Origin: Cognatundibacterium crateris
Lineage (GTDB): Bacteria > Pseudomonadota > Gammaproteobacteria > Burkholderiales > Burkholderiaceae_D
DNA: 64,000 nt
Reading direction: 5' to 3'
Assembly (NCBI RefSeq): GCF_010078235.1
Contig: NZ_JAABOS010000002.1
Span: 486,388 to 550,387, forward strand
Part shown: one piece after another, positions 1-64,000 of the stretch
Numbering within the stretch: position 1 is the first letter of the stretch
Layout: each line of letters starts with the position of its first letter
Notes under the pieces: generated by a model
What the model was told of the DNA's origin: nothing
Seen by the model: the letters and a program-made list of their open reading frames with translations, nothing else
The model's database searches: none
Program-made: the position numbers and the translations under genes

Positions 1-619
1 GGCCATGAAGGATTTGAAAGAGCGCGTGACTGATGAGCTGATGCCGCGAGCATTCGGCGTAAAGCGCTTGACGCACGTCTGGATCGATACCATCAACCAT
101 TGGTTAGTGATTGATGCATCGAGCTCAGCACGCGCCGATGAAGTCATCAAGTTACTGCTGAAATGCTGCGACAAGATCCCGCTGGAGAGCCTACGCGTAA
201 ACATTAGTCCACAAACAGCAATGACAGCCTGGCTGGCTGGCAACGAGGCACCTAAAGGCTTCACTATCGATAAGGACACTGAGCTCAAGAGTGCGAATGA
301 AGATAAAGCCACCGTGCGCTATGTGCGTCATACGCTGGAACCGAACAACATTAGCGGGCACATAGCAGACGGCAAGCAATGCACAAAGCTTGCACTGACC
401 TGGAATGATCGCGTCAGTTTCGTGCTGACCGATGCCCTGACCATCAAACGCATTAAGCCACTGGATGTGCTGGATGATGACCAGGATAAGGGTATGAATG
501 AAGAAGAGCGTTTTGATGCTGATTTCGCGCTCATGACGGGTGAATTGGCAACTCTGATCGATGATCTGGTGTTTGCGCTGGGTAGCGAGCCGTCCCCTAC
601 ATCAATTGAGGGGAAGTGA
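1..619 (+). CDS. rdgC: Recombination-associated protein RdgC, C-terminal part (cut by window edge)
   Basis: The frame is open at the left edge, so the true start lies outside and about 205 C-terminal residues are visible. RdgC proteins are about 300 residues long and form a ring around double-stranded DNA that limits RecA-mediated exchange. The visible part matches the family in its WIDTINHWLVIDASS stretch and in the acidic C-terminal segment ending near ALMTGELATLIDDLV. Phages of beta- and gammaproteobacteria often carry rdgC in early recombination or replication operons, which fits the position ahead of a methyltransferase. The identification is from memory of the family. Confidence 0.85.
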   Translation, partial: AMKDLKERVTDELMPRAFGVKRLTHVWIDTINHWLVIDASSSARADEVIKLLLKCCDKIPLESLRVNISPQTAMTAWLAGNEAPKGFTIDKDTELKSANEDKATVRYVRHTLEPNNISGHIADGKQCTKLALTWNDRVSFVLTDALTIKRIKPLDVLDDDQDKGMNEEERFDADFALMTGELATLIDDLVFALGSEPSPTSIEGK

Positions 620-620
620 G

Positions 621-890
621 ATGTGCGACTTAGACTTGGTTCAGTTTTACGCAGAGCTCTATGCTGAAGCCCTGCGTATTGCGTCAATGAGTTCAGCGAA
701 CATGCCATTTTCAGCAAAAACGTTAGCCAGCGAAAGCATATTAATTGCAGATGTTGAAACTGCCGAGGCAATCATCAAGCGAATGATGGAGGACGGCAAA
801 ATAACTGAGACATCTCCTGGCTATTACGCATGCAAGTCAGAAGTCATCAAGCGCGCCGATTCATCCAACTGCAACGAGGTGGCCGCATGA
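621..890 (+). CDS. Small hypothetical protein
   Basis: 89 residues beginning MCDLDLVQFY. The ATG lies directly after the rdgC stop, and the sequence GAGGGGAAGTGAG just upstream is a strong ribosome binding site. The protein is mostly helical and ends EVAA. Its stop overlaps the methyltransferase start (ATGA at 887-890), so it is likely translationally coupled to it. A region near residues 45-70 (AETAEAIIKRMMEDGKI followed by a short strand) could be a small winged-helix fold, but I do not recognise the family. Confidence 0.7.
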   Translation: MCDLDLVQFYAELYAEALRIASMSSANMPFSAKTLASESILIADVETAEAIIKRMMEDGKITETSPGYYACKSEVIKRADSSNCNEVAA

Positions 891-2764
891 GGCGCGATAA
901 CTTTACGATGCAACTCGGATTCCCCCATGAGTTGATCATTGACAATTTTGCTGGCGGAGGTGGAACTAGCGAAGGATTAGAGCAAGCGCTTGGGCGGCCG
1001 GTCGATATCGCAATTAATCACGATCCTGAAGCTCTTGCAATGCATGCCATAAACCATCCGCATACGATGCACATATGTGAAAGTGTTTGGGATGTAGATC
1101 CAATTAAGGTAACAAATAACCAGCCGGTAGGCTTAGTTTGGCTATCACCTGACTGCAAGCACTTCAGCAAGGCAAAAGGCGGCACCCCAGTCGAGAAGCG
1201 GATACGTGGTCTTGCCTGGATCGGGATGCGCTGGGCAGCAAAGTGCAAGCCTCGCATGATCATGCTGGAAAATGTTGAAGAGTTCCAGGATTGGGGGCCA
1301 CTCATCATTGACGCTAGTGGAGAGGCCAGGCCAGATCCATCTAAAAAGGGTAAGACCTTTGAGTCTTTCGTTCGTCAACTGCGCGGACACGGATATCAGG
1401 TTGACTGGCGAGAGCTGCGCGCCTGCAATGACGGCGCCCCGACAATTCGCAAGCGATTATTTCTTGTTGCTCGACGTGACGGGGTCAAGATTGGTTGGCC
1501 TGACCATGCTTATGGCGCTCCAACAAATCCCGCTGTACTCGCACGCAAGCTTTTGCCATGGGCAACTGCTGCTCAGTGCATAGACTTTAGCATTCCTGCG
1601 CAAAGTATTTTCAGTCGAAAGCGCCCACTGGTAGTTAATACAGAACGCAGGATAGCCAAAGGACTCTTGCGCCACGTACTGACCTCAGCAAAGCCATTCA
1701 TAGTCAGCACAAGTGAGCAAACCATTTCTGCCAACCCTATGTCAATAGGCAATCCGTTAAGAGCTATCGCTAAGGAAAATTTCAACTGCCCTATTCTTGC
1801 TCCTTTCTTAAATGAGCACGCAAATGCAAGCAGTCAGCGCACTATGCCAGCAGACGCCCCACTGCGTACTGTGTGCGCACAAGTGAAAGGCGGTCACTTT
1901 TCTGTCGTCGCTCCCACACTAACGCCAATGCGAGGCACTAGCGAAGCGCATCTTGGGGGGCATGATATCAATGCTCCGCTATCCACAATTTCCGCTGGCG
2001 GAACTCATCATGGCCTAACATCTGCCCACTTGGTCACAATTGGTCATGGAGAGCGAGCAAGGCAGTGCGCCGAGACGCTAAAAATCGAGCCTAAATTGAA
2101 CGATGAGATAAGTGATGGAGTACATAAAAGTCTAATTGCAGCATTTCTTGAGCAGGCCAATGGGGGATTTTACGATGGTGATGGTAGGGGTGTTGATGAG
2201 CCAGTTTCTACGATTACCAGTTCTGGCAGTAACCAGCGCCTAGTAATGGCATATTGCATAAAGTACTACTCTAGCGGAGGTCAATGGCAAGGTCTTACTG
2301 AGCCGATGCATACATTACCGACGAAAGCCCGCATGGGACTTGTTCAGACTGTCCAAATTGCCGCCGATTGCCTGGATGAAGAACACCGGGAGCGAGCTCG
2401 CCTATGTGCGAAATTACTGCATACCCATTTGCCGGAATATTTTACTAAGCCTGCTGAAATGGTGATTTTTTATCATTCCGGTCAATGGTGGGTTTTGGTC
2501 GATATTACCTTACGCATGCTCAAAGCGAGGGAATTATTCAACGCACAAGGATTCCCGTCTACGTACATCATTGACGAGATACCCAATCCTTCCTTGTTGT
2601 TTTCAGATGGCATTCAGGTAGCGAACCCTTTGGAGGTTCCTCGCATACCACTTTCAACAGTTGCTCAAGTACGCATGTGCGGCAATAGCGTTTCGCCAAA
2701 TCAGGCGAAGGCCTTGGCAATTGCGAACTTCAAACATGAAAAGCAATTGGCGAGGGTTGCATGA
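887..2764 (+). CDS. DNA (cytosine-5)-methyltransferase
   Basis: 625 residues. It transfers a methyl group from S-adenosylmethionine to cytosine C5, probably protecting phage DNA from host endonucleases. C5-MTase motifs appear in order: motif I FAGGGG (21-26), motif IV in variant form SPDCKHFS with the presumed catalytic Cys at 90, motif VI ENVEE (128-132), a motif VIII-like TIRKR, and motif X GNSVSP near residue 600. Residues about 270-500 carry several copies of a P-x-TI...LV module in place of a compact target-recognition domain. The start at 887 is preferred over an upstream in-frame start at 830 because it gives an ATGA overlap with the preceding gene and puts motif I at the usual distance from the N-terminus. 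No partner endonuclease is adjacent. Confidence 0.9.
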   Translation: MRRDNFTMQLGFPHELIIDNFAGGGGTSEGLEQALGRPVDIAINHDPEALAMHAINHPHTMHICESVWDVDPIKVTNNQPVGLVWLSPDCKHFSKAKGGTPVEKRIRGLAWIGMRWAAKCKPRMIMLENVEEFQDWGPLIIDASGEARPDPSKKGKTFESFVRQLRGHGYQVDWRELRACNDGAPTIRKRLFLVARRDGVKIGWPDHAYGAPTNPAVLARKLLPWATAAQCIDFSIPAQSIFSRKRPLVVNTERRIAKGLLRHVLTSAKPFIVSTSEQTISANPMSIGNPLRAIAKENFNCPILAPFLNEHANASSQRTMPADAPLRTVCAQVKGGHFSVVAPTLTPMRGTSEAHLGGHDINAPLSTISAGGTHHGLTSAHLVTIGHGERARQCAETLKIEPKLNDEISDGVHKSLIAAFLEQANGGFYDGDGRGVDEPVSTITSSGSNQRLVMAYCIKYYSSGGQWQGLTEPMHTLPTKARMGLVQTVQIAADCLDEEHRERARLCAKLLHTHLPEYFTKPAEMVIFYHSGQWWVLVDITLRMLKARELFNAQGFPSTYIIDEIPNPSLLFSDGIQVANPLEVPRIPLSTVAQVRMCGNSVSPNQAKALAIANFKHEKQLARVA

Positions 2765-3168
2765 AACGAATATCCGAGAGAATAACTGGCAAACAGCAAA
2801 CTTACTTAGCGGACTTCCACGACGAAGTTAAAGCCGTGGCACGCAATTACGCATTGAGCCGGTATGTTGGTGAGAAGTACAGAATCATCTCAGATAAAGA
2901 GATTACCGGCCAGTATTGCGGAGTCCTAGGCGTTCGCATGGCAATTGTCTGGGGTGTAACACGCGGAACTGCGAATCGTAGGCTGCAGGCACTTGCAGCA
3001 TATGGCGTGTTTCGCGAACCGCGCTACGGACATACTCACTGCGATAGCTACAAGGTATCGGAAGAATTGGGCGTCCAGTACGTCAACGAGGCTATTCAAC
3101 ACTGGATTTCCGTAGGCTACAGCCAGACAGAATTCCGAGAAAAAATCCATTTAGAAAGTAAAAAATGA
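2761..3168 (+). CDS. Hypothetical protein with a winged-helix-like segment
   Basis: 135 residues, overlapping the methyltransferase stop by four bases. Residues about 65-95 (WGVTRGTANRRLQALAAYG followed by VFREPRYG) look like a recognition helix and wing of a winged helix-turn-helix, so DNA binding is plausible. The position after a methyltransferase in an early operon would suit a regulator or replication-linked protein. No family is recognised. Confidence 0.75.
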   Translation: MKRISERITGKQQTYLADFHDEVKAVARNYALSRYVGEKYRIISDKEITGQYCGVLGVRMAIVWGVTRGTANRRLQALAAYGVFREPRYGHTHCDSYKVSEELGVQYVNEAIQHWISVGYSQTEFREKIHLESKK

Positions 3169-3674
3169 GCAACCTTCAACAGCACATTGGCAATAAAACA
3201 GTAGGCACTGGAACCACGCCTGGCGCCTACCAATTTGATCGGTTAATCAAAGCATTACCGGTGACAAATCTAAATACAGCAAGAAAATCAGATGAATTGA
3301 TTTCGGAGTTGCTTGCGAACGTCAACGAATATGCTCCAGAGACAGTAACAGCACTACTTGCATACGAAGCAGCCCAATATATTAAATCACTGGAAGAGGA
3401 AATTGCCAAATTAAACCGGAAATCAATCCACGGTTTAGAAATTACTGCCGCTCAGCTGCAAGAAGTGCTGGACTTTGTATTTGCCGATGCCGATGCACGA
3501 GATGACCACGAAAGCAGCGCTCGAATAGCCTTCCTACCAGCCGAGTATGCCCCGATTGGCGATAACAACATACGGATGAAGCCGGGGCTTTACGCATGTG
3601 ACGCAGAATATCCTGAGGAGGGCTGGATCCCACTTTTTGACGATGCTGATAACGATGACGGCGGTGCAGCATGA
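3165..3674 (+). CDS. Hypothetical early protein
   Basis: 169 residues, no recognised domain. A short helical stretch around 75-90 (KSLEEEIAKLNRK) may be a coiled coil. The C-terminal third is acidic and ends DNDDGGAA. It starts with an ATGA overlap on the previous gene and ends in the GGTGCAGCATGAG junction that recurs through this operon. Confidence 0.7.
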   Translation: MSNLQQHIGNKTVGTGTTPGAYQFDRLIKALPVTNLNTARKSDELISELLANVNEYAPETVTALLAYEAAQYIKSLEEEIAKLNRKSIHGLEITAAQLQEVLDFVFADADARDDHESSARIAFLPAEYAPIGDNNIRMKPGLYACDAEYPEEGWIPLFDDADNDDGGAA

Positions 3675-4321
3675 GCCAATTACCACAACGCGACGAAACC
3701 AAGCCAGCTGAACAGCAAGGACTGTTTCAAAAATTCATTGTTGCACGCACAGACGGCAAAGACGCGCCAGGGCAAAAGCATTGCGGGTGCGAATATTTTG
3801 TTCTGGACGTGAAACATGACCAACACGCAAAAGCGGCACTGGCAGCATATGCAATTGCGTGCGCGGAAAGCCATCCAGATTTAAGAAACGATTTGGTGCG
3901 ACGTTATGCCCTGCCGCCGCCTGAAGTGGCACATAAACCATCCGGCTATTTTAAAGCAGATTTAAATGGCAATTTATTATGGGGGCAGGATTGCGTAAAC
4001 GAAGAGGATGTTTTTTTCAATGGCATTGACGAAATATCCAGACCTTTCTTTATGGCACCGCAAGAATTAGTTAGCCTGGAAGTGGAAAACAGAAAATTGA
4101 AGCTTCGTTTAAATCGAAACGTTTCTTTACTTGCTAATGAAACTTTGCAGTCTGAAAAAGAAAGCCTTTTGCTGCAAATAGCCGAACTGCGCGAAGTGCT
4201 GGAGCTGGCAAAGAACGGACTGCAATGGTACCAGGATCAATTCCCGGAGGTTGCCAGCGAGACGGACTATGAAACTATGGAGCGCATCAATGCAGCGCTG
4301 GAAGGTGTTGAAAATGACTAA
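3671..4321 (+). CDS. Hypothetical early protein with coiled coil
   Basis: 216 residues. The N-terminal part contains an F-I-V-A-R-T-D-G-K-D-A-P-G-like stretch and the pattern CGCEYFVLDVKHD around residues 35-47, seen in many small phage accessory proteins. Residues about 130-190 form a leucine-rich coiled coil. The end resembles phage proteins with a closing NAALEG motif. It overlaps both neighbours (3671 and 4314), consistent with a coupled operon. Function unknown. Confidence 0.7.
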   Translation: MSQLPQRDETKPAEQQGLFQKFIVARTDGKDAPGQKHCGCEYFVLDVKHDQHAKAALAAYAIACAESHPDLRNDLVRRYALPPPEVAHKPSGYFKADLNGNLLWGQDCVNEEDVFFNGIDEISRPFFMAPQELVSLEVENRKLKLRLNRNVSLLANETLQSEKESLLLQIAELREVLELAKNGLQWYQDQFPEVASETDYETMERINAALEGVEND

Positions 4322-5021
4322 TGAAAAACAAGCGGTTGTTACGGTTGAAAAAGACGGAAATATGTGGTGCGCCAAAGGCGAAGGGTTTATTGACCTGCAA
4401 ACCAGTGAAAACTATGCTTTTGGCAATACACGGGAAGAAGCAATCGATAATTATTTTATTGCCGCTGTAGCAAAACTCAATGTATTGCCAGTCCCATCAG
4501 TTACCGATCTGGAAAAGCATGCGGTTAAAAAAGACGGATCAAGACATGATATTTGCAGACGGATTGAATCAGACCTGAAAATTCAAAACGAGCAGTTGTG
4601 CGATCAGGCCGAAGCCCTGCGCCAAGAGAATGCCGAACTCAAAGCCCAGCTGGAAAAAGAGCGCATGCGCTTGGCAGGCTGTGCCACAGCGGCACTGATG
4701 AATACGGAGGAATCAGTTAAAGACCGTATCAGCAGTGACAACCCTTACTGGTCAGCATCCTATGGCGACATATGCAATGCTGTGGATCGTGAAATTGCAC
4801 TGCGCAATGAGAATCAGCAATTGAAAAGCGTCATTGACTCTGCGCGAAGCGCAATTGAGGTGCTACTGGATTATGCCAGCCCACCGGAAGCTAACTGCAG
4901 CTGTCATATTTCCCCGACTTGCAATGATTGTATCAATTACGGGAAACAGCGCGAAGATGTGGAATATGTAGAGTCCATAGATAAGGAACTTTGCATAGCA
5001 CTGAAAGGCGGTGTGGCATGA
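4314..5021 (+). CDS. Hypothetical early protein with coiled coil
   Basis: 235 residues. Residues 1-55 resemble a small alpha/beta domain like those of HicB-type antitoxins (DGNMWCAKGEGF then REEAIDNYF), but the match is weak. A coiled coil follows around 90-125 with LRQENAELKAQLEK, a motif shared with other genes of this phage. Three CxxC-like cysteines occur near residue 205. It ends LKGGVA at the recurring junction. The start at 4314 is chosen over 4251 because the latter would overlap the previous gene by 71 bases. Confidence 0.65.
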   Translation: MTNEKQAVVTVEKDGNMWCAKGEGFIDLQTSENYAFGNTREEAIDNYFIAAVAKLNVLPVPSVTDLEKHAVKKDGSRHDICRRIESDLKIQNEQLCDQAEALRQENAELKAQLEKERMRLAGCATAALMNTEESVKDRISSDNPYWSASYGDICNAVDREIALRNENQQLKSVIDSARSAIEVLLDYASPPEANCSCHISPTCNDCINYGKQREDVEYVESIDKELCIALKGGVA

Positions 5022-5500
5022 GCTACGAACAATTGCGCGAGCAATGCGCCGTCGCGTGTTATGAGGCGATAAAAGGTGAAATGGGCGAATCTTGGTTCGC
5101 AAAACAAATCGCAGACGTAATTCGCGCCTTGCCCCTTCCTGATCAAAAACCTATAGAGCCGATTGGTTTTGTTTATTTGTGGGGCATTGGAAAAATGCGA
5201 GCAGATAACAAAATCTATGCCTCGTTCAAAGAATGCAACGACCAAGCAAAGCTAGTCAAAAGTTGCACGGAAGTGCATCAAGTCTACACCGCGCCGCCAT
5301 ACACCGAAGCACTTCACAAAGAGAATACCGAACTGCGCAAGTTGTCTGACGACTTATTGAGCACTCTATCGAAGCGGTGCTATGTAATGAGTGAGTCGAA
5401 TCTTCCCGGGTACCGACTTCTGATCGGGTTTGAAGGCTTAGAAGATGTACAGGCTGCACACTCCGCGATAGTCAACATCAAGAAAGGCGGTGCAGCATGA
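5018..5500 (+). CDS. Hypothetical protein, EQCA/IRALPLP paralogue family (copy 1)
   Basis: 160 residues. The N-terminus LREQCAVACYEAI and the segment VIRALPLPD near residue 35 are shared with the proteins at 6920-7375 and 60683-61135, as is a central KENTELRK coiled-coil segment and the ending KKGGAA. The family appears to be phage-specific, and I cannot assign a function. The start at 5018 makes an ATGA overlap with the preceding stop. Confidence 0.7.
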   Translation: MSYEQLREQCAVACYEAIKGEMGESWFAKQIADVIRALPLPDQKPIEPIGFVYLWGIGKMRADNKIYASFKECNDQAKLVKSCTEVHQVYTAPPYTEALHKENTELRKLSDDLLSTLSKRCYVMSESNLPGYRLLIGFEGLEDVQAAHSAIVNIKKGGAA

Positions 5501-5991
5501 ACGTAGCATACCAAGCAATGCTCTTCGCACGTGAAAAGCATAAGAGCCAAGTTCGCAAGTACACGGGCAACCCATACGCCGACCATCTGGCGGAAGTCGC
5601 AGGCATTGTGGCGACGGTCGATAAATCGCCCTTATCAATCGCAGCTTCGTGGTTGCACGATTGCGTAGAAGATCAAGGCGTGAGCATTGAAGAAATTAAT
5701 GATCGCTTCGGCGTGGGTGTTGCTTCGGCTGTCGAATTCTTATCTGACATGGAACAGGGCAACCGAGCGGAGCGGAAAGCCGCGTCGCGCATTCGATTGG
5801 CTGCGGCACCTGGATGGGTGCAAACAATCAAATGCGCAGACATGATCAGCAACACCTCCAGCATTGTGATGCACGACCCGAAATTCGCTGTCACGTATCT
5901 GGATGAAAAGCGGCTGCTGCTGGACGTTATGACTAAAGCCAACCCATTACTATTGACTATTGCACGCGATCAGATAGGCGGTGCAGCATGA
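5497..5991 (+). CDS. HD-domain phosphohydrolase
   Basis: 164 residues covering one HD domain. Metal-binding residues are visible: His30 (YADHLAEV), His54-Asp55 (WLHDCVED) and Asp115 (KCADMISN). The spacing and the GNPYADHLAEVAGIV block match the SpoT/MESH1-type (p)ppGpp hydrolase branch, which removes the 3'-diphosphate from alarmones. A different nucleotide substrate cannot be excluded. In a phage early operon it could dampen host stringent signalling. It overlaps both neighbours and ends QIGGAA. Confidence 0.8.
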   Translation: MNVAYQAMLFAREKHKSQVRKYTGNPYADHLAEVAGIVATVDKSPLSIAASWLHDCVEDQGVSIEEINDRFGVGVASAVEFLSDMEQGNRAERKAASRIRLAAAPGWVQTIKCADMISNTSSIVMHDPKFAVTYLDEKRLLLDVMTKANPLLLTIARDQIGGAA

Positions 5992-6254
5992 GCTGCGGAT
6001 ACAAAGGAAGGCACTTCGGTGCTACTTATCAGGATGCAACTTGCATTGACGGCTACCTTTGGGATCTTGATAGCTGCGATGAGCCAGGCGGAGCGCTCTA
6101 TCACGGAGGCGACATAGGCTGTCCATGCTGCAATACAAAGGCGTATCTTGAATATTGTGACTTCAGGCCATCGGGCAACGCTAAGCAGCGGCGAATCGAC
6201 ATAAGGAGCAAGATTAGAAACATACACAACAAAATAAATGGAGGTCGTATATGA
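5988..6254 (+). CDS. Small cysteine-rich protein, possible zinc ribbon
   Basis: 88 residues. A CPCC motif near residue 45 and further cysteines (Cys3, Cys19, Cys30) suggest metal binding, and CPCCNTKAYLEYC is typical of small zinc-ribbon phage proteins. The C-terminus is basic. It is coupled to its neighbours by ATGA overlaps. No family identified. Confidence 0.65.
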   Translation: MSCGYKGRHFGATYQDATCIDGYLWDLDSCDEPGGALYHGGDIGCPCCNTKAYLEYCDFRPSGNAKQRRIDIRSKIRNIHNKINGGRI

Positions 6255-6565
6255 GCCACACAAGAGAACAAGCCAAAGAACTGTGGTGTCCGACGGTACG
6301 GGTTGTGCGCCATGAAGTTGTCCGCCGCGAAACTGCGAAAGTAAGCGGTCTGGTCGCAATTACAGAAGACCATCACATCGTAAGCGGCTGCAACACCGAC
6401 ACAATGGGCGGCGTGCGCGTTCCCGCAATCTGCCGCTGCATCGCAGACCAGTGCGCCACATGGCGCTGGGTTCCGGGAGGGCTAAAGAGCAGCGCAGGTG
6501 ATCGTCACCCAACAACACGAGGCTACTGCGGTCTGGCCGGTCGTCCGGAGGTGGCGCCATTATGA
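6251..6565 (+). CDS. Hypothetical protein with conserved tryptophan/cysteine core
   Basis: 104 residues. The core pattern LWCPTVRV near the start, then ICRCIADQCATWRWV and GYCGLAG, is seen in many small phage proteins of unknown function, and the cysteines may bind a metal. The preceding ATAAATGGAGGTCGTATATG gives a strong ribosome binding site. The stop overlaps the next start at 6562. Confidence 0.65.
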   Translation: MSHTREQAKELWCPTVRVVRHEVVRRETAKVSGLVAITEDHHIVSGCNTDTMGGVRVPAICRCIADQCATWRWVPGGLKSSAGDRHPTTRGYCGLAGRPEVAPL

Positions 6566-6723
6566 CCAATATACGAAACCTGATCAGCCGAAACAAGCGT
6601 GAAGGGCGTTATCTTGGCTGGCGTAAGTCAGCAGGCCATCAGCGGATGGGATATCAAATGGGGTACACGCTGCGCGATCTGGCAGCGATGCGTAAGGGGT
6701 CTGTAGAGGAGGTAATGCTATGA
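6562..6723 (+). CDS. Small basic hypothetical protein
   Basis: 53 residues, rich in Arg and Lys (LISRNKREGRYLGWRK). It fits exactly between neighbours with ATGA overlaps at both ends, which is the main support that it is translated. The tail LRDLAAMRKGSVEEVM could be a short DNA-binding helix. The codons near its end (GAGGAGGTAATG) also provide the ribosome binding site of the next gene. Confidence 0.55.
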   Translation: MTNIRNLISRNKREGRYLGWRKSAGHQRMGYQMGYTLRDLAAMRKGSVEEVML

Positions 6724-6923
6724 CGCCCATCGAACTCAAACCATACGGCGCAGGGCATCCGCATTACGTCCTTGCAGAGCGCATCCTTTCCTGGCACCTA
6801 ATCGATTACAACGGCAGGCACGGCACTTGTATTGTGCTCGATAACGGCAAGGAAATGAATTGCGGAAATTGGCCGCGTGAAATCGCGGCAGCTATTGAAA
6901 ATTTGAAAGCGGGTACAGCATGA
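6720..6923 (+). CDS. Small hypothetical protein
   Basis: 67 residues, apparently a small beta-rich domain (RILSWHLIDYN then TCIVLDNGKEM) closing with a helix. It has the strong ribosome binding site GAGGAGGTAATG just upstream. The ending KAGTA and the ATGA overlap follow the pattern of this operon. Family unknown. Confidence 0.6.
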   Translation: MTPIELKPYGAGHPHYVLAERILSWHLIDYNGRHGTCIVLDNGKEMNCGNWPREIAAAIENLKAGTA

Positions 6924-7375
6924 ACCAACTAGAACAACCAAGAGAGCAATGTGCAAAGGTTTGCGATGAGCAAATATCCGATGATCTCCGAAACCGCGCT
7001 GATGTATGCGCCAACGCAATCCGCGCCATTCCCCTACCTGATGTTCGGCTCTCTATTGGCAACACGTTTAATGAGCGCGTTTTGAACGTTCTCGGCGAAA
7101 CCTGGAATCTGGTCAGCTTTCCGCTTGAGCAGCCATTTAAGGCGCAAGCGCGCAGTGAAATTATGCGTTTAATGACGGAAATTGTATTAATGCGCAATGA
7201 GCCTACAGTTGAAGAGCTACGCGCTGAGAATGAGCAGTTGCGAAACGCACTGGAGCAATACCACGCTTTCGCCTCTATGAGACGCGATGAACTTGGCTGC
7301 TTATCGGACGAACTGGAAAGCATCGACGCTTATGCCAAATCTGTGCTCGACAGCAGTAAAGGCGGTGTAGCATGA
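6920..7375 (+). CDS. Hypothetical protein, EQCA/IRALPLP paralogue family (copy 2)
   Basis: 151 residues. It shares REQCAKVCDEQ at the N-terminus, NAIRAIPLPD near residue 38, the coiled-coil segment LRAENEQLRN and the ending SKGGVA with the proteins at 5018-5500 and 60683-61135. The middle parts differ, so the copies have diverged or been shuffled around shared ends. It is the last sizeable gene of the early operon. Confidence 0.7.
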   Translation: MNQLEQPREQCAKVCDEQISDDLRNRADVCANAIRAIPLPDVRLSIGNTFNERVLNVLGETWNLVSFPLEQPFKAQARSEIMRLMTEIVLMRNEPTVEELRAENEQLRNALEQYHAFASMRRDELGCLSDELESIDAYAKSVLDSSKGGVA

Positions 7376-7437
7376 GCCGCCGTCGCGCCCCCAAGCCCTA
7401 ACTCTAAAGATCACTAATTCGCAGATAAACAAAGTTG

Positions 7438-7473
7438 AAAGCCCGCAACTCAATAAAGAGTGCGGGCTTTTTT
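7438..7473. terminator. Bidirectional intrinsic terminator
   Basis: AAAGCCCGCA and TGCGGGCTTT form a strong stem with a T run on each strand. It lies between the convergent early operon (ending 7375) and the late lysis genes (ending 7472), so it should stop transcription from both sides. Its right arm touches the stop codon of the Rz gene. Confidence 0.85.
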
Positions 7474-7984
7474 ATTCAGCAAAGCATTTGCTGATTCGGA
7501 CTTCATTTTTGAACGATTCAAAGTCAATGATTATTTTGTCTCGATCTTCTGCGAATCGGTAAAGACGCTCCTCAACATCTCTAGGGAGTCGGGTAGTCGT
7601 TTTTTCGACATCTCCGCCGGTGCTGGCGCCTTCGACTCCTGCGGCAAAGCCTTCACAGATGGACTTTGGGACGCGCAGGCCGCCAATGATGCTAGTGCGA
7701 CCGTCAGCAATAACTTTGTCATATTTAGTTTTAAGTGCGCCATACATTTCCTCACGATTTAGTCTTTCTTGCTTTATCTTCCCGGCTTTAATGGCTTCTT
7801 CAGCCTTATTTTGAGCATCTTTTTCGACCAACGCTAAACTCTCGCGCAGAATGCGATCACGGTCTTTTTTTTCCCAAGAGGCTTTCTCCCTCTCCATCCC
7901 AGCGATGCCTCCAAAGTATTCGCCGGCAGAATAGGAACAAATACTTATAGCGATGATGATAAGAATGTATTTGCCATATGTCAT
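7472..7984 (-). CDS. Rz-like inner-membrane spanin
   Basis: 170 residues. An N-terminal signal anchor (about residues 5-24) is followed by a long charged helical periplasmic region, the usual form of i-spanins that join inner and outer membrane in the last step of lysis. Position agrees: it starts with an ATGA overlap on the transglycosylase and carries a lipoprotein gene inside it in another frame. Sequence similarity to Rz is not obvious, so the call rests on architecture and context. Confidence 0.75.
   Translation of the reverse strand: MTYGKYILIIIAISICSYSAGEYFGGIAGMEREKASWEKKDRDRILRESLALVEKDAQNKAEEAIKAGKIKQERLNREEMYGALKTKYDKVIADGRTSIIGGLRVPKSICEGFAAGVEGASTGGDVEKTTTRLPRDVEERLYRFAEDRDKIIIDFESFKNEVRISKCFAE
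7531..7722 (-). CDS. Rz1-like outer-membrane lipoprotein spanin, nested in the Rz gene
   Basis: 63 residues, encoded entirely within the Rz-like gene in a different frame. It has a short lipoprotein signal peptide with lipobox LAAC (acylated Cys16), followed by a proline-containing mature part (ALPQESKAPAPAE). This nested arrangement is characteristic of lambda-type Rz/Rz1 pairs. An in-frame upstream start at 7755 is possible, but the Met at 7722 gives a normal signal peptide. Confidence 0.75.
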   Translation of the reverse strand: MTKLLLTVALASLAACASQSPSVKALPQESKAPAPAEMSKKRLPDSLEMLRSVFTDSQKIETK

Positions 7985-8661
7985 ATACGCCCCATGTATT
8001 TAGGCATCCGGGCAAATACTCTGCCTGGATACTTGCTGTTGATAGTACAAAAATCTTCACCGTAGCCAGCAACTTTTATCCGAGATTGAGGACATTGGTT
8101 TTCAAGATTTCCTGCCCATATGCCCGGCTGGCAGCCAGGCGTCATTCGACAAGATCGAATCCGCTTATTGACGCTACCAGCGCCACCGTTGTATTGAGCC
8201 GCAGCACACATAAGAGAATTGTCACTGTCGTGCATAATTGACGTACATGCCCGGTTATGAGAGCGTAATTTAAGAACAACGGCTCTAACCTGGTATGACA
8301 CGTTGAAACAATCCCCCCAAGTCCATCCGTTTAGAGAGGGGTCTAATCGCTTCGTTTCCTCTAAAGCATCAAACCTTACCGACCCATCAGGCTTATAAGC
8401 TCGAGTAAATTGACCAATTCCACAACCATATTCACGCGATGTTTTAAGCTCTGCACGGATCCGGTTCAAACTTTCCTGCTCTGTTGCCGCCGGAATAAAC
8501 TCGAGGCGCGCCAGATCAGGCCAAAAATGCTCAATCTCCCCCCGCATAATTGGAAGTAATTTTTCAGACTCCCCCGGAAGGATACTGCCAGCATGCGACA
8601 CAGCACTAAATAAAGGAAGCAAAGCAGTCAAAGCAACTACATTTAGTAGCCTCGGTCTCAT
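7981..8661 (-). CDS. Exported SLT-type lytic transglycosylase (endolysin)
   Basis: 226 residues. The N-terminus has a cleavable signal peptide (basic start, hydrophobic core about 7-20, VSHAG cleavage site near 24). The SLT fold is indicated by EQES around residue 63 (the likely catalytic Glu), GCGIGQFTRAY near 79-89 and the closing AAAQYNGGAGSV motif. It should cleave peptidoglycan glycan strands in the periplasm. The start at 8661 is chosen over an upstream 48-codon extension because the signal peptide begins there and the preceding gene ends two bases before it. It is followed directly by the spanin pair. Confidence 0.8.
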   Translation of the reverse strand: MRPRLLNVVALTALLPLFSAVSHAGSILPGESEKLLPIMRGEIEHFWPDLARLEFIPAATEQESLNRIRAELKTSREYGCGIGQFTRAYKPDGSVRFDALEETKRLDPSLNGWTWGDCFNVSYQVRAVVLKLRSHNRACTSIMHDSDNSLMCAAAQYNGGAGSVNKRIRSCRMTPGCQPGIWAGNLENQCPQSRIKVAGYGEDFCTINSKYPGRVFARMPKYMGRI

Positions 8662-8662
8662 A

Positions 8663-9019
8663 CTATCCCCCGAAATGCGCTGATACCTGCATCCAGTACA
8701 GAAAAAGGAACGCTCCGATGCGTATTGCCCATGCAAATTGATGCGCACAATACAGCGCCGCTGGGGATGTGGCCTCGGCCAATTCAGCAATGTTCTGCAA
8801 GTCAATTTTTGGCGTTAGGAAAATACGAAACCACATCAGTGAAATTTCGACCCAAGCCAATATCCCAAGGGCGACTAATACATAAATTATCTCCGGGAAC
8901 ATTTGTCCGACGCTGTAAATGCCGCTGGCACTTAACTGAACAATGCCCTCAATCGATACAAATGCCGCAACAGTTAGCATAAAGAAAACCATTGTACGAA
9001 AGAATAATCTTTTAACCAT
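8663..9019 (-). CDS. Small membrane protein, candidate holin
   Basis: 118 residues with three hydrophobic segments (about 5-28, 44-68 and 92-112). Placement immediately before the endolysin makes a holin or antiholin role likely, though no family is recognised. The start at 9019 is supported by GGAGGTGAT upstream, and the in-frame ATG at 9031 overlaps that ribosome binding site. Confidence 0.65.
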   Translation of the reverse strand: MVKRLFFRTMVFFMLTVAAFVSIEGIVQLSASGIYSVGQMFPEIIYVLVALGILAWVEISLMWFRIFLTPKIDLQNIAELAEATSPAALYCAHQFAWAIRIGAFLFLYWMQVSAHFGG

Positions 9020-9044
9020 AATCACCTCCATTTACCCAAATAAA

Positions 9045-9521
9045 TCAATTCATAACAAATGTTGCATAACTAACCACCTTCCTAGGGTGGGACATCGCAA
9101 ATGGAACGTCATTTGTAATGCCTATTTCCAGAGTGCAGACATCCCCAGGATGGATCGTCACAGGCACAAGAGAATGTCGCACGATCTCATAGCTGCCTTG
9201 CTTTATTTCGCGCAACGAGTCTGATAGATCCGCACTACCACTAGAGCAATTCATCTGCTTATCAAACCGTCCGGTGAAATCACTTAGAGCCACTAAGCCA
9301 AGCTTATATTTGATGTGAGCAATACCGTTGGAACGGTAAGTTTCAACGCTGAGCGGGCTCGATACGCGCCAAAGCGCCTCAGGGTATGTAGTCCTGTACG
9401 CAACAAAACCGAGCAGTGATGCGGTCGCGGTAATGCAAATAATGACGAGGGTCGCAAGCAATTTATGCCATGCCGAGTCGTTCGATAAGCGATCAGCTAT
9501 CTCGTGTAGAAAATTTCTCAT
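9045..9521 (-). CDS. Single-pass membrane protein of the lysis cluster
   Basis: 158 residues with one transmembrane segment around 23-43, then a soluble domain with strand-rich sequence. Its start overlaps the stop of the upstream gene (TAATG). Position within the lysis cluster suggests a holin-associated or superinfection role, but nothing in the sequence proves this. Confidence 0.6.
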   Translation of the reverse strand: MRNFLHEIADRLSNDSAWHKLLATLVIICITATASLLGFVAYRTTYPEALWRVSSPLSVETYRSNGIAHIKYKLGLVALSDFTGRFDKQMNCSSGSADLSDSLREIKQGSYEIVRHSLVPVTIHPGDVCTLEIGITNDVPFAMSHPRKVVSYATFVMN

Positions 9522-9808
9522 TATTTCAGCCCCACTTTAATTGCACTCCAAACCGCGCTACCCACGAAAACAAGAATGCCTATTACGATAGAACCAGCGA
9601 CCGTTGTTACAACTTTCTCGATAATTGCCAGCCGCCACTTTTTACGCTGCTCGTCATCATTTCGAAGCTTTGCAATAAACTCATGGTCTTCATCATGCTT
9701 TTCTTTCGGTATTGCGCCCTCAGCCATCTTCGCGTGCATGGCATCAACAATTACCTTCGCAAGACGGCTTTCGCGCTCTGCTTCTGTATCTATTTTCTTT
9801 TCACCCAT
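9521..9808 (-). CDS. XhlA-like small protein, candidate holin component
   Basis: 95 residues. A charged, probably coiled-coil N-terminal two thirds leads to a C-terminal hydrophobic segment (about 67-87, VTTVAGSIVIGILVFVGSAV). This layout resembles the XhlA/haemolysin holin-associated family. It is the first of the lysis-cluster membrane proteins in transcription order. Confidence 0.55.
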   Translation of the reverse strand: MGEKKIDTEAERESRLAKVIVDAMHAKMAEGAIPKEKHDEDHEFIAKLRNDDEQRKKWRLAIIEKVVTTVAGSIVIGILVFVGSAVWSAIKVGLK

Positions 9809-9825
9809 GCGGCACTTTCATAAAT

Positions 9826-10041
9826 TCATCTTCGAGACAATTGTTTGCCAAAACCAACTATCGCACGCACTACGTTATCCATTCGCTCTATAAGGGCAAC
9901 CTGCATTTTTTGCTCGGCATCTTTATTTTTTCGCCAAGCATCAAACGCTTTTGATCCAAAAAAATCCCGAACCTCGGAGGTTGGACAGCGCAATGCATCT
10001 GGATACGATGTGCCAGAATATAAACTTAAATTTACAGCCAA
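9826..10041 (-). CDS. Small hypothetical protein (start uncertain)
   Basis: About 71 residues if it begins at the TTG at 10041, directly after the stop of the gene at 10046-10816. The same frame stays open upstream to 10170, overlapping that gene by about 125 bases. Either a TTG start or a ribosomal frameshift could express it. The visible part (SYPDALRCPTSEVRDFFG then a charged helix) looks like a baseplate or tail-assembly accessory protein but is not recognised. Confidence 0.45.
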   Translation of the reverse strand: MAVNLSLYSGTSYPDALRCPTSEVRDFFGSKAFDAWRKNKDAEQKMQVALIERMDNVVRAIVGFGKQLSRR

Positions 10042-10045
10042 TCCG

Positions 10046-10816
10046 CTAAGGTTTTCCCGCAAGTCGTTTCGCAATGTCGCTGATGCAGGAACATACTGGA
10101 AATCGCACCGGAGACAATTTTGATGCTCCGGCCTCCTGACTCTTAGGTAAGACAACAATGCCAAAATCATCTACTTCCGTCTGAAATAGATGCTCAATTT
10201 TTTTATTCCCAGCAAGAAATAACCCCAGCAACTCAACGAATTGAGACTCAGGATAATTCGATAGCACTGTCATTTTGTTTTTCAGCCATTGGACATAGTC
10301 CGAAAACGCATCTGCATGATCTGGCGGGGTTTCCGTCTTTAGCGTTAGCTGAGCTGCTATGCAGCCGGTGAGCCAGTGGTACCGGCCGGACATATTTGGT
10401 ATTTCGCCATGTAGTTGCTCTATAGCTTCAGCGGCACCACCAAACAAAGGGGATATAGACCAAATGTCCTCGCCCACTTCACCAACTTCAATAGGGAATT
10501 CCGGAACATCTACGCCAATTAAGAAATCGGAGTAGCGCCCCCCGCCAAGCTGAAAATCGGGATCGCCGGCTTCATTTACGTGCGCAATATAATGCGCAAC
10601 GATCAACGATCGCTCTTGAACGGTCATCTTCAATGGGTTTTTTACATGGAAATTACCCTGGGGCTCTGCAGAATCAATTACCTTCGCAATGAACTCAGTC
10701 ATAGCTGACTCATTCATGTGCTCAGGAATTGCAACCAGCCTGATCGCATCGCCAATCGACAACTCTTTCAGGCGAATAGATAGGCGCTTTGTACGTAGAG
10801 GAGAAAAGTTAATCAC
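10046..10816 (-). CDS. Tail or baseplate assembly protein, possibly T4 gp26-like
   Basis: 256 residues, starting with GTG at 10816. The pattern MTVQERSLIVAHYIAHVNE near residue 65 and the helical remainder resemble baseplate-hub assembly proteins related to T4 gp26, but this is from general resemblance only. It ends with a short cysteine pair (PVCSCIS). Genes on both sides are structural or lysis genes. Confidence 0.5.
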   Translation of the reverse strand: MINFSPLRTKRLSIRLKELSIGDAIRLVAIPEHMNESAMTEFIAKVIDSAEPQGNFHVKNPLKMTVQERSLIVAHYIAHVNEAGDPDFQLGGGRYSDFLIGVDVPEFPIEVGEVGEDIWSISPLFGGAAEAIEQLHGEIPNMSGRYHWLTGCIAAQLTLKTETPPDHADAFSDYVQWLKNKMTVLSNYPESQFVELLGLFLAGNKKIEHLFQTEVDDFGIVVLPKSQEAGASKLSPVRFPVCSCISDIAKRLAGKP

Positions 10817-10818
10817 GC

Positions 10819-11640
10819 TTACACTCCATTCATGGCTCGCGCCATATCATCTTTATCAAGCGCAGTTAGGCTACAAAGCGTAACTGGGACTACAATTTCC
10901 GTGTAATAGCCATCGGAAGCTATAGGTGAATTTAAAGGCTCACGAATATTCTCAATGACTAGCGGCGCGTAATATCGGCGCTTGTACTGAAGGCCAACCA
11001 TAGTGGGAGCCTTTGATGGAAGGAGTGCCATTTGTGTGTTTGATGCAGAATTTTTTGCGCGAGCGGCCAAACTATCTCGACTCAACTTCTCCGGCAAAGC
11101 CCAATCCCATAGCTGCTTGAGGGGCGTTTCAACCTCATTGATTGGGTCTCGATATGCGCGAAATAATAGTGAGGCGGTGATTCTGATTGGAGGCATGCCA
11201 GTAAAAATCTGAGTCGAATTCAATTTTGTAATGCCCGTCCTACCCTTAAACTCGTTGATGTTCCGCTCAATTGCCCCCATTTCACCACCAGATCCACCCT
11301 TGTCGATTACGCCTATATCTTTCAAAAATGGAATAATTGCGCCCGACTGGAGCATAGCTACCAGCGCCGGGGCTTTTTGATCTGCGCTTGAGTTTTCAAA
11401 AGGGCTTTGCCAATTTAGCGTTGCCTCCAATTCCGATTCGATCAATGGAGCGTGAACCTCTGGAGAAAGCGTATCCTCTCTAATCCCATCACTATTTACC
11501 TGGAATATTTTTGCTATCAAATATTCACTCATTCCCATCCATTCAGATGAGAATGCGTTATCTGGTTTTGTTTCTCGAATATTTGGCATGTCGGTAGAGA
11601 TCGGTTTTGGATTCTTGGCATTAGTTTGCGGTACCGACAC
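10819..11640 (-). CDS. Virion structural protein, probable baseplate or tube-initiator
   Basis: 273 residues. The central strand-rich section (MPPIRITASLLFRAYRDP, then PLKQLWDWALPEKLS) is of the type found in baseplate tube-initiator proteins, and the C-terminal region continues with strands. It sits just upstream in transcription of a baseplate-assembly-like gene and is separated from the preceding gene by a terminator, so it may have its own promoter. Exact role unknown. Confidence 0.5.
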   Translation of the reverse strand: MSVPQTNAKNPKPISTDMPNIRETKPDNAFSSEWMGMSEYLIAKIFQVNSDGIREDTLSPEVHAPLIESELEATLNWQSPFENSSADQKAPALVAMLQSGAIIPFLKDIGVIDKGGSGGEMGAIERNINEFKGRTGITKLNSTQIFTGMPPIRITASLLFRAYRDPINEVETPLKQLWDWALPEKLSRDSLAARAKNSASNTQMALLPSKAPTMVGLQYKRRYYAPLVIENIREPLNSPIASDGYYTEIVVPVTLCSLTALDKDDMARAMNGV

Positions 11641-11668
11641 CCCCGAATAAATGTGCGTTTTCCAAGAA

Positions 11669-11698
11669 AAAAGCCACCTTGTTTTTTAGGTGGCTTTT
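11669..11698 (-). terminator. Intrinsic terminator
   Basis: AAAAGCCACCT and AGGTGGCTTTT form an 11-bp stem. On the - strand the stem is followed by a six-T run. It ends the transcript from the sheath/11713 gene block before the gene starting at 11640. Confidence 0.8.
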
Positions 11699-11712
11699 AA
11701 AAATGAGCAAAA

Positions 11713-12522
11713 TTACATACCCATTCGATTACCAATGGTTCTCGATTTCATGCGACGCATGATTGCTCTTGCTGAATGCGACTTCAACTGTGCCTTGCGG
11801 ATGCCGATTTTCTGTTTTGCAGATAATCGAACTTTGCCGCTCACCCGCTTATTAATGCGGACTTTCTTACCATGGCGAATAACCAGGGTTTTTTTGTACA
11901 CAGCATCGAGTGCGGCATTTTCGGTTGATGCGTCATCTTCGGTGCCTGGTTCTTTTGTGCCGGCACTGTCAAATACCGCACCTTGCTCGTCATCACCAAA
12001 AGCGAATTCGTCAATATCGTCACTTGCGAGGTCATCGCCGTCAGGCAATGCTGCAGCCACAACGTCAGAAATACGAATTGCGGCATCAGCATCCCAATCA
12101 TTGAGAAGCAAAGAGCAATCATCATCAGTAACGCCCTTACCGAGCAAATAGTCCCATGCTGTTTCAAGCGCCATATCCAAAACAGCACTTTCATCATCAT
12201 CCAATTCGCCATCCTGATTCGCATCAGCAATACCTACCAACATCATCAACAACCGGTCAGGAAGTGACTCATCATCTTCAAGATCGTCCGTTTCAACCCA
12301 TTGCTGGATCGTTGCTGCTACCAACAGCCTGATGTTTGTGTCTGCATAGATGGACGCCGTCTCAGGGGAATCTGCATTCGTGCCAGGAACTGCCTTCTTT
12401 TCGCTGCCATCGACTGAATCTAGTGCAGCCTTTACAGCATTCGTTACTTGCTTTTGAGCCGGCAAATTCGGCTTACCGGATCCGAGCATCCCACGGATCA
12501 TACTTGCAGATGGATGTTCCAT
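11713..12522 (-). CDS. Acidic virion-module protein with EF-hand-like loop
   Basis: 269 residues. The middle is strongly acidic and the last 50 residues strongly basic (KKVRINKRVSGKVRLSAKQK). Around residue 102 the sequence DANQDGELDDDE matches the canonical EF-hand calcium-binding loop (D-x-N-x-D-G-x-L-D-x-x-E). The basic tail suggests nucleic-acid contact or packing against the capsid or DNA. It follows the sheath gene and precedes a terminator. The start at 12522 has AGGAAAG upstream. Family unknown. Confidence 0.65.
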   Translation of the reverse strand: MEHPSASMIRGMLGSGKPNLPAQKQVTNAVKAALDSVDGSEKKAVPGTNADSPETASIYADTNIRLLVAATIQQWVETDDLEDDESLPDRLLMMLVGIADANQDGELDDDESAVLDMALETAWDYLLGKGVTDDDCSLLLNDWDADAAIRISDVVAAALPDGDDLASDDIDEFAFGDDEQGAVFDSAGTKEPGTEDDASTENAALDAVYKKTLVIRHGKKVRINKRVSGKVRLSAKQKIGIRKAQLKSHSARAIMRRMKSRTIGNRMGM

Positions 12523-12573
12523 TTCTTTCCTTTCTACGTTGAATCCTCCCTGGATAACCAGGGAGGGCATCGA

Positions 12574-14184
12574 TTATCGCGACAGTGTTTGAGAGATGGT
12601 GATTTGACGGGTCGTGCCGTCATACCGTAACGAGTACGAAATATCCATGAGATCAGCGGGCTTTTGCTGATTTGGCGCAACTGCAAATTGAAATGCTGCC
12701 CCACCAAGATCCTCAGACTCTTTTATCCAGCCGGATGACTGTGCGCCTTCAAATAAGGCCTTTAAGAAATCCTGCGTCTTCTTGACTGAAATCGACATGG
12801 GCAACTGCAAAATTTCCTTACCAAACATGCTCACCCAGTTATCAATAGAGCTGGACATTTCGGCGACAGAAATCAGCTTTTTAAAGCTGGTGCTTACTTG
12901 TGCGCATGTCAAGCTATCCACGAACACATATTTACCGCCACCGTTGTATGTCTGGAATTTAACTTGGTTTATCTTTGCCTGCGCCAGGTCACTGTCTTCC
13001 GGCTCAGATGGTATGTAAACCGGGACAATGCCTGTACGATTCAGTGGATATGCCTTACCAGCAATTGGGAAGTTTTTCGGCGCAAAACCTTTGGCGTTTT
13101 TTTGCGCATTTCGAGCGCAGCGCAACGCTACGTTATAAGTTGCCGTACCAATCAAGACTTTCCCATTGATGCCTAAAGGGTCATCCGATTTCAACGGCGA
13201 CCAGTAAGCATGAACATAGTGAGAATCGATATTCAACTGAGCTAACTGCGCAATTGCTGCTGATGGGCTCAAAGAACCATCAAGATCAATAGCAAGCTGT
13301 GTATTGGTATCTTTAGCCAATAACGCCAACTTAGAAAGCAGTGCTGCCGCCTGATTTCCGCCGGAGACCAAATAGCCGTACTGCAAATCGGTATTCTTCA
13401 GTGCATTTACTGCGCGCTGATAGTCAGCATTCGAATATCCGGTGCCACCTTCGTTGAAATAGATTTGCACCGGTGTCGTTGCAATTTTGCTGTTTCCGTT
13501 TGCGTCCCGCCCATACGCATTACTTGCGACAGGAATCGCAGTAACACTGCCAACGGATACAACAACATCAGACGTACTGCGCTCAACAACATCAGTTAGG
13601 AGTTGGCTTCTGCCAAAGTCATCCTGCGAAGGTGTCAGCGATCCGGTAAATTCATACAGCAAAGATCCCGACGCATCACGTAACTTTAATGTGACGATGC
13701 TATTTGGAACCGGTGCGCCGGCAGACAAAAACTGGTCAGCATGAAGATCGACAATCAAGCCATCATTGAAGCACTCTAAATGCTGGATAGCCAGCAAATA
13801 CGGCGTCGCTGGGATTGTAGGCGAAACAGAAGCCGCCAGATTGCTTGAATTATCAAGCGTCAGAACGATGTAGCTGAGCGCTGCAGCAGCGGGTACCAAG
13901 CGTGATACGATAACTTTATACGCGCCATTGTCCAGGGCTTCAGAAACATGGATATGCGCCTCATTGAGTACGCTGTTGCGCAATGGTTCGCCGCGGCCGA
14001 GTTTGCTTGTAAATTTACTGCGAGAAACTTCAAATGCTTTATCGATGCGGCCACGAGTTGCGCGCATGACTAATGCAAAAACCTGATCCGAATTGCCGGA
14101 GTCAGGTGAGTCTGAATTATCTTTCAGCGGATTCAATTGAACCCCAGATTGATAACCGAGCTGTCGAACAAATGGAGTAACCAT
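12574..14184 (-). CDS. Tail sheath protein
   Basis: 536 residues. The C-terminal domain (WVSMFGKEILQLPMS through YDGTTRQITIS) and the long alpha/beta middle region follow contractile-tail sheath proteins. The sheath polymerises around the tube and contracts at infection. Placement next to the capsid gene and other tail genes agrees. The N-terminus FVRQLGYQSG is typical of the handshake arm. I am confident of sheath type, not of subfamily. Confidence 0.75.
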   Translation of the reverse strand: MVTPFVRQLGYQSGVQLNPLKDNSDSPDSGNSDQVFALVMRATRGRIDKAFEVSRSKFTSKLGRGEPLRNSVLNEAHIHVSEALDNGAYKVIVSRLVPAAAALSYIVLTLDNSSNLAASVSPTIPATPYLLAIQHLECFNDGLIVDLHADQFLSAGAPVPNSIVTLKLRDASGSLLYEFTGSLTPSQDDFGRSQLLTDVVERSTSDVVVSVGSVTAIPVASNAYGRDANGNSKIATTPVQIYFNEGGTGYSNADYQRAVNALKNTDLQYGYLVSGGNQAAALLSKLALLAKDTNTQLAIDLDGSLSPSAAIAQLAQLNIDSHYVHAYWSPLKSDDPLGINGKVLIGTATYNVALRCARNAQKNAKGFAPKNFPIAGKAYPLNRTGIVPVYIPSEPEDSDLAQAKINQVKFQTYNGGGKYVFVDSLTCAQVSTSFKKLISVAEMSSSIDNWVSMFGKEILQLPMSISVKKTQDFLKALFEGAQSSGWIKESEDLGGAAFQFAVAPNQQKPADLMDISYSLRYDGTTRQITISQTLSR

Positions 14185-14212
14185 TATTTACTCTCCTTTG
14201 AGTAAGTTTGAT

Positions 14213-14806
14213 TTATTTCTTTTTTGAAGATGCTTTGGTAGATTTATTTTCTGAACCTACAGAACCCTCAGGGCTACCTTCTTCCGCGCCTTCCGATTGC
14301 GCTTCAGAAATACCCTCTCCGGACGCGCCCTCCGATTTCGCTTCAGAGATACCCTCTCCGGACGCGTCATTGCCGGACGTACCTTCACCAGCCGCGCCGT
14401 CTGGATCTGAGATTGCTTGACCATTAGCAACTTCATTGATTTGCGTATCGCCAACCTTCAAATCCAGACCCGACTCACTTTCAGGAATCGAATAGCGCGC
14501 AAATTCTTCTTTCAGATAGATTTCCAGCGCCGATTCATACTGATTCAACGCAAGCAGCTGCTCGAAATCTGATAAAACTCGCTTCAATTGGTCTTCGGTT
14601 TGAATCGTCAAATTAGTGGCGTTCAACTCACCGAGGTTTGAAGTAATTTCAGCGCCTGCCTGTGGAATTTGAAAGTTCAGCGGAGTGTTATTCACCACGA
14701 CAATTTCCAATGGGAAGCCTTGATCCGAGAAATCGGCGACTGCCTTCTGAACAGCAAGGGATAGCAAACTCGCATTCAGGCCGCACAAAATAATGGTTTT
14801 TTTCAT
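14213..14806 (-). CDS. Hypothetical head-module protein with Ser/Gly/Glu repeats
   Basis: 197 residues. The N-terminal half looks like a compact alpha/beta domain (TIILCGLNASLLSLAV). The C-terminal half is disordered and acidic with a 13-residue unit SEGASGEGISEA repeated, closing with a basic tail (KSTKASSKKK). It lies between capsid and sheath genes, so a head decoration or head-tail role is possible. The start at 14806 is chosen for MKKTI with AAAGAAAG upstream. Confidence 0.6.
   Translation of the reverse strand: MKKTIILCGLNASLLSLAVQKAVADFSDQGFPLEIVVVNNTPLNFQIPQAGAEITSNLGELNATNLTIQTEDQLKRVLSDFEQLLALNQYESALEIYLKEEFARYSIPESESGLDLKVGDTQINEVANGQAISDPDGAAGEGTSGNDASGEGISEAKSEGASGEGISEAQSEGAEEGSPEGSVGSENKSTKASSKKK
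14292..14369. repeat. 39-bp tandem repeat, two copies
   Basis: Two units of 39 bp (14292-14330 and 14331-14369) differ at only a few positions. Each encodes 13 residues, so loss or gain of a unit would stay in frame. They lie in the disordered tail of the gene at 14213-14806. Confidence 0.8.
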
Positions 14807-14827
14807 ATCATTGCTTTCTTTTATGAT

Positions 14828-14851
14828 GCAGCCATACCAAAGCATGGCTGC
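14828..14851 (-). other. Intercistronic hairpin after the capsid gene
   Basis: GCAGCCAT and ATGGCTGC form a perfect 8-bp stem with an 8-base loop between the capsid gene and the next gene. No T run follows, so it looks like an RNA-processing or stability element that would let capsid mRNA accumulate, not a full terminator. Confidence 0.5.
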
Positions 14852-14877
14852 GTTCTTAGTCGACTTGAAGCTTGCTA

Positions 14878-16539
14878 TTACTTCAGATTGATGATGTTAA
14901 TCAGCGCACAACCGGCTGCGGATGGCTGGTGCGGATTCACTGCCGTAAAGTTACGGGCATAGAAACCAGCGCCAGAAACTTGATCACGGGTTGCGGTCAA
15001 AGGAATGATAGTCGGAGGAACAGCATCACCCAGGACGAATGGATTGCGCGCAACCTGTGTAGAGCGACCAATACATACAACCTGAGACGACGCACCACCA
15101 TTCGCTTCAACTGCCTGAGGGTTGTAATAAACTTCGTACATACCGAAGAGTCGGCCAAGGCGGTAAATGCTTGGTCGCGCTGTGATTCCGGATGGTTCAA
15201 AAATCGTTGCATCAGCAGTTTGCAAGTTAGCAGCCATGGATTTGCCAACATACAAATGGGTAATGCCATGATCCATAGTGTCTTCAGCCATTTGCTGAGA
15301 TGACGCATTCAGAATCGCTGCGAAGTCTTGCCAGATTTGTGCGCGAGTTTTTTGCAGGCCGAAGTTCGACCAGTTGAAATCAAAGGTGATGTTATTGGTC
15401 GAACCGAGGCGAGCCGCTTTTTGCAGAACATTGAAATGACGCTCATTTGCAAATTGATTGCGAATTGCCAACATCGATTCTGCAGCTGGATCCAGACCTA
15501 ACTCGTTTGAGAACTGGGTACGAGTGTCGATGGTTTGCTCAGTATTAACTTTCCACGGATTTGCGTACAAATCAAACGAGGTGGCATTGGTACTGATGAA
15601 CGGAATAGTGCCAGGCGAACGCTCAAAGTCAATAAAGCCCTCAGCTACTACCTTCGTATTTGCCGGCAATGGTGTATCGGTAGTGATTGCGACCACGCCA
15701 GTATCCAGATTCACTGTGCCGGAAATCAAATATGGAACGCCGCCAATCGTGACGCCACCAACGATGGCCGATGCAGAGGCAGAGCCAGATCCATTTGCTT
15801 CGCGAGCTGCGAAGAATCCGTTGATGTAGATTTGCGTACGTCCGCGCATCAATTTAACCGGGCTACCGTTCTGGTCGCACAATTCAGAAGAAATCTGGTT
15901 TGCGGTAATTTTGTCGCCAAACGCATCAGCTGTTCGAGTAAGCGAGTGGCAGCGAGCAGAATTGATGTATGCGCGGCCACTGTTGATGCCGTCCATAATG
16001 TCATTTTGCTTGTATCCGCCAAATTGATTGCCGGCCGTATGGGAGACAATGATCAACTTCGCTTGATTCGATCCAATGTCTGCAGCCATATAGTTTGCAA
16101 CCGGGATGGCTTCAGAAATGGCAGCTGTAATCGCAATTACTGCGCGGTTTGGTTGCAAAGACAGTGGGTCAGAATGTGCATTGCTCGCAGAGTCCAGCGT
16201 GTATTTTTTACGCGCTTCTTCTGTCGTAGCATATGCCTGGTGAATCGCAGATTCGATAACGTCTGCAGTCGGAGCCACGCCATGCTGGCGCTCGTACGAT
16301 GCAACACCATCAAGCAAACCCTTAACGATGCGGTCAGCATTTTCTTTCGGCATTTCATCCAGAATGACCTGTAATTTTGCAGGTACAACGGAGTTAGCTT
16401 GGCTTGCCGATGTATATTCCATAGCTGCAGCAGAATCAAAAGTACCACTGCTGCCAATGGAGTTTTCTTTCAGTCCTGAGACGTATTCAGCAACTTGGAC
16501 TGTGTCCTTGCTATTGTATTGTGCGGATTGCTCACCCAT
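14878..16539 (-). CDS. Major capsid protein
   Basis: 553 residues. Gene size and position fit a major head protein, and the C-terminus GAGFYARNFTAVNPHQ is of the type seen in myovirus major head proteins. A strand-rich insertion lies near residues 235-320. The first 75 residues are polar and low-complexity and may be removed or act as a scaffold-like delta domain. It has the ribosome binding site GAGAGGCAAAT and a 115-base untranslated leader. The call rests on overall resemblance and context. Confidence 0.65.
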   Translation of the reverse strand: MGEQSAQYNSKDTVQVAEYVSGLKENSIGSSGTFDSAAAMEYTSASQANSVVPAKLQVILDEMPKENADRIVKGLLDGVASYERQHGVAPTADVIESAIHQAYATTEEARKKYTLDSASNAHSDPLSLQPNRAVIAITAAISEAIPVANYMAADIGSNQAKLIIVSHTAGNQFGGYKQNDIMDGINSGRAYINSARCHSLTRTADAFGDKITANQISSELCDQNGSPVKLMRGRTQIYINGFFAAREANGSGSASASAIVGGVTIGGVPYLISGTVNLDTGVVAITTDTPLPANTKVVAEGFIDFERSPGTIPFISTNATSFDLYANPWKVNTEQTIDTRTQFSNELGLDPAAESMLAIRNQFANERHFNVLQKAARLGSTNNITFDFNWSNFGLQKTRAQIWQDFAAILNASSQQMAEDTMDHGITHLYVGKSMAANLQTADATIFEPSGITARPSIYRLGRLFGMYEVYYNPQAVEANGGASSQVVCIGRSTQVARNPFVLGDAVPPTIIPLTATRDQVSGAGFYARNFTAVNPHQPSAAGCALINIINLK

Positions 16540-16654
16540 ATTTGCCTCTCAAAAAGTTTAAAAATTTTTGCTTTTGCGCGAGACATCCCACGCAATACTT
16601 GCAAAATCAATTTTCAAACTTGTCGAGAGTAGGAAACTTCGTATTTTTCCAAAA

Positions 16655-16861
16655 TCAAGCCTGTTGGCGAGCCTTACGATACTCAAAGTCCTGACGACAT
16701 TCGTCGCTGCAAAAAATGGTACTACTCTGCTCAAAGCAATTTATGCACTCGGTGACTTGAACCTTTGAAGGCACCCGTGCCTTTGCCTTTCGAATTTGAC
16801 GCAGCCGATGGCTTACTTCAATCTCAGAAAAATCAACAACCATATCAACGATATCAGCCAT
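16655..16861 (-). CDS. Small TraR/DksA-like zinc-finger protein
   Basis: 68 residues. The start MADIVDMVVDFSEIE and a C-terminal four-cysteine finger (CINCF, then FCSDEC and RQDFEYRKA) follow the layout of phage TraR/DksA-type proteins, which bind the secondary channel of RNA polymerase. The finger spacing is divergent, so simple zinc binding is surer than the function. It lies between the DarA-related gene and the capsid gene. Confidence 0.65.
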   Translation of the reverse strand: MADIVDMVVDFSEIEVSHRLRQIRKAKARVPSKVQVTECINCFEQSSTIFCSDECRQDFEYRKARQQA

Positions 16862-16863
16862 TA

Positions 16864-17355
16864 TTAACCCACATTCAATTTACTATCGATTGCAGCAATT
16901 TGTTCATTAACTTCTGCGATTGCATCATTCAGAGCGCCGAGGCGGGTCTGTAAAGACTCCTCGATTTTTACTACTGAAGTCTTTATCGCAGCAGGCAATG
17001 CCACCTTTATGCTAGCTAACCTCTTCTGAAATGAAGTGCGCCCACTCTCCATTTTGGCTGCAAGTTCGGTTGCTGCCTCTTGATGGTCATCTTGGTTCTT
17101 GATTGGAATTATTTTCCCATTCAACTTCACCTGGAAAATGTCCCCAGACTGCTTGACCATCAGAGTAACCGTCTGACTATCCGAAAAAATCAGCTGCAGT
17201 TCCCGGTAAGTTATTCCTGATGTTCTTTTCAACCCAGGCAAGATATCTGCTTGTGCAACCTCTGCACCAGCCCTTAGAAATGCTTTTCTTATTGCTTTTG
17301 TCGAAGCATCTTTAGCACTTCCCATCTCTGAAAAATTCAGTAAAACTTTCCCCAT
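16864..17355 (-). CDS. DarA-related protein (defence against restriction)
   Basis: 163 residues. The pattern KAIRKAFLRAGAEVA, then a strand block with SDSQTVTLMVKQSGDIFQV and GKIIPIKNQDDH, then FQKRLASIKVALP matches the proteins I know as defence-against-restriction DarA-related, found in phages and conjugative elements. In P1, DarA and DarB are virion proteins that shield incoming DNA from type I restriction. A DarB-like gene is present at 29032-35760. The C-terminal third is a coiled coil. The family call is from memory. Confidence 0.5.
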   Translation of the reverse strand: MGKVLLNFSEMGSAKDASTKAIRKAFLRAGAEVAQADILPGLKRTSGITYRELQLIFSDSQTVTLMVKQSGDIFQVKLNGKIIPIKNQDDHQEAATELAAKMESGRTSFQKRLASIKVALPAAIKTSVVKIEESLQTRLGALNDAIAEVNEQIAAIDSKLNVG

Positions 17356-17364
17356 ATGATCCCT

Positions 17365-18018
17365 TTATGCTCTTGACTTACTTGTGCTGTAACCATCGTG
17401 CTCGTCGTGATGATGCGATTTCGTACCAATGCCATCGACCAACACGTCACCGCCGGTAACTTCGATACTTCCGTTAATCCGCGCTGATGCCCCGCCGCCC
17501 GCAGATCCGGAGCCGGCCATGCCGCCCTTGTACGTCAGCAATCCGTCAACCTCCACGGCACCGGTAAATTTCGTCTTCGGACATTCAACTAAAATGTCAT
17601 TGGCAAGCACAGTAATTTCATTGGCCTCTACTATTGCCTTGTCCGTAACCACATGAAATAGCTTCCCAACTTTGAAATACATTGTCCCGTCAGCATTTAG
17701 CTCAATATTGGCATGATGATATTTCCGCCAATCAAGCATATTTCCAGTATTTTTAGCCCGGCTACCAACTATTACTGGGTACCTTGGATCTCCGAATTGG
17801 AATGCGAGCCAAACTAGATCACCCTTCAGTATCTCGAGCTCGGTATGCTGCGACTTATCGCCAATCGGATATAAGATTTCCGCCTGCGGCAATACTTCTG
17901 CGCCATCGGTAATGCCATCGATCTGAATACGACACATGCGTGTAACTTGGTTATATGAATCAACCACAGCAGGTATTAAATTAGCCAGCACTGTTACCCC
18001 TCCAGAGTTCCAAGCCAA
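17365..18018 (-). CDS. Baseplate central spike protein (gpV-like)
   Basis: 217 residues. An N-terminal OB-fold-like domain (PAVVDSYNQVTRMCRIQ, GDLVWLAFQFGDPRYPVIVG) is followed by a strand-rich stem. The C-terminus carries the HHHDEHDG-type metal-binding apex typical of P2 gpV and T4 gp5.4-like tips, which pierce the outer membrane. It overlaps the hub gene upstream. Confidence 0.8.
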   Translation of the reverse strand: MAWNSGGVTVLANLIPAVVDSYNQVTRMCRIQIDGITDGAEVLPQAEILYPIGDKSQHTELEILKGDLVWLAFQFGDPRYPVIVGSRAKNTGNMLDWRKYHHANIELNADGTMYFKVGKLFHVVTDKAIVEANEITVLANDILVECPKTKFTGAVEVDGLLTYKGGMAGSGSAGGGASARINGSIEVTGGDVLVDGIGTKSHHHDEHDGYSTSKSRA

Positions 18019-18887
18019 AATTTTGAATAAGTATCAACACCTTCGCCGTCAGTTCCACTGATGAATGCGTGCGCCGCCGTGATAACGACATAATCATTTT
18101 TCCCAACAGTGATGATGCTTCCCGCGTTAATCGATGGCGAGAAGTCTAATCGGGCGATCTTTCTTGTTACGATGGCCTTTGATAGGTTGCGCAATAGCCT
18201 TGAATCAGTACGGGGTTGATACTGAGCCGCCCGTACTTTTGACTTATTGCCAAAAACAAATTTTCCCTGCTCATCTAAAGAGTAAAAGAAAGGGATTTCG
18301 TGCCGCTCTAAAAATCCACTCGCGATTTCTTGCGCGGCATCTTCAGATATAGTGATCGAGGACTTTTGCTTAAACAGATCCTCCAACCTAAGAAATCGCA
18401 CACTCCCCTTATCCAAAAACACTGCGCCGCCCTCCTCCTGGAGAGATACTGCTATGTGATAACTTGGCACACCACCGATAAAGCAAGAGAATTTTTTGAT
18501 AGAGAAGTCAGATTCGATCCGCACAGAAGCCCCGCACGCCCCGTAAACCTCACCAAGCGTTGCACCCTCTTTAATCACAGCTGAGCTTCTACGAAATGAA
18601 ATTTTGTGACATGGGCGGTATAGCGCAGTAATGCTTAGCGGTGGATAAACATCCTTTCCCTGAGCTCCTGCTACATCATTCGACTTCTCAACCTTGATTA
18701 TCTGAAATTCATAGTTATAGCTTCCCGCAATGAGAAAATTCCCCTCTACGGCCTGCTTATCAATTTCCTCAGATCCCCTAAGAGTCACCTCCAAAGAGGC
18801 CGGAACCGGTGAAAGATCAGTCCGCAAAACCGCGGAAATAACCATGTCGCCAGGCAAAACGCTCCCATTTTGAAGGGTTATATTCAT
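17994..18887 (-). CDS. Baseplate hub protein (gpD/gp44-like)
   Basis: 297 residues, strand-rich, with the usual placement just before the spike gene and an overlap of 25 bases with it. Segments such as LSPVPASLEVTLRG near the start and the long C-terminal strands resemble phage late-control gpD/hub proteins that adapt the tube to the spike. Sequence similarity is modest. Confidence 0.6.
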   Translation of the reverse strand: MNITLQNGSVLPGDMVISAVLRTDLSPVPASLEVTLRGSEEIDKQAVEGNFLIAGSYNYEFQIIKVEKSNDVAGAQGKDVYPPLSITALYRPCHKISFRRSSAVIKEGATLGEVYGACGASVRIESDFSIKKFSCFIGGVPSYHIAVSLQEEGGAVFLDKGSVRFLRLEDLFKQKSSITISEDAAQEIASGFLERHEIPFFYSLDEQGKFVFGNKSKVRAAQYQPRTDSRLLRNLSKAIVTRKIARLDFSPSINAGSIITVGKNDYVVITAAHAFISGTDGEGVDTYSKFWLGTLEG

Positions 18888-18890
18888 AAC

Positions 18891-19343
18891 TCAAATTGAG
18901 ATAATCGGCTGAAAAAAAGCAAGGCTTGGCATGATTTGCTCATACTGAACAATGTCATTCTGTATTTCTGATGTCGTTCTACCGTACACGTCAACACCAA
19001 GGTTTCGAGAAGCCTCAAGGTAAATTGCATTCTCGCGCTCAACGTAAAGCATGAAGAGTGGCTTGATAATCCCCCACTCGTGCTGACTTAGTTTTGTCGA
19101 CGAATCAACCCAATCTGTCGGAGGAACAGGCAATGAATTGAAGCATGGGGAGGATGCATCGCTTAGATCGGTTCCAAGTAGAGCGTCAGCAGGCAACTTA
19201 CTTTCGATAGCACCAAAAGTTGCATAAAAGCGAGCTGCATTTACTGCCTGCTGAATCACTACCGGGGCATCCAAAACAATACCAAGCGGTCGCTCTTTGG
19301 TAAGAAGCGACTCCGCGAGTAGATTAATGCTTATGGATTCCAT
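18891..19343 (-). CDS. Hypothetical baseplate or tail protein
   Basis: 150 residues, helical, with no recognised motif. It sits between the probable tube-like gene and the hub gene, so a baseplate or tail-assembly role is likely. The ATG lies eight bases beyond the preceding stop. Confidence 0.55.
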   Translation of the reverse strand: MESISINLLAESLLTKERPLGIVLDAPVVIQQAVNAARFYATFGAIESKLPADALLGTDLSDASSPCFNSLPVPPTDWVDSSTKLSQHEWGIIKPLFMLYVERENAIYLEASRNLGVDVYGRTTSEIQNDIVQYEQIMPSLAFFQPIISI

Positions 19344-19351
19344 TGGGCGAA

Positions 19352-19849
19352 TTAGACAGGCGCCCGATTACCAGGAATATCATCTCCGAAATAGTGGAAA
19401 TGAATAGTCCCTGTAATTGTCATAACCTGGGATCGGTTCTCCCAATCTCGGTCAGGGTTATCCAAGACCAAGAAGCAGTCGACGATTCGTTTGGCACGTA
19501 TGAACGATTCTGGAACGCCCTCATAGACTTTTGCATTGAAGCGGGCGCCGCTTCGAAGCTGGGACAGCATCATGGCCGAAACGTGATTTGCGGTTGTTTC
19601 GAACAGCGTAATCGCCCCTTGATGGTAGATTTTAGTCTGCTGCGGCTGAGTTGAATTCATTCCCATTGGCATTGGAATTTCAATTTCGCCACCCGACGAC
19701 ATAACAGGCCATGGAAACTGCTTCGTCAGCATCCACATGTCCTCAAAACCCTCGATTTCGAGTGCGCCGTCTGAGGAAATTACCTTATCACCCATAGCTC
19801 GAATCGAGCCATAAGTACCCTTGAGTAAATTTAATGCAGAAATTGTCAT
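19352..19849 (-). CDS. Probable tail tube or tube-like baseplate protein
   Basis: 165 residues. The strand-helix-strand pattern, with GGEIEIPMPMG, KIYHQGAITLFET, RDWENRSQVMTITG and HFHYFGDDIPGN, is consistent with the tail-tube fold. It directly precedes the hub and spike genes in transcription. Its ribosome binding site AGGAGGGG lies in a hairpin that may control translation. Confidence 0.55.
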   Translation of the reverse strand: MTISALNLLKGTYGSIRAMGDKVISSDGALEIEGFEDMWMLTKQFPWPVMSSGGEIEIPMPMGMNSTQPQQTKIYHQGAITLFETTANHVSAMMLSQLRSGARFNAKVYEGVPESFIRAKRIVDCFLVLDNPDRDWENRSQVMTITGTIHFHYFGDDIPGNRAPV

Positions 19850-19851
19850 TG

Positions 19852-19900
19852 CCCCTCCTAAATGGGAAATGTCTAAAGTCTTTACTTTAAGGAGAGGGGG
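19852..19900 (-). promoter_or_regulatory. Hairpin that pairs with a ribosome binding site
   Basis: On the - strand CCCCTCTCCTTAAA lies upstream of TTTAGGAGGGG, the latter being the Shine-Dalgarno sequence of the gene starting at 19849. A second inner hairpin (AAAGT/ACTTT) sits in the loop. The pairing would hide the ribosome binding site, suggesting translational control of the tube-like gene. Confidence 0.5.
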
Positions 19901-19956
19901 AGCGATTTAGTCCGCGACTTTTCCAAAAAACGCATGGAATAAGATGCCTTAGAAAT

Positions 19957-19984
19957 GAAAAAGCCCCGATATTTCTTCGGGGCT
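19957..19984 (-). terminator. Intrinsic terminator
   Basis: AGCCCCG and CGGGGCT form the stem. On the - strand it is followed by CTTTTTC. It ends transcription of the Rha-type regulator gene just before the tail operon. Confidence 0.8.
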
Positions 19985-20000
19985 AGTGCGTATTTCAATA

Positions 20001-20930
20001 CTAAGTAGTTTGTCGGAATAGCATTTTTAATGCTTCATTACCAGCAGAAGTCCCAATTAAAGATAGCGCGCCTACTTGGGAATCAAGAATCTTAACCCCA
20101 GACTGGATCGCCATAAACTCAATATAAGGGGCATCGACATTGTGCCCATCCTGATGCATTTCTTCCAATAATTTAGCGATTGATGAAGAAAACCTTGCAT
20201 TTGCAAATGTGCGTAAATCGAGCTTTGGAAGCTTCAATGACCCATCCTCACGAGTTCCGCAAAAATGAGGCTGCATAAGCATTTCTTTTGGATAAGAGTA
20301 TTTTTTTTGCTCAACCGGTGAAATTGCCGGCGACTCAAGCAACTCCCATTCAGCAGCGTATCGCGTTATCAGAGATAAAGCTTCGGAGTACTCTGCCTTT
20401 GGAATTTCGCGATAGTTGACGCCAAAATGCGACTTTAGCCTTGACCATCCCTTGACCATAAAAGTGGCCTGCTTATCTTTAGGGAGGTGGTCGCATGTTG
20501 CTTTCAACGTCATGCGAATTTCTTCAGCCTGGTCAGCAGACAAAACGTCATGTGAATTTACAGAATATGGGGCGCGACTTTGGCCTGAAATTCTCGCCAA
20601 CTCCTCTTCCATCTTGTTAAACGCGTCAATGTAAGCCTCCTTCCACTTAGCAGCGTCTTTACCAGTGAAACCCATAGCAAGGAACATGAAGCCATCTCTT
20701 GCAATTACGTAACAAGGCAATTTTCTTCCTGTTGAATCATAAAATTCACTCAGCGCAAAATTGCGTTCAGTGAATTCCGATGAACATTCCAATTTTGAAA
20801 TTGCACGCAACACATCCGCATGGCGCTTGCCGAACTTTTCAGCAATTAAATTGCTGCTAGTAACCGCACGGTCGTTTGTAATAGAAACAATGGAAGTTGC
20901 AAGAGCTGCGGATGATGTGGAATTAGACAT
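20001..20930 (-). CDS. Rha family phage regulatory protein
   Basis: 309 residues. The N-terminal Rha domain is clear: VTSSNLIAEKFGKRHADVLR, RNFALSEFYDSTGRKLPCY and FLAMGFTGKDAAKWKEAYI. The C-terminal part (KGWSRLKSHFGVNYREIP, then a helical tail) resembles P22-type antirepressor C-termini. Such proteins modulate the lytic/lysogenic decision in strains lacking IHF or act as antirepressors. The start at 20930 has AAGGTG upstream, and the in-frame start at 20972 has no binding site. It is transcribed alone from the promoter near 21231-21260. Confidence 0.85.
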   Translation of the reverse strand: MSNSTSSAALATSIVSITNDRAVTSSNLIAEKFGKRHADVLRAISKLECSSEFTERNFALSEFYDSTGRKLPCYVIARDGFMFLAMGFTGKDAAKWKEAYIDAFNKMEEELARISGQSRAPYSVNSHDVLSADQAEEIRMTLKATCDHLPKDKQATFMVKGWSRLKSHFGVNYREIPKAEYSEALSLITRYAAEWELLESPAISPVEQKKYSYPKEMLMQPHFCGTREDGSLKLPKLDLRTFANARFSSSIAKLLEEMHQDGHNVDAPYIEFMAIQSGVKILDSQVGALSLIGTSAGNEALKMLFRQTT

Positions 20931-21230
20931 AGTGGCACCTTTTTGATTGATTTCAGAGATCAACCACTCCAAACTCCAATTTGGGGTGGGAGACTGTACG
21001 AGGTTGGAGTTCTAGCCAAAAGGAAAACTAGCGAGCCTTACGACTCCCTCGCACAGCCCCCCATAGGTAACAGCTGCGCCACGCGAAAAAAAAGCCGACA
21101 TGATGTAGGCTTCGCGCCCATTTTGGTTTCAGGACTCCACTCCCGATCGCCTCTTTATCAGCGATGCAGAAATCTTATTCCTTAGAAGTGCAAATGTCAA
21201 ACCAATCAAAAATTAGGCTTTTTCGGCGCA

Positions 21231-21260
21231 ATTATAGCCATATATGAATAATTTTGGCAA
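21231..21260 (-). promoter_or_regulatory. Operator-type promoter before the Rha gene
   Basis: On the - strand TTGCCA, an 18-base spacer and TATAAT. The end of the spacer, ATATGGC, is shared with the promoters at 63030, 27772 and, in part, 56044. It lies about 300 bases before the Rha start. The intervening stretch has no gene. Confidence 0.6.
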
Positions 21261-21379
21261 CACAATATGTTTTCATTTTTTTATTTATTAGTACATTAAA
21301 CCACCCGCTTCTTAGCGATACCTACTTGCCAGCAAAAAAAAATCTATATATGAATTTTATTAACCACAAAATAATCAAA

Positions 21380-21409
21380 TTAGCAATTATTGATAGGTAA
21401 TTTTATAAT
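21380..21409 (+). promoter_or_regulatory. Probable promoter of the LprI-like gene
   Basis: TTAGCA, an 18-base spacer and TATAAT, about 28 bases before the ATG at 21437. The surrounding 240 bases are very AT-rich compared with the flanking phage genes. No clear Shine-Dalgarno sequence precedes the gene. Confidence 0.5.
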
Positions 21410-21436
21410 CAGTGAATCACAATAACATTTATATTT

Positions 21437-21832
21437 ATGAAACCGATTCGCTACGCATTTCTTCTTTCAACCCTAATTTTCACTTCAACATCAGCCTATT
21501 CTGAAGAGGCCTCTTTCACAAAGGATTATGAGATTTGCATGAGTAAATCGGATGGTATAACCACTGAAATGCTTGCATGCAATGATGATGAATTCACAAG
21601 GCAAGACAAGCTGCTAAACATAAACTACAAGCAGGTGATGAAAGTCGTATCGAATGAAAGAAGAAAAAGGATTCTTGATGCCCAGAGAGCCTGGATAAAG
21701 TACCGAGATACCAATTGCGACTCATACATTGACGCAGATGGCGGAACATCATCAATACTGAATGCATCATCTTGCAAGTTAAAATTAACGGCAGCAAGAG
21801 CATCTGAATTAAAGCTAATTTCAGGAAATTAA
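21437..21832 (+). CDS. Exported LprI/DUF1311 family protein
   Basis: 131 residues with a signal peptide (about 1-22, SAYSEE cleavage region). The mature part has the DUF1311 pattern: four cysteines, ERRKRILDAQRAWIKYRDTNC, and a C-terminal helix with TAARASELK. Members include lysozyme inhibitors such as LprI and act in the periplasm. It stands alone on the opposite strand from the virion genes with its own promoter and terminator, so it looks like a lysogenic-conversion cargo gene. Its role in the phage is inferred. Confidence 0.8.
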   Translation: MKPIRYAFLLSTLIFTSTSAYSEEASFTKDYEICMSKSDGITTEMLACNDDEFTRQDKLLNINYKQVMKVVSNERRKRILDAQRAWIKYRDTNCDSYIDADGGTSSILNASSCKLKLTAARASELKLISGN

Positions 21833-21900
21833 CTTTAATCGGAAGTTGATTGAATGCGCCACTTGCGGCCTGCCCTCTTGACTTTCGATGGCAAATTAAA

Positions 21901-21940
21901 GCAACAAAAAGCGTATAAAAAGTAATACGCTTTTTGTTGC
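21901..21940. terminator. Bidirectional intrinsic terminator
   Basis: A perfect 16-bp inverted repeat (21901-21916 with 21925-21940) with A/T runs. It lies between the convergent LprI-like gene and the tape-measure gene. Confidence 0.9.
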
Positions 21941-21955
21941 AAAATATTCGATTGC

Positions 21956-24900
21956 CTAGCCGCCGCGCCAATTCCCACCTATCCCACCGGTTGCGATATG
22001 CGCAATGCCTCTATCTTTGATGTCTTGACCGATATCACCCTTATCAACTTTGACGCTCAGTGGACTTTGTTTTTCCGATCCATATATTTGCGTCATAACA
22101 CTTGACGACGGAGCCTCAGGAATTGCGCTGGCCTGTGCTGGCATTTTTGGCATTTCAGGAATGCTAGGCATGGCCGGCATAGAAGGGACGGCAACCGGTT
22201 GCGCGCTCAAAATTGGAGATTCCCCATAATTCGTAACGGCGCTATTCCCAATCTTTGTTGGAGCAACCTCATCATCGTCATCTTCATCTGGCTCATAGTA
22301 AGGAATTGGAGCGAATGATCGTTTTGATACGTCAGAGGGCGGTAACGGCTCGCTGTATTTAGGCGCGGCACCTGGAAGAGATGGAGCGAACATTGCATCC
22401 TGCGACATGGGGTCAATGCCTTTATCACTAATCTTGTCTGCAATGGACTCTCCTCCAAGTACCGGCGTATTTTGTGTTCCGTCTTTCTTTTTATATAACG
22501 ATGCAAACTCAGAATTATCGTACGTCATCCCAAATCTCCGGACATCTTTTGGCGATTCTTTTGGCGCACTTACATCCGACACATCTGGAATTATCGCCCC
22601 TTGTTTAGCTAATGTAGCCGCAGTAGGTTGAATGGCGGCATCCAATGGAATTGCAGATTCAGGCGTAGATCCTTTATCGCTAGTAGTCACTCCTTCTGTA
22701 GATGCCTTCGAAAGAGATCCAGATGGGTATGACGCCAACTCAAGTAGCCGATCTTTTTCCTTACTAGCCCTAGCAAGAGTCCCCGCTCGTTGCTCTTTGC
22801 TAGAGCTTGCAAACAATACATCATTATTCTTTATTTTATAGTCTTGAATCGCAGAAACAATATCTGCGTCACTCATTTTTGCGAGATCCTTGTCACCCAA
22901 GGCCGACTTGACCATTGATACTGCACCAGTTTTTGATTTATCGCTTCCAGCGCCAAATTGAGTACTGGTTGACCAAATTGCATCTTTAACAGCAGAGCCA
23001 CGATCTGACAGATCGATACCTGATTTTTTAAGACCGCTCATTGCTGGATCATAATGAGTGCTTTTTATAAAATCATGCTGTGCAGATTCAAATTTTGGGT
23101 CAGTTTTAGCAACATCTTTCCACTTATCGCTAAATTCCTTCGTACCTGGCTTCAACCCTTTGAAGGTATCCCCATATGAAGTAGATGATAAAAATTTATC
23201 TACCGTACCAGCTTTCGAAGAGAGTTGATAGGTGCCGTATGAAACGCCACCATTGTCTCCGCGCCCAGTTGAAACAGCCCCGGCTCCGGCCTTTCCAGAC
23301 TCAAACATTTTTGATGTTTGCCCTAAAATCCAATTTCCAGAACTCCGTGCACCATCAACAATTGCGCTGCTAGCTGCGATTGCAGCCCTGCCGCCGCGAG
23401 TATTAGCGGCTGCGGCGACCGCTCCGTCAATTGCATCTTTGCCCTTCTCAATTATTGGAGCCGATGCCTCTTTAACTTGAGTCGCCTTTTCAATTACGGC
23501 ATCTTTGACAATACCTACCTTTTTTGATGCTCCATCAACAATTTCTGAGGCCTTTTTCTTACCATCCTCGATAACCTTATCAATATCGAGGCCAAATTTA
23601 TCTTTGAGGAACCCCTTGACCGCATCAATAACAACCCCGAATGTCTTACTGACGGTTTTCGAAACATCTTCGAAATAGTCATTGAATTTTTTGACGCCGG
23701 CGTCCCATGTACTCGAGATCCCCATAACAGCAGAGTTCCAGCCAGACGAAATCAGTTCTGTCATTGAATTCCAGGTCGACATTATTCGCTTCGGCATATC
23801 GGACTTGCGTAGGTCATTGACCCATCCGCCGATCTCCTTACCTACGATTTCTCCGCCGACACTTCCTAGCCAACCACCAAGCAGACCGCCTATAACAGTG
23901 CCAACACCAGGTAAGATAAAAGTGCCGATGGTCGCGCCAAGCGCGGCACCGCCAGCCATCCCGCCGACAGAACCTGCCGTGCCTGACACATTTTCTATAT
24001 GCCTGTCCTTTTTCTGGTCATCAGTTAGCGTGGAGTCAGCTTCAGTCGCATTCGCATCCATCGCCATGCCGCCGAGAGTAAGCAACGTACCCAATATAGG
24101 GACTTTCTTCAGCAACTTCCCTGCACCACCAGCTAATCGCCCCAGCTTAGAAGCAGATTTGACTGCTACGCCGGCCTCCGCAGCAACTGCGCCCCCGGCT
24201 GCTGAAGAATTTGCGCCAATTTCAGCGGCCTTCCCTCCTACGCCTAAAGCATCTTTCGCACGTTCAACTAATCCCTTTTTCGGCGCGCTACCAAACGATG
24301 GAATCAGTCCGCCTATTACAGGAACTCTCCTCAACAAGTTTAATAGCGGCGCTAAAAGCATTCCCAGGAAACTTCCAACGCCAGATGAACTATTACCGGC
24401 AGCGCCAAGCTTTGTGCGATCTCCAAGAGCGTCCAGCTTTTTCTGGATTGCCTTACCCTGATCTTCATCACCACGCCGAATGTCGGTGAGAGCGCCCCAT
24501 ATCTGCTGATACCATGCAAGCTTACGCTTCTCAATACGCAGGGACATATCAGAACCATTGTCAGTTCTAGCCGCTGCTGTGGAACTTACCCCTGCGGCGC
24601 CACTCCGGCCAAGTCGTATTGCCCCGCGTGCCATTGGAATTGCAATTTTTCCGACTGGAGCCAGTAAAGACTTCATCTCGTTCGCAGCGGCGATAGTCGG
24701 ATCAAAGTCTTGGCTCATCATTGATTTGCCAGCATCTACAGCCATGACTGCAGCTGATTTAAGATGCTTCAACCCTCCGTTTGACGTGCCGCCGTCCGGA
24801 TCCCCTACTTCATTGCGCTTTAAAAATCGGCCATTCGCCGCCCGGTCTATTTTCTCCAGCATCGACTTATTAGAGGCCGCCGACTTTGAAATTTCCTGCG

Positions 24901-25273
24901 CTATTAAATTTTCACCACTAGGCTTTGATGCTGCTATAAATCTCCCAGACGCATCTCGTTCACGGGGCTTAATTTGCGATAAATATTCATCGATAGCTTT
25001 TTTTGAGTCCGGATTCTCAACGTTTATCGTGGAAGTTTTTTGCGCGACCTGGTGCAAAGTCACATCACTTTTCTTTTTCAAATCAACTGGAACTACCGTA
25101 GAGTCATTTGCAGCCTTCGACTTAATAACCGAATTCATGGCAGCCTGATTTGCACCCATTGCGGAGCGTATTGCCGCTACATCAGCACGTATATCGTTCC
25201 AAATAGAGATTGCCTTTGCCCAGTCAACGGGCTCACCCATAAGGAATCCGAGGTTATCGCTCTTTAATGCCAT
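21956..25273 (-). CDS. Tape-measure-like tail protein with a putative cell-wall domain
   Basis: 1105 residues, the longest tail gene. The first 150 residues are polar and helical. Residues about 430-480 form a glycine-rich hydrophobic stretch (GGAALGATIGTFILPG, GGLLGGWLG) typical of tape measures. A compact domain around 680-850 begins GGVSYGTYQLSS and contains QHDFIKSTHYDP, resembling peptidoglycan-degrading domains found in phage tail and VgrG-related proteins. The last 200 residues are proline-rich and low-complexity. It would set tail length and help cross the cell wall. Confidence 0.7.
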   Translation of the reverse strand: MALKSDNLGFLMGEPVDWAKAISIWNDIRADVAAIRSAMGANQAAMNSVIKSKAANDSTVVPVDLKKKSDVTLHQVAQKTSTINVENPDSKKAIDEYLSQIKPRERDASGRFIAASKPSGENLIAQEISKSAASNKSMLEKIDRAANGRFLKRNEVGDPDGGTSNGGLKHLKSAAVMAVDAGKSMMSQDFDPTIAAANEMKSLLAPVGKIAIPMARGAIRLGRSGAAGVSSTAAARTDNGSDMSLRIEKRKLAWYQQIWGALTDIRRGDEDQGKAIQKKLDALGDRTKLGAAGNSSSGVGSFLGMLLAPLLNLLRRVPVIGGLIPSFGSAPKKGLVERAKDALGVGGKAAEIGANSSAAGGAVAAEAGVAVKSASKLGRLAGGAGKLLKKVPILGTLLTLGGMAMDANATEADSTLTDDQKKDRHIENVSGTAGSVGGMAGGAALGATIGTFILPGVGTVIGGLLGGWLGSVGGEIVGKEIGGWVNDLRKSDMPKRIMSTWNSMTELISSGWNSAVMGISSTWDAGVKKFNDYFEDVSKTVSKTFGVVIDAVKGFLKDKFGLDIDKVIEDGKKKASEIVDGASKKVGIVKDAVIEKATQVKEASAPIIEKGKDAIDGAVAAAANTRGGRAAIAASSAIVDGARSSGNWILGQTSKMFESGKAGAGAVSTGRGDNGGVSYGTYQLSSKAGTVDKFLSSTSYGDTFKGLKPGTKEFSDKWKDVAKTDPKFESAQHDFIKSTHYDPAMSGLKKSGIDLSDRGSAVKDAIWSTSTQFGAGSDKSKTGAVSMVKSALGDKDLAKMSDADIVSAIQDYKIKNNDVLFASSSKEQRAGTLARASKEKDRLLELASYPSGSLSKASTEGVTTSDKGSTPESAIPLDAAIQPTAATLAKQGAIIPDVSDVSAPKESPKDVRRFGMTYDNSEFASLYKKKDGTQNTPVLGGESIADKISDKGIDPMSQDAMFAPSLPGAAPKYSEPLPPSDVSKRSFAPIPYYEPDEDDDDEVAPTKIGNSAVTNYGESPILSAQPVAVPSMPAMPSIPEMPKMPAQASAIPEAPSSSVMTQIYGSEKQSPLSVKVDKGDIGQDIKDRGIAHIATGGIGGNWRGG

Positions 25274-25275
25274 TT

Positions 25276-26112
25276 TTATGTCACCGGGAAATAATTATCA
25301 AACTGAACAAAGGTCAGCACCAGTTCTTGCATCGCGCTATCTCTACGGGACAGCTCCATATCTATATTGCCCGGTCGTACATAGACAGTATCAACATACC
25401 CATCTGCGCCCCCAGACTCATCTGTAATGAATGAGTGAACCAGTCGAATTTTTATTAGGAAATCAGCTGGAAGCCCTACTGTTCCGTCGCTGGGGACAGC
25501 CTGTTTACATTTCCCGACAAACCATTTTTTCAAAGTTCCGTTCGCATCATCAAGTGTTGTAATGCGCATATCCATTGGCTCAGATGCCGAGAGCGAATCA
25601 ACAGAGGTAGAGCCAATTTTTCGCTTCTCGCCCGTCAAAGTCCACGGGGAATATGAAACCTCTGTAGCAAACATATTGAAGGTGCCGGTAACCCCACCCT
25701 CCTCCATATACATTCCAGAATCGTCATCGGCAGGACTAACATCAGTGACCTCGATAAGAAAAAGATTTTTCCTTGCGAAATCAGTATTCGCATATCCGTC
25801 GTATATACGCTTAGCCTCAGATGGCGATATCCCTCCAAAACACGGAGTAGGCGTTTGCATGTAAAGCATCTGATCAATTATGTCGGCGCCAATAGACGAC
25901 TTTTTACGAAGCGCCCCCATACCAACACCAATCGCAGATGCTATTGCGCCGTTCACGTTCCCGCTCAATAGCCTGGCGCCCGCGCCAATCAAACCACCCG
26001 CACCGGCCGGAAGGTGCTTCTTTAATTGCGCCTGAGCTATGCTGGAGCCAGCACTGAGCACCGCCCCTTTCGCACCTTGCAACTTTTGCGAAACATTATC
26101 AAACAGCCCCAT
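25276..26112 (-). CDS. Virion protein, probable tube-like or tube-initiator protein
   Basis: 278 residues. A glycine-rich N-terminal third (about 20-75) is followed by a strand-rich domain with FATEVSYSPWTLTGEKR, MDMRITTLDDANGTLKKWF and a closing SRRDSAMQELVLTFVQFDNY. This follows tail-tube-like proteins. It sits between portal and tape-measure genes with 2-3 base gaps, so all three are probably co-transcribed. Confidence 0.55.
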   Translation of the reverse strand: MGLFDNVSQKLQGAKGAVLSAGSSIAQAQLKKHLPAGAGGLIGAGARLLSGNVNGAIASAIGVGMGALRKKSSIGADIIDQMLYMQTPTPCFGGISPSEAKRIYDGYANTDFARKNLFLIEVTDVSPADDDSGMYMEEGGVTGTFNMFATEVSYSPWTLTGEKRKIGSTSVDSLSASEPMDMRITTLDDANGTLKKWFVGKCKQAVPSDGTVGLPADFLIKIRLVHSFITDESGGADGYVDTVYVRPGNIDMELSRRDSAMQELVLTFVQFDNYFPVT

Positions 26113-26114
26113 AT

Positions 26115-27668
26115 TTACTCCGCATATTCGCCATCTTTACCGTCGTCAATCTCCGGCTTAATATCTGCAATTTCTGCATACAGCTTCGCAAGTTCCTCAT
26201 CCAACAGGAATTGATTAGCAAGGATCGATTGGAAAATACTTTTTGGCAGACCAAGATCCTTCATTTGCTGCAGCGCCTGGACGAACAGTGCTGCGCTGTT
26301 TAGCGCCTCTGATTTCGTCTTTGCCTTCTCCGACTCCATAGCGGAAATCGAGCCATAGAAATTAATTTTGTATGGACGATTGCTTGGCTCAAAAACAATG
26401 CCGTACCGCTTCATCGTGTGAATATCGATGATTGAGTAAAAGAATTCAGATAAGGCATGGCGAATTCCTCGAGCCCGTTCGGCCGCTTGCGCGCTAACGC
26501 GAAAGAAGCCCCCGTCGCCAAGCCCACCGGACAACTGGTCAGCGAATCCAAGCATGGAAAGATCAACACCCAGCGCGCCACTCAGCATTCGGGCATGAAG
26601 CATGATGTCCTCAACGCTAATCGTGCCACCCCGGCCAGCCGCACCGTTTGGAGCGGTCGAAATAGTTTGAACCTGCTTTTCGTTAAACACCGGTATTAAA
26701 TGCCGGATGCGCTCCATCACTGGACGCCCATTCTTAACTGCGTCCTCTGCACGCTGCTTTGATGCGCGCAACATCGTGGTGAAGGTTTTCAGGAACTTGT
26801 CTTGTTGACCTGAGGTCATCGATTGCATGTTGATGCTAATCATTTGCTCATCAATGGAATCCATCCAGCGCTGACCAAGCAAACCGAGCAACGATGCATA
26901 CAGATTGTCGTATGCCTCCTCTGCCTGATAGAGGAACGAGCCGCCGACCATGCCAGGAAGAATAGGCAATTTTTTTTCATCATCTTCCTGAAGGGTCATC
27001 CGAAAGGCTTTTTCAACTACCGAGTATTGCGGCACCCATAACGTGCGAGGCATCTTCAGGCGCGCCATTTGGTCAAGTTGCAGGCGATCTACCAGCTTTT
27101 GCCCTGAGTAAATCATGAACCCAACCGTTCTACTGCCACGCTCATATGGTTGAACCAGTGTAGGCCGCACCAATTCATCGACATATAAATCGGTTACGCC
27201 AATGCCAGGATGAGAATAGATACGAGCATAAGAGTCACCAAATGCCGCGCCGTTATATGCAGACGTGTAAGCAACCCGATTAAATAAGGATGATAAATCG
27301 GCTGAAATTTCATCGGCAATTGCGCCTAGCCTCTTGTCTTTTTCGGCAATTGGGGTCTTTTCAATGAAAACGACATCACCGGTAGTCTCATGTCCACCAA
27401 GTGCAGATGTGACCAGCAGCATCAGGGCACTACTTACTATCGGATCACCCTCCATGAATGACCATTTTTCATAGATAGATTGCCTTGCCTTTGCTACCCG
27501 ACGACCACTGCCGAGAAGCGCAGAAATCGTGGTGCCGCCATTGAATGTAAAGCCATCGGCCTCAGAGATTTGTTGCGCGGGAACTATATTACGGTTAAAA
27601 AAAGTCTTTGCCGACTGACCTAATTTACTGAATATCCCAATTTTTGATTTATCAACTGCGTTTGGCAT
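26115..27668 (-). CDS. Portal protein
   Basis: 517 residues. The pattern is portal-like: an N-terminal helical part with SIYEKWSFMEGDPIVSSAL, a strand region with DELVRPTLVQPYERG, the clip-to-wing segment SISVEDIMLHARMLSGALG-like, and a C-terminal helical crown region. Portals form a dodecameric ring for DNA passage into the head. No terminase or capsid gene is adjacent, which is unusual. The call rests on overall pattern and size. Confidence 0.65.
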   Translation of the reverse strand: MPNAVDKSKIGIFSKLGQSAKTFFNRNIVPAQQISEADGFTFNGGTTISALLGSGRRVAKARQSIYEKWSFMEGDPIVSSALMLLVTSALGGHETTGDVVFIEKTPIAEKDKRLGAIADEISADLSSLFNRVAYTSAYNGAAFGDSYARIYSHPGIGVTDLYVDELVRPTLVQPYERGSRTVGFMIYSGQKLVDRLQLDQMARLKMPRTLWVPQYSVVEKAFRMTLQEDDEKKLPILPGMVGGSFLYQAEEAYDNLYASLLGLLGQRWMDSIDEQMISINMQSMTSGQQDKFLKTFTTMLRASKQRAEDAVKNGRPVMERIRHLIPVFNEKQVQTISTAPNGAAGRGGTISVEDIMLHARMLSGALGVDLSMLGFADQLSGGLGDGGFFRVSAQAAERARGIRHALSEFFYSIIDIHTMKRYGIVFEPSNRPYKINFYGSISAMESEKAKTKSEALNSAALFVQALQQMKDLGLPKSIFQSILANQFLLDEELAKLYAEIADIKPEIDDGKDGEYAE

Positions 27669-27771
27669 AGATGAGGCTTCCCCAATGGTATAGCGTCATT
27701 TTGCGTGGTCAAATGCATCTAGCTAAGCCCAATTTTCCCATTCAACACAACTCAAAGAGAATAAAAATACC

Positions 27772-27800
27772 TTGCCGCAAAAGCCATTTATGGCTACTAT
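27772..27800 (+). promoter_or_regulatory. Operator-type promoter for the + strand cargo pair
   Basis: TTGCCG, a 17-base spacer and TACTAT. The spacer carries AGCCATTTATGGC, a near-palindrome shared with other promoters in the window. The gene at 27845 begins 45 bases further on with AAGGAG as its ribosome binding site. Confidence 0.7.
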
Positions 27801-27844
27801 TATTCTCAATTGAATTTACCTATTTATTTTTAAGGAGCCCGAAT

Positions 27845-28093
27845 ATGCAAAAACAAGCACCAAAACCAAGGTGGATGAGTGACAACGCGTTAACGTTCAT
27901 GCGTGTAAATGAATATTTCTGCAGCAAACGGCGCGCTACCGTCGTTACGCAATGCGATCTGGTGCATGCAGACGGCACGTTGCTTTATCAAGGCGTAAAG
28001 GCTAGCGAGGAAAAAGCTTTAGGCGTTCAAAAAGAAGTCGGTGCGATGGCCTGGGCAATTCAATGCAATACTGACGTTATCAATCCTCACTGA
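27845..28093 (+). CDS. Small hypothetical cargo protein
   Basis: 82 residues. The start is set by AAGGAGCCCGAATATG. No domain recognised. It is on the opposite strand to the flanking virion genes, with its own promoter, which suggests expression outside the late programme. Confidence 0.65.
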   Translation: MQKQAPKPRWMSDNALTFMRVNEYFCSKRRATVVTQCDLVHADGTLLYQGVKASEEKALGVQKEVGAMAWAIQCNTDVINPH

Positions 28094-28154
28094 TCTGAAT
28101 ACACAAGGCTATATGGACATTTATTCACTAACACATTTGGAGTAAGTCACAAAA

Positions 28155-28541
28155 ATGATACCAGCGAGAAACATAGGTCAAATCGTTTCTACCCATAACT
28201 TGGCATCGCAACGGCGAGCTGCAGGGAAGCCTGTATGGGATAGAACAATAAACATCAAGCATATTCTTCGTCGCGACCCACAAAATGAGTCAGAAGAACA
28301 TGCCGCCAGTGTTGCAAATGAAATAGCGGCTGTTCTGCGCTCCAAAATTCCGGCAAAATTTCTCGATTTGAGTAATGACGAGTGTGATTCGGAATTGCTT
28401 GAAATTGTCGAGGGTATGGAAAGCCTCCGTGCAGATAGTTTTATCGACTGTGAAGACTATTCGGCACTGGAAGACTTGAACGGCATGCTTAGTCAACTTT
28501 ATGATTGGGCTGACCTTGAACGAGTTTGGCTTGGAAACTAA
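28155..28541 (+). CDS. Hypothetical cargo protein
   Basis: 128 residues, helical and acidic in its C-terminal half. It follows the small gene at 27845 by 61 bases and ends just before a two-way terminator. Family unknown. The pair is probably a moron-type insertion between the portal operon and the DarB operon. Confidence 0.65.
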   Translation: MIPARNIGQIVSTHNLASQRRAAGKPVWDRTINIKHILRRDPQNESEEHAASVANEIAAVLRSKIPAKFLDLSNDECDSELLEIVEGMESLRADSFIDCEDYSALEDLNGMLSQLYDWADLERVWLGN

Positions 28542-28550
28542 TGAAGAATC

Positions 28551-28583
28551 AAATCTCGCAGCGTACATATAGCTGCGAGATTT
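28551..28583. terminator. Bidirectional intrinsic terminator
   Basis: AAATCTCGCAGC and GCTGCGAGATTT form a perfect 12-bp stem between the convergent genes ending at 28541 and 28595. Confidence 0.85.
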
Positions 28584-28594
28584 CTTATTGCCGA

Positions 28595-29023
28595 TCAGAG
28601 AAATTCCATGCTCTCATCATAAAGCGACCAGAATTCACCATCTCCAAATAAGTCAAATTCACGTACGCCCTGGAATTGGGTAGCGTCATACCAAGTTGCA
28701 AACTCAAACGCAGCTACCATGGTCACATCAGGATCAAACAACCCGGATTCATTTAAACCGGTGTACACCATTTCAATTATGGGCTCGCCAACACCGGAAA
28801 AGTCATAGCCCTTCTCGATCAATGCGGCCTTCAATGCCCACCAATATGCGCCATAGCGCAAATATGCTGCTTTACTTGATTGAATCCGCCGTACCATGAC
28901 CTCCGCCATGAAATCGCTATGCGACTTACCTGGATAGCGAGTTTCGAACTCATGCCGGTAATCCGCCAGCTTGTCGCGCAGATACCCCTGATCAGGGAGA
29001 TAGTTCACAAATGCTTTCATCAT
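28595..29023 (-). CDS. Hypothetical protein downstream of the DarB-like gene
   Basis: 142 residues, aromatic-rich and helical (AYLRYGAYWWALKAALIEKG). It begins eight bases after the DarB-like stop and has AAGGTACAGC upstream. The last gene of the DarB operon. Function unknown. Being co-transcribed with DarB-like and polyvalent genes, it may also be a virion-carried or early-acting protein. Confidence 0.65.
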   Translation of the reverse strand: MMKAFVNYLPDQGYLRDKLADYRHEFETRYPGKSHSDFMAEVMVRRIQSSKAAYLRYGAYWWALKAALIEKGYDFSGVGEPIIEMVYTGLNESGLFDPDVTMVAAFEFATWYDATQFQGVREFDLFGDGEFWSLYDESMEFL

Positions 29024-29031
29024 GCTGTACC

Positions 29032-32000
29032 TTATGCGATTGAAACGTTAAATTGACGGACTTTATCTGCGCGATTTTCAAGAAGCCAGTTATAAAATCT
29101 TCGTGTTGTAACCCAAGAATTGATAGGCGCACCTGGCAACTTCGCAACAATTCCAGCATCCTTTGGTGCGATACGCTTTGCTCCCTTAAAGGCAATTTCC
29201 TCTCCAAGAGATTGCGCCATAGTACGGAAACTCTCATCTTTATTGAATGGGAAAGTGTTTCCGATGATTGCAACATAGTTCCCGCCTGGTGGAGAAACTT
29301 CAGTTGATGCGCCACTTTCGATTGCGGATACAACTTCGTCCTGCTTAACTTCCTCGACCTTCGGCGGCTCGGTCAACTCCTTGTATTTTTTTCCATAGAC
29401 ATTTTTAACAGAGTAGCTATAGAAATTTGATAAGCTCGCACTTATGGCCGGATCTTCCCAATCCAATGCAGAATATGTCGTTCGATACGTACTCAACATC
29501 AACGAATCCAACTCGTCAACCGATTGCGTTTGCATGATTGACTGAGCTAAGTCCGCCTCATTCACGCGCTTACCACTTCTTTCCATTGCAGATTTTAAAT
29601 ACAGGATGATGCTGTACTCAGTAGAAATAGAGTAGGCAGCCGCGTTCACCGCCGCTACGCTCACCTGAAACCCGTTTGCGATCGCATACTTAACCAACTC
29701 TGAAGTGACATCTGCGGTCTGCGGCATGCCGTACTGTTCGACACGGACAGCCTCATCGACAAGAACATCATCTTTCCCGTACTCCCCCCCAACCAAAGTG
29801 ACATCCGGAGCCTGAGAGTCCGCAATACTCTTGATTAGAGCAATCGACTTATCAGCACCAGATTTAATAACGTACTGATACTTGGGAGCGTCAAAACGAA
29901 CAACTTCAGCCCTTACTCGTAGATTTGGACGAATTGCCAGCTTAGCCCTGACATCGAGATTGTATGCAGAATATAAATATTTCAGCCCTTCTTTTGGAAG
30001 ACCTCCATCAAAGCGCTTAATGAGCGCATTGTCGATATCGACCGCACGCGACACTGTCTCGAAATAAACTTCCTGATCAGGATGCTCTTGAGTGATTATT
30101 TTTCCGGTGAACAACACGCTATTATCCGAAACACGCCCTTTGAAGTCATCACTTCCAATAGATCTTAATTCGGATGTTTCTCCGTTTGAAACAACCCATA
30201 ACGTATCATTGCGATCAATTACAAAGTCACCGGTGCCGACGATTTGCCCACGAATGATGCGCGACTGGCCTGCTTTCGCTTGGTCAATGCGTCCAAAGGA
30301 TACGCCAGCGTCTGCACAAAGGGTGCGCGCCTTGGCCTCAGAATCCGTCGCCAGCGATTCGGCAATGCTGACCTCTTGCTGCCATTCCTGCATGACAATA
30401 GATGCTTCAAGGATTTTAAAAGTGCCCAGCGCATTCCTGGACACGTCATTGATGATGTTGTCTCGGCTAACCTTGTCACGCACGCGGGATCCACGAGAAT
30501 GCTCAAGCCAGCCGTAGCTATCAAACTGCTTTTCTATCGTGTTTGCGCCGTACGATGGAGCCAGTGATGCCTTGATAGGTGCGATCAGTCTGTCGTATGA
30601 TGCCTGCGCCTTCGCCAGCGCATCAGTTGCGCGCCCAATCGCCTTTGAATCGTCAGAGTCATCGATAACGGACTTTCTCGCCGCAGCAGAGCGTAAGGCT
30701 TGATACGCCTCGGCTGCATCCGCCACCATTTCGGCAAGAAACGCATTCGCAGTCGGATATTTGGCGATTATTTCTCGCTGTGCCAGCATGGTTTCTATAT
30801 TTGCTGTCAATGCATCCTTGGCCGCACGCTTGCGCTCGACGACCTCGCGGCGCGCAATTTTCTCGCGCACCTTACGCATACCCTCTGCACTGCCGGCAGC
30901 CTCAGCAAGCATTTCTACGTCAGAATTTGATATGCCGCCGGCAATCTTGACTTTGTTACTGCCGTTGTTCGCCATCAGTTCGCCTATCCAGTCAGCTTTC
31001 TTGCTGACGATGCTGCGCTTATATTCGTCAAAGGTGCCGTCAGCATCGTAGTGGTAGATAGCTACACGACCGACATAATTACCCTGGCGCACACCGCGCC
31101 CGTTGCGCTGGTGGATGCTATCCGGCGTCCAGCCCACCGTCAGATGATGGATGGCCTGCGTACCTTTCTGATAGTTCACGCCAACTTCCGCTTTTTTGTT
31201 AGCGACCACGACTCGATACTTATTTTCCTCGCCTTCCGCATTGAAACCGTCCTGCGTATCCTGCATGTCCGCGGCGTCCGAGATGGTCACGCCGTTGACA
31301 ATGACTATCTTGCCAGGATCAATGCCGCAGCGGTTTTTCAGCATGATCTTCAGCTTATTGTGCAGAGACAGCATGTCGCAGAACACCAGTTGCTTAGCCT
31401 TGCCCTTACCCCTTGGATTGCCGTTTTCAGCCTGGAAGTTATCTAGGAATGCTGCCAGCTTAGGCGATATCGTCACATCAAGATTCAGCTTGAGCTTGTC
31501 CGCGATCTTCAGGAACTTGTTTTGCGTATCGATATTTTCCGTGTCAATCACGATCTTATCACCGGCAATCTTCGCCACTACCAGCACCTTGAGCACTTCG
31601 ACATCATCCTGCCCGCTATCCGCGCCGGACTTCTTGATCTTGCGGCTCAGAATAGAGGACTCATCCTGCGTCAGCGATGGGCGGTTGCGCTCCTCGGTGA
31701 ATTTCTTGCCATTGAATTCGGCGACGGCCTTCTCGGCGATGTCTGCCTGGCTATCGTTATACACGTAGACGGTCGTTTGCCGCGCCAACTCAGGGTCGGC
31801 AATCAGTTTGCTTACCTTGTTGATGAAATTGAACGGATGGCCGATCAGGTCAATCGGCTCCTTGCTGATGGCTTGATAGCGCGCCACCAGTTCCTCCTCT
31901 TCCGGCAATACATCTTTGTTGCCACGCGCCATTTTCGAGGCAATGCTGTAAATTTTTTGGAGCATCTGCAATTGCGCCACAACATCGGGCGGTAACTCAA

Positions 32001-35000
32001 CAGAGGTCGCGATTTCATCTGCATCCGGAATTTTCAAATCAACTTCTTTGGCGGTCTTAATGTTGCAAATCTGACCCAGTACATCACGCAGCAGATTGGT
32101 GTTTTGCAAGCCACGGAAAACGCGCTGCAGCTTATCGGTTCCAGCCAGCGAGGTAACTTCTTCTTCGGAGATATCGCAAAATGCCTCCATGAAGGCATCT
32201 GCGCCGCGCACACCACCCATGCGGCGATTGACCTCTTCCTCGCCGACGGCCAGTGTCAGCATAGAATAAATTTCCAGCGGGCTATTGGTAATCGGTGTCG
32301 CAGTCAGGATCAGAACACCATCCTTTAGCTTGGACTTGCCGCGGATATACCAAGTCTTCATCTGCATATCCATGCCACGGTCGGATGTGCTCGGGTCAGA
32401 CAAGAACTTGGCCTGCTTAAAATCGACTGTTTCCTTGGAATTTTTAAACGAATGACCTTCATCAGTCACCAGGGAATCTATCCCCATATCCTCGAAGAAC
32501 GGCACGGCGGCAGAACCTTGAGCGCCAATCTTCGTCACTCCCTTCAGCTTTCCTTCCTTGGCGATCGCCGCAGCCTTGCTGTTGCTGTCGCCGGAATTGT
32601 AGGAATAATCGACAGTGCCGAGGTAGCTTTCGTACTCTTCTATCGTATTGGCGCGCAGCGGAATCATGTTGAACGCTTCATACGTCATGAAGATTTTACG
32701 ATGTTTATTCTCCAGTATGGTATTCAGGTCGCGAGCGTAATTGGACGAATTCATCGCTGCATTGCCATCCGTGTCGACGTCCAAACCAACAAAAAGACAG
32801 TCATCCACTGACTTATAGCAGCTAATTGTTTCTTTGCGCCAGTTTGTCAATGTCGAATTTGGCACAACGAAAACGGTCTTTTTCTTCGCGCCGATAGACT
32901 GTATATGCTGGATCGTAATCAGGGAGGTCGCTGTTTTGCCAAGCCCAACATCGAACCCCAAAATACCGCTCATACGCTTGGCATAACGTCGGATAGCGGC
33001 ATTTTGGTAGTCGTGCGGCTGAAACCCTTGGTTCAAACCGTCTATCGCAAGTGGGCTGTTATCGTCTACTTCACGAAAGAATAGGTTTTGAGGATTATCG
33101 AATTGCGCCTTCAGACTGGATTGAACGCCAGTATTGGATTTTGACCAGGCATCAAATTTTTGGTTAGTCTGAGTGATGAGTTGCTTCAGTTGCTCAGTGC
33201 GCAACGCGTCCAGATTAGCGTTTGCCGCCTTTTCATCCTTATCGGTCAGCGTGCTCAACACGCCTCGCTTCAAGTAGTCGGCAAAGCGCTTCATGTTGCG
33301 CAGCTGGCTATCCGTCATGCCCTTGGCCTTCTTACCATCGAAGGCGATTTCCGGTGCATTGCCGTTTGCCAACACCGAAAAGCCCGGATGCACGTATTTA
33401 CGTAGGAATTCCACCTTGCGATATACGTCTACATAGGGCGTGTTCAGGTTCAGTGTTAGCGCGCTAATATCGGTGCGAATCAGGCGATCTTGCGCATTCT
33501 GGCGCTGGCGCACCAGCTTTTCGCGCAATACCGGGTCGCTGGTTTGCTCGATTTCCTGGTTATTTTTGGCGATGAAGTCCGCATAATTCCCGGCATAGTA
33601 ATCATCGGCAGACATAACGCCCTTACCATCGCCAGACACACACCACTCATTCGACTCTAATGGATCAAACCCCTCCCCCATTACTTCAGTCAAATGATCC
33701 AATGGCACAAAACCGGCATCATTCGCCGCTTCATACTTAGCCAGCTCGTATTTTTGCGTTGGCTTGAGTTCGTTGATAACTACCTCAGCCAGCGAAGTAC
33801 CCAGCCAGCGGTCGCGGAAACTTTGCGTCTTGGCGATGTACCAGATACCAAGCAGCGAAGCCACATCGCGTACCTGCTTAGGGACAGAGGAAGGAATACG
33901 CTTGACGTTTTTTACGTTCAGGCGGATGGACTTGGACAGCTCAGGGTAAGCCTCGGCATAATTGAACGGCTCCTCGGTCACATGCTGATTCACCACATCT
34001 TGCAAGGCAAAAGCGGTTTTCAGCGCATCGAATACGGCAGCCTGATCCGCCAGCACGATAGATGAACTGATGCTAGGTACAACTGACTTGATCCACGTCG
34101 GAATGTTTTTATAGTCGGCTTTGTCGGTTAGGTATTTGTGCAACTTCGCGGCGTCCGCCCAGGTTGCGCCTTTGTTGACGGCTTGCAGCGGTGAGAACAG
34201 GCTTTCGTTGATGTCAACGATTTCAACATCTTGTTCAGTCAGCGGAACTGGGACGAATACGCCGTTTTTGTAGGTCATTGTGCGACCGGCAACCGCGATA
34301 GCATCGCCATCGCTATACACGATGGGCGCGGTAGGGGCAGCGTTCAACGCCTGCCAGTCAATGCGGGAATCGGGGAACTTGCGCAAGAGCCGAGAGATAT
34401 TGGCAATACTATCATCGCTCATCACCTTCTCTACGTCACCAAAGCGCCCTTTGCCCATTTCAGTCTTGCCGAGAATGAAGCGCTTGCCTTCGCCCTTGAA
34501 ATAGCCACCCACCAGGAATTCATCCCAGAGCACATTGCACTCATGCAGCTTGTCGGGGTTTTGTTGCACCAGCTCCTGTATCTTTTCGCTGGCTTCGCGG
34601 CTGAATTTACGGAATACGATCACATCTGTCGTTACATCGGCACCGGCTGCATCAAACATCTTGTTCGGCAAGCGGTACGCACCCAGAAATTCCGCCTTGA
34701 GCGAGGCGCGGTACCTCAGCCTATTTTCGCTAGCATTAGCCACAAAAGCCTTACTCGTGACAAAACAAGCCAATCCGTTTGGGCGTAGCTTTTCTAAACT
34801 TCTAAGAATGAAATAAGCCTCCAGTGATTCGCTCTGATAGCGCGGATCTTTCAGCTTTTCCTTGCCCCGCGCCGAGTTGTCGCCAAACGGGACATTCGTC
34901 ACAATCGCGTCATAGGTTTCATCCGGCGTATTGGCAGCAATCGCCTCAAACGCACTGATCGTGACGTTATTTTTGGCACTGCCATTCACCAATTTATTGA

Positions 35001-35760
35001 CCATGCCGGAAGTTTCATCCAGTTCGATAGCGTCAATTACGGCACTTTTTGGCGAGGTCGCACCAAAGATGCCCGTACCGGCGCTGGGGTCTAACACCTT
35101 ACCGCCAGCAAAACCCATCTCTTCCATGAGTGACCAGATACCCTGTGCCAAAGGCTTTGGCGTGTAATATTCGTACTGGGAACCACTCAAACCGTCGGCA
35201 CCCGTCATGCCACCACCGTTACCGGAGTACTTGGCTAATATTTGCTTCTGCTCACCGGTCAGCGTAGCTCCATCCACCTTTCCTTGCTTGATGTCGGCCA
35301 GAAGATTGATCGCGGCGCGGTTATCTTTCTGCCGCTGGCTTGGCTTGATGTCCTGGTTAAATTCGAAATAGATGGAGGTATCTGGTGCCGGCTCAGCTTC
35401 AGCGCGAGCATTTCCACCGAGAAGTTTTTGAATTTCCATGGCTCGAGCAGTGACCTTCATCAACGCCACCTTATCAGCCAGTTCATCGCTAGCTTTTAGA
35501 GCCACAAATTTTGGCAGCAACTGCATCAACTCTGAAGTCAACTTCAAGTATTCAATTGGGCTGCTTGCATCATCCAGAGCTGGAATAGTAAAAAACTCTA
35601 TTTCGGCATCAGTTAAATTGCCCAATAAAGAGGTGCCGTCGACTATCGAAGAAACGCCACTCTTCTCAGTAGGAATTGATTCAGGACACGAAAATGCCGG
35701 AGAAACCCCGGCAGCATCCACGTTAATAGAGAGGTCTTTACCACCGAGATTTTCATCCAT
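29032..35760 (-). CDS. DarB-like antirestriction protein: N6-adenine methyltransferase fused to SNF2-type helicase
   Basis: 2242 residues, nearly the length of P1 DarB. The N-terminal methyltransferase has DPSAGTG (224-230, SAM binding) and NVPFG (289-293), a variant of the catalytic NPPF/Y motif. The helicase follows with GFDVGLGKT (motif I), DEGHSF (II), TATPITNS (III) and QRNGRGVRQGN (VI), spanning roughly residues 900-1550. The C-terminal 600 residues are partly coiled coil and partly strand-rich. In P1, DarB is packed in the head and protects injected DNA from type I restriction. The adjacent polyvalent gene (5-base gap) supports a virion-delivered role here. Confidence 0.85.
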   Translation of the reverse strand: MDENLGGKDLSINVDAAGVSPAFSCPESIPTEKSGVSSIVDGTSLLGNLTDAEIEFFTIPALDDASSPIEYLKLTSELMQLLPKFVALKASDELADKVALMKVTARAMEIQKLLGGNARAEAEPAPDTSIYFEFNQDIKPSQRQKDNRAAINLLADIKQGKVDGATLTGEQKQILAKYSGNGGGMTGADGLSGSQYEYYTPKPLAQGIWSLMEEMGFAGGKVLDPSAGTGIFGATSPKSAVIDAIELDETSGMVNKLVNGSAKNNVTISAFEAIAANTPDETYDAIVTNVPFGDNSARGKEKLKDPRYQSESLEAYFILRSLEKLRPNGLACFVTSKAFVANASENRLRYRASLKAEFLGAYRLPNKMFDAAGADVTTDVIVFRKFSREASEKIQELVQQNPDKLHECNVLWDEFLVGGYFKGEGKRFILGKTEMGKGRFGDVEKVMSDDSIANISRLLRKFPDSRIDWQALNAAPTAPIVYSDGDAIAVAGRTMTYKNGVFVPVPLTEQDVEIVDINESLFSPLQAVNKGATWADAAKLHKYLTDKADYKNIPTWIKSVVPSISSSIVLADQAAVFDALKTAFALQDVVNQHVTEEPFNYAEAYPELSKSIRLNVKNVKRIPSSVPKQVRDVASLLGIWYIAKTQSFRDRWLGTSLAEVVINELKPTQKYELAKYEAANDAGFVPLDHLTEVMGEGFDPLESNEWCVSGDGKGVMSADDYYAGNYADFIAKNNQEIEQTSDPVLREKLVRQRQNAQDRLIRTDISALTLNLNTPYVDVYRKVEFLRKYVHPGFSVLANGNAPEIAFDGKKAKGMTDSQLRNMKRFADYLKRGVLSTLTDKDEKAANANLDALRTEQLKQLITQTNQKFDAWSKSNTGVQSSLKAQFDNPQNLFFREVDDNSPLAIDGLNQGFQPHDYQNAAIRRYAKRMSGILGFDVGLGKTATSLITIQHIQSIGAKKKTVFVVPNSTLTNWRKETISCYKSVDDCLFVGLDVDTDGNAAMNSSNYARDLNTILENKHRKIFMTYEAFNMIPLRANTIEEYESYLGTVDYSYNSGDSNSKAAAIAKEGKLKGVTKIGAQGSAAVPFFEDMGIDSLVTDEGHSFKNSKETVDFKQAKFLSDPSTSDRGMDMQMKTWYIRGKSKLKDGVLILTATPITNSPLEIYSMLTLAVGEEEVNRRMGGVRGADAFMEAFCDISEEEVTSLAGTDKLQRVFRGLQNTNLLRDVLGQICNIKTAKEVDLKIPDADEIATSVELPPDVVAQLQMLQKIYSIASKMARGNKDVLPEEEELVARYQAISKEPIDLIGHPFNFINKVSKLIADPELARQTTVYVYNDSQADIAEKAVAEFNGKKFTEERNRPSLTQDESSILSRKIKKSGADSGQDDVEVLKVLVVAKIAGDKIVIDTENIDTQNKFLKIADKLKLNLDVTISPKLAAFLDNFQAENGNPRGKGKAKQLVFCDMLSLHNKLKIMLKNRCGIDPGKIVIVNGVTISDAADMQDTQDGFNAEGEENKYRVVVANKKAEVGVNYQKGTQAIHHLTVGWTPDSIHQRNGRGVRQGNYVGRVAIYHYDADGTFDEYKRSIVSKKADWIGELMANNGSNKVKIAGGISNSDVEMLAEAAGSAEGMRKVREKIARREVVERKRAAKDALTANIETMLAQREIIAKYPTANAFLAEMVADAAEAYQALRSAAARKSVIDDSDDSKAIGRATDALAKAQASYDRLIAPIKASLAPSYGANTIEKQFDSYGWLEHSRGSRVRDKVSRDNIINDVSRNALGTFKILEASIVMQEWQQEVSIAESLATDSEAKARTLCADAGVSFGRIDQAKAGQSRIIRGQIVGTGDFVIDRNDTLWVVSNGETSELRSIGSDDFKGRVSDNSVLFTGKIITQEHPDQEVYFETVSRAVDIDNALIKRFDGGLPKEGLKYLYSAYNLDVRAKLAIRPNLRVRAEVVRFDAPKYQYVIKSGADKSIALIKSIADSQAPDVTLVGGEYGKDDVLVDEAVRVEQYGMPQTADVTSELVKYAIANGFQVSVAAVNAAAYSISTEYSIILYLKSAMERSGKRVNEADLAQSIMQTQSVDELDSLMLSTYRTTYSALDWEDPAISASLSNFYSYSVKNVYGKKYKELTEPPKVEEVKQDEVVSAIESGASTEVSPPGGNYVAIIGNTFPFNKDESFRTMAQSLGEEIAFKGAKRIAPKDAGIVAKLPGAPINSWVTTRRFYNWLLENRADKVRQFNVSIA

Positions 35761-35765
35761 CTGCT

Positions 35766-38700
35766 TTAGCCATTCATTGTTTTTTGAGCCAGTGCCAGCG
35801 CTTGCGATGAGTAGGCATTAATAGCTTTCATCCACAAAGCCTGCATTGCCACATCGCTAGAAACGCGACCAAGAATAGCCTCCAGCTTACCTGCCAAGTC
35901 AGCCTCCCAAATATCAGCTTTTCCGTCGATAACAGATTGCATAAACGCTTCATCGTCGGCGTATTGATTTTGGATTGGAAGTTGCGCAGGCTCTTCAATA
36001 TCAGCACTGTTAAGGATGGATTCAGGGGTATCAAAATCCGCTCCCGGCTCTGAATCGTGCGAAATTACTGCGGCTTCTTCAAGCGGATTAGACATCTCGC
36101 CGCCTGGCGCCGACAAAACTGGATCAGGATCTGTATTGGTTTGTGGATCAATTATGGAATTTGGCTCCGTCGCTGCATTGGCTTTCACGTCAACATCCTC
36201 GCCGGCGGCATGACTTATGAAATTTTCCAGCCTAGTTTCTGCTTCGGCATAGCGAGCATCCTTTTCCTGCTGCGTCTCCGCTTTCATGCCAGGGTAGTCG
36301 GCTAAAACGTCGTCCGAAACGGCCTTTCCGGAATCAAGTGCTGACTTTACTGCGCCACGATGAAATTCGGCGAATCTATCCTCATCCGTGCGATCGCATG
36401 TTTGACCAATAAACGCAAAGTGGCCTCGCATTAACTCCTTCCATTTGGCGCACGTTACTTGCCATGCCTCGCCACCGGAACCCTCAAAGACATCCAATGG
36501 CGAAGAACCCTGATCGTTTAATTCGCCCCCACCGTTTGCCTGCAATGCAGCTTCAAGCGCATCACGCCGAACAGACAAATCTGCCGTCAAACTTCCCTTT
36601 AAATCACGCTCAAATTCTATGGAATTAGCTTCCGTCCATTGCTCTAACGTACCGATGCGTGCAGCCTTTACGATAAGCGCTTCAGAGTGCCAATTCTCCG
36701 CTGTAAGCTTTGACTGCATGGCCTCGTAGTCATCTACTGAGAGAGCCTTAATCTCGTCAGGCGTCAGCAGCCAAGCTTGATTATCGATTGGGTCATCAAT
36801 CGCCAACTGAATGCGCGCCGCCGGATCAACCTCAATGATTTCCGGCTTTTCACCGACAATAAACAGATTCAACACCATACCCGATACCGAGTCAAAAACG
36901 GCGTTGACTTCCGTTTCGCCTGGGTTTATATTAAAGGTGTCGGTAATCGCGGAATTGTGATTCGTGGAAACTCCCGATACAGAGGCGGCGCTTGAGGAAT
37001 CGAGTGCCGTTTTTGTATCTACGACACCAGCATCAAGCAGCATGTCATAGTGCAGCAATCCCTTATCATCCTCTTCGATAACCACATCAACAGAAATCGA
37101 CTCGCCAGCGAGCTCAACTATGTTTTTCAGCTTCAGGTAAGAAATTACATGGGGCTTTTTGTCCTTTTTGAAATTCTCTTCTGTTTTTGGATCGAATGCG
37201 GTCGCGATAATCGACTTAATAGACGACAGTATTTTCAGTTTTCGCGCATCAGCTGAGAAAGACATCATCTCTTTAATGCCTCGGGTACGAATCTCGACTT
37301 TGCGGCCAATCGACGCACAATCAACCCACTCGCCACGAAGCCCCATGAGATAGCTTTTAGCAGCTGAGCGTAATTCCCTTATCCCTTCTGGTGTATCCGG
37401 AAAGCTACCGAGTTCACTGCCAACCACGATCACGGCACTGCGGCTTGGCGTTTGTACCTGGCCTTCATCCGCAGAGGCAATAGGTTTCGCATCCTGCTTT
37501 TTAAAAAGTACGCAGTACTGCTCCCAATCCGGAACCAACTTCCAAATTCCATTAGCCATGGTGACTGCGGGCTTCTTGAAATCGCCCTGCATTTCAAATA
37601 GCGCCGCCAGCAATAGCGCTGCAGTCAAAGGACTATTTTTCGCCTTCACTTTCATTTTGTTTGAAATGCTACTGACGAATAAGCTGCGGTTGTAGCCTTT
37701 GTTACCTCCATTGTCGATGGTATTAATGAAGTTCGCGCTACTTTTCATGGCGGCCAACGCTGACTTGAAGTCAGCTGTTTGCATGATCACTTTTGCAGCT
37801 TCAAGCGAATCAGTAGAAACCTCAGGATTAGGCGACACTTCGCTCGGCGGCTCTGCAACCGTAACCGGTTCATTTTCAGCTTTAATTACCTCTTTTTGGC
37901 TATCAGAAGGCAAAGCTTCGGCTTGCGCATTCTCGGCAAGCAACGCCTCTGGAATGTGATGCGCAAAATTTGCCGCATCCCAAGCCCTAATGTAGGCCTG
38001 CAATATCCCCCCTGACTCGCCAACCTTCAGCCCAGATAGCAAATCCATCAATTCAGAGTTCAGGGCTGGGGCGCGCCGCTTTCCATCAGCAAAAGCCTGC
38101 TTGCCAAGCGAAGTTGCCTTGCGCACCAAATCAATTGGATCTGCTGGCTCTGCAGGCGACTTACCGGCAGTTAGCTTTTCAAGTTCTTCCTTTTTCTTAG
38201 CTAATATTTTTTGCAGCTCAGACAGTTCAACTTCTTTGGATGAAACAGATTCTTTTAACGACGCAATTCTCCCCATGCGCTCAGTACGCTTGATATTGGC
38301 GCGCTGAAAGGACGAAGAATTTTTCTCTGCCAGGCGCATAATTCGCCGGGCAACTTCACGAGGATTCAATTCATTGCCATTTTCAGGGGCAACGACAATC
38401 GTGATGTCTTTTTTATTCAGCAGCCATTTCCAAGAGATCATTTCATCCGCAGGGGCAAGCTTATTGGGAGTATTGTCAGGGTTATGGAAAAAGGCACTGA
38501 TTGTCTGCCCATCAGACAATTCAAAAACTGCTGCAACGTTAGTTACACCGTGCTGCTTGAAAGGGTCAGTAATTTGCATTGCGATCGGCTTGACATCGTT
38601 CCCAGATCGTTCCATCACCGCTTTAATTTGTGATAGCTTCCGCTCCATCTGAGAGAATGGAATCACCAGGGCATCAAGCGCGACCACTTCATCTGCATCG

Positions 38701-39386
38701 GAGATAATGTCCATCACTTCGATAGGATCAAACATTAGGCCGGCCTGGTCGTGGCGACGGATATCATACAGAACTGAATCAAGAGAAGCGTTGAGGGGGA
38801 AACCGCCGTGTTCATCGCCGTCAACCCACTCCGGAATAGACATATCCTCATATCCATTTACTGGCAGTGAACTGCTAACCAATGGGCGCGTCATATCCCC
38901 ATTTTTAGCCCACCACTTTACCTGGGAGACTGAGGCTTCAATCATATTTCCAAATCCAGCCCATCCGCGATCGTACGACCCCTGATAGGCCGCTTTTGCT
39001 TCCTCCGCGTCAGGAAATGCGAGCATTACCTTATGCTCATCAAACTCCTTTGTATTCGGATTAATCTGGTTGATGACAAACGCTCTTGTAGATTCAGGCA
39101 TGTATCCGATAAATACATCAATACCGTCACCATCTGCGCCTGTGGTGCCCTCAATGTAGCCGTAGTGGGCTGCCATTCGGTTTGACCACTGCACACCGGT
39201 CGCTTGATTGACGCCGCTACGTACGGATCCGCGTGGATTCTCAATGGCGATTCTCATGCCGTGCAGTGAGATGCGCCCCATTTTGTAGTTTCCGGCCACC
39301 TTCTGTCCATCTGTAGGCTCCGGCAAATTGTTATTACCCATCGCGCCACTGTGCGCACCCGCTTCAATTTCTGAAAATTTATCCAT
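35766..39386 (-). CDS. Polyvalent protein with inorganic-pyrophosphatase-like N-terminal domain
   Basis: 1206 residues. Residues about 35-165 match the pyrophosphatase-like module of phage and conjugative-element polyvalent proteins: a GADGDGIDVFIG acidic metal site, DEHKVMLAFPDAEEA and SYDRGWAGFG. A coiled coil follows near 370-405, then several helical blocks and a C-terminal helical segment. Such multi-domain proteins are thought to be delivered with the DNA and act against host defences. It precedes the DarB-like gene with five bases between, so they form one unit. Confidence 0.75.
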   Translation of the reverse strand: MDKFSEIEAGAHSGAMGNNNLPEPTDGQKVAGNYKMGRISLHGMRIAIENPRGSVRSGVNQATGVQWSNRMAAHYGYIEGTTGADGDGIDVFIGYMPESTRAFVINQINPNTKEFDEHKVMLAFPDAEEAKAAYQGSYDRGWAGFGNMIEASVSQVKWWAKNGDMTRPLVSSSLPVNGYEDMSIPEWVDGDEHGGFPLNASLDSVLYDIRRHDQAGLMFDPIEVMDIISDADEVVALDALVIPFSQMERKLSQIKAVMERSGNDVKPIAMQITDPFKQHGVTNVAAVFELSDGQTISAFFHNPDNTPNKLAPADEMISWKWLLNKKDITIVVAPENGNELNPREVARRIMRLAEKNSSSFQRANIKRTERMGRIASLKESVSSKEVELSELQKILAKKKEELEKLTAGKSPAEPADPIDLVRKATSLGKQAFADGKRRAPALNSELMDLLSGLKVGESGGILQAYIRAWDAANFAHHIPEALLAENAQAEALPSDSQKEVIKAENEPVTVAEPPSEVSPNPEVSTDSLEAAKVIMQTADFKSALAAMKSSANFINTIDNGGNKGYNRSLFVSSISNKMKVKAKNSPLTAALLLAALFEMQGDFKKPAVTMANGIWKLVPDWEQYCVLFKKQDAKPIASADEGQVQTPSRSAVIVVGSELGSFPDTPEGIRELRSAAKSYLMGLRGEWVDCASIGRKVEIRTRGIKEMMSFSADARKLKILSSIKSIIATAFDPKTEENFKKDKKPHVISYLKLKNIVELAGESISVDVVIEEDDKGLLHYDMLLDAGVVDTKTALDSSSAASVSGVSTNHNSAITDTFNINPGETEVNAVFDSVSGMVLNLFIVGEKPEIIEVDPAARIQLAIDDPIDNQAWLLTPDEIKALSVDDYEAMQSKLTAENWHSEALIVKAARIGTLEQWTEANSIEFERDLKGSLTADLSVRRDALEAALQANGGGELNDQGSSPLDVFEGSGGEAWQVTCAKWKELMRGHFAFIGQTCDRTDEDRFAEFHRGAVKSALDSGKAVSDDVLADYPGMKAETQQEKDARYAEAETRLENFISHAAGEDVDVKANAATEPNSIIDPQTNTDPDPVLSAPGGEMSNPLEEAAVISHDSEPGADFDTPESILNSADIEEPAQLPIQNQYADDEAFMQSVIDGKADIWEADLAGKLEAILGRVSSDVAMQALWMKAINAYSSQALALAQKTMNG

Positions 39387-39468
39387 AGCGACCCCGATTA
39401 TTGAGGCTCTAGTTTATGGACGAGCGGCAGCAGAGATTTCGCAGATTTTCCTAATGATGCCGACGGAT

Positions 39469-40368
39469 TCAAACCGGCGAAAATAACTGCTTCAGGTGCT
39501 CTACAAATTTCCTGGCATCCTTATTCAACCTTGCATCGATCCTATCGCACACGTAGAAGTCCTCAATAGCCCAATCACCCTCAATTGGAACGGCGCGCAC
39601 CGGATAGATCGTAGAGAATCGCTTTGCCGTCGAAGCGCTCATTACCGCAATACCCATAGACGTTCTTGATACGAGAGACGCTTGGATTTCAGTTTTATGG
39701 GTAACAACTGAATATTTAGCCTTTATTTTCATCCTTAACAGTTCCGCATCAATCAATTTTGACGCGCCATGCTCACCCTGAACGCCAATCATCGGGTGCG
39801 CAACTATTTTATGCAGTGGGACAGTTTTTTCATGCGCGAGTGGATGCGAGTATTGAGCAAGCACATGCAATCTTGCGCTTCTATATTTTTGTAGGCTTAT
39901 GCCGGGGATATCTATCTTTTCAGATACGAGTGCGAGATCACACAAGTTATCAAGCACTGCCTTGGCTGCGCCATAATTTGTCTCTGTGTCGATGAAATCA
40001 ATGCCGAAACTTGGCGCATCAATCTTCATCCTTTCAGAAATATTAGGGACATCATCCATCAATAAAGATGGCATGCCGCCAACCCTCAAGTACTTTGACT
40101 TGTTTTTTATTTCTTCAATATCCTGATCGGCCAGTTCCGCGATCGGCATGATGCTCAGCGCCGCCTCGAGCAAACGTTCGCCGGCGTCAGTAAGTTTTTT
40201 GCCGCCAGACTTCCTATATATCGGCTGCCCTAACATAAATTCCAGATTTTTTAGCCTATGACTAATCGCTGAATTTGTAACATTTAGTTTATCAGCAACA
40301 TCCGTCAAATTTCGTTCGGTAGATAAGGCAATAATTAACTCTAAATCTGTAAATGTAAATCGCGGCAC
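39469..40368 (-). CDS. LysR-type transcriptional regulator
   Basis: 299 residues from a GTG at 40368, the usual LysR length. An upstream TTG at 40419 is an alternative, and neither has a clear Shine-Dalgarno sequence. The winged helix-turn-helix is plain (TDVADKLNVTNSAISHRLKN, then LTDAGERLL). The effector-binding domain has the expected alpha/beta order (YLRVGGMPSLLMDDV). LysR proteins are rare in phages, so this may steer host or cargo genes during lysogeny. A palindrome upstream may be its operator, and it faces away from three + strand genes. Confidence 0.85.
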   Translation of the reverse strand: MPRFTFTDLELIIALSTERNLTDVADKLNVTNSAISHRLKNLEFMLGQPIYRKSGGKKLTDAGERLLEAALSIMPIAELADQDIEEIKNKSKYLRVGGMPSLLMDDVPNISERMKIDAPSFGIDFIDTETNYGAAKAVLDNLCDLALVSEKIDIPGISLQKYRSARLHVLAQYSHPLAHEKTVPLHKIVAHPMIGVQGEHGASKLIDAELLRMKIKAKYSVVTHKTEIQASLVSRTSMGIAVMSASTAKRFSTIYPVRAVPIEGDWAIEDFYVCDRIDARLNKDARKFVEHLKQLFSPV

Positions 40369-40445
40369 CAATGAAAATGCTATTTTAAAGCTTGAAATAA
40401 TTGTGCATTTTGTGAGCAATTGAAATATCTAAACACCAATTTTTC

Positions 40446-40475
40446 AAACTTTGCTCAAATCAATTTGAGTAAGTT
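40446..40475. promoter_or_regulatory. Palindromic operator candidate for the LysR regulator
   Basis: CTCAAATCAATTTGAG is a perfect 7-2-7 inverted repeat, extended by AAACTT and AAGTTT on the outside. It lies between the LysR start and the divergent + strand gene at 40621, the usual place for LysR binding. Confidence 0.65.
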
Positions 40476-40620
40476 TCAACTTCCTTGTCAAGATTTTCAT
40501 TTAAATTGTCGGAATAGATACATTTTGCAACAACTTAATTTCCAAAGAAGCAATGTGCCTATGAAAACCGTCAATGAGACATAGCAATACCACTTAAACA
40601 ACTTTCAGTGAAAACTCAAA

Positions 40621-40890
40621 ATGAATCAATTATCTGCAAATCAAAAAGTTCTTGGCATGCATGCTGCAAAATCCCTTATCGCGGCATTAAAATCAAAAAC
40701 CGACTCACAGTTGGATTTCAACGAATGTCAATCTGCGGTGGCTAGCTATATTGGGTTTGCAAAAGAACAGCCGCTAGAATTCATGGACGGGTTCGTCATC
40801 TCGCTGACTGATTTTATTACTGCCTCATTTGATGGTGCCGTCGACGTCAAAAGTTGGAACCCAGCCATTCGCCTTATGAATGTCGGATAA
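40621..40890 (+). CDS. Small hypothetical protein divergent from LysR
   Basis: 89 residues, helical, no recognised domain. It is divergent from the LysR gene across the palindrome, the typical arrangement of a LysR target. No strong ribosome binding site is seen. It ends before a strong terminator. Confidence 0.6.
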   Translation: MNQLSANQKVLGMHAAKSLIAALKSKTDSQLDFNECQSAVASYIGFAKEQPLEFMDGFVISLTDFITASFDGAVDVKSWNPAIRLMNVG

Positions 40891-40904
40891 AGTACCAGTT
40901 AATA

Positions 40905-40946
40905 AAAAAGCATCCCAATCTAAAATTACATCCAGGGATGCTTTTT
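40905..40946 (+). terminator. Intrinsic terminator
   Basis: AAAAAGCATCCC and GGGATGCTTTTT form a perfect 12-bp stem with a T run on the + strand. It isolates the gene at 40621 from the next two. Confidence 0.85.
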
Positions 40947-41022
40947 GATTGAATATAATCATTGCTACTTTTTATTATAAAAATCAGAATAATCAGCAAT
41001 CAATCAACTGAGTGAGGAAAGA

Positions 41023-41319
41023 ATGCAATCAACCACGAATTTCGATGAATGGCTCGATGCAGCAGACCCATGCGATGCCGCAAATGTCGCCGGCCTAGTA
41101 GAAGCCGTTGAATCAGAAAGCGAGTTTTCCGGGTTTAAGGCAGTTCGCGCAAAGAATGGCTATTTAATAGTCACCGCAGATGGCATTGATCTTAAACTTG
41201 TATTGGTAAGCAAAGGAGCAGAGGATGGCTTCGTTCAGCGCATACATGGAAGGTATGTTCCAGATAGGATGTCAGCTAGCGTTTATGCAGCAATTGAACA
41301 TCAAAACGACAAAGACTAA
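41023..41319 (+). CDS. Small hypothetical protein
   Basis: 98 residues with GAGGAAAG just upstream of the ATG. Acidic N-terminus, then strands (NGYLIVTADGIDLKLVLV). Family not recognised. Probably co-transcribed with the gene at 41338. Confidence 0.6.
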   Translation: MQSTTNFDEWLDAADPCDAANVAGLVEAVESESEFSGFKAVRAKNGYLIVTADGIDLKLVLVSKGAEDGFVQRIHGRYVPDRMSASVYAAIEHQNDKD

Positions 41320-41337
41320 CAAAGCGATCAAATAGCC

Positions 41338-41703
41338 ATGAGCAACCAACCAACTACCAAGAGCCCTACCGATGAGCATGAATGCTCTGTAATGCGCCTC
41401 CATCAGATCATTTTGAAGCAATACCCTGAGCACTTCATGGTGTTTGTCGATATGTTTTCCCTTGGGTGCCTTCTGCACATAAAAGGCGATACAGATGCCG
41501 GGTTGAAAGTTATCAACCAAGTTTTAGGAGCAGTTCCTGAGCGTGGGAACAAACTGTACTTTGAATCGATACGCAAAAATCTGCCTGGCAACGAGATCCG
41601 CTTCAATCTTGAAATTCAACCTCACTACGAGATAAAGGAGCTTTTCAAAGAATACCTTTCTGCCGCACGCCCAAATACCACTGGGGCGACAGAGAAGGCG
41701 TAG
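41338..41703 (+). CDS. Hypothetical protein
   Basis: 121 residues, helical. No domain recognised. Its stop codon directly abuts the stop codon of the convergent gene at 41704, with no terminator between, so the two transcripts must overlap. Confidence 0.6.
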   Translation: MSNQPTTKSPTDEHECSVMRLHQIILKQYPEHFMVFVDMFSLGCLLHIKGDTDAGLKVINQVLGAVPERGNKLYFESIRKNLPGNEIRFNLEIQPHYEIKELFKEYLSAARPNTTGATEKA

Positions 41704-42210
41704 TCACGGAAGGTTCTTAAATCCGTTCACGTACAGAAGTTCATCCCGTTTTTCGAGTACATACTTTCTTGTATAGGGGGCGATATTTATATCGCCAATA
41801 ATATCGACAATTTCGAAGCCAATTGCCACAGATTCGCTGATATTTATAAAAATAACATCATGCTTATCGGCAATAAAATATTCTTTCGTATCAGGATCTG
41901 CCAGGGACTCAATCAAGGCAATCATCTGAGTATACTTAACGTCTAGTGTCGTTTCCCTGTCATTGAAGCTTGAAGGCTCAAATGTGCCGACTTGAAGCAT
42001 TTTGCAGTCGCCAAGCAAATGCCAATCAACATCATCCTCATCCTCTGAATCTAGGACTCCCAATCCACCCATAGTTGGAACACCCCCCATTTGCCCATCA
42101 GAACCTCTGGACAGCACCTTTCGATACGCATCACAATCAAATGCATTTGGGTGTTTAAGGGTGACTGATCTTGCCCCCTTAGCAATTTGTTTTGGAATTG
42201 AATTCAACAT
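41704..42210 (-). CDS. Hypothetical virion-module protein
   Basis: 168 residues. Contains a Gly/Met-rich stretch and an acidic run (DSEDEDDVDW), then strands. It is the last gene of the fibre/baseplate operon and is separated from the upstream gene by three bases. Function unknown. Confidence 0.55.
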   Translation of the reverse strand: MLNSIPKQIAKGARSVTLKHPNAFDCDAYRKVLSRGSDGQMGGVPTMGGLGVLDSEDEDDVDWHLLGDCKMLQVGTFEPSSFNDRETTLDVKYTQMIALIESLADPDTKEYFIADKHDVIFINISESVAIGFEIVDIIGDINIAPYTRKYVLEKRDELLYVNGFKNLP

Positions 42211-42213
42211 CTT

Positions 42214-43230
42214 TTATCTATTGGCCTTCACCAAAACGTTAAAGTCGGCTTGAGATATCAATCCAGACTGCAGTAATTTTCTCAGATTGCGTTGAGCATC
42301 AAACAAAGCCTGCTCGCTATCTACCGGCCGCTTTGATGCCCCCTTATTATTTTTTTTCGCTGCAAGTTTAGTAAGTGCCTTTGACGGCTTTTTAATGTCA
42401 CTTGCTGAAATCTCCCGCTTCCTTGCCTTTTGCATCTTGGCAATTTCTGCGGCCTTCTTCTGGGTAATTACACCATTATTTTTAGCTGCTCCCCGCTGAC
42501 CGCGGTCGATCATCTCTGCAATAACATTGCGGATGTTCATATTTTTTGAAAGCTCATGCATTACACGCAGCACATGCTTACACGCGACACCGGCCAAATT
42601 GGGATTCTTCAGCTTTGGGTACCCGTTTTCAGGCCGGCCAGCATTAAACCCACCGATCGTCGTGATGTAGCGGTACCAAAACGTGTGACGGCCGCAATCG
42701 CAGTCGTATTTTAATGGACTTTCTTTCACCAACCATTGCGCCAGCTTTTTAGGATCAGTTGGAGATGCGACGGCAGCCTCGTAATTTACCAACTCGACCG
42801 ATACGTGGTGCCTGGTAACGTTTGAGTCTTTGCTCGCATTTGTTATAAATCGAACTGTCCCTTTATTCGTTCCCGCTGGAACCGCCATGTGAATCTGCTC
42901 ATTTGCACGCTCTCGATCTTCCTTACGCGACAGATTTATTATTTGCTGAGCTGTCAGTCCCTTTTTTAAGCGCCCACCAACTGACTTGACGTGCTTCCTG
43001 AACGTTGCCAAATCCTCATGAGTAATTGGCCTGATTTCACCGTTAAGGGTGGTCATCAGCAATCGTCCGGCATCGTAATCCCCTTTTACCTCATGGGGAT
43101 TAATAATGTTTGATGCATTAGAACGTCTCTGCGCATCCATCTTGCGCAGCTGCTCGGCCTCTGCCGCGCTGCCGCGGATTCGCGAAATTGCCAGTAATTG
43201 CTCGGGGGTGACTCTGGATACTCTAGGCAT
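42214..43230 (-). CDS. Virion-module protein with SWIM-like zinc motif
   Basis: 338 residues. The middle carries CDCGRHTFW and, about 40 residues later, GVACKHV, matching the SWIM zinc motif (C-x-C...C-x-H). The C-terminal 120 residues are Lys/Arg/Ala-rich and probably bind nucleic acid or are disordered. It overlaps the LysM-like gene by one base, so it may be a tail or baseplate component. Its exact role is unknown. Confidence 0.6.
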   Translation of the reverse strand: MPRVSRVTPEQLLAISRIRGSAAEAEQLRKMDAQRRSNASNIINPHEVKGDYDAGRLLMTTLNGEIRPITHEDLATFRKHVKSVGGRLKKGLTAQQIINLSRKEDRERANEQIHMAVPAGTNKGTVRFITNASKDSNVTRHHVSVELVNYEAAVASPTDPKKLAQWLVKESPLKYDCDCGRHTFWYRYITTIGGFNAGRPENGYPKLKNPNLAGVACKHVLRVMHELSKNMNIRNVIAEMIDRGQRGAAKNNGVITQKKAAEIAKMQKARKREISASDIKKPSKALTKLAAKKNNKGASKRPVDSEQALFDAQRNLRKLLQSGLISQADFNVLVKANR

Positions 43231-43538
43231 TATCTAGCACTCGCATCATTTTCATACCCGGCATCAATTTTCATTTTCATCAACTGGGATTCTGTTGGCA
43301 ATACCAGCAACTGCTCCGGCAAAGCCTGCTCCACAGAATCGAGCCCGGCAGCCGCCATAATTACGATGAATTCATCGACCCGCCCATATACGCGCCGCGA
43401 TACAAGGGTAAGATCAAAGCGCTCATCTGGCTTTGTAAAGTACCGGATTGCTGTTCCCCACACGGGGGTTTGAATTGAAAAATTCCGTACTATTCGAAAA
43501 AACTTCGATACTGACGCAGTATTTCTCTCAATAGACAT
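43230..43538 (-). CDS. Small tail protein with LysM-like domain (gpX or gp53-like)
   Basis: 102 residues. The segment RFDLTLVSRRVYG, then DEFIVIMAAAGLDS and LLVLPTESQL follows the pattern of LysM-like domains in phage tail protein X and T4 gp53 baseplate wedge proteins. The start at 43538 is chosen because an upstream start at 43634 would overlap the membrane-protein gene. Located among other baseplate and fibre genes. Confidence 0.55.
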   Translation of the reverse strand: MSIERNTASVSKFFRIVRNFSIQTPVWGTAIRYFTKPDERFDLTLVSRRVYGRVDEFIVIMAAAGLDSVEQALPEQLLVLPTESQLMKMKIDAGYENDASAR

Positions 43539-43546
43539 CAGATTTT

Positions 43547-43840
43547 TTAAAGCAAAGTAGTTTGATATGGAATAGTCGCGATGAATCCGATTACGCCACC
43601 GGTAGCAGTTGCAAAAAAATCCCAAAAATCGCACGTATGCTTATCAGGATTGAATGCGTCATAGAGCTCTTTTAATGAGCCAACAAGGCACACCCCCAAC
43701 AAAGAGTAAATGCCGCACCATGGCGACGGCACCGCGAATGAAAAAATTAAATTTGATAGCGCAAAAAGAATGGCGCCTATCAGGGCATGGCCTTGCTTGT
43801 CGGCTGGAATTGCGCCGATGATTGCGAGCAGTTTTTCCAT
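43547..43840 (-). CDS. Membrane protein
   Basis: 97 residues with two or three hydrophobic segments and the pattern IPADKQGHALIGAILF, LKELYDAF, DFWDFFATATGGVIG. Small phage membrane proteins with this conserved H...E..D...D pattern are known but have no assigned function. It begins one base after the stop of the upstream reading frame. An earlier start at 43858 is possible. Confidence 0.65.
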   Translation of the reverse strand: MEKLLAIIGAIPADKQGHALIGAILFALSNLIFSFAVPSPWCGIYSLLGVCLVGSLKELYDAFNPDKHTCDFWDFFATATGGVIGFIATIPYQTTLL

Positions 43841-43841
43841 T

Positions 43842-44103
43842 TTAACGATGAACTCCATTACGCATCAGTTTCATTACTTCAATGAACGCCTTGTGTGCTT
43901 CGCCGGCATCTTCAATCAAAGTTCCCTTGTAAGTCATACCTTTTTCATCGATCTTCAAAATTGGAGAATCGTGTCCAGAAGGACAAAACACAAAAGTGGC
44001 TGGAATTTGCGGTGCCACACCGATACTTCCTTTGAGCACGTGATGCGCGCTGACCGCAACTCCAGCGCTACTTTCAGCTACTTTCAGCTACTTGGCTGTC
44101 CAT
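43842..44103 (-). pseudogene. Small gene frameshifted by a 10-bp tandem duplication
   Basis: An ATG at 44103, with GAAGGG eight bases upstream, begins a reading frame that reaches a stop after nine codons. A 10-bp unit is present twice just inside it. Removing one copy joins the start in frame to a long downstream frame that runs to 43842, giving an 83-residue protein that begins MDSQVAESSAGVAVSAH. As written, only a restart (for example the GTG at 44039) could make the downstream 65 residues. A sequencing error or a reversible slip cannot be told apart here. Confidence 0.65.
44067..44093. repeat. Tandem repeat GCTACTTTCA, 2.7 copies
   Basis: The 10-bp unit GCTACTTTCA occurs twice in full followed by GCTACTT. 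The length is not a multiple of three, and it breaks the frame of the gene at 43842-44103. Confidence 0.9.
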
Positions 44104-44107
44104 ATTT

Positions 44108-44428
44108 TTACCCTTCGACCATATTCAGTTGTGGGGGAGCCAGCAATCCAGCTGTAATTTGAAGGATGCGCTGATTACCTTCATTTGCCGCAACCATTTC
44201 ATTGCGAAACGATTCAATCGCGGCTGAGGTACCGCGCTGCTGCTGTGAGTTTTCAATTAAAAGCAGCGGCAGCCATGTGATAGCGCAACCATGCTCATCA
44301 ACATTTTCACCGGTACTAGGGTTTTTTCCCGCCAACTTAGTCAACCAGGTGCATTGATGAATCGCGCCATCTCGAATTTCTTGGCACTTACTGCCAAGCG
44401 GGCATGTTAAGACTGTTTTCAGTTCCAT
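44108..44428 (-). CDS. Hypothetical protein of the fibre module
   Basis: 106 residues. The N-terminal part (LTCPLGSKCQEIRDGAIHQC, then WLTKLAGKNPSTGE and CAITWLPLLLIEN) is a common small phage protein with cysteines that could bind a metal, and no function is assigned. Found downstream of the tail fibre gene. The start at 44428 is the first Met after the preceding gene. Confidence 0.65.
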   Translation of the reverse strand: MELKTVLTCPLGSKCQEIRDGAIHQCTWLTKLAGKNPSTGENVDEHGCAITWLPLLLIENSQQQRGTSAAIESFRNEMVAANEGNQRILQITAGLLAPPQLNMVEG

Positions 44429-44430
44429 TT

Positions 44431-44655
44431 TCAATACCTGTCCGGTAGGTGAGATAAGGACAGTCTGCGCACAATCCATTTCACACCATCCCAGGCAGCC
44501 TCCTCATCCACAGCCAAATTGCTTGGCGGCGGTACTAGAGTCGTTCTAGGTGGCAGATGTATGCGCACTTGATCCTTATTATTTTCGAAATCATATGTGC
44601 CGATAAAGGACATATCATCTCCCCACTGAAATCCAGTAATAATGTCTTTTTCCAT
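44431..44655 (-). CDS. Small protein after the tail fibre, possible fibre-assembly factor
   Basis: 74 residues. The middle (IHLPPRTTLVPPP) and the end (AAWDGVKWIVRRL) are of the kind seen in short tail-fibre-associated proteins. It begins four bases after the fibre stop. The role is inferred only from position and composition. Confidence 0.55.
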   Translation of the reverse strand: MEKDIITGFQWGDDMSFIGTYDFENNKDQVRIHLPPRTTLVPPPSNLAVDEEAAWDGVKWIVRRLSLSHLPDRY

Positions 44656-44659
44656 TTTC

Positions 44660-47600
44660 TTAAACCTTCACGCAAATAATCATGTCGATGTAGCGAGGTT
44701 CCCAGTTCGTCTGTGACGATCCGTTGTCAGTGCCACCGGTATGGGAGTGACTAGCGGAGATGCCGTTCATCGTCATTCCTGTCGCTGTCGCAGCTGTCGT
44801 GCCACCTCCGTTGTAAGTCGCATTCCCACCACCAACGCCGTTGATATCGCCGGAATAGTTCGGCATTTGCGTCACAAATGAACCACCTCTGGCGGGGGCA
44901 TGGGCATGTCCAGGGTCATTCAGCCAATGGTTATGGTCGGAGGATTGCCACCCAGTTGTAAAGCCGTGCGTATGCGCTGGAACAACATTATTTATTACCG
45001 GGTTATGAACGCCCCCAACGTTGCCACCTACCCAGTTGACAACGCGAAGAAGTCGGTTATCTGATTTATCTGAAACATCCTGCACCCAACCGGTAGGTGC
45101 AGATGATTGCGCGAACGGCATTCGCGTCCCGGATGGGAAAATCCCCATGTCGTTGGTCAACTGGCTGAGTTTGTTCAGGTTGCCATCGTGCCATAGCTTG
45201 CGCCATGCGCCCCAGCTGCTACCGTTATTTGCCTGGCGAACTGACAGCCCATCACCGAACGAAACCTGCACCGGTGTTCCACCGCCCGCGCTGCCAGATG
45301 ACTCATAGCCAACAACAGTTAATATGTAGCTATAGTTGTTGTTTGCACTGATAGGTGGGTTGTCAACTTTGTTAGATTCTTTGAATTCAATAGTTGCTGC
45401 GAAGTTTTGATAATTGTTTGGTGTCGCAGCATTTGCCCGCACATCCGGAATCAACCACGTCCCTCGATAGCCGCCACTGGCTGACAGACTGCCAGCGACT
45501 TGCATTTTGTCGACACCGTTATCATTGCCCCCCAGTAGCAGACGGCCAGAAGGCGTAAGCGTCATCCATGCTTGTCCGGCAGTTCCCCAGCGCATTCCAA
45601 TGCCATTTTCTTGCATGAACTGCGCGTAACTACCTTTCATGTACTGTATATAACCATTACGCGTCCCGTCGTCATTGACAAATGCGACAAACGCATTGTC
45701 ATTTCTAAGCCGAAGCGCTTCTGTAGCGCTAGACGAGACGGTACCATCAAAGCTTGCCGCGCCCGTATTGCTAATTGACGCTACGTTTTTTCCGCCATTG
45801 CCAACGTTACGGAAAATCCAACCACGACCCGGATCACTCGTCATCGTGAAATAGGTAGCCCAGTCGTTGTTGACTGCCCCATACGTACCGAACGATCCAG
45901 TTTGAGCGAACATAATCCCGTATGACGGCTGAGAGTATGATCCAGTTGTGGCTACTGATGGATATAGATAAACACCCGCCCCTACACCATCTGTTTGATT
46001 AAGCCATAAGCTGCGCATATTAGCAGTACCGCTGCTATCCAGCTGGAGTACAGATAATGGCAAACCCGTAGTCGTGAGAGTTAAGTTGCCATCGTGCCAG
46101 ATTGTGCGCCACGGGTTCCACGCACCGACATCACCATTTTGTGTACGGAACTTTAAAACCCCAGCTGGGTCACCATACGCAGAAACCATTTGGCACTGGT
46201 AATTGCTCGCTCCATTATTGCCAAGTGCGCCCAGCTGGCCGAAGTTAAAGAACGCTCCTGTTACGCCTGAACCCGCCGTGTTGTAGTCAAAGCCGTGTTC
46301 TGAAAACGCACTGTTGATGCTGGTTCCATCATCGGAGTGGTATCGCGTCCGCTTTGAAACAATCGGCACTTGGATGTCGGTGGTTACCTTCACCCATGGT
46401 TTCCAGGTATCCTGCTGTCGGCGGAAGTACATGGAGTCATCATTCCAAGGGAACGCGACTTGCGTATAACGAGTTCCGTAGCCAATCTCAATTGTTCGGT
46501 AATTACCCGAAGCGAAGGGTGGTTTAGTGCCAGTGATGGCACCATCATAGTGATACAGACCTGACGGCTTTGTCACATCGAGATTCAATGCTTGGGTAGC
46601 ACTGGTCAGGTTTGTTCCGGCCACATAGCCTGCCGCATGAAAGTTTGCTCCGCCGTATGTCCTAATCGTCCCCGGCTCAATCGCATAAATGCCTACGTTG
46701 TACGACTCGCTGAACCAGCCTGCGTTACCTGTGGATCTAAACCAGCCGTCTGTACCATTTGTACGCGCCAACCCTCCAAGCGCTGTCGCAGCATCAGCTA
46801 CCGCTACTCTCACACCAGCGTGGAAAATAGTATCGTTAAACCCTTTCAAGTACCAATTTGTACCATCCCACCAACTCTGTACATTGAAGGCATCCGGAGC
46901 CGTATCGCTACGTTGCAAGCCTCGCGCCCTAGCCGCGCTGCCTGAAGCGGTAATGTAGCCAGAGTCATTCGCCAGCTGGCTATTATTTTTCAGGTTCTCG
47001 TTCGTCCAGACAGTTTTCCATGGTGTCCAGCTTGCGCTGTCCGTCTTGTTGCGGAATTGCATTCCTCCGCCGTGAGTGAAAACCTGCTGAACAATCCCTG
47101 TGCTACCCCCACTGACAAATACTGTCATGCCAGTTGAATATCCGTGCATATCGACTACATATTCGCCCGGCGCTATAGCGCTATCTATGCTGGAAATATC
47201 AATAAAAGTAGCTGCTGTCGTTCGGTACCCGACATCATTTAGTAGCTGGCTAACATTTCGCAGATTTCCTGAGTGCCACAGCTCGTACCAACTGTTCCAA
47301 ACCGTGTCGATACCCTTGCGGATCTTCATCTGAGGTAGGCCAAATCCATCATGGCCGGTTCCGCCAAAGGCTAACTGATAAGAAGCCCCACCGCCACCTA
47401 TAGATGCCCCCTGGAATGGTGAGACAGTCATTACTCCAGCGTAGTATCCACCCATGCTGGCGGAAGTTGCTGTGACGAAATCCCAGCGTGTGCTGTATGC
47501 CTGGCCGTTTGGCAAAATCGCGTTTGCATCACGTGCGCCGTCTGTGACAGTTGCGTACCTTGCTGAAGTTGCTGTACCCGCATTACCTGTAATGGCAATT

Positions 47601-49369
47601 GGTGCAGTGCCAGAAAGCTTGCTCGTAAAATCAGCTATCGAGTTACGCCGTAAATAGCCGTCTACACCATTGTTTGTATATACCGAGGATACACCGTGGT
47701 TTTCGTCCAGCTGGGTAGTGTGCAGGCGATTAGCCTGCAGATAACCCTCTGCAGTCCGCTTCGCAATCGATCCATTTGTCGGGGCTTCACTCTCGACCGC
47801 GCCATTTAAAGAAAATGCATTTGCCGCATTTGAGGCTGTCCGTGTAATGACTTGAACCTGCCCAAATGACGTTACCCCGCTTGATACACTCCAGCCTTTT
47901 ACAAAGCTTGCGCTTTGACCGGTATGACCTACAAATACTTCAGATACTTCAACGTTCGGATATCCAAACGTAGAGGCTAATTCGCCAATCCAGATGGCCA
48001 ATTTACCCGCTACGTTACCGAAACGCACATTGAAGGATTTAACCTTTCCCGCACTGATCAATGAAGCCGCACAGTTCAACCAGGTATTTTCGTTCGAACC
48101 AGCGTAAGCGTAGCCAGCTATACCCAGCTCATAGTATCCGCTAGATGTATAGTCATAAATCTTAACGCGCATTATAAGCATCGAATTCAGGTATCCGACC
48201 GGCATAAGGATCTGAATTGCGCCTGTTGCGCTGGCTACTTGGCTTCTGTCTGCCGCCCCTTCAGGTACAGGAATTCGCACGAAGTCACTGCTGGCTAAAG
48301 CTGATAGCTTTACAGCTCCGGACAAGCTAATATCCCCACCAACCTGCAGCGAGTCTATGCCATTGTCGCTAGTGTTTACTGTTACGTTTCCACTATTATT
48401 CACAACAAGTGGAGTTTTTCCGTTCGCTCCTAAGGCGAGAATATGTCCAGATTCAGCCATCAATTGAACGCGTGATCCAGCAATCCCCTGCAAATAGCCT
48501 ACTCGCGCATCATTTGCGCTGTTCCAAAAAGAAAGGAATGACAAATCACCGATTGAACGCAGGGTTTCACCACCAATAGTGGCAACTGTGCCTGTGAATG
48601 TAGGACTTACCTTTTTTGCGTATCCAGCATCATTTGCGAGCTGGCTAACATTTCGCAGATTTCCTGAGTGCCATACAGCCTTCCACTCAGTCCAATTGGT
48701 TGAGTCGCGCTTGTTTCTGTATAGCATACCTCCGTCATATTCGAAGCGTTGTTGTACCGCGCCGGTAGAACCCCCACTGTCAATAATAAGAGATGTTGAT
48801 GATGCCCCATCATATCGCTCCAAATAGTATCCAGGAGAAACAACTGAGTCAGCATCGCGGCGAGCATACTCGCCCTTATATTTGAGATACTGAGGATGTG
48901 GGTTTTGCGCAGACTCATGCGCGCCAACAAGGCTCTGCGCAATTGAAATGCTTGAATCAACAGTGACAGTGACGGCGTTTGCTGGCAATACGGATAAATT
49001 GATGGCGTATGAAACCATCGTAGTAACTTTGTCCGCAATGAACATAATGTTCTTATTTGCAGAGCTGAATACTGCGAACAGTGTATTTCCAGCCCAGAAT
49101 CCAATTTCACCACACCAAAAAGCAGCATTTTCACTTGCGGCGACCTCAGCATGGACTTGGATTTGCGTTGCACTTACACTTCCACCGCCAGAAACTGGCG
49201 ATCGCTTTATTTCATTTTGCAATGCCACTTCTTTTCCGCTCGGATTGTATTGCCCGGTACCAAAACTGATATGGGTAATCGCCAGGGAAACCCCTAAACC
49301 ATTAGCAGTTTTTGTTGCGGCCAACCCAGCTTGAGTAATTGCGGGTTGAAGTGGGATTGAATTCGACAT
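44660..49369 (-). CDS. Tail fibre protein
   Basis: 1569 residues. The N-terminal about 160 residues match the phage tail-collar/fibre attachment domain (QPAITQAGLAATKTANG, ITHISFGTGQYNP). The shaft contains repeated pyocin-knob-like modules with the signature WHSGNLRNVSQL. The C-terminal part has a collar-like entry (RMPFAQSSAPTGW) and HxH metal-binding motifs (AHTHGF, DHNHWL, GHAHAP, SHSHTG) as in receptor-binding tips. It mediates host recognition. The start at 49369 fits the family N-terminus better than 49405. Confidence 0.85.
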   Translation of the reverse strand: MSNSIPLQPAITQAGLAATKTANGLGVSLAITHISFGTGQYNPSGKEVALQNEIKRSPVSGGGSVSATQIQVHAEVAASENAAFWCGEIGFWAGNTLFAVFSSANKNIMFIADKVTTMVSYAINLSVLPANAVTVTVDSSISIAQSLVGAHESAQNPHPQYLKYKGEYARRDADSVVSPGYYLERYDGASSTSLIIDSGGSTGAVQQRFEYDGGMLYRNKRDSTNWTEWKAVWHSGNLRNVSQLANDAGYAKKVSPTFTGTVATIGGETLRSIGDLSFLSFWNSANDARVGYLQGIAGSRVQLMAESGHILALGANGKTPLVVNNSGNVTVNTSDNGIDSLQVGGDISLSGAVKLSALASSDFVRIPVPEGAADRSQVASATGAIQILMPVGYLNSMLIMRVKIYDYTSSGYYELGIAGYAYAGSNENTWLNCAASLISAGKVKSFNVRFGNVAGKLAIWIGELASTFGYPNVEVSEVFVGHTGQSASFVKGWSVSSGVTSFGQVQVITRTASNAANAFSLNGAVESEAPTNGSIAKRTAEGYLQANRLHTTQLDENHGVSSVYTNNGVDGYLRRNSIADFTSKLSGTAPIAITGNAGTATSARYATVTDGARDANAILPNGQAYSTRWDFVTATSASMGGYYAGVMTVSPFQGASIGGGGASYQLAFGGTGHDGFGLPQMKIRKGIDTVWNSWYELWHSGNLRNVSQLLNDVGYRTTAATFIDISSIDSAIAPGEYVVDMHGYSTGMTVFVSGGSTGIVQQVFTHGGGMQFRNKTDSASWTPWKTVWTNENLKNNSQLANDSGYITASGSAARARGLQRSDTAPDAFNVQSWWDGTNWYLKGFNDTIFHAGVRVAVADAATALGGLARTNGTDGWFRSTGNAGWFSESYNVGIYAIEPGTIRTYGGANFHAAGYVAGTNLTSATQALNLDVTKPSGLYHYDGAITGTKPPFASGNYRTIEIGYGTRYTQVAFPWNDDSMYFRRQQDTWKPWVKVTTDIQVPIVSKRTRYHSDDGTSINSAFSEHGFDYNTAGSGVTGAFFNFGQLGALGNNGASNYQCQMVSAYGDPAGVLKFRTQNGDVGAWNPWRTIWHDGNLTLTTTGLPLSVLQLDSSGTANMRSLWLNQTDGVGAGVYLYPSVATTGSYSQPSYGIMFAQTGSFGTYGAVNNDWATYFTMTSDPGRGWIFRNVGNGGKNVASISNTGAASFDGTVSSSATEALRLRNDNAFVAFVNDDGTRNGYIQYMKGSYAQFMQENGIGMRWGTAGQAWMTLTPSGRLLLGGNDNGVDKMQVAGSLSASGGYRGTWLIPDVRANAATPNNYQNFAATIEFKESNKVDNPPISANNNYSYILTVVGYESSGSAGGGTPVQVSFGDGLSVRQANNGSSWGAWRKLWHDGNLNKLSQLTNDMGIFPSGTRMPFAQSSAPTGWVQDVSDKSDNRLLRVVNWVGGNVGGVHNPVINNVVPAHTHGFTTGWQSSDHNHWLNDPGHAHAPARGGSFVTQMPNYSGDINGVGGGNATYNGGGTTAATATGMTMNGISASHSHTGGTDNGSSQTNWEPRYIDMIICVKV
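47244..47278. repeat. 35-bp direct repeat in the fibre gene, copy 1
   Basis: An exact 35-bp match to 48639-48673, in the module encoding NLRNVSQL. The spacing of 1395 bp is a multiple of three. Confidence 0.85.
48639..48673. repeat. 35-bp direct repeat in the fibre gene, copy 2
   Basis: Identical to 47244-47278. Recombination between them would remove 465 codons in frame. Confidence 0.85.
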
Positions 49370-49446
49370 AAAAGAAACGCCTATCCGGATAAGTGATACA
49401 GGCATTTTGAATTAGTCGGGGAGCGCACGCAGCGCCACTTTTCCGT

Positions 49447-49914
49447 TTAGATCGTCATCATCATTCCAAGCTGGAGGTCTGCAAAACGATCTTGCATGTC
49501 CAGTACCTTGCATACCGTTCTTGCATTTTTTACGTGCCACACGATAGAAAGTACCGCTACCTGACCATTGGATGTTTCAGGGGATATCCGGTAGGCTCTC
49601 TTGCCATTTTCATTTACCCCATCTTTTTCAATGCTATTAGTTGGATTGCACCTGGATGCGGCATCCTTAATCGTCAACTTAGAATCACAAATCATCTCGA
49701 AAAAATGTGTGATTGCATCGTTAAAGTCCTCTGGAGCAAAAACTGCATCTCGCTCAGGCAGATCAATATTAGAGATCAAAAAGCAATCTTTGAAGCGGTC
49801 TGACCGGCTTGCAGCCTCTTTGCTGATAACGAGAACATCTGACTCTTCGTCATAATAGGCATACACGGTGCATGGCCTGCCTTGGAATCCACTTATCACA
49901 GCCTGAATATTCAT
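49447..49914 (-). CDS. Hypothetical tail-module protein
   Basis: 155 residues, mixed alpha/beta, beginning MNIQAVISGFQGRPCTVYAY. No recognised family. It overlaps the previous gene by four bases and comes just before the fibre gene. Confidence 0.55.
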   Translation of the reverse strand: MNIQAVISGFQGRPCTVYAYYDEESDVLVISKEAASRSDRFKDCFLISNIDLPERDAVFAPEDFNDAITHFFEMICDSKLTIKDAASRCNPTNSIEKDGVNENGKRAYRISPETSNGQVAVLSIVWHVKNARTVCKVLDMQDRFADLQLGMMMTI

Positions 49915-50651
49915 TTCGTCACCACTACTACGCCAGTATCTTTGTCCAGCAATTTAGATTGAGATGTGACCTGGTATCCAGATGGGTTATTGAAGTCACC
50001 TACCACTCCGCGACCGTCGTGCAACTCTCCATCCCGGGGGAAGTCAAATATCGGGATTGTTTCGCGTAGCGATAAGTCCATCGCCAAAATTGTCAGGTTT
50101 TTCTGCTCTGTTTCAATATTCATCGCAGGGGCATCGATGGTCTCCAACTTCACTGGAAATGGCAAATCAAACCCCGCGAACCGGTACGGAGCAGAAAAAG
50201 TTCTATTTGCCGGATCGGATATGTAAAGGGAAAATTGAGCAGCAATGCTACGCGCAGTTGGCTCATCAGCGGCACAAATGGCAACCTGAGCGCGGCGGTC
50301 TCCCACCATTTGGCGCATCTTAAACACTCGCTCCTTTTTGTCATCAGGAAGAGTTACGTAAACTGGATTTGCATGCTGAATAGAGTAGTCGCCTGTCGCA
50401 GGCATGTAATCCTTTGCAGTAGCAATGATAATTACCGGCAAAAATGGGGAGACGGCGCCGGTACCTGAATTATCATTCTTTCGCCATGATGCCAACATAT
50501 CCTCAACAGCGTCCACCATTCTTGATGGAGCATAGACGATGCTTTTTGATAAGCCTCGGGATACAAACTCACTTAATGCCTTAGTAGTCGGGGATAAGCG
50601 AGAATAAAATCCGGCCATGTAATGCCCAAAACCTACTTTCAACTCGTTCAT
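49911..50651 (-). CDS. Hypothetical tail or head-tail joining protein
   Basis: 246 residues, strand-rich in its second half. The pattern SRMVDAVEDMLASWRKN then FLPVIIIATAKDYMPATGDYS is reminiscent of phage tail terminator or completion proteins, but this is weak. The start at 50651 has AGGGATTGCAT upstream. It is translationally coupled to the gene at 49447. Confidence 0.5.
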   Translation of the reverse strand: MNELKVGFGHYMAGFYSRLSPTTKALSEFVSRGLSKSIVYAPSRMVDAVEDMLASWRKNDNSGTGAVSPFLPVIIIATAKDYMPATGDYSIQHANPVYVTLPDDKKERVFKMRQMVGDRRAQVAICAADEPTARSIAAQFSLYISDPANRTFSAPYRFAGFDLPFPVKLETIDAPAMNIETEQKNLTILAMDLSLRETIPIFDFPRDGELHDGRGVVGDFNNPSGYQVTSQSKLLDKDTGVVVVTK

Positions 50652-50660
50652 ATGCAATCC

Positions 50661-51521
50661 CTATCGAATGAAGCGATTGGTGATACGGTCATTTTCATCA
50701 ACCTTCTTTGCCTTATTTTCACCAGGCACTTCAACCCCAAAGAGCGGAGCATCCTTAAAGTAAGCGATATCACCCATTAACCGGTGCGCACTATTTTTAT
50801 CCACCACGAGCGGGCTAATAGACTCAAACGAAAGTGAATCGAGAGCAACCCCAGCTCCGCGAGATGACGAAATTAGACTGAGGTAATGTTCATTTTCAGC
50901 AGTCAGCTTAGCCACGATATCCAGGGCATTTGCATGCTCGTTATTCAGACTATCAAGGAGCTTTAGCACTCCAATCAATTGCCGGTTGTACTCATCAGCG
51001 ACAAAATTGCCAATATCGTCCAGAGTCATTCCGGACGAACCAACACTATCCAGCGACAATTCATAACCACGATTTGTAGTGAAATTTGGCTCCAAGACAT
51101 AGTCAAATCCATAAAATTCAGGCTTTAACTCATCTATTGCCGAACTAAAACCGCCCGTCTTCCTTGCGAAAAGACGCTGAGCCAAGTTGCCAGAATTTGT
51201 ATCCAGGAATTCAGCCTCATGCTCAATGGTTCCGTCGTCGTATGCTTTTAGGTGTATCGTTACCATGGCTGGCTCAATCGATACATGACGCCCATCTACG
51301 ATGCCACCCTCCGCGGGATTCAATCCGAATTTGATGCGAGGCCAATGCCCGTAGTACCCAAACATATCACGATGCTTTACCTTCTCCTGAGTAGCCCCGC
51401 TATTAATAGCTCGAACTATTGCCGGGATATCGAAATTGCGCTCTTTACCTCTGAATTTCCTTCCGCGATCCTTCAGGTTGTATTTGATAATCCCTGTCTG
51501 GTTAGATGGCTTGCCGCTCAT
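50661..51521 (-). CDS. Hypothetical virion protein, possibly protease-like
   Basis: 286 residues. The segment EKVKHRDMFGYYGHWPRIKFGL, continuing into a strand block and LFARKTGGFSSAI, resembles head-maturation or prohead-associated proteins in some large phages. I cannot confirm catalytic residues. A helix-rich section follows at 165-215. Placement between tail genes does not decide its role. Confidence 0.45.
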   Translation of the reverse strand: MSGKPSNQTGIIKYNLKDRGRKFRGKERNFDIPAIVRAINSGATQEKVKHRDMFGYYGHWPRIKFGLNPAEGGIVDGRHVSIEPAMVTIHLKAYDDGTIEHEAEFLDTNSGNLAQRLFARKTGGFSSAIDELKPEFYGFDYVLEPNFTTNRGYELSLDSVGSSGMTLDDIGNFVADEYNRQLIGVLKLLDSLNNEHANALDIVAKLTAENEHYLSLISSSRGAGVALDSLSFESISPLVVDKNSAHRLMGDIAYFKDAPLFGVEVPGENKAKKVDENDRITNRFIR

Positions 51522-51538
51522 ATATTCACCCTTAAACC

Positions 51539-52192
51539 CTATAAAATTACCGCTGCACAGTCAAAAACCGCCAGGTTGCGCAACTCCACCCCATTTGCAA
51601 ACGCCAGGGATGAAGCACTTCGCTTAAGCACGGTAATGTCGATCACAAACTTCGCCGGAGTTACCGATCGCAATGCCGGCAACACTGTAGAAAAAACCTC
51701 TGATCCACCAATTCCAGCCGCTTGATTGGCGTCACCATCAATAGAAATGCGTATACGACTTGTCAGGTAGTGCGTCGAGTTTGGATCCTCAGATGTGATT
51801 TTTGACCGCGCAACAATGCCCGCTGGGTACTGCTTTAACTTGTCATGCCACATCTGATCGACCACCCACCCATTCGGCCAAATCAACTGCAAGTAAGTTC
51901 GCAGAAAATGCATGCCCCGCTTTGGGTTTCTCGCCTTCCATGCTTTCAGCAGGTACCTCATTGCCGGGTCAATTGAGTTAATCAGTGCCAAGCCCTCGCG
52001 ACTAACATTTCGCTCAATAAGTGCCAGCCTACCCAAGTGCGGCGCGCCAAGCACATTGATGTCGCGCTCGCTGCTGCGCAAATATGACTCAAATATGCCA
52101 ATGAATTGAGCTTTCAGTTCCTCTTCAATAGAGTCAAAATCATTGCTCTTTTTGAGCGGATTTAGACTGACCACATCATGCGAATCGATCAC
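51539..52192 (-). CDS. Baseplate protein, tail protein I-like
   Basis: 217 residues, directly downstream of the baseplate J gene with zero intergenic bases, which is where tail protein I usually lies. The segment RYLLKAWKARNPKRGMHFLRTYLQLIWPN is in keeping with that role. Similarity is limited, so the call is mostly positional. Confidence 0.5.
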   Translation of the reverse strand: MIDSHDVVSLNPLKKSNDFDSIEEELKAQFIGIFESYLRSSERDINVLGAPHLGRLALIERNVSREGLALINSIDPAMRYLLKAWKARNPKRGMHFLRTYLQLIWPNGWVVDQMWHDKLKQYPAGIVARSKITSEDPNSTHYLTSRIRISIDGDANQAAGIGGSEVFSTVLPALRSVTPAKFVIDITVLKRSASSLAFANGVELRNLAVFDCAAVIL

Positions 52193-53626
52193 TTACATAC
52201 CCCATCCATTGAGATTGTAATTTGCCCGAGTGACGTTGATAGTTAGGCTATCCGCCGTCATAAAGCGAAATTGTTCCGGCAGTTGAGCTCCGGCAATCGG
52301 AGCTATATTTACGGTGAAATCAGCACCGTTATCCTGCAGTGCTGGAACCTTTTCCCTTAGCAGCTCATAGACTCGCTTGTACATTGGCATGCTCATTCCT
52401 ATCCTTACAGCCGGCGATGAGGCGCCATACTCTGCAAGCAACACATCCCTGATGCTCTGACGAACCGACTCTGTATCATTGACCCTTGCGACCGATGCAT
52501 TCACGGTTGCAACAACGTTAGAAATAACTGGGGCAACGAATGCCACTTTGAATGAGTCATCGGCATCGATAACAACATTGCGAATCATCTCCTGTATAGC
52601 CGCCCGGGACGAGCCAATCGGCTCTAAAAATGAGATGAACAACGTATTAATGTTGCTTACGTTTGCACCGCGAACCGACTCTTCAACAGACTCATTCCAG
52701 ACAGATAAGAATCTAAGATTTGGAACGTTTCTGCGGATTAAAAAATCAAACTCACCCAGGAATACGGCGCTTGAGTCGTATGCGGCCGGGTATTTACACA
52801 GCTCACGAAGTGTTGGCACGTCCATAGGGTTTGCGCCTGCAACTAAAAGCGCATCCATGGATATCTTTATTTGAGCGTCCTGCGGAGTGTAGGAATACTG
52901 CAGTGAAAATGGACTCCCAGATGGAACTTGGATTTCACCTGACGTTTCACGGACAAGTACCGAATAAACGTCACCGGCCTTTGGCTGATGACCAATCACT
53001 TGATCGTATCCGAGCACAATAAATATCTTCCGGTACTCATCGCATTCAATATTGAATACAGCATCACCACTGGCTACGTTTGTGAACTCTCGAGAGTATC
53101 TGTATTCAGTTCCTCCAGAGTCCTTTAACCTGATCCCGCAGATCGTTTTTCCATCAGTCGAGGCGGGGACTTCGACCTTGTAGAACGGCATAGAAACAGA
53201 AACGGTATGGTCAAAGGTTCGCGTCTGAGCCTGAACGAGCTCTGCGAAACCGTCTGAGCCTGGCGGAACCGTCACTGGCAAATCAACTTCATACAGATTT
53301 CCGCTGGAGTCAATCAATGCCCGTCCACTATTCAGCTGATATGGAGAGCTTGAGCTATTTGAGACCTTCACACGAACACGCGATGGCAGCGACATAGGAA
53401 CCAATCCCTTTAGCGCAGCGTCGGCCAAAACAGTGGCATCGCGAGTTTTACTGAATGGCTCCATCATCCCAATTTCCATTTGCTGGGATAACATCGCCAA
53501 CATTTGAGCCATTGCTGACTGCGCTTGCAAAATTCGCGGATCACCCGCCTGATACAGCGCAGCCACAGAAGGGTACTGCGCTACGGTCGACTCAATAACG
53601 TTCAGAAAATCCTGCTTCGTATGCAT
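52193..53626 (-). CDS. Baseplate J-like wedge protein
   Basis: 477 residues. The N-terminal helical part with LADAALKGLVPMSLPSR is followed by a strand-rich middle and a C-terminal part resembling the gp6/J family (DTESVRQSIRDVLLAEYG, KRVYELLREKVPALQD). Baseplate J forms the wedge ring that triggers sheath contraction. It directly follows the gp25-like gene, as in many myophages. Confidence 0.75.
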   Translation of the reverse strand: MHTKQDFLNVIESTVAQYPSVAALYQAGDPRILQAQSAMAQMLAMLSQQMEIGMMEPFSKTRDATVLADAALKGLVPMSLPSRVRVKVSNSSSSPYQLNSGRALIDSSGNLYEVDLPVTVPPGSDGFAELVQAQTRTFDHTVSVSMPFYKVEVPASTDGKTICGIRLKDSGGTEYRYSREFTNVASGDAVFNIECDEYRKIFIVLGYDQVIGHQPKAGDVYSVLVRETSGEIQVPSGSPFSLQYSYTPQDAQIKISMDALLVAGANPMDVPTLRELCKYPAAYDSSAVFLGEFDFLIRRNVPNLRFLSVWNESVEESVRGANVSNINTLFISFLEPIGSSRAAIQEMIRNVVIDADDSFKVAFVAPVISNVVATVNASVARVNDTESVRQSIRDVLLAEYGASSPAVRIGMSMPMYKRVYELLREKVPALQDNGADFTVNIAPIAGAQLPEQFRFMTADSLTINVTRANYNLNGWGM

Positions 53627-53950
53627 CTATCTACCTCCCACTGTAACGCTCACCCCATCCGATGAAATCATGGATCCAGCAATATCCACTATGAGCAATC
53701 GCTTGTCGGGCTCAATATCTTGGTAATAAATATTAATTGCGCCATTCGGAAGAGCACTCAGAACCGGGATGTCTTGCCGCATTTTTGCAATAAGTGACTG
53801 AGACATACCCGCAGATTCTGGGTACTGCAAAAAAGACTTAACGTCATTCCCGTAATCGGAGCCAAGATACGAGCCAACCGGCGTGGCGAGCCAATGGCGA
53901 ACCATGCCCTGTATGTCTACTGCTGTAATGATCGGCTTTGATGAATTCAT
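53627..53950 (-). CDS. Baseplate wedge protein gp25/W-like
   Basis: 107 residues. The pattern VRHWLATPVGSYLGSDYGND is typical of the gp25/W lysozyme-like baseplate family, here reduced to the common short form. It precedes the J-like gene by no bases. First gene of the baseplate operon after a 477-base gap with a terminator. Confidence 0.65.
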   Translation of the reverse strand: MNSSKPIITAVDIQGMVRHWLATPVGSYLGSDYGNDVKSFLQYPESAGMSQSLIAKMRQDIPVLSALPNGAINIYYQDIEPDKRLLIVDIAGSMISSDGVSVTVGGR

Positions 53951-54007
53951 TCCTCAATTATCATGTGTGCTTTCATACCAAAATTTCCGCGTTTTCCCTG
54001 AAAACAA

Positions 54008-54033
54008 AAAAGCCTGCAACAATGCAGGCTTTT
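54008..54033 (-). terminator. Intrinsic terminator
   Basis: AAAAGCCTGCA and TGCAGGCTTTT form an 11-bp stem with a four-base loop, followed on the - strand by a T-rich run. It would end transcripts coming from 54.4-56 kb before the baseplate operon. Confidence 0.8.
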
Positions 54034-54351
54034 CATTCAGGCTAGGCCATCCAATTCTATTCAGTTCCTAGGTTTTATCCATTCCCTAGGCGATCTCTGG
54101 TTTATGTAACTAGCCGTACTCCAGCTGAATCGGTCTCGCAATATGCTCCGTTTCAGCAATACAGAGTTCCGGCCTGTTCCAATAATGCATATAGCTAAAC
54201 AAGAGACCTTCAATTATTGCCGGGGAGAAGGCAACAATCAAAAAAAACCTCATCACTAATCTAAGCATTCATATCCTAAAAAAAATTTGCACGAATTAGG
54301 CTAGCCCCGAGTTACTAAGACCTTCGCACTGCTCCTCTTGACCCCAGATTT

Positions 54352-54412
54352 ACCATGCAAGCTCATGGTGGAATATCACCTGCTTTCGCAGCCCTCGATC
54401 CGAGTACGAGGG
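54352..54412 (-). other. Three adjacent hairpins
   Basis: On the - strand: CCCTCG/CGAGGG with a nine-base loop, CTGC-GAAA-GCAG (a GNRA tetraloop) and ACCATG/CATGGT with a six-base loop, all within 61 bases and just after the stop of the gene at 54428. It could be part of a structured 3' RNA. It does not fit a tRNA. Confidence 0.5.
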
Positions 54413-54427
54413 GATTACCAACAAATT

Positions 54428-54922
54428 TTATTGCTGACCCTGCTTTGAAGCAGAGTTCAATTTATCCAAGTCAGCCTTAGCATCTGCAGCTTGTTTATCA
54501 GCGGCGGCTTTCGCCTCCTCAGCCTGCTTCAGCTTGAGCGCAGCCATTTCTTGGCGCTGCTTTTCAACGGCGGCAGCATCTGCCTTTACGCTCAATTCCA
54601 TTGCAAGTGCTTTTTCATCGCGCTCTTTTGCCGACGACAAATAAAGGGAGGCGCATGCCTGATGAAACTCAGCATGTGTCATTGTTTTTCCTGTTTCCTC
54701 ACCCGTTTCCTGGTTAATTAACGGGAATTTCTTTTGCGGGTCAACGAATTGGACGATGATACTGTCCACTTGGTTGCCTATCGATTTATCACCCAAAACT
54801 ACGCGATCTTCCTCGAGGAAGTGAACAGTTGGAGTTTGACCAAAGCTGTTTTCCGCTACGAATCGCATGCAGCGACGATATGAAACGCCACTGAGGTTTG
54901 TTTGTCGATAATTTTGAGGCAT
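54428..54922 (-). CDS. Virion-associated protein with coiled-coil tail
   Basis: 164 residues. The N-terminal half (QTNLSGVSYRRCMRFVAENS, HFLEEDRVVLGD, PLINQETGEETG) matches a small phage protein family found near tail genes, with no clear function. The C-terminal half is an Ala/Lys/Gln-rich coiled coil. It is followed by the structured gap and terminator, separate from the baseplate operon. Confidence 0.65.
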   Translation of the reverse strand: MPQNYRQTNLSGVSYRRCMRFVAENSFGQTPTVHFLEEDRVVLGDKSIGNQVDSIIVQFVDPQKKFPLINQETGEETGKTMTHAEFHQACASLYLSSAKERDEKALAMELSVKADAAAVEKQRQEMAALKLKQAEEAKAAADKQAADAKADLDKLNSASKQGQQ

Positions 54923-54957
54923 ATAACACCTTATCTGATTGGGTTAAGTTTATAAAA

Positions 54958-55083
54958 TCAGGCTTCTACTTCTATGTGGCGGCCGGCACTGCCTTCTTCC
55001 GGCATGCCGTGCAGTAAGGTCAGTGCGCCAGCTTTTGCGCCATCCCCGGCAACGACTTGTTTTCTGCTTATTACGTAGCGCAT
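54958..55083 (-). CDS. Possible small protein downstream of the structured region
   Basis: 41 residues from an ATG at 55083. An upstream in-frame GTG at 55158 would overlap the structured element. The sequence ends GSAGRHIEVEA. Codon use is unremarkable and the ribosome binding site is weak, so this may be chance. Confidence 0.3.
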   Translation of the reverse strand: MRYVISRKQVVAGDGAKAGALTLLHGMPEEGSAGRHIEVEA

Positions 55084-55100
55084 CAGCCTGCGCAATTCCC

Positions 55101-55219
55101 CCACACAGAAGCGGCCTCTGGTCGTGACGATCCCAGAACCACTAGAGCCAGTGGACACCGTGCACAGTGCTACCCACCTCCCTTGCGCAGTACGCCTATT
55201 CGCCGCCGCTTCTGTGTGG
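55101..55219. repeat. 15-bp inverted repeat closing RNA domain 3
   Basis: CCACACAGAAGCGGC and its exact reverse complement enclose about 89 bases. Nearly the same arm sequence is reused at 55378-55561. Confidence 0.9.
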
Positions 55220-55377
55220 TTCCTGACTCTTACCCGGCCAGGTTAGGTGTGGCGCGCAATACTCTTAATGACTATGAGTTACTAGCCTCCTGCCGGTCGC
55301 CAGACACCGGCTCTTATCCCTTCGCTTTCAGAGGCAATCCAGTCTTGCGACGCGCTAGGGGTCTACTACTTACAACA

Positions 55378-55561
55378 CCACACAGAAGCGGGTAGGGCGC
55401 TACTCCTACTATCCTCAAAGGCCGACAAAGCCTTTACCTGCATGCGGGTCGGGATCGATACCGATTGCCGCCAATTTTTACTTCGATCTACTGTGCTTTT
55501 TCAGGTGAGCGCAGCAACTTTGCTCTGCGTGTCTGCTTTCCACGCCTCCGCTTTTGTGTGG
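55378..55561. repeat. 14-bp inverted repeat closing RNA domain 2
   Basis: CCACACAGAAGCGG and CCGCTTTTGTGTGG pair with one non-Watson-Crick position. The left arm is also an exact complement of the arm at 55205-55219, so alternative pairing is possible. Confidence 0.85.
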
Positions 55562-55735
55562 CCTCTCCTTTAATACTTCGCTGGCGGAGAGCTACCAGCC
55601 GGATTTTTCGGACACCGGAGTCGGAACGGGGCAGTTGTGAGGCTCCCTGCTCAGGGCGAGTCATTTTGTTCATCCACTTTCTTTTCTGCTGCAATTCTGG
55701 CGCTACAACAGAGTCATGCTTTCGCCTTCACCAAC

Positions 55736-55930
55736 AAGTTAGGGGGTCTGGACTTGATACCAGCTTGTCGGATTACTGCGATACCGAGTCGCGTGTGGTT
55801 GTCGTCACATTTACCCACAACTTCATTTCCTCTCCCTAGTTCACAGCTCGCACCAAAACTGCTAAGTGATTTGCGAGTCGAATATTTCTGCATCTAGTTC
55901 TGCACTTCCTTCAGTGCTGCCCCCTAACTT
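55736..55930. repeat. 11-bp inverted repeat closing RNA domain 1
   Basis: AAGTTAGGGGG and CCCCCTAACTT pair perfectly around about 173 bases that include several local hairpins. Confidence 0.85.
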
Positions 55931-56043
55931 CTTGGCTCCGGCCTTTCTGCCGGATCGGCTACAGCAATTGTTTTTTCTGCTGATTCAAGTAGCTTTTCTC
56001 AGAGTTCCAACGCGCTCAACAAAGATGCGCAATCCATTTGAGA

Positions 56044-56073
56044 ATTATATTAGCCATTTATGATTATTTGCAA
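56044..56073 (-). promoter_or_regulatory. Operator-type promoter for the structured RNA
   Basis: On the - strand TTGCAA, an 18-base spacer and TATAAT. The spacer contains ATAAATGGCTAA, resembling the operator half-sites of the promoters at 63030, 21231 and 27772. The -35 overlaps the end of the upstream gene. The predicted start is near 56037, immediately before the structured region. Confidence 0.65.
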
Positions 56074-56471
56074 CTAAATTTTTCCGCTTTTAACTTATTA
56101 ATGACGAACCTGACAATTGCATGTCGAACGCACTCGTCTTTGGACGAAAAATTCATGTGCTTTAACGTAACTTGACCTAAGTTCTTTTCGGATTGAGAGC
56201 TCACAGACACGCTAATTGCGCCCACACCTACAGTCAAGAAATGTTCCGTTTGAAGCGAAATAGCATCATGGGTAAATCTAGTCCAAGATGGCATCATGCA
56301 ATGCGGCATAAATTCTGCAAAAGAACAGTTGGCAGGAGGCGCGCCGAAGAAGAAACCTCCCTTAAATTGAATGTCCGTCCATCCAATTAATTCCGCCAAC
56401 TCCATGTTTAGCGCATCAATCTCGTAAGATGCGCTTTCTATCGGAGCTACAACAACACTTTGCTCACACAT
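56064..56471 (-). CDS. Small phage accessory protein
   Basis: 135 residues. The pattern IDALNMELAELIGWTDIQFKG, then FFFGAPP and CMMPSWTRF follows a common class of lambdoid-type accessory proteins (NinX-like in outline) with no known function. Its ATG overlaps the stop of the 58-residue gene upstream by eight bases. Confidence 0.6.
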   Translation of the reverse strand: MCEQSVVVAPIESASYEIDALNMELAELIGWTDIQFKGGFFFGAPPANCSFAEFMPHCMMPSWTRFTHDAISLQTEHFLTVGVGAISVSVSSQSEKNLGQVTLKHMNFSSKDECVRHAIVRFVINKLKAEKFSCK

Positions 56472-56640
56472 AAGACCCTCTCTCAATCTTTCGATCCTCG
56501 ATTAATCTTCGGACACTAACGCGACGGCGATTCGCTTCCCTGGCCTCGCCGGCGCTCATAGCCGGATTAGTCATCAAGTCGCTCATCTTTGATGTTGACT
56601 TAACCTCTTCAAACGAGTGAGTTTTCTTGTATTTTTGCAT
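56464..56640 (-). CDS. Small basic protein
   Basis: 58 residues. The sequence is basic in its second half (EANRRRVSVRRLIEDRK). It is tied to the next gene by an eight-base overlap, which supports translation. DNA or RNA binding is possible. Not recognised. Confidence 0.55.
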   Translation of the reverse strand: MQKYKKTHSFEEVKSTSKMSDLMTNPAMSAGEAREANRRRVSVRRLIEDRKIERGSYV

Positions 56641-56668
56641 TTTTAAACCCGTATTTGCATATTTAAGA
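56641..56668 (-). promoter_or_regulatory. Degenerate operator-like site
   Basis: On the - strand TTAAATATGCAAATACGGG closely resembles the site at 57074-57100. The -10 position reads TTTAAA and it ends only a few bases before the ATG at 56640, so it may be an operator rather than a working promoter. Confidence 0.4.
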
Positions 56669-56687
56669 GCAAATAAATACCAGCACT

Positions 56688-57032
56688 CTAACGGCCATTA
56701 GCGATCATGTAGGGCTTCCATTTATCCTCGCCCTTTATTGAGTCACCGCGAACCATGATTAACATATCTTTGAATTTTCCGGTCTTTTCCGCGACGCTGA
56801 TATAGTCGGAGCAAGGGTGAGGACTTCCAAACGGCGCGCTAATTGGCTTTGCTTTACGCTTTCCGTTAAACAGTTCGCCCTGCTTAACCTCTACAGCAGC
56901 ATTGAAATCAGATTGGGACATTGTGAAGTCCTTGTCTTCTTTTCGCACCTTTGCAATTTGGCGCTTTATACACGCATCAGCAATCGGCCTCAGTGATGAA
57001 TACGAAACACCAAAAACAATGAACGCTGACAT
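56688..57032 (-). CDS. Hypothetical accessory protein
   Basis: 114 residues. Basic in the first half (RQIAKVRKEDKDF) with a QSDFNAAVEVKQGELFNGK stretch. Family unknown. It has AAAGGAGGGTTC upstream and its own operator-type promoter. Confidence 0.65.
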   Translation of the reverse strand: MSAFIVFGVSYSSLRPIADACIKRQIAKVRKEDKDFTMSQSDFNAAVEVKQGELFNGKRKAKPISAPFGSPHPCSDYISVAEKTGKFKDMLIMVRGDSIKGEDKWKPYMIANGR

Positions 57033-57073
57033 TTCAGAACCCTCCTTTGTGGCTAGTTAATAATTCATTTAAT

Positions 57074-57100
57074 GCTTATTATATCCGTATTTGGCTATTT
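57074..57100 (-). promoter_or_regulatory. Operator-type promoter
   Basis: On the - strand AAATAGCCAAATACGG is followed by ATATAATAAG. The same arrangement occurs at 63025-63052. No good -35 hexamer is seen, suggesting activation or repression by a bound protein. It drives the gene at 56688-57032. Confidence 0.6.
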
Positions 57101-57122
57101 GAGGATTATTTTTTGTCGCTCA

Positions 57123-57347
57123 TCAGCACGGATAACCCTCTTTTAACGAGGTATCGCCTTCATGGTACGCATAGAAGCTGCCGGCAACGTGAAAGCACGA
57201 TGATTCGCACGTTTCATCTTGGTTGCGACCATTAGGGCAACGGTAAATAGTGCCATTGATCTTGCCATCGCCGAAACCAGCCAGGCGCCCAAACACATCA
57301 TCATGGATCAGTTCAGCGCCGCAGTACGGGCATTCAATTCCACTCAC
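57123..57347 (-). CDS. Small zinc-ribbon-like protein
   Basis: 74 residues starting with GTG. CPYCG near residue 6 and a later CPNGRNQ...C...C pattern indicate zinc binding, as in many small phage ribbons. The GTGA overlap with the upstream gene supports the start. Confidence 0.6.
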   Translation of the reverse strand: MSGIECPYCGAELIHDDVFGRLAGFGDGKINGTIYRCPNGRNQDETCESSCFHVAGSFYAYHEGDTSLKEGYPC

Positions 57348-57574
57348 GAGGCACCCCTACTAATCTTCGTAATGGCCTCATTCGCATACGAGATACACTG
57401 ACCAGGCAACATACCTCCATCATTACCGGAATTAGCAATTTTCTCCAAAGTCAATTTCATTTCCTTGTGCTCAGAGATAAGCTTACGTATTGCGTCAGCC
57501 TCTTTGAAGTCATCGCCACGCGCCATCCATACAGCTGCGCATTCAGCATTTTTATACAGTTCTGTAGTAATCAT
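57344..57574 (-). CDS. Small hypothetical accessory protein
   Basis: 76 residues, helical. The pattern NAECAAVWMARGDDFKEADAI is seen in phage accessory clusters without known function. The start at 57574 has GAGGAGTAAC upstream. Confidence 0.55.
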   Translation of the reverse strand: MITTELYKNAECAAVWMARGDDFKEADAIRKLISEHKEMKLTLEKIANSGNDGGMLPGQCISYANEAITKISRGAS

Positions 57575-57579
57575 CGAAG

Positions 57580-57855
57580 TTACTCCTCGCAACCTGTTTT
57601 TTCCGCCCCGCCAAGCTGCCCAGTCATCAGTTTTTTAATTTTCTTGATGCTGAAACGGCTCTCTTCATGAATTCGAATAGCTATTACGGATCCAATAGGC
57701 AGTCGGAATGAACGGATTTTACTGATAACCGGTGGAGCCACGCCCAACAGTCGAGCCAGCGCGGCATCATTTCTTAGGCGCAACGAAGAAATTACTTCGT
57801 TAAGCAGCTCATTATTTCCATGTTTTGTCTGAATTAGTTTGCTAAATTTTTCCAT
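57580..57855 (-). CDS. Small helix-turn-helix DNA-binding protein
   Basis: 91 residues. LRNDAALARLLGVAPPVIS followed by KIRSFRLPIG is a clear helix-turn-helix of the Cro/CI type, with a C-terminal part typical of small regulators in beta- and gammaproteobacteria. It may regulate the accessory genes or the operator-type promoters. The ATG at 57855 is chosen over a GTG at 57867. Confidence 0.75.
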   Translation of the reverse strand: MEKFSKLIQTKHGNNELLNEVISSLRLRNDAALARLLGVAPPVISKIRSFRLPIGSVIAIRIHEESRFSIKKIKKLMTGQLGGAEKTGCEE

Positions 57856-57874
57856 TTTTATACTCACTTATTTG

Positions 57875-58408
57875 TTAAGAATTCACTTCATCCATACGAA
57901 GGCCGCTTTGAACTGCGGCGATAATTTTGCATAGGTACTCATAATCCGGATTCGGGCGCGATGGCATTGAGTGCCACCAATCTTCACCGAAAATAGGTGC
58001 CAAAATGCTTGAGTGAGTCCACAGCTCTACGTTTGTGAGCCCGTCGATATCGTCCAAGCTCTCCCATAGTTGACGAGCGGCATTTTTTCTTATGTCGCGC
58101 TCGCGGCGCATTTTGCATATTTCTTTCTTCGCAGCAGGAACAATCGCATCGCCATCTTCGATTGTTGCTGATATCTCTGTATCGAGATTCTTGGCTAGAT
58201 AGTGCTCATCAAAACTGCAGAAGAACTGGGCAATCGTTCGCTCCCCCATGCACCCCCATGAGGCAGTCCACGCTTTCGTATAGCAGCAGATAACAATGCG
58301 GCCTTTGCCTGGCTCGGTGTCCTCCAGCATCACATCGATAGGGTCAAGTCGTACCACTTCTGTGATTTTGAGTTTCTTGATCGTTGATGTCGTGACATTG
58401 ACCTTCAT
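57875..58408 (-). CDS. Hypothetical accessory protein
   Basis: 177 residues. The pattern IDVMLEDTEPGKGRIVICCY then KAWTASWGCMGERTIAQF is common in lambdoid-type phage accessory regions, with unknown function. ATGA overlap with the upstream gene. Confidence 0.65.
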   Translation of the reverse strand: MKVNVTTSTIKKLKITEVVRLDPIDVMLEDTEPGKGRIVICCYTKAWTASWGCMGERTIAQFFCSFDEHYLAKNLDTEISATIEDGDAIVPAAKKEICKMRRERDIRKNAARQLWESLDDIDGLTNVELWTHSSILAPIFGEDWWHSMPSRPNPDYEYLCKIIAAVQSGLRMDEVNS

Positions 58409-58977
58409 GCTTCGACCTCATCAAGATAAATGCGGCGGACTGCACGGGCTAAGTACTCTCTGGACTTCTGGTTGCTGCTCTGGTTACCATCGTGGAAGCG
58501 CTGCATAAAGGCATAATCGTCGTTGTGGGCGCTCGGTGATCTGCTCCAGTAAGAATCTGCGTCAAATTGCAAAGAGCAATTTGCCAGCAACAACGAAAAT
58601 TCTCGACGTGTGGGTAGCTCAAATCCAATGGAATTAGCCCATTCCATTGCGTCCGCCCAGCGCAGTTTTGAATTCGGCTTTTGCGGTACCAGCACCAAAA
58701 AGTAAGGCCGATCATCCAAAATAAGCCCAGCATTCACTTCGCCAGGCTGAAGCAGACCTGAAATTTCAGCCAGCAGCCCTAAAACTGATCTGGTATTCCA
58801 CATGGACGTAACGGCATCCAATGTGTCATGGATCATGCCGCCACAACACTCGATTGTGAAAGAGCCAGGATGATCGGGCATTTTGAACCCACCCAATTGC
58901 ATTGAATGGCGGTGAGGCTCTATGTGGTTAATGATTGGCTCTTTGCCACAGTGCGGGCAAGGTTTTAATTTATTCAT
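58405..58977 (-). CDS. Lar-like zinc ribbon fused to a DUF1566-like domain
   Basis: 190 residues. The N-terminal about 60 residues follow the Lar restriction-alleviation pattern: LKPCPHCGKEP, a second cysteine pair (ECCGG), and MWNTRS. The C-terminal half has the DUF1566 pattern WADAMEWANSIGFELPTR, then YWSRS and a basic C-terminal helix. Lar relieves type I restriction in the Rac prophage. The pairing with DUF1566 in one protein suggests a new use of the ribbon. Functions are inferred. Confidence 0.7.
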   Translation of the reverse strand: MNKLKPCPHCGKEPIINHIEPHRHSMQLGGFKMPDHPGSFTIECCGGMIHDTLDAVTSMWNTRSVLGLLAEISGLLQPGEVNAGLILDDRPYFLVLVPQKPNSKLRWADAMEWANSIGFELPTRREFSLLLANCSLQFDADSYWSRSPSAHNDDYAFMQRFHDGNQSSNQKSREYLARAVRRIYLDEVEA

Positions 58978-59291
58978 GTTGCATCACCTTTCAATGACAG
59001 ACGCTTTATTTGAATTTCTTTGAATCTTTCCAAATGCCACTCCTCAAGATCATCCCCTAGACAAGAAAAACCAGGGCTTTCATCTGGACACAATTGGCAA
59101 TCATCAATAACCATTTGACGCAATTCTGTGCAGTCGGCGCATACCTTGAACGAGTGAGTCTCCCCATCCCATATTCCAGAATGGAAGTGATACTTTTCGC
59201 CGCGCTGAATCACGCCGCGACATTCGCAGCATTTATGTTCTTTGCGCGCAGTTCGTATCACCTCACGATAAGCGGATGGAATTTCGCTCAT
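58974..59291 (-). CDS. Small zinc-ribbon protein
   Basis: 105 residues. Two CxxC pairs (HKCCECRG and VCADCTEL) around an RGEKYHFHSGIWDG segment suggest a treble-clef zinc site. Common in phage accessory clusters, function unknown. ATGA overlaps at both ends. Confidence 0.65.
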   Translation of the reverse strand: MSEIPSAYREVIRTARKEHKCCECRGVIQRGEKYHFHSGIWDGETHSFKVCADCTELRQMVIDDCQLCPDESPGFSCLGDDLEEWHLERFKEIQIKRLSLKGDAT

Positions 59292-59941
59292 GACTGCACG
59301 CACTTAAAAGAAATAACCCAAACCCATGGATTGGCATCCCAATCGCCACCGGTGAACCCCCAAAGATCTTGGAATGCCATGATTGGCGGGGTGTAAAAAA
59401 CATGCTGATATTTGGTTGACTTCCAGCCTCGCAGAGTAAGCTCAAGGCCTTCTGCGATAGCATCAGCCTCACTGATGTCGTTTAGGCGCTCGATGCGAAT
59501 ATCGGTAATTTCAAGGCGTATGCGACTTGCCCAGCGCGGCATATTGCTGGCTCCCTGCCACGGCGCAGGGATTGCATTGCCAGCTCCATCAGTCCATCCC
59601 CCGAGTGGAACGTCCCCATCGCGATAAATCACGTCATAGTTTTCTGGTTCATCCTCAGGACTGCCGCCGTCAGGATCAATTACAGAAAGAGCGAAGTCTT
59701 CTTGAACCCATAGCTGATCCCCAACTTCACCAAGTGGACATTTCACACAGATAAATCCAGCCTGCCACGCCTGATTAACATGCTGGCTGAGCGTTAAATC
59801 AGGGTTCCATGCGCCCAACTCGCGAAGGCGGCTTTCAGTTACCGTTGGCTGAACTTTTAAAATACGGCGTGTTTGCGTTTTGCGCCCGTCTAAGATTGCG
59901 CTCACCATCTCGCCAATAAACGCGATTGGATTCTCATTCAT
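59288..59941 (-). CDS. ASCH/PUA-like domain phage protein
   Basis: 217 residues. The pattern IAFIGEMVSAILDGRKTQTRR, GDQLWVQEDF, NMPRWASRIRLEITDIRIE and DISEADAIAEGL is that of the widespread phage family with an ASCH/PUA-like RNA-binding fold. Biological role unknown. Strong ribosome binding site AAAGGAGGTAATCC. Confidence 0.75.
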   Translation of the reverse strand: MNENPIAFIGEMVSAILDGRKTQTRRILKVQPTVTESRLRELGAWNPDLTLSQHVNQAWQAGFICVKCPLGEVGDQLWVQEDFALSVIDPDGGSPEDEPENYDVIYRDGDVPLGGWTDGAGNAIPAPWQGASNMPRWASRIRLEITDIRIERLNDISEADAIAEGLELTLRGWKSTKYQHVFYTPPIMAFQDLWGFTGGDWDANPWVWVISFKCVQS

Positions 59942-60156
59942 GGATTACCTCCTTTACTATTTGAGTGCCCCAGGCAACGTCCTGTTGCATCTTGGTTGTC
60001 ACAGCCTTCCGAAGGTATAACCTCCATGCCTTGCTTCTTCATGCTATCCAGCTGCCCGCGGATTTCTTTGGCATCGCCAGGGAACATTGACTCCAATTCG
60101 GCATCGGTGGACTGTTCCGCGGCGCTGATCGGCATATAAATATGAAAAGTTCTCAT
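59938..60156 (-). CDS. Small hypothetical accessory protein
   Basis: 72 residues, acidic in the middle, with two cysteines near the C-terminus. The start at 60156 gives an ATGA overlap. Not recognised. Confidence 0.55.
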   Translation of the reverse strand: MRTFHIYMPISAAEQSTDAELESMFPGDAKEIRGQLDSMKKQGMEVIPSEGCDNQDATGRCLGHSNSKGGNP

Positions 60157-60686
60157 GCTGATGTAACCCCTATTCCCCATGCCTTTAATCTCTCCTTCTC
60201 GACTTCTTTGTTACGCTTGATCGCCGCTTTGTAGCTGACTTTTGCTTCCTTTATTGTCTTGCACCACTCACCGGTACCACGGCGCGATTTAAATCTGACC
60301 TTATTTTTTTGCTCGCCCCAGCAATCCCAGTTATATTCACGCTCAGGTATGTCTATACCCAACCACTCAGGGAATGATTCAACACACTCTGAGGATAGGT
60401 ATTGGTCATAGCGAGTCTTCTTTTTCGGCGGAGGCAACATTTCAATTGCATATTTGCGGCCATAATCTGTAGCAGCGAAGTAGAAGCCACCACCTAGCCA
60501 TTCTGCATTCGGCCGCATTGTCATCATGCCGGCGTCAACGAGTGCCGTCAGTCTGGGAAAATCGCTACTGTTTTCACCGGTCATGAAGTAATTTCTGTTT
60601 GGAGTTCGATTCCACTCTGTCAGGCCAAGCGTGTGATTTAGCAACTCGAGGTGACCAGGCTCTATTGATGCAATCTGGCCGCTCAT
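60153..60686 (-). CDS. Hypothetical accessory protein
   Basis: 177 residues. Basic C-terminal third. The segment LLNHTLGLTEWNRTPNRNYF near residue 15 and DYGRKYAIEMLPPPKKKTRYD in the middle occur in phage accessory proteins without known function. It overlaps both neighbours. Confidence 0.6.
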   Translation of the reverse strand: MSGQIASIEPGHLELLNHTLGLTEWNRTPNRNYFMTGENSSDFPRLTALVDAGMMTMRPNAEWLGGGFYFAATDYGRKYAIEMLPPPKKKTRYDQYLSSECVESFPEWLGIDIPEREYNWDCWGEQKNKVRFKSRRGTGEWCKTIKEAKVSYKAAIKRNKEVEKERLKAWGIGVTSA

Positions 60687-61135
60687 GCTGCACCGCCTTT
60701 CAGTGCTACATCCTTATTGATCTGATCAAGATTGCTGAATGCAGCCTTCCAGGTTGCAAGCTCATCACGCAACTGCTCGTTCTCTTTGCGCAGGGCTGCT
60801 GCGTCATCATTGGTAGGCTCAAAGTACATTGGAATTGAATGACTAGGACGAGTACCGTCAGTCATAAATGTAAGTTCCATTTTTACGCTTACATTACTTC
60901 CAATTGATTCAATCCAATCCTTTGCAGCGCGACTGATATACAGCGCTGGTTCCTGAGTCACTTCCGGCAGGGGAAGGGCGCGGATTTCATCTGAAATTAA
61001 TTTTGCAACTTCCGACGATCTTCTAAGATTATTCTTGGATAAATGGCTTACTTCGTTATGTATTGATCGCAGATATGCTTCAGATTGAGCATCTGCAACC
61101 TTCGCGCACTGCTCTCTGAATTTTTCGTAGTTCAC
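60683..61135 (-). CDS. Hypothetical protein, EQCA/IRALPLP paralogue family (copy 3)
   Basis: 150 residues starting with GTG. It shares REQCAKVADAQ, DEIRALPLPE, the coiled-coil segment LRKENEQLRDEL and the ending LKGGAA with the early + strand proteins at 5018-5500 and 6920-7375, although it lies more than 50 kb away in the opposite orientation. Function unknown. Confidence 0.7.
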   Translation of the reverse strand: MNYEKFREQCAKVADAQSEAYLRSIHNEVSHLSKNNLRRSSEVAKLISDEIRALPLPEVTQEPALYISRAAKDWIESIGSNVSVKMELTFMTDGTRPSHSIPMYFEPTNDDAAALRKENEQLRDELATWKAAFSNLDQINKDVALKGGAA

Positions 61136-62022
61136 TTTGATACCTCCCCATAAAACATCGGCGAACCCTTGACTTCTGCAAGCACTGCTTCGACCTCATC
61201 TTTTGAATAGCCCCAGATGTAGCTGTCGCCACCCCGGGGCAGCCCGATATTGTCGATATGGAGTTTTTCGCCGGCATGAATATATTCAGCAAACGCGATG
61301 ACCAGGGATCTCAGCGTGCCTCCGTGAGTAAAGTTATGCATGGCGCCATCTTTATTCGATACCAGAGAAATTGTGTCTGTATGCCCGCACTTGAACACCA
61401 CCGCGCCAGCTTGATTAATGGACATTTCTGCGGCGGCCTCATTGGCATAACTCCAAAAGAAGCGTCGGCCATGCCTCGATATGGCAAGAATCACAGCGTT
61501 CACATGCTCAACGCGCTTAAGCTTTTCTTGCTCGATGCTCGCTTTTTCGCTTTCAGAAATTGGCTCGGGTAGCGACATAAGCCAGTTGCGAAGTAACTGA
61601 AACTCAAAATTCCGAAAGCTGCCGTCGGCGTAGATACGTAACTCACCGCTGTGGTTATGTCGATTTGCGGCAAGATAGTCCTGGCACCCTTTCTCGGTAA
61701 AACAAGCAACAACGGTTTCCCACACGTGCATTAATTCATGCCTGTCATAACCATCGGCAACTTCACCGGTTGATCTGAAAATAGCTTCGAGACGCGCAGC
61801 TCGCGTATCAGATACCTCTGCATGATCGCTATCCCCATCATGCCGCCACTCGATTCTGCAATCTTGGTATTCAGCATTGCCGATGTACTCGCGCTTTTCC
61901 TGGACAACAAACATTGGCTGATCTGTGAACTGGTTATTCTGCTCACGAATCAACTTGCCAATTTGAAGAAGCTGGACTGGTATGAGCGCAGACACCATGT
62001 CCAAAGTGTTTGATATTTCCAT
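61132..62022 (-). CDS. Hypothetical accessory protein
   Basis: 296 residues, mixed alpha/beta. No recognised domain. A TNT-like or enzymatic motif was not found. GTGA overlap with the next gene and AGGATAAC upstream of the ATG support the limits. It is the longest gene of the right-hand accessory cluster. Confidence 0.6.
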   Translation of the reverse strand: MEISNTLDMVSALIPVQLLQIGKLIREQNNQFTDQPMFVVQEKREYIGNAEYQDCRIEWRHDGDSDHAEVSDTRAARLEAIFRSTGEVADGYDRHELMHVWETVVACFTEKGCQDYLAANRHNHSGELRIYADGSFRNFEFQLLRNWLMSLPEPISESEKASIEQEKLKRVEHVNAVILAISRHGRRFFWSYANEAAAEMSINQAGAVVFKCGHTDTISLVSNKDGAMHNFTHGGTLRSLVIAFAEYIHAGEKLHIDNIGLPRGGDSYIWGYSKDEVEAVLAEVKGSPMFYGEVSK

Positions 62023-62029
62023 TGAATAG

Positions 62030-62458
62030 TTATCCTTTTAAAAAATCACTCTGTTGACTGCCAAAAAATGCCGACACCATTTGATCCCGGCGCGGCTTAA
62101 TACGCATCGCTCTACGCCGGGCATTAAATGCATCAAAGCGATCAGCGTCTTGCTTAAGCCTGTTTCGGTACTTCCTTGATTTTTCAGCGCCGGTCATTGC
62201 TCTCGGCTTTGCTGCATCGGCACCAGAGCCAACAATGAATGCCGGCTGATAGAGATCGTGCTTTTGACCAATGTGCGACCACGAAATTATGTGAATTTGC
62301 TTGTTAGCGCGCAGGAACGAGATGTAGCCGGTAGCCCAGCGACGAGAGATGCAGATATGCTCCGACACCTCCTGAACAGTCCTGGGGATGGACATAAAGG
62401 CGCAGATCCTTTTAATCCGCAGCTGTGCGCGAGGCGAGTTGAATTTCATCGCACCCAT
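62030..62458 (-). CDS. Winged-helix-like DNA-binding protein
   Basis: 142 residues. The first 85 residues (IKRICAFMSIPRTVQEVSEH, then ICISRRWATGYISFLRANKQI) fit a winged helix-turn-helix, with a strand pair after it. The last 60 residues are basic. It may be a replication or regulatory protein. The start at 62458 has GGAGGAAATA upstream. Confidence 0.7.
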   Translation of the reverse strand: MGAMKFNSPRAQLRIKRICAFMSIPRTVQEVSEHICISRRWATGYISFLRANKQIHIISWSHIGQKHDLYQPAFIVGSGADAAKPRAMTGAEKSRKYRNRLKQDADRFDAFNARRRAMRIKPRRDQMVSAFFGSQQSDFLKG

Positions 62459-62658
62459 TATTTCCTCCCACAAACCCGACGCTTAACTTCTTCCAGGTTC
62501 GTGCTGCGAAACCAATGCTTTGCACACGCCAACTCATCCGGCTTTGGCAAATCGCAGGAGGCGATAGGTGCCAAATGCTCACGCGACCGTTTTCCTATTT
62601 CATAGGAAACTGTACAAAACATAAGCAGCGCCAAAATTAGAAGAATAATGTCTTTCAT
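62458..62658 (-). CDS. Small membrane protein
   Basis: 66 residues. One N-terminal hydrophobic segment (about 3-18, IILLILALLMFCTVSYE) followed by a charged tail with three cysteines. Its stop overlaps the next start by one base. Function unknown. Confidence 0.55.
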   Translation of the reverse strand: MKDIILLILALLMFCTVSYEIGKRSREHLAPIASCDLPKPDELACAKHWFRSTNLEEVKRRVCGRK

Positions 62659-62663
62659 GGGTT

Positions 62664-62987
62664 TTATATCCCGAATTCGGCTAAAAGCGCGCACGAAGAA
62701 GCAATAGACTTTCTCAGCTGCTCTGCGGATACATCGCTGCATAAGATCGACTTAACCAAGTCATGCAACTGGCTGACAACCGCTTCGCGGGTTGGCGCCT
62801 GATCCAGAGATTTGGAATTTCTAACACCGACCATTCGGAGTGCGACTGTCGCTGCAGTCTCAGAAATATCCTGGGGATTCAACATTAAATGTTTCGGTGA
62901 ATTTGCCAAAATACCAGCGCCAACCGAAATTAAAGCACTATCGAAAAAGTCAGCATCCGACATGCGGCCAACAGCATTTCCAAGCAT
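62664..62987 (-). CDS. Hypothetical accessory protein
   Basis: 107 residues, helical, with AGGAACTCTC upstream of the ATG. No domain recognised. First gene after the operator-type promoter at 63030. Confidence 0.6.
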   Translation of the reverse strand: MLGNAVGRMSDADFFDSALISVGAGILANSPKHLMLNPQDISETAATVALRMVGVRNSKSLDQAPTREAVVSQLHDLVKSILCSDVSAEQLRKSIASSCALLAEFGI

Positions 62988-63029
62988 GAGAGTTCCTAAA
63001 TAAGTTCAAATTAAATCCTGATAAAACTT

Positions 63030-63058
63030 ATTATAGCCATATAAGGCTATTTTTGGAA
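63030..63058 (-). promoter_or_regulatory. Operator-type promoter of the right-hand accessory cluster
   Basis: On the - strand TTCCAA, a 17-base spacer and TATAAT. The spacer AAATAGCCTTATATGGC contains the inverted repeat TAGCC/GGCTA. A further TATGGCTA half-site lies at 63074-63081. The predicted start is about 35 bases before the ATG at 62987. Confidence 0.7.
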
Positions 63059-63088
63059 CTAAAAAAACTCTTTTATGGCTATTTATTT

Positions 63089-64000
63089 TTATGCGTCCGC
63101 AAACATCTCATCTGCAACAGCTTCTGCCTTTTCAATCGCACTACCCACAATGCCGCTGCTCGCACCACTCTCGGCGATCAGATAGTTAGCATTTTCAAGA
63201 AATGCAAATGAACATGCATCCCACAAGTCCGGAGACGGTATTCCGTCAGCAGCCATGTCCGCCTTTTTCTCAATATAGCGACGCGCCTTCTCGTCGTAGT
63301 GATAAGGGATTCTTGATCCTTGTTTGATGAGCTTTTTGATTATTGACTTTGGAATATCTGAATTAATCCCGAAGCGCCCCTCCTGGACAGCACGAGCGAT
63401 GCCACAGCATGCCTGCGCACGCTGGTTGACATACCGCTCCTTGTATTCAGTCTTGAAGTTTGGCGAGCCCCAAAGCACCTTAACGAAGTTCGTAAAATCA
63501 TTCTTCTCAAGTTGCTTGATAACGCTCAGTCCAATGCCGCCGCCGTCGATAATCGCCGTAGAGTTGGACAGATTTCCCGACTGTACAATGATGTCGCCGT
63601 AAACGTCGCTTGGGTCTTTGGAGTTTGAGCAAAGAGGCACGCTGACTATCTGTACTCTGCGCGCATCGGCGCCGTATTCGCCATGGCCTATTACTTTTGC
63701 AGCAATCAGAGCGGTATCATCGCGATATCCGCCACCACCGATATCACTTAGCAGAAACCATCCATATTCCTCATCATCTCTAATGACCTGCTTTCCTACG
63801 CAAGCCTCAATAGATGCAGCACCGGTCAGGTACTTCCCTGCTAACTCGCAGAACTGGCCGACCACCTTGATTAACCATTCCTCGAGCGAGTATTGCGCTT
63901 TTTTCTCAATCAAGAACTCATCAGACACAAGCGGGGAATCTATAGAGCTAAAGCTTAGGGCATTCCATACACCGCCCTCCTCTTTCGATAAGGAGTGATG
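63089..64000 (-). CDS. Terminase large subunit, C-terminal nuclease part (cut by window edge)
   Basis: 303 residues visible. The frame stays open through the right edge, so the GTG at 63928 is not the true start. The RNase H-like nuclease is seen in DIGGGGYRDDTALIA, AIIDGGGIGLSVIKQL and, near the end, SPDLWDACSFAF, which carry the acidic metal ligands. The ATPase half lies outside. It packages DNA into the prohead. It is followed by an operator-type promoter instead of the usual head genes. Confidence 0.8.
   Translation of the reverse strand, partial: HHSLSKEEGGVWNALSFSSIDSPLVSDEFLIEKKAQYSLEEWLIKVVGQFCELAGKYLTGAASIEACVGKQVIRDDEEYGWFLLSDIGGGGYRDDTALIAAKVIGHGEYGADARRVQIVSVPLCSNSKDPSDVYGDIIVQSGNLSNSTAIIDGGGIGLSVIKQLEKNDFTNFVKVLWGSPNFKTEYKERYVNQRAQACCGIARAVQEGRFGINSDIPKSIIKKLIKQGSRIPYHYDEKARRYIEKKADMAADGIPSPDLWDACSFAFLENANYLIAESGASSGIVGSAIEKAEAVADEMFADA

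Follow-up and report, generated by a model that had tools for sequence, protein, structure and literature searches.

A covarying phage RNA module beside a gene-free, repeat-rich stretch of a P1-like prophage

A divergent member of a widespread family of phage RNA modules lies on the minus strand of the DNA analysed here, 64,000 nucleotides of the Cognatundibacterium crateris genome (the window). The module (54969-55111) adjoins and overlaps the low-coordinate end of a stretch at 55101-56037 that is real and apparently non-coding. The closing stem of the module family, P1, covaries, and the place of the module in a covarying RNA family is shown. The reading that we prefer, with a probability of about 0.45, is that a non-coding RNA gene of the minus strand occupies a cargo site, with the conserved module as its 3' part, stems that would exchange partners and an interior that would pair with targets. 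The role that we propose for it is that of a phage RNA in which a stable scaffold surrounds a variable region for recognition. An earlier note on this DNA had suggested a giant phage RNA, possibly a member of the GOLLD or ROOL classes. What stands of this idea is a phage RNA module with homologues and compensatory changes, whereas the Rfam models of GOLLD and ROOL gave no match and no relatives were found for the other ~0.85 kb.

Table 1. Positions of the predicted features in the window
Feature	Position	Strand	Remarks
Promoter-like site TTGCAA-18-TATAAT	56044-56073	-	10/12 matches; transcript would start near 56037
Operator-like AATGGCTAATATAATTCTCAA 21-mer	56038-56058	-	also at 27789-27809 (+), 1 mismatch
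Proposed non-coding RNA, ~1.07 kb	54966-56037	-	putative extent
Domain d3	55731-55935	.	closing stem 15/16; formed on both strands; no homologue found
Domain d2	55378-55561	.	arms R1 55548-55561 and R1' 55378-55391; formed in the plus-strand fold only; no homologue found
Domain d1	55101-55219	-	arms R2 55205-55219 and R2' 55101-55115; upstream domain of the module in the minus sense
P1 5' arm	55101-55111	-	part of R2'
P2 hairpin, GCGC AGGCTGAT GCGC	55078-55093	-	model match
Hypervariable interior	55004-55077	-	position from sequence and model, variability from relatives
P3 hairpin, GCCGG..CCGGC	54982-55003	-	loop keeps CAGT (CAGU)
P1 3' arm (R3)	54969-54979	-	partner R2' (one G.U in the minus sense) or, in the 611-nt fold, R1'

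Setting, repeats and folding of the stretch

By its gene content, the window is a P1-like prophage. PHROGs matches comprise a tail sheath, a baseplate protein and a PmgG-like head protein, and the baseplate protein (52193-53626) has relatives in phage P1 and in Xanthomonas phage Rb1. All genes followed between 49.4 and 64 kb are on the minus strand. The stretch is single-copy in the genome, and an identical copy of it, together with the baseplate gene, is present in an 82.6-kb IMG/VR contig. Since in two relatives (L059 and L060) a gene like 63089-63928 is found directly upstream of a gene like 53627-53950, the region from 54 to 63 kb, which contains the gene-free stretch, is read as a putative variable cargo insert between conserved tail genes.

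Close to the stretch there is another gap that is poor in ORFs, 477 nt long (53951-54427, corresponding to L052 8200-8676). In another relative of the prophage, the cargo place is occupied by an ORF (L054 1165-2613, minus strand) whose translation looks like what we take to be a TIR/SEFIR-domain protein, and a gene of a related phage region in Ideonella dechloratans (L005 14955-15275) is annotated as avd of a diversity-generating retroelement. Elsewhere in the window, a C4 antisense RNA (20982-21068, minus strand, 67.6 bits) lies just upstream of an antirepressor-like gene (20001-20972, minus strand), an arrangement known from the immI region of phage P1.

The earlier note had seen no credible coding frame, and we agree: PHROGs, searched at E up to 1, contains no match to any of seven ORFs that overlap it. 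Nine neighbouring genes gave no Pfam match, and a 41-aa ORF (54958-55083), whose start codon is inside the P2 hairpin of the module, is without PHROGs match, as is its 66-aa form. With blastn, no homologue of the whole stretch was found in phages or plasmids, nor in 42 other genomes of the genus; a search of 59 relatives, a set overlapping these 42 genomes, returned one 30-nt match, in G052. Neighbouring genes were compared across loci that contain the baseplate gene, 41 from genomes and 80 viral. Apart from copies of the window itself, these loci contain no relatives of the genes between 54110 and 59303, and two of the gene just beyond (59288-59941). An nhmmer search of 291 loci at E up to 1 gave, in addition to copies of the window itself, 14 matches (best 3.5e-5), and these 14 all cover the module or the part composed of d1 and the module (query 855-1098); the stretch upstream of 55209 in the minus sense (~0.85 kb) has no relatives in the same 291 loci.

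Three inverted repeats that close three consecutive domains had been described previously, and both arm complementarity and shuffle tests confirm them. Their arms are complementary at 15 of 15 (55101-55115/55205-55219), 13 of 14 (55378-55391/55548-55561) and 15 of 16 positions (55731-55746/55920-55935, 11 uninterrupted). The arms R1, R1', R2 and R2' share one sequence within 1 mismatch, as four 14-mers of alternating orientation. The motif CCACACARAAGCGG is present in 4 copies in the 64-kb window, all inside the stretch (expected 0.00), and a fifth, imperfect copy of the repeated arm is found at 54966-54979, outside the stretch as first delimited.

Folding energies were scored against dinucleotide shuffles, 100 per domain, and reached z -4.7 on the plus and -4.3 on the minus strand for d1 (55101-55219), -4.2 and -2.1 for d2 (taken as 55378-55562), and -3.6 and -3.1 for d3 (55731-55935). 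The pieces between and beside the domains fold no better than shuffles (z from -1.6 to +1.5). For the whole stretch, z was -4.07 on the plus and -1.78 on the minus strand (20 shuffles per strand); relative to shuffles, the plus strand folds better than the minus. The previous three-domain description is valid for the plus strand, whose minimum-energy fold forms d1, d2 and d3, but not for the minus strand, that of the structured unit with homologues, where d1 and d3 are formed and d2 is absent, partly because a G.U of the second stem in plus becomes A.C in minus. The GC content of the stretch is 0.50-0.58 versus 0.41-0.53 in other windows of 50-60 kb, and the AT skew of the plus strand falls to -0.27, meaning an excess of A over T on the minus strand. 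The module, the promoter-like site and this A excess favour minus as the probable sense strand, and the better folding of the plus strand speaks against it.

Transcription from an operator-type promoter of its own was also part of the earlier proposal. A minus-strand promoter-like site from 56073 that shares the 21-mer was indeed detected, but such sites occur near chance frequency in the region (3 found versus 2.4 expected by shuffles), which makes the site weak by itself. The operator-like 21-mer was found twice for 0.01 expected, with a pattern written from these two sites. Both 21-mers overlie promoter-like sites, and the plus-strand copy lies upstream of a plus-strand ORF starting at 27846.

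It is unlikely, in our estimate, that only the module, with or without d1, is functional, the other ~0.8 kb being decayed or unrelated, or else a separate three-domain RNA of the plus strand. The lack of relatives upstream of 55209, the formation of d2 on plus only, the larger excess of plus-strand folds over shuffles and the shuffle-like folding of the inter-domain pieces would fit such a situation. On the other hand, the arms R1, R1', R2 and R2' preserve a common sequence with no more than 1 mismatch, as if maintained, and a scan of 54300-56700 detected no plus-strand promoter-like site upstream of 55101, whereas the minus-strand site is located at the far end of the stretch.

Plan and covariation of the module family

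A search of viral contigs for the closing-stem pattern led to one locus, L132. Apart from the stem, this locus and the window share a 17-mer (TGCGCAGGCTGATGCGC) and a 12-mer (GCCACACCTAAC); the P2 hairpin of the window is identical to that of L132 at 17 of 17 positions. When viral sequences were searched with the 17-mer, at least 120 stretches were retrieved. Among the matches listed, there are 125 exact occurrences of the 17-mer in 126 loci, and 77 of these occurrences have GCCGG..CCGGC within 260 nt. The module is organized as P1 - AAU - P2 (GCGC AGGCUGAU GCGC) - interior - P3 (GCCGG AGAUCAGCA CCGGC) - P1', where P1 is a variable closing stem and the P3 loop can kiss the P2 loop. Some P1/P3 was found for 136 of 140 P2 hairpins among the matches listed (median score 19.35), compared with 101 scored (median 12.2) when the downstream sequence of these 140 was shuffled. 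The window's own hairpin, present in five copies, scored 7.2, its mismatch and bulged linker being disallowed by the scoring. A stricter cut was passed by 113 of the matches listed, which contain 85 distinct interiors, 32-178 nt long. The P2 sequence does not vary in 81 of these 85 modules, again among the matches listed, but selection accounts for part of this near-invariance, most loci having been retrieved with the exact P2.

Since the first selection had required P1, covariation of this stem was assessed on 78 distinct sequences for which P2 and P3 were the sole selection criteria. Over seven positions, 503 of 546 cells are paired, versus a mean of 352 (sd 9.3, maximum 385) in 1000 permutations of the partners. 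These sequences carry 30 different arms, with 19 G.U against 6 A.C, and 10 of the 78 pair at fewer than 6 of the 7 positions. In alignment A2, composed of 42 sequences selected with P1, 97.1% of cells are paired versus 85.2% in shuffles, and 11 of 23 pairs are changed on both sides (96 cells versus 24.3). The four inner kissing pairs are formed in 42/42 sequences of A2 and vary only from G-C to G.U, and the outer two are lost in 3 and 8. The kissing pairs show that the P3 loop keeps its complement and do not show covariation, the P2 loop having been fixed by selection. Thus homologues with compensatory changes, by which the earlier note proposed to check its idea, were found for the module at 54969-55111, and covariation is shown for this module only, not for the three domains that the note described.

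The covariance model R1, trained without the window, matches it at 54974-55106 on the minus strand with 43.6 bits (E=2.6e-11), and a genome-wide search with this model gives the module as a single strong match (E 1.8e-9; next 0.03). The window thus holds a divergent member of the family: 14 of 16 matches in 16 other loci reach 53.9-79.6 bits, and the window module has a P1 mismatch near P2 as well as a longer P3 loop, which keeps only CAGU of the complement to P2 (4 pairs including one G.U). Forty baseplate loci, L004-L009 included, gave 5 matches to the same model, with a best E of 0.012. In whole genomes searched with this model under stricter filters the count was 13/369, some of them uncertain, since matches near 25-30 bits include P2 alone or shortened forms; a second count, made at E up to 1e-5 and also with stricter filters, gave 8/398. 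The centre of the module lies inside an ORF of at least 150 aa in 22 of 95 loci, versus 174 of 279 random places, so that some relatives may overlap coding sequence.

Competing partners of the closing stem and the proposed RNA

From their complementarity, two competing partners are shown for the 5' strand of P1 in the window: R2' could pair either with R2 (15 pairs, closing d1) or with R3 (11 pairs with one G.U, forming P1). Folding energies in the window are -108.6 kcal/mol with R2:R2' and, leaving the kissing loop aside, -104.5 with P1. The 611-nt fold gives pairing probabilities of 0.99 for R2:R2' and 0.93 for R1':R3, compared with 0.00 for P1, the disfavoured partner. The P1 stem of the window would therefore need the kissing loop, proteins, processing or kinetics, or be replaced by R1':R3.

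The reuse of nearly the same closing stem, pointed out in the earlier note, has parallels in relatives, where the 5' strand of P1 or the bases preceding it can also pair upstream. An upstream helix reaching P1 scores 26.4 versus 19.7 for shuffles, with 39 of 84 relatives above the threshold, and the downstream control scores 17.3 versus 17.1, with 13 of 84 above a threshold (means of three shuffles) that is, as this control count shows, lenient. In a 12-nt test, the upstream helix is found in 16 of 89 relatives versus 1.6 in permutations (maximum 5), and downstream in 1. At least 14 of 20 upstream pairs are present in 33/89, a count without its own control (G.U 45, A.C 6, other 84). A full overlap like that in the window is found in a minority (8-nt exact test, 5/89 versus 0.8 permuted). 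Judged by eye, this layout recurs in Klebsiella phage 6 and in HK633. A general rule, that another copy of the P1 arm lies nearby, failed (25/76 versus 22 with a shuffled arm).

The four near-identical 14-mers of alternating orientation could in principle act as DNA, as the ends of a small mobile element or as binding sites. This is most improbable: the excess of G.U over A.C in P1 (19 versus 6) and in the upstream helix (45 versus 6) is not favoured by DNA, and the genome holds one copy of the stretch. The mobile-element version was dropped on both grounds.

According to the preferred reading of a minus-strand RNA gene, the RNA would be made, probably late, from a promoter near 56044-56073, and the long upstream stem R2:R2' would form first. 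Once R3 is made, the strand could swap partners and form P1, a step in which proteins or the P2-P3 kissing loop would assist. The RNA might then be processed; processing of dicBF is treated in PMC10448788. The stable scaffold would finally present a phage-specific, fast-changing interior for pairing with target RNAs, as suggested for STnc100/PasD. Terminator-like sites are found within 300 nt downstream of the module in 20 of 89 cases, versus 3 on the other strand and 6.05 at random places.

More ambitious, and rather doubtful, is the idea of a new class: a large multi-domain phage RNA in which five alternately complementary arms (R1, R1', R2, R2', R3) exchange partners during transcription. 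Its end would be the conserved kissing-hairpin module with its hypervariable, phage-specific recognition region, and in unrelated Proteobacteria phages it would take up the niche of GOLLD and ROOL near tRNAs and in late leaders. We lowered its odds slightly because d2 is absent on the minus strand. Of the whole proposal, this chain of five arms is the newest element and has the least support.

Relatives, their contexts and known RNAs

Modules were found in lambdoid, P1-like, N4-like and Ackermannviridae phages. One relative of the module matches 194 of 50,697 phage records. Among 5426 complete E. coli genomes, 1579 contain a match to one form of the module (query L140, 181 nt with flanks), and in 579 the match extends over 80% or more of the query length. 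In the records that were opened, the module carries no RNA annotation and at most short hypothetical ORFs.

The neighbourhoods of sixteen annotated relatives are diverse. The module is located between Q or the late promoter and the holin in 3 of the 16 (HK633, Klebsiella phage 6, phiEt88), upstream of the holin in 2 more (PY54, phi_D3) and downstream of a cI-like gene in 3 (PAJU2 and two E. coli prophages of one type). In 7 of the 16 it lies within ~710 nt of a tRNA or tRNA-like match (ZC03, phiEt88, RCS47, ST4, nithesis, Klebsiella phage 6 and Jeremy), the matches in Klebsiella phage 6 and Jeremy being by Rfam and two of the seven being counted in other classes as well. The remaining contexts are a 964-nt gap (AP1) and hypothetical ORFs over the module (Magnus, Bas77).

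Could the competing helices form a cis-acting leader that controls transcription or translation of downstream genes, like put or an attenuator? The position between the late promoter or Q and the holin in HK633 and Klebsiella phage 6, that between the repressor gene and yfdP in two E. coli prophages, and the start codon of the 41-aa ORF (54958-55083) in P2 of the window are consistent with such a function. We nevertheless regard it as quite improbable, since no downstream gene is constant in the 16 contexts, neither the 41-aa ORF nor its 66-aa form is matched, and terminator-like sites follow 20/89 modules. The put element of HK022, about 70 nt with two stem-loops downstream of PL and PR according to PMC9378689, is likewise a two-hairpin RNA that phages carry in leaders, early or late. 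Compared by plan, it differs from the module, whose two hairpins with complementary loops are inside a closing stem around a variable interior.

A tRNA is present within 300 nt in 10 of 95 non-redundant loci, always on the same strand, versus 2.8 at random (sd 1.2), and within 1000 nt in 12 of 95 versus 5.9, the random maximum being 12. The tRNA link holds for a minority of module loci. In Escherichia phage RCS47 (L264), three modules (3004-3136, 3433-3532 and 3694-3816) stand in a row after two tRNA genes, the third being of STnc100 type, and ARAGORN places a tRNA-Ser (gct) within the interior of another module (L223, about 7100-7178).

According to PMC12286853, tRNA islands are frequent neighbours of GOLLD and ROOL, and tRNAs are sometimes contained in the linkers of GOLLD. 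The same paper describes phage location, often near tRNAs, and a conserved plus a variable part, features in which the module resembles them. This shared niche, the tRNA-Ser in the L223 interior and the several window arms with more than one possible pairing would suit a large assembling RNA of that type, in which repeated complementary arms pair between molecules and the interior acts as linker or cargo. It is improbable, however: the window has no match to the Rfam models of GOLLD or ROOL, so that the membership raised in the earlier note was not recovered, no sequence or plan in common was seen, and most relatives consist of one module of about 90-230 nt.

The Rfam models of group I and II introns have no match in the window either, and an Rfam search of 54850-56150 at E up to 10 returned two matches in all, both at chance level. 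Nothing was found by Rfam in L132; nine further loci contain tRNAs or weak other matches, none of which corresponds to the module. The module was not found described in the open-licence literature searched by sequence or topic, and has no match in Rfam release 15 where tested.

The closest known family is STnc100 (RF02076), which is also phage-borne and has a similar plan. Its model misses the window at E up to 10 and also, at E up to 0.01, the strong modules L258, L261, L265 and L267 (75.9-79.6 bits with model R1). STnc100 matches occur in tandem with the module in RCS47 and L243, where they represent a different, second module, and between dicF and dicB in the Qin prophage of E. coli K-12, which model R1 also matches with 23.8 bits, a score that would be unsafe alone. 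The STnc100 matches of the tandems and of K-12 reach 34.4-38.3, below the Rfam gathering score of 47. By eye, STnc100-type RNAs and the module have in common P1, GAAUGCGG and a G+C-rich P3 next to P1', and differ in their P2 and P3 loops. We read the module as a putative sister class of STnc100 and, since STnc100 seemingly has the same plan, do not place it as a wholly new kind. PasD, reported as an Hfq-bound sRNA that acts by base pairing, has been linked to STnc100, with Hfq RIL-seq partners and seeds reported in PMC13192938. Through the module family, STnc100, PasD and unnamed late leaders would become a single group of RNAs, united by their scaffold and by an interior that changes fast. 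The question of what sits between Q and the holin in such phages becomes testable in laboratory E. coli.

In E. coli K-12 MG1655, the Qin prophage carries this divergent relative with its sub-threshold STnc100 match at L291 15456-15581, directly downstream of dicF and in the same transcript; DicF itself (RF00039) is a different RNA of 53 nt. The K-12 prophage stretches CPS-53 and DLP12 gave no match to model R1 at E up to 1. Furthermore, HK633 and Klebsiella phage 6 (L261 2438-3460 and L267 2037-2900) share, by eye, another hairpin domain, GTGCTGCACGACACGT, which sits between the late promoter and the module.
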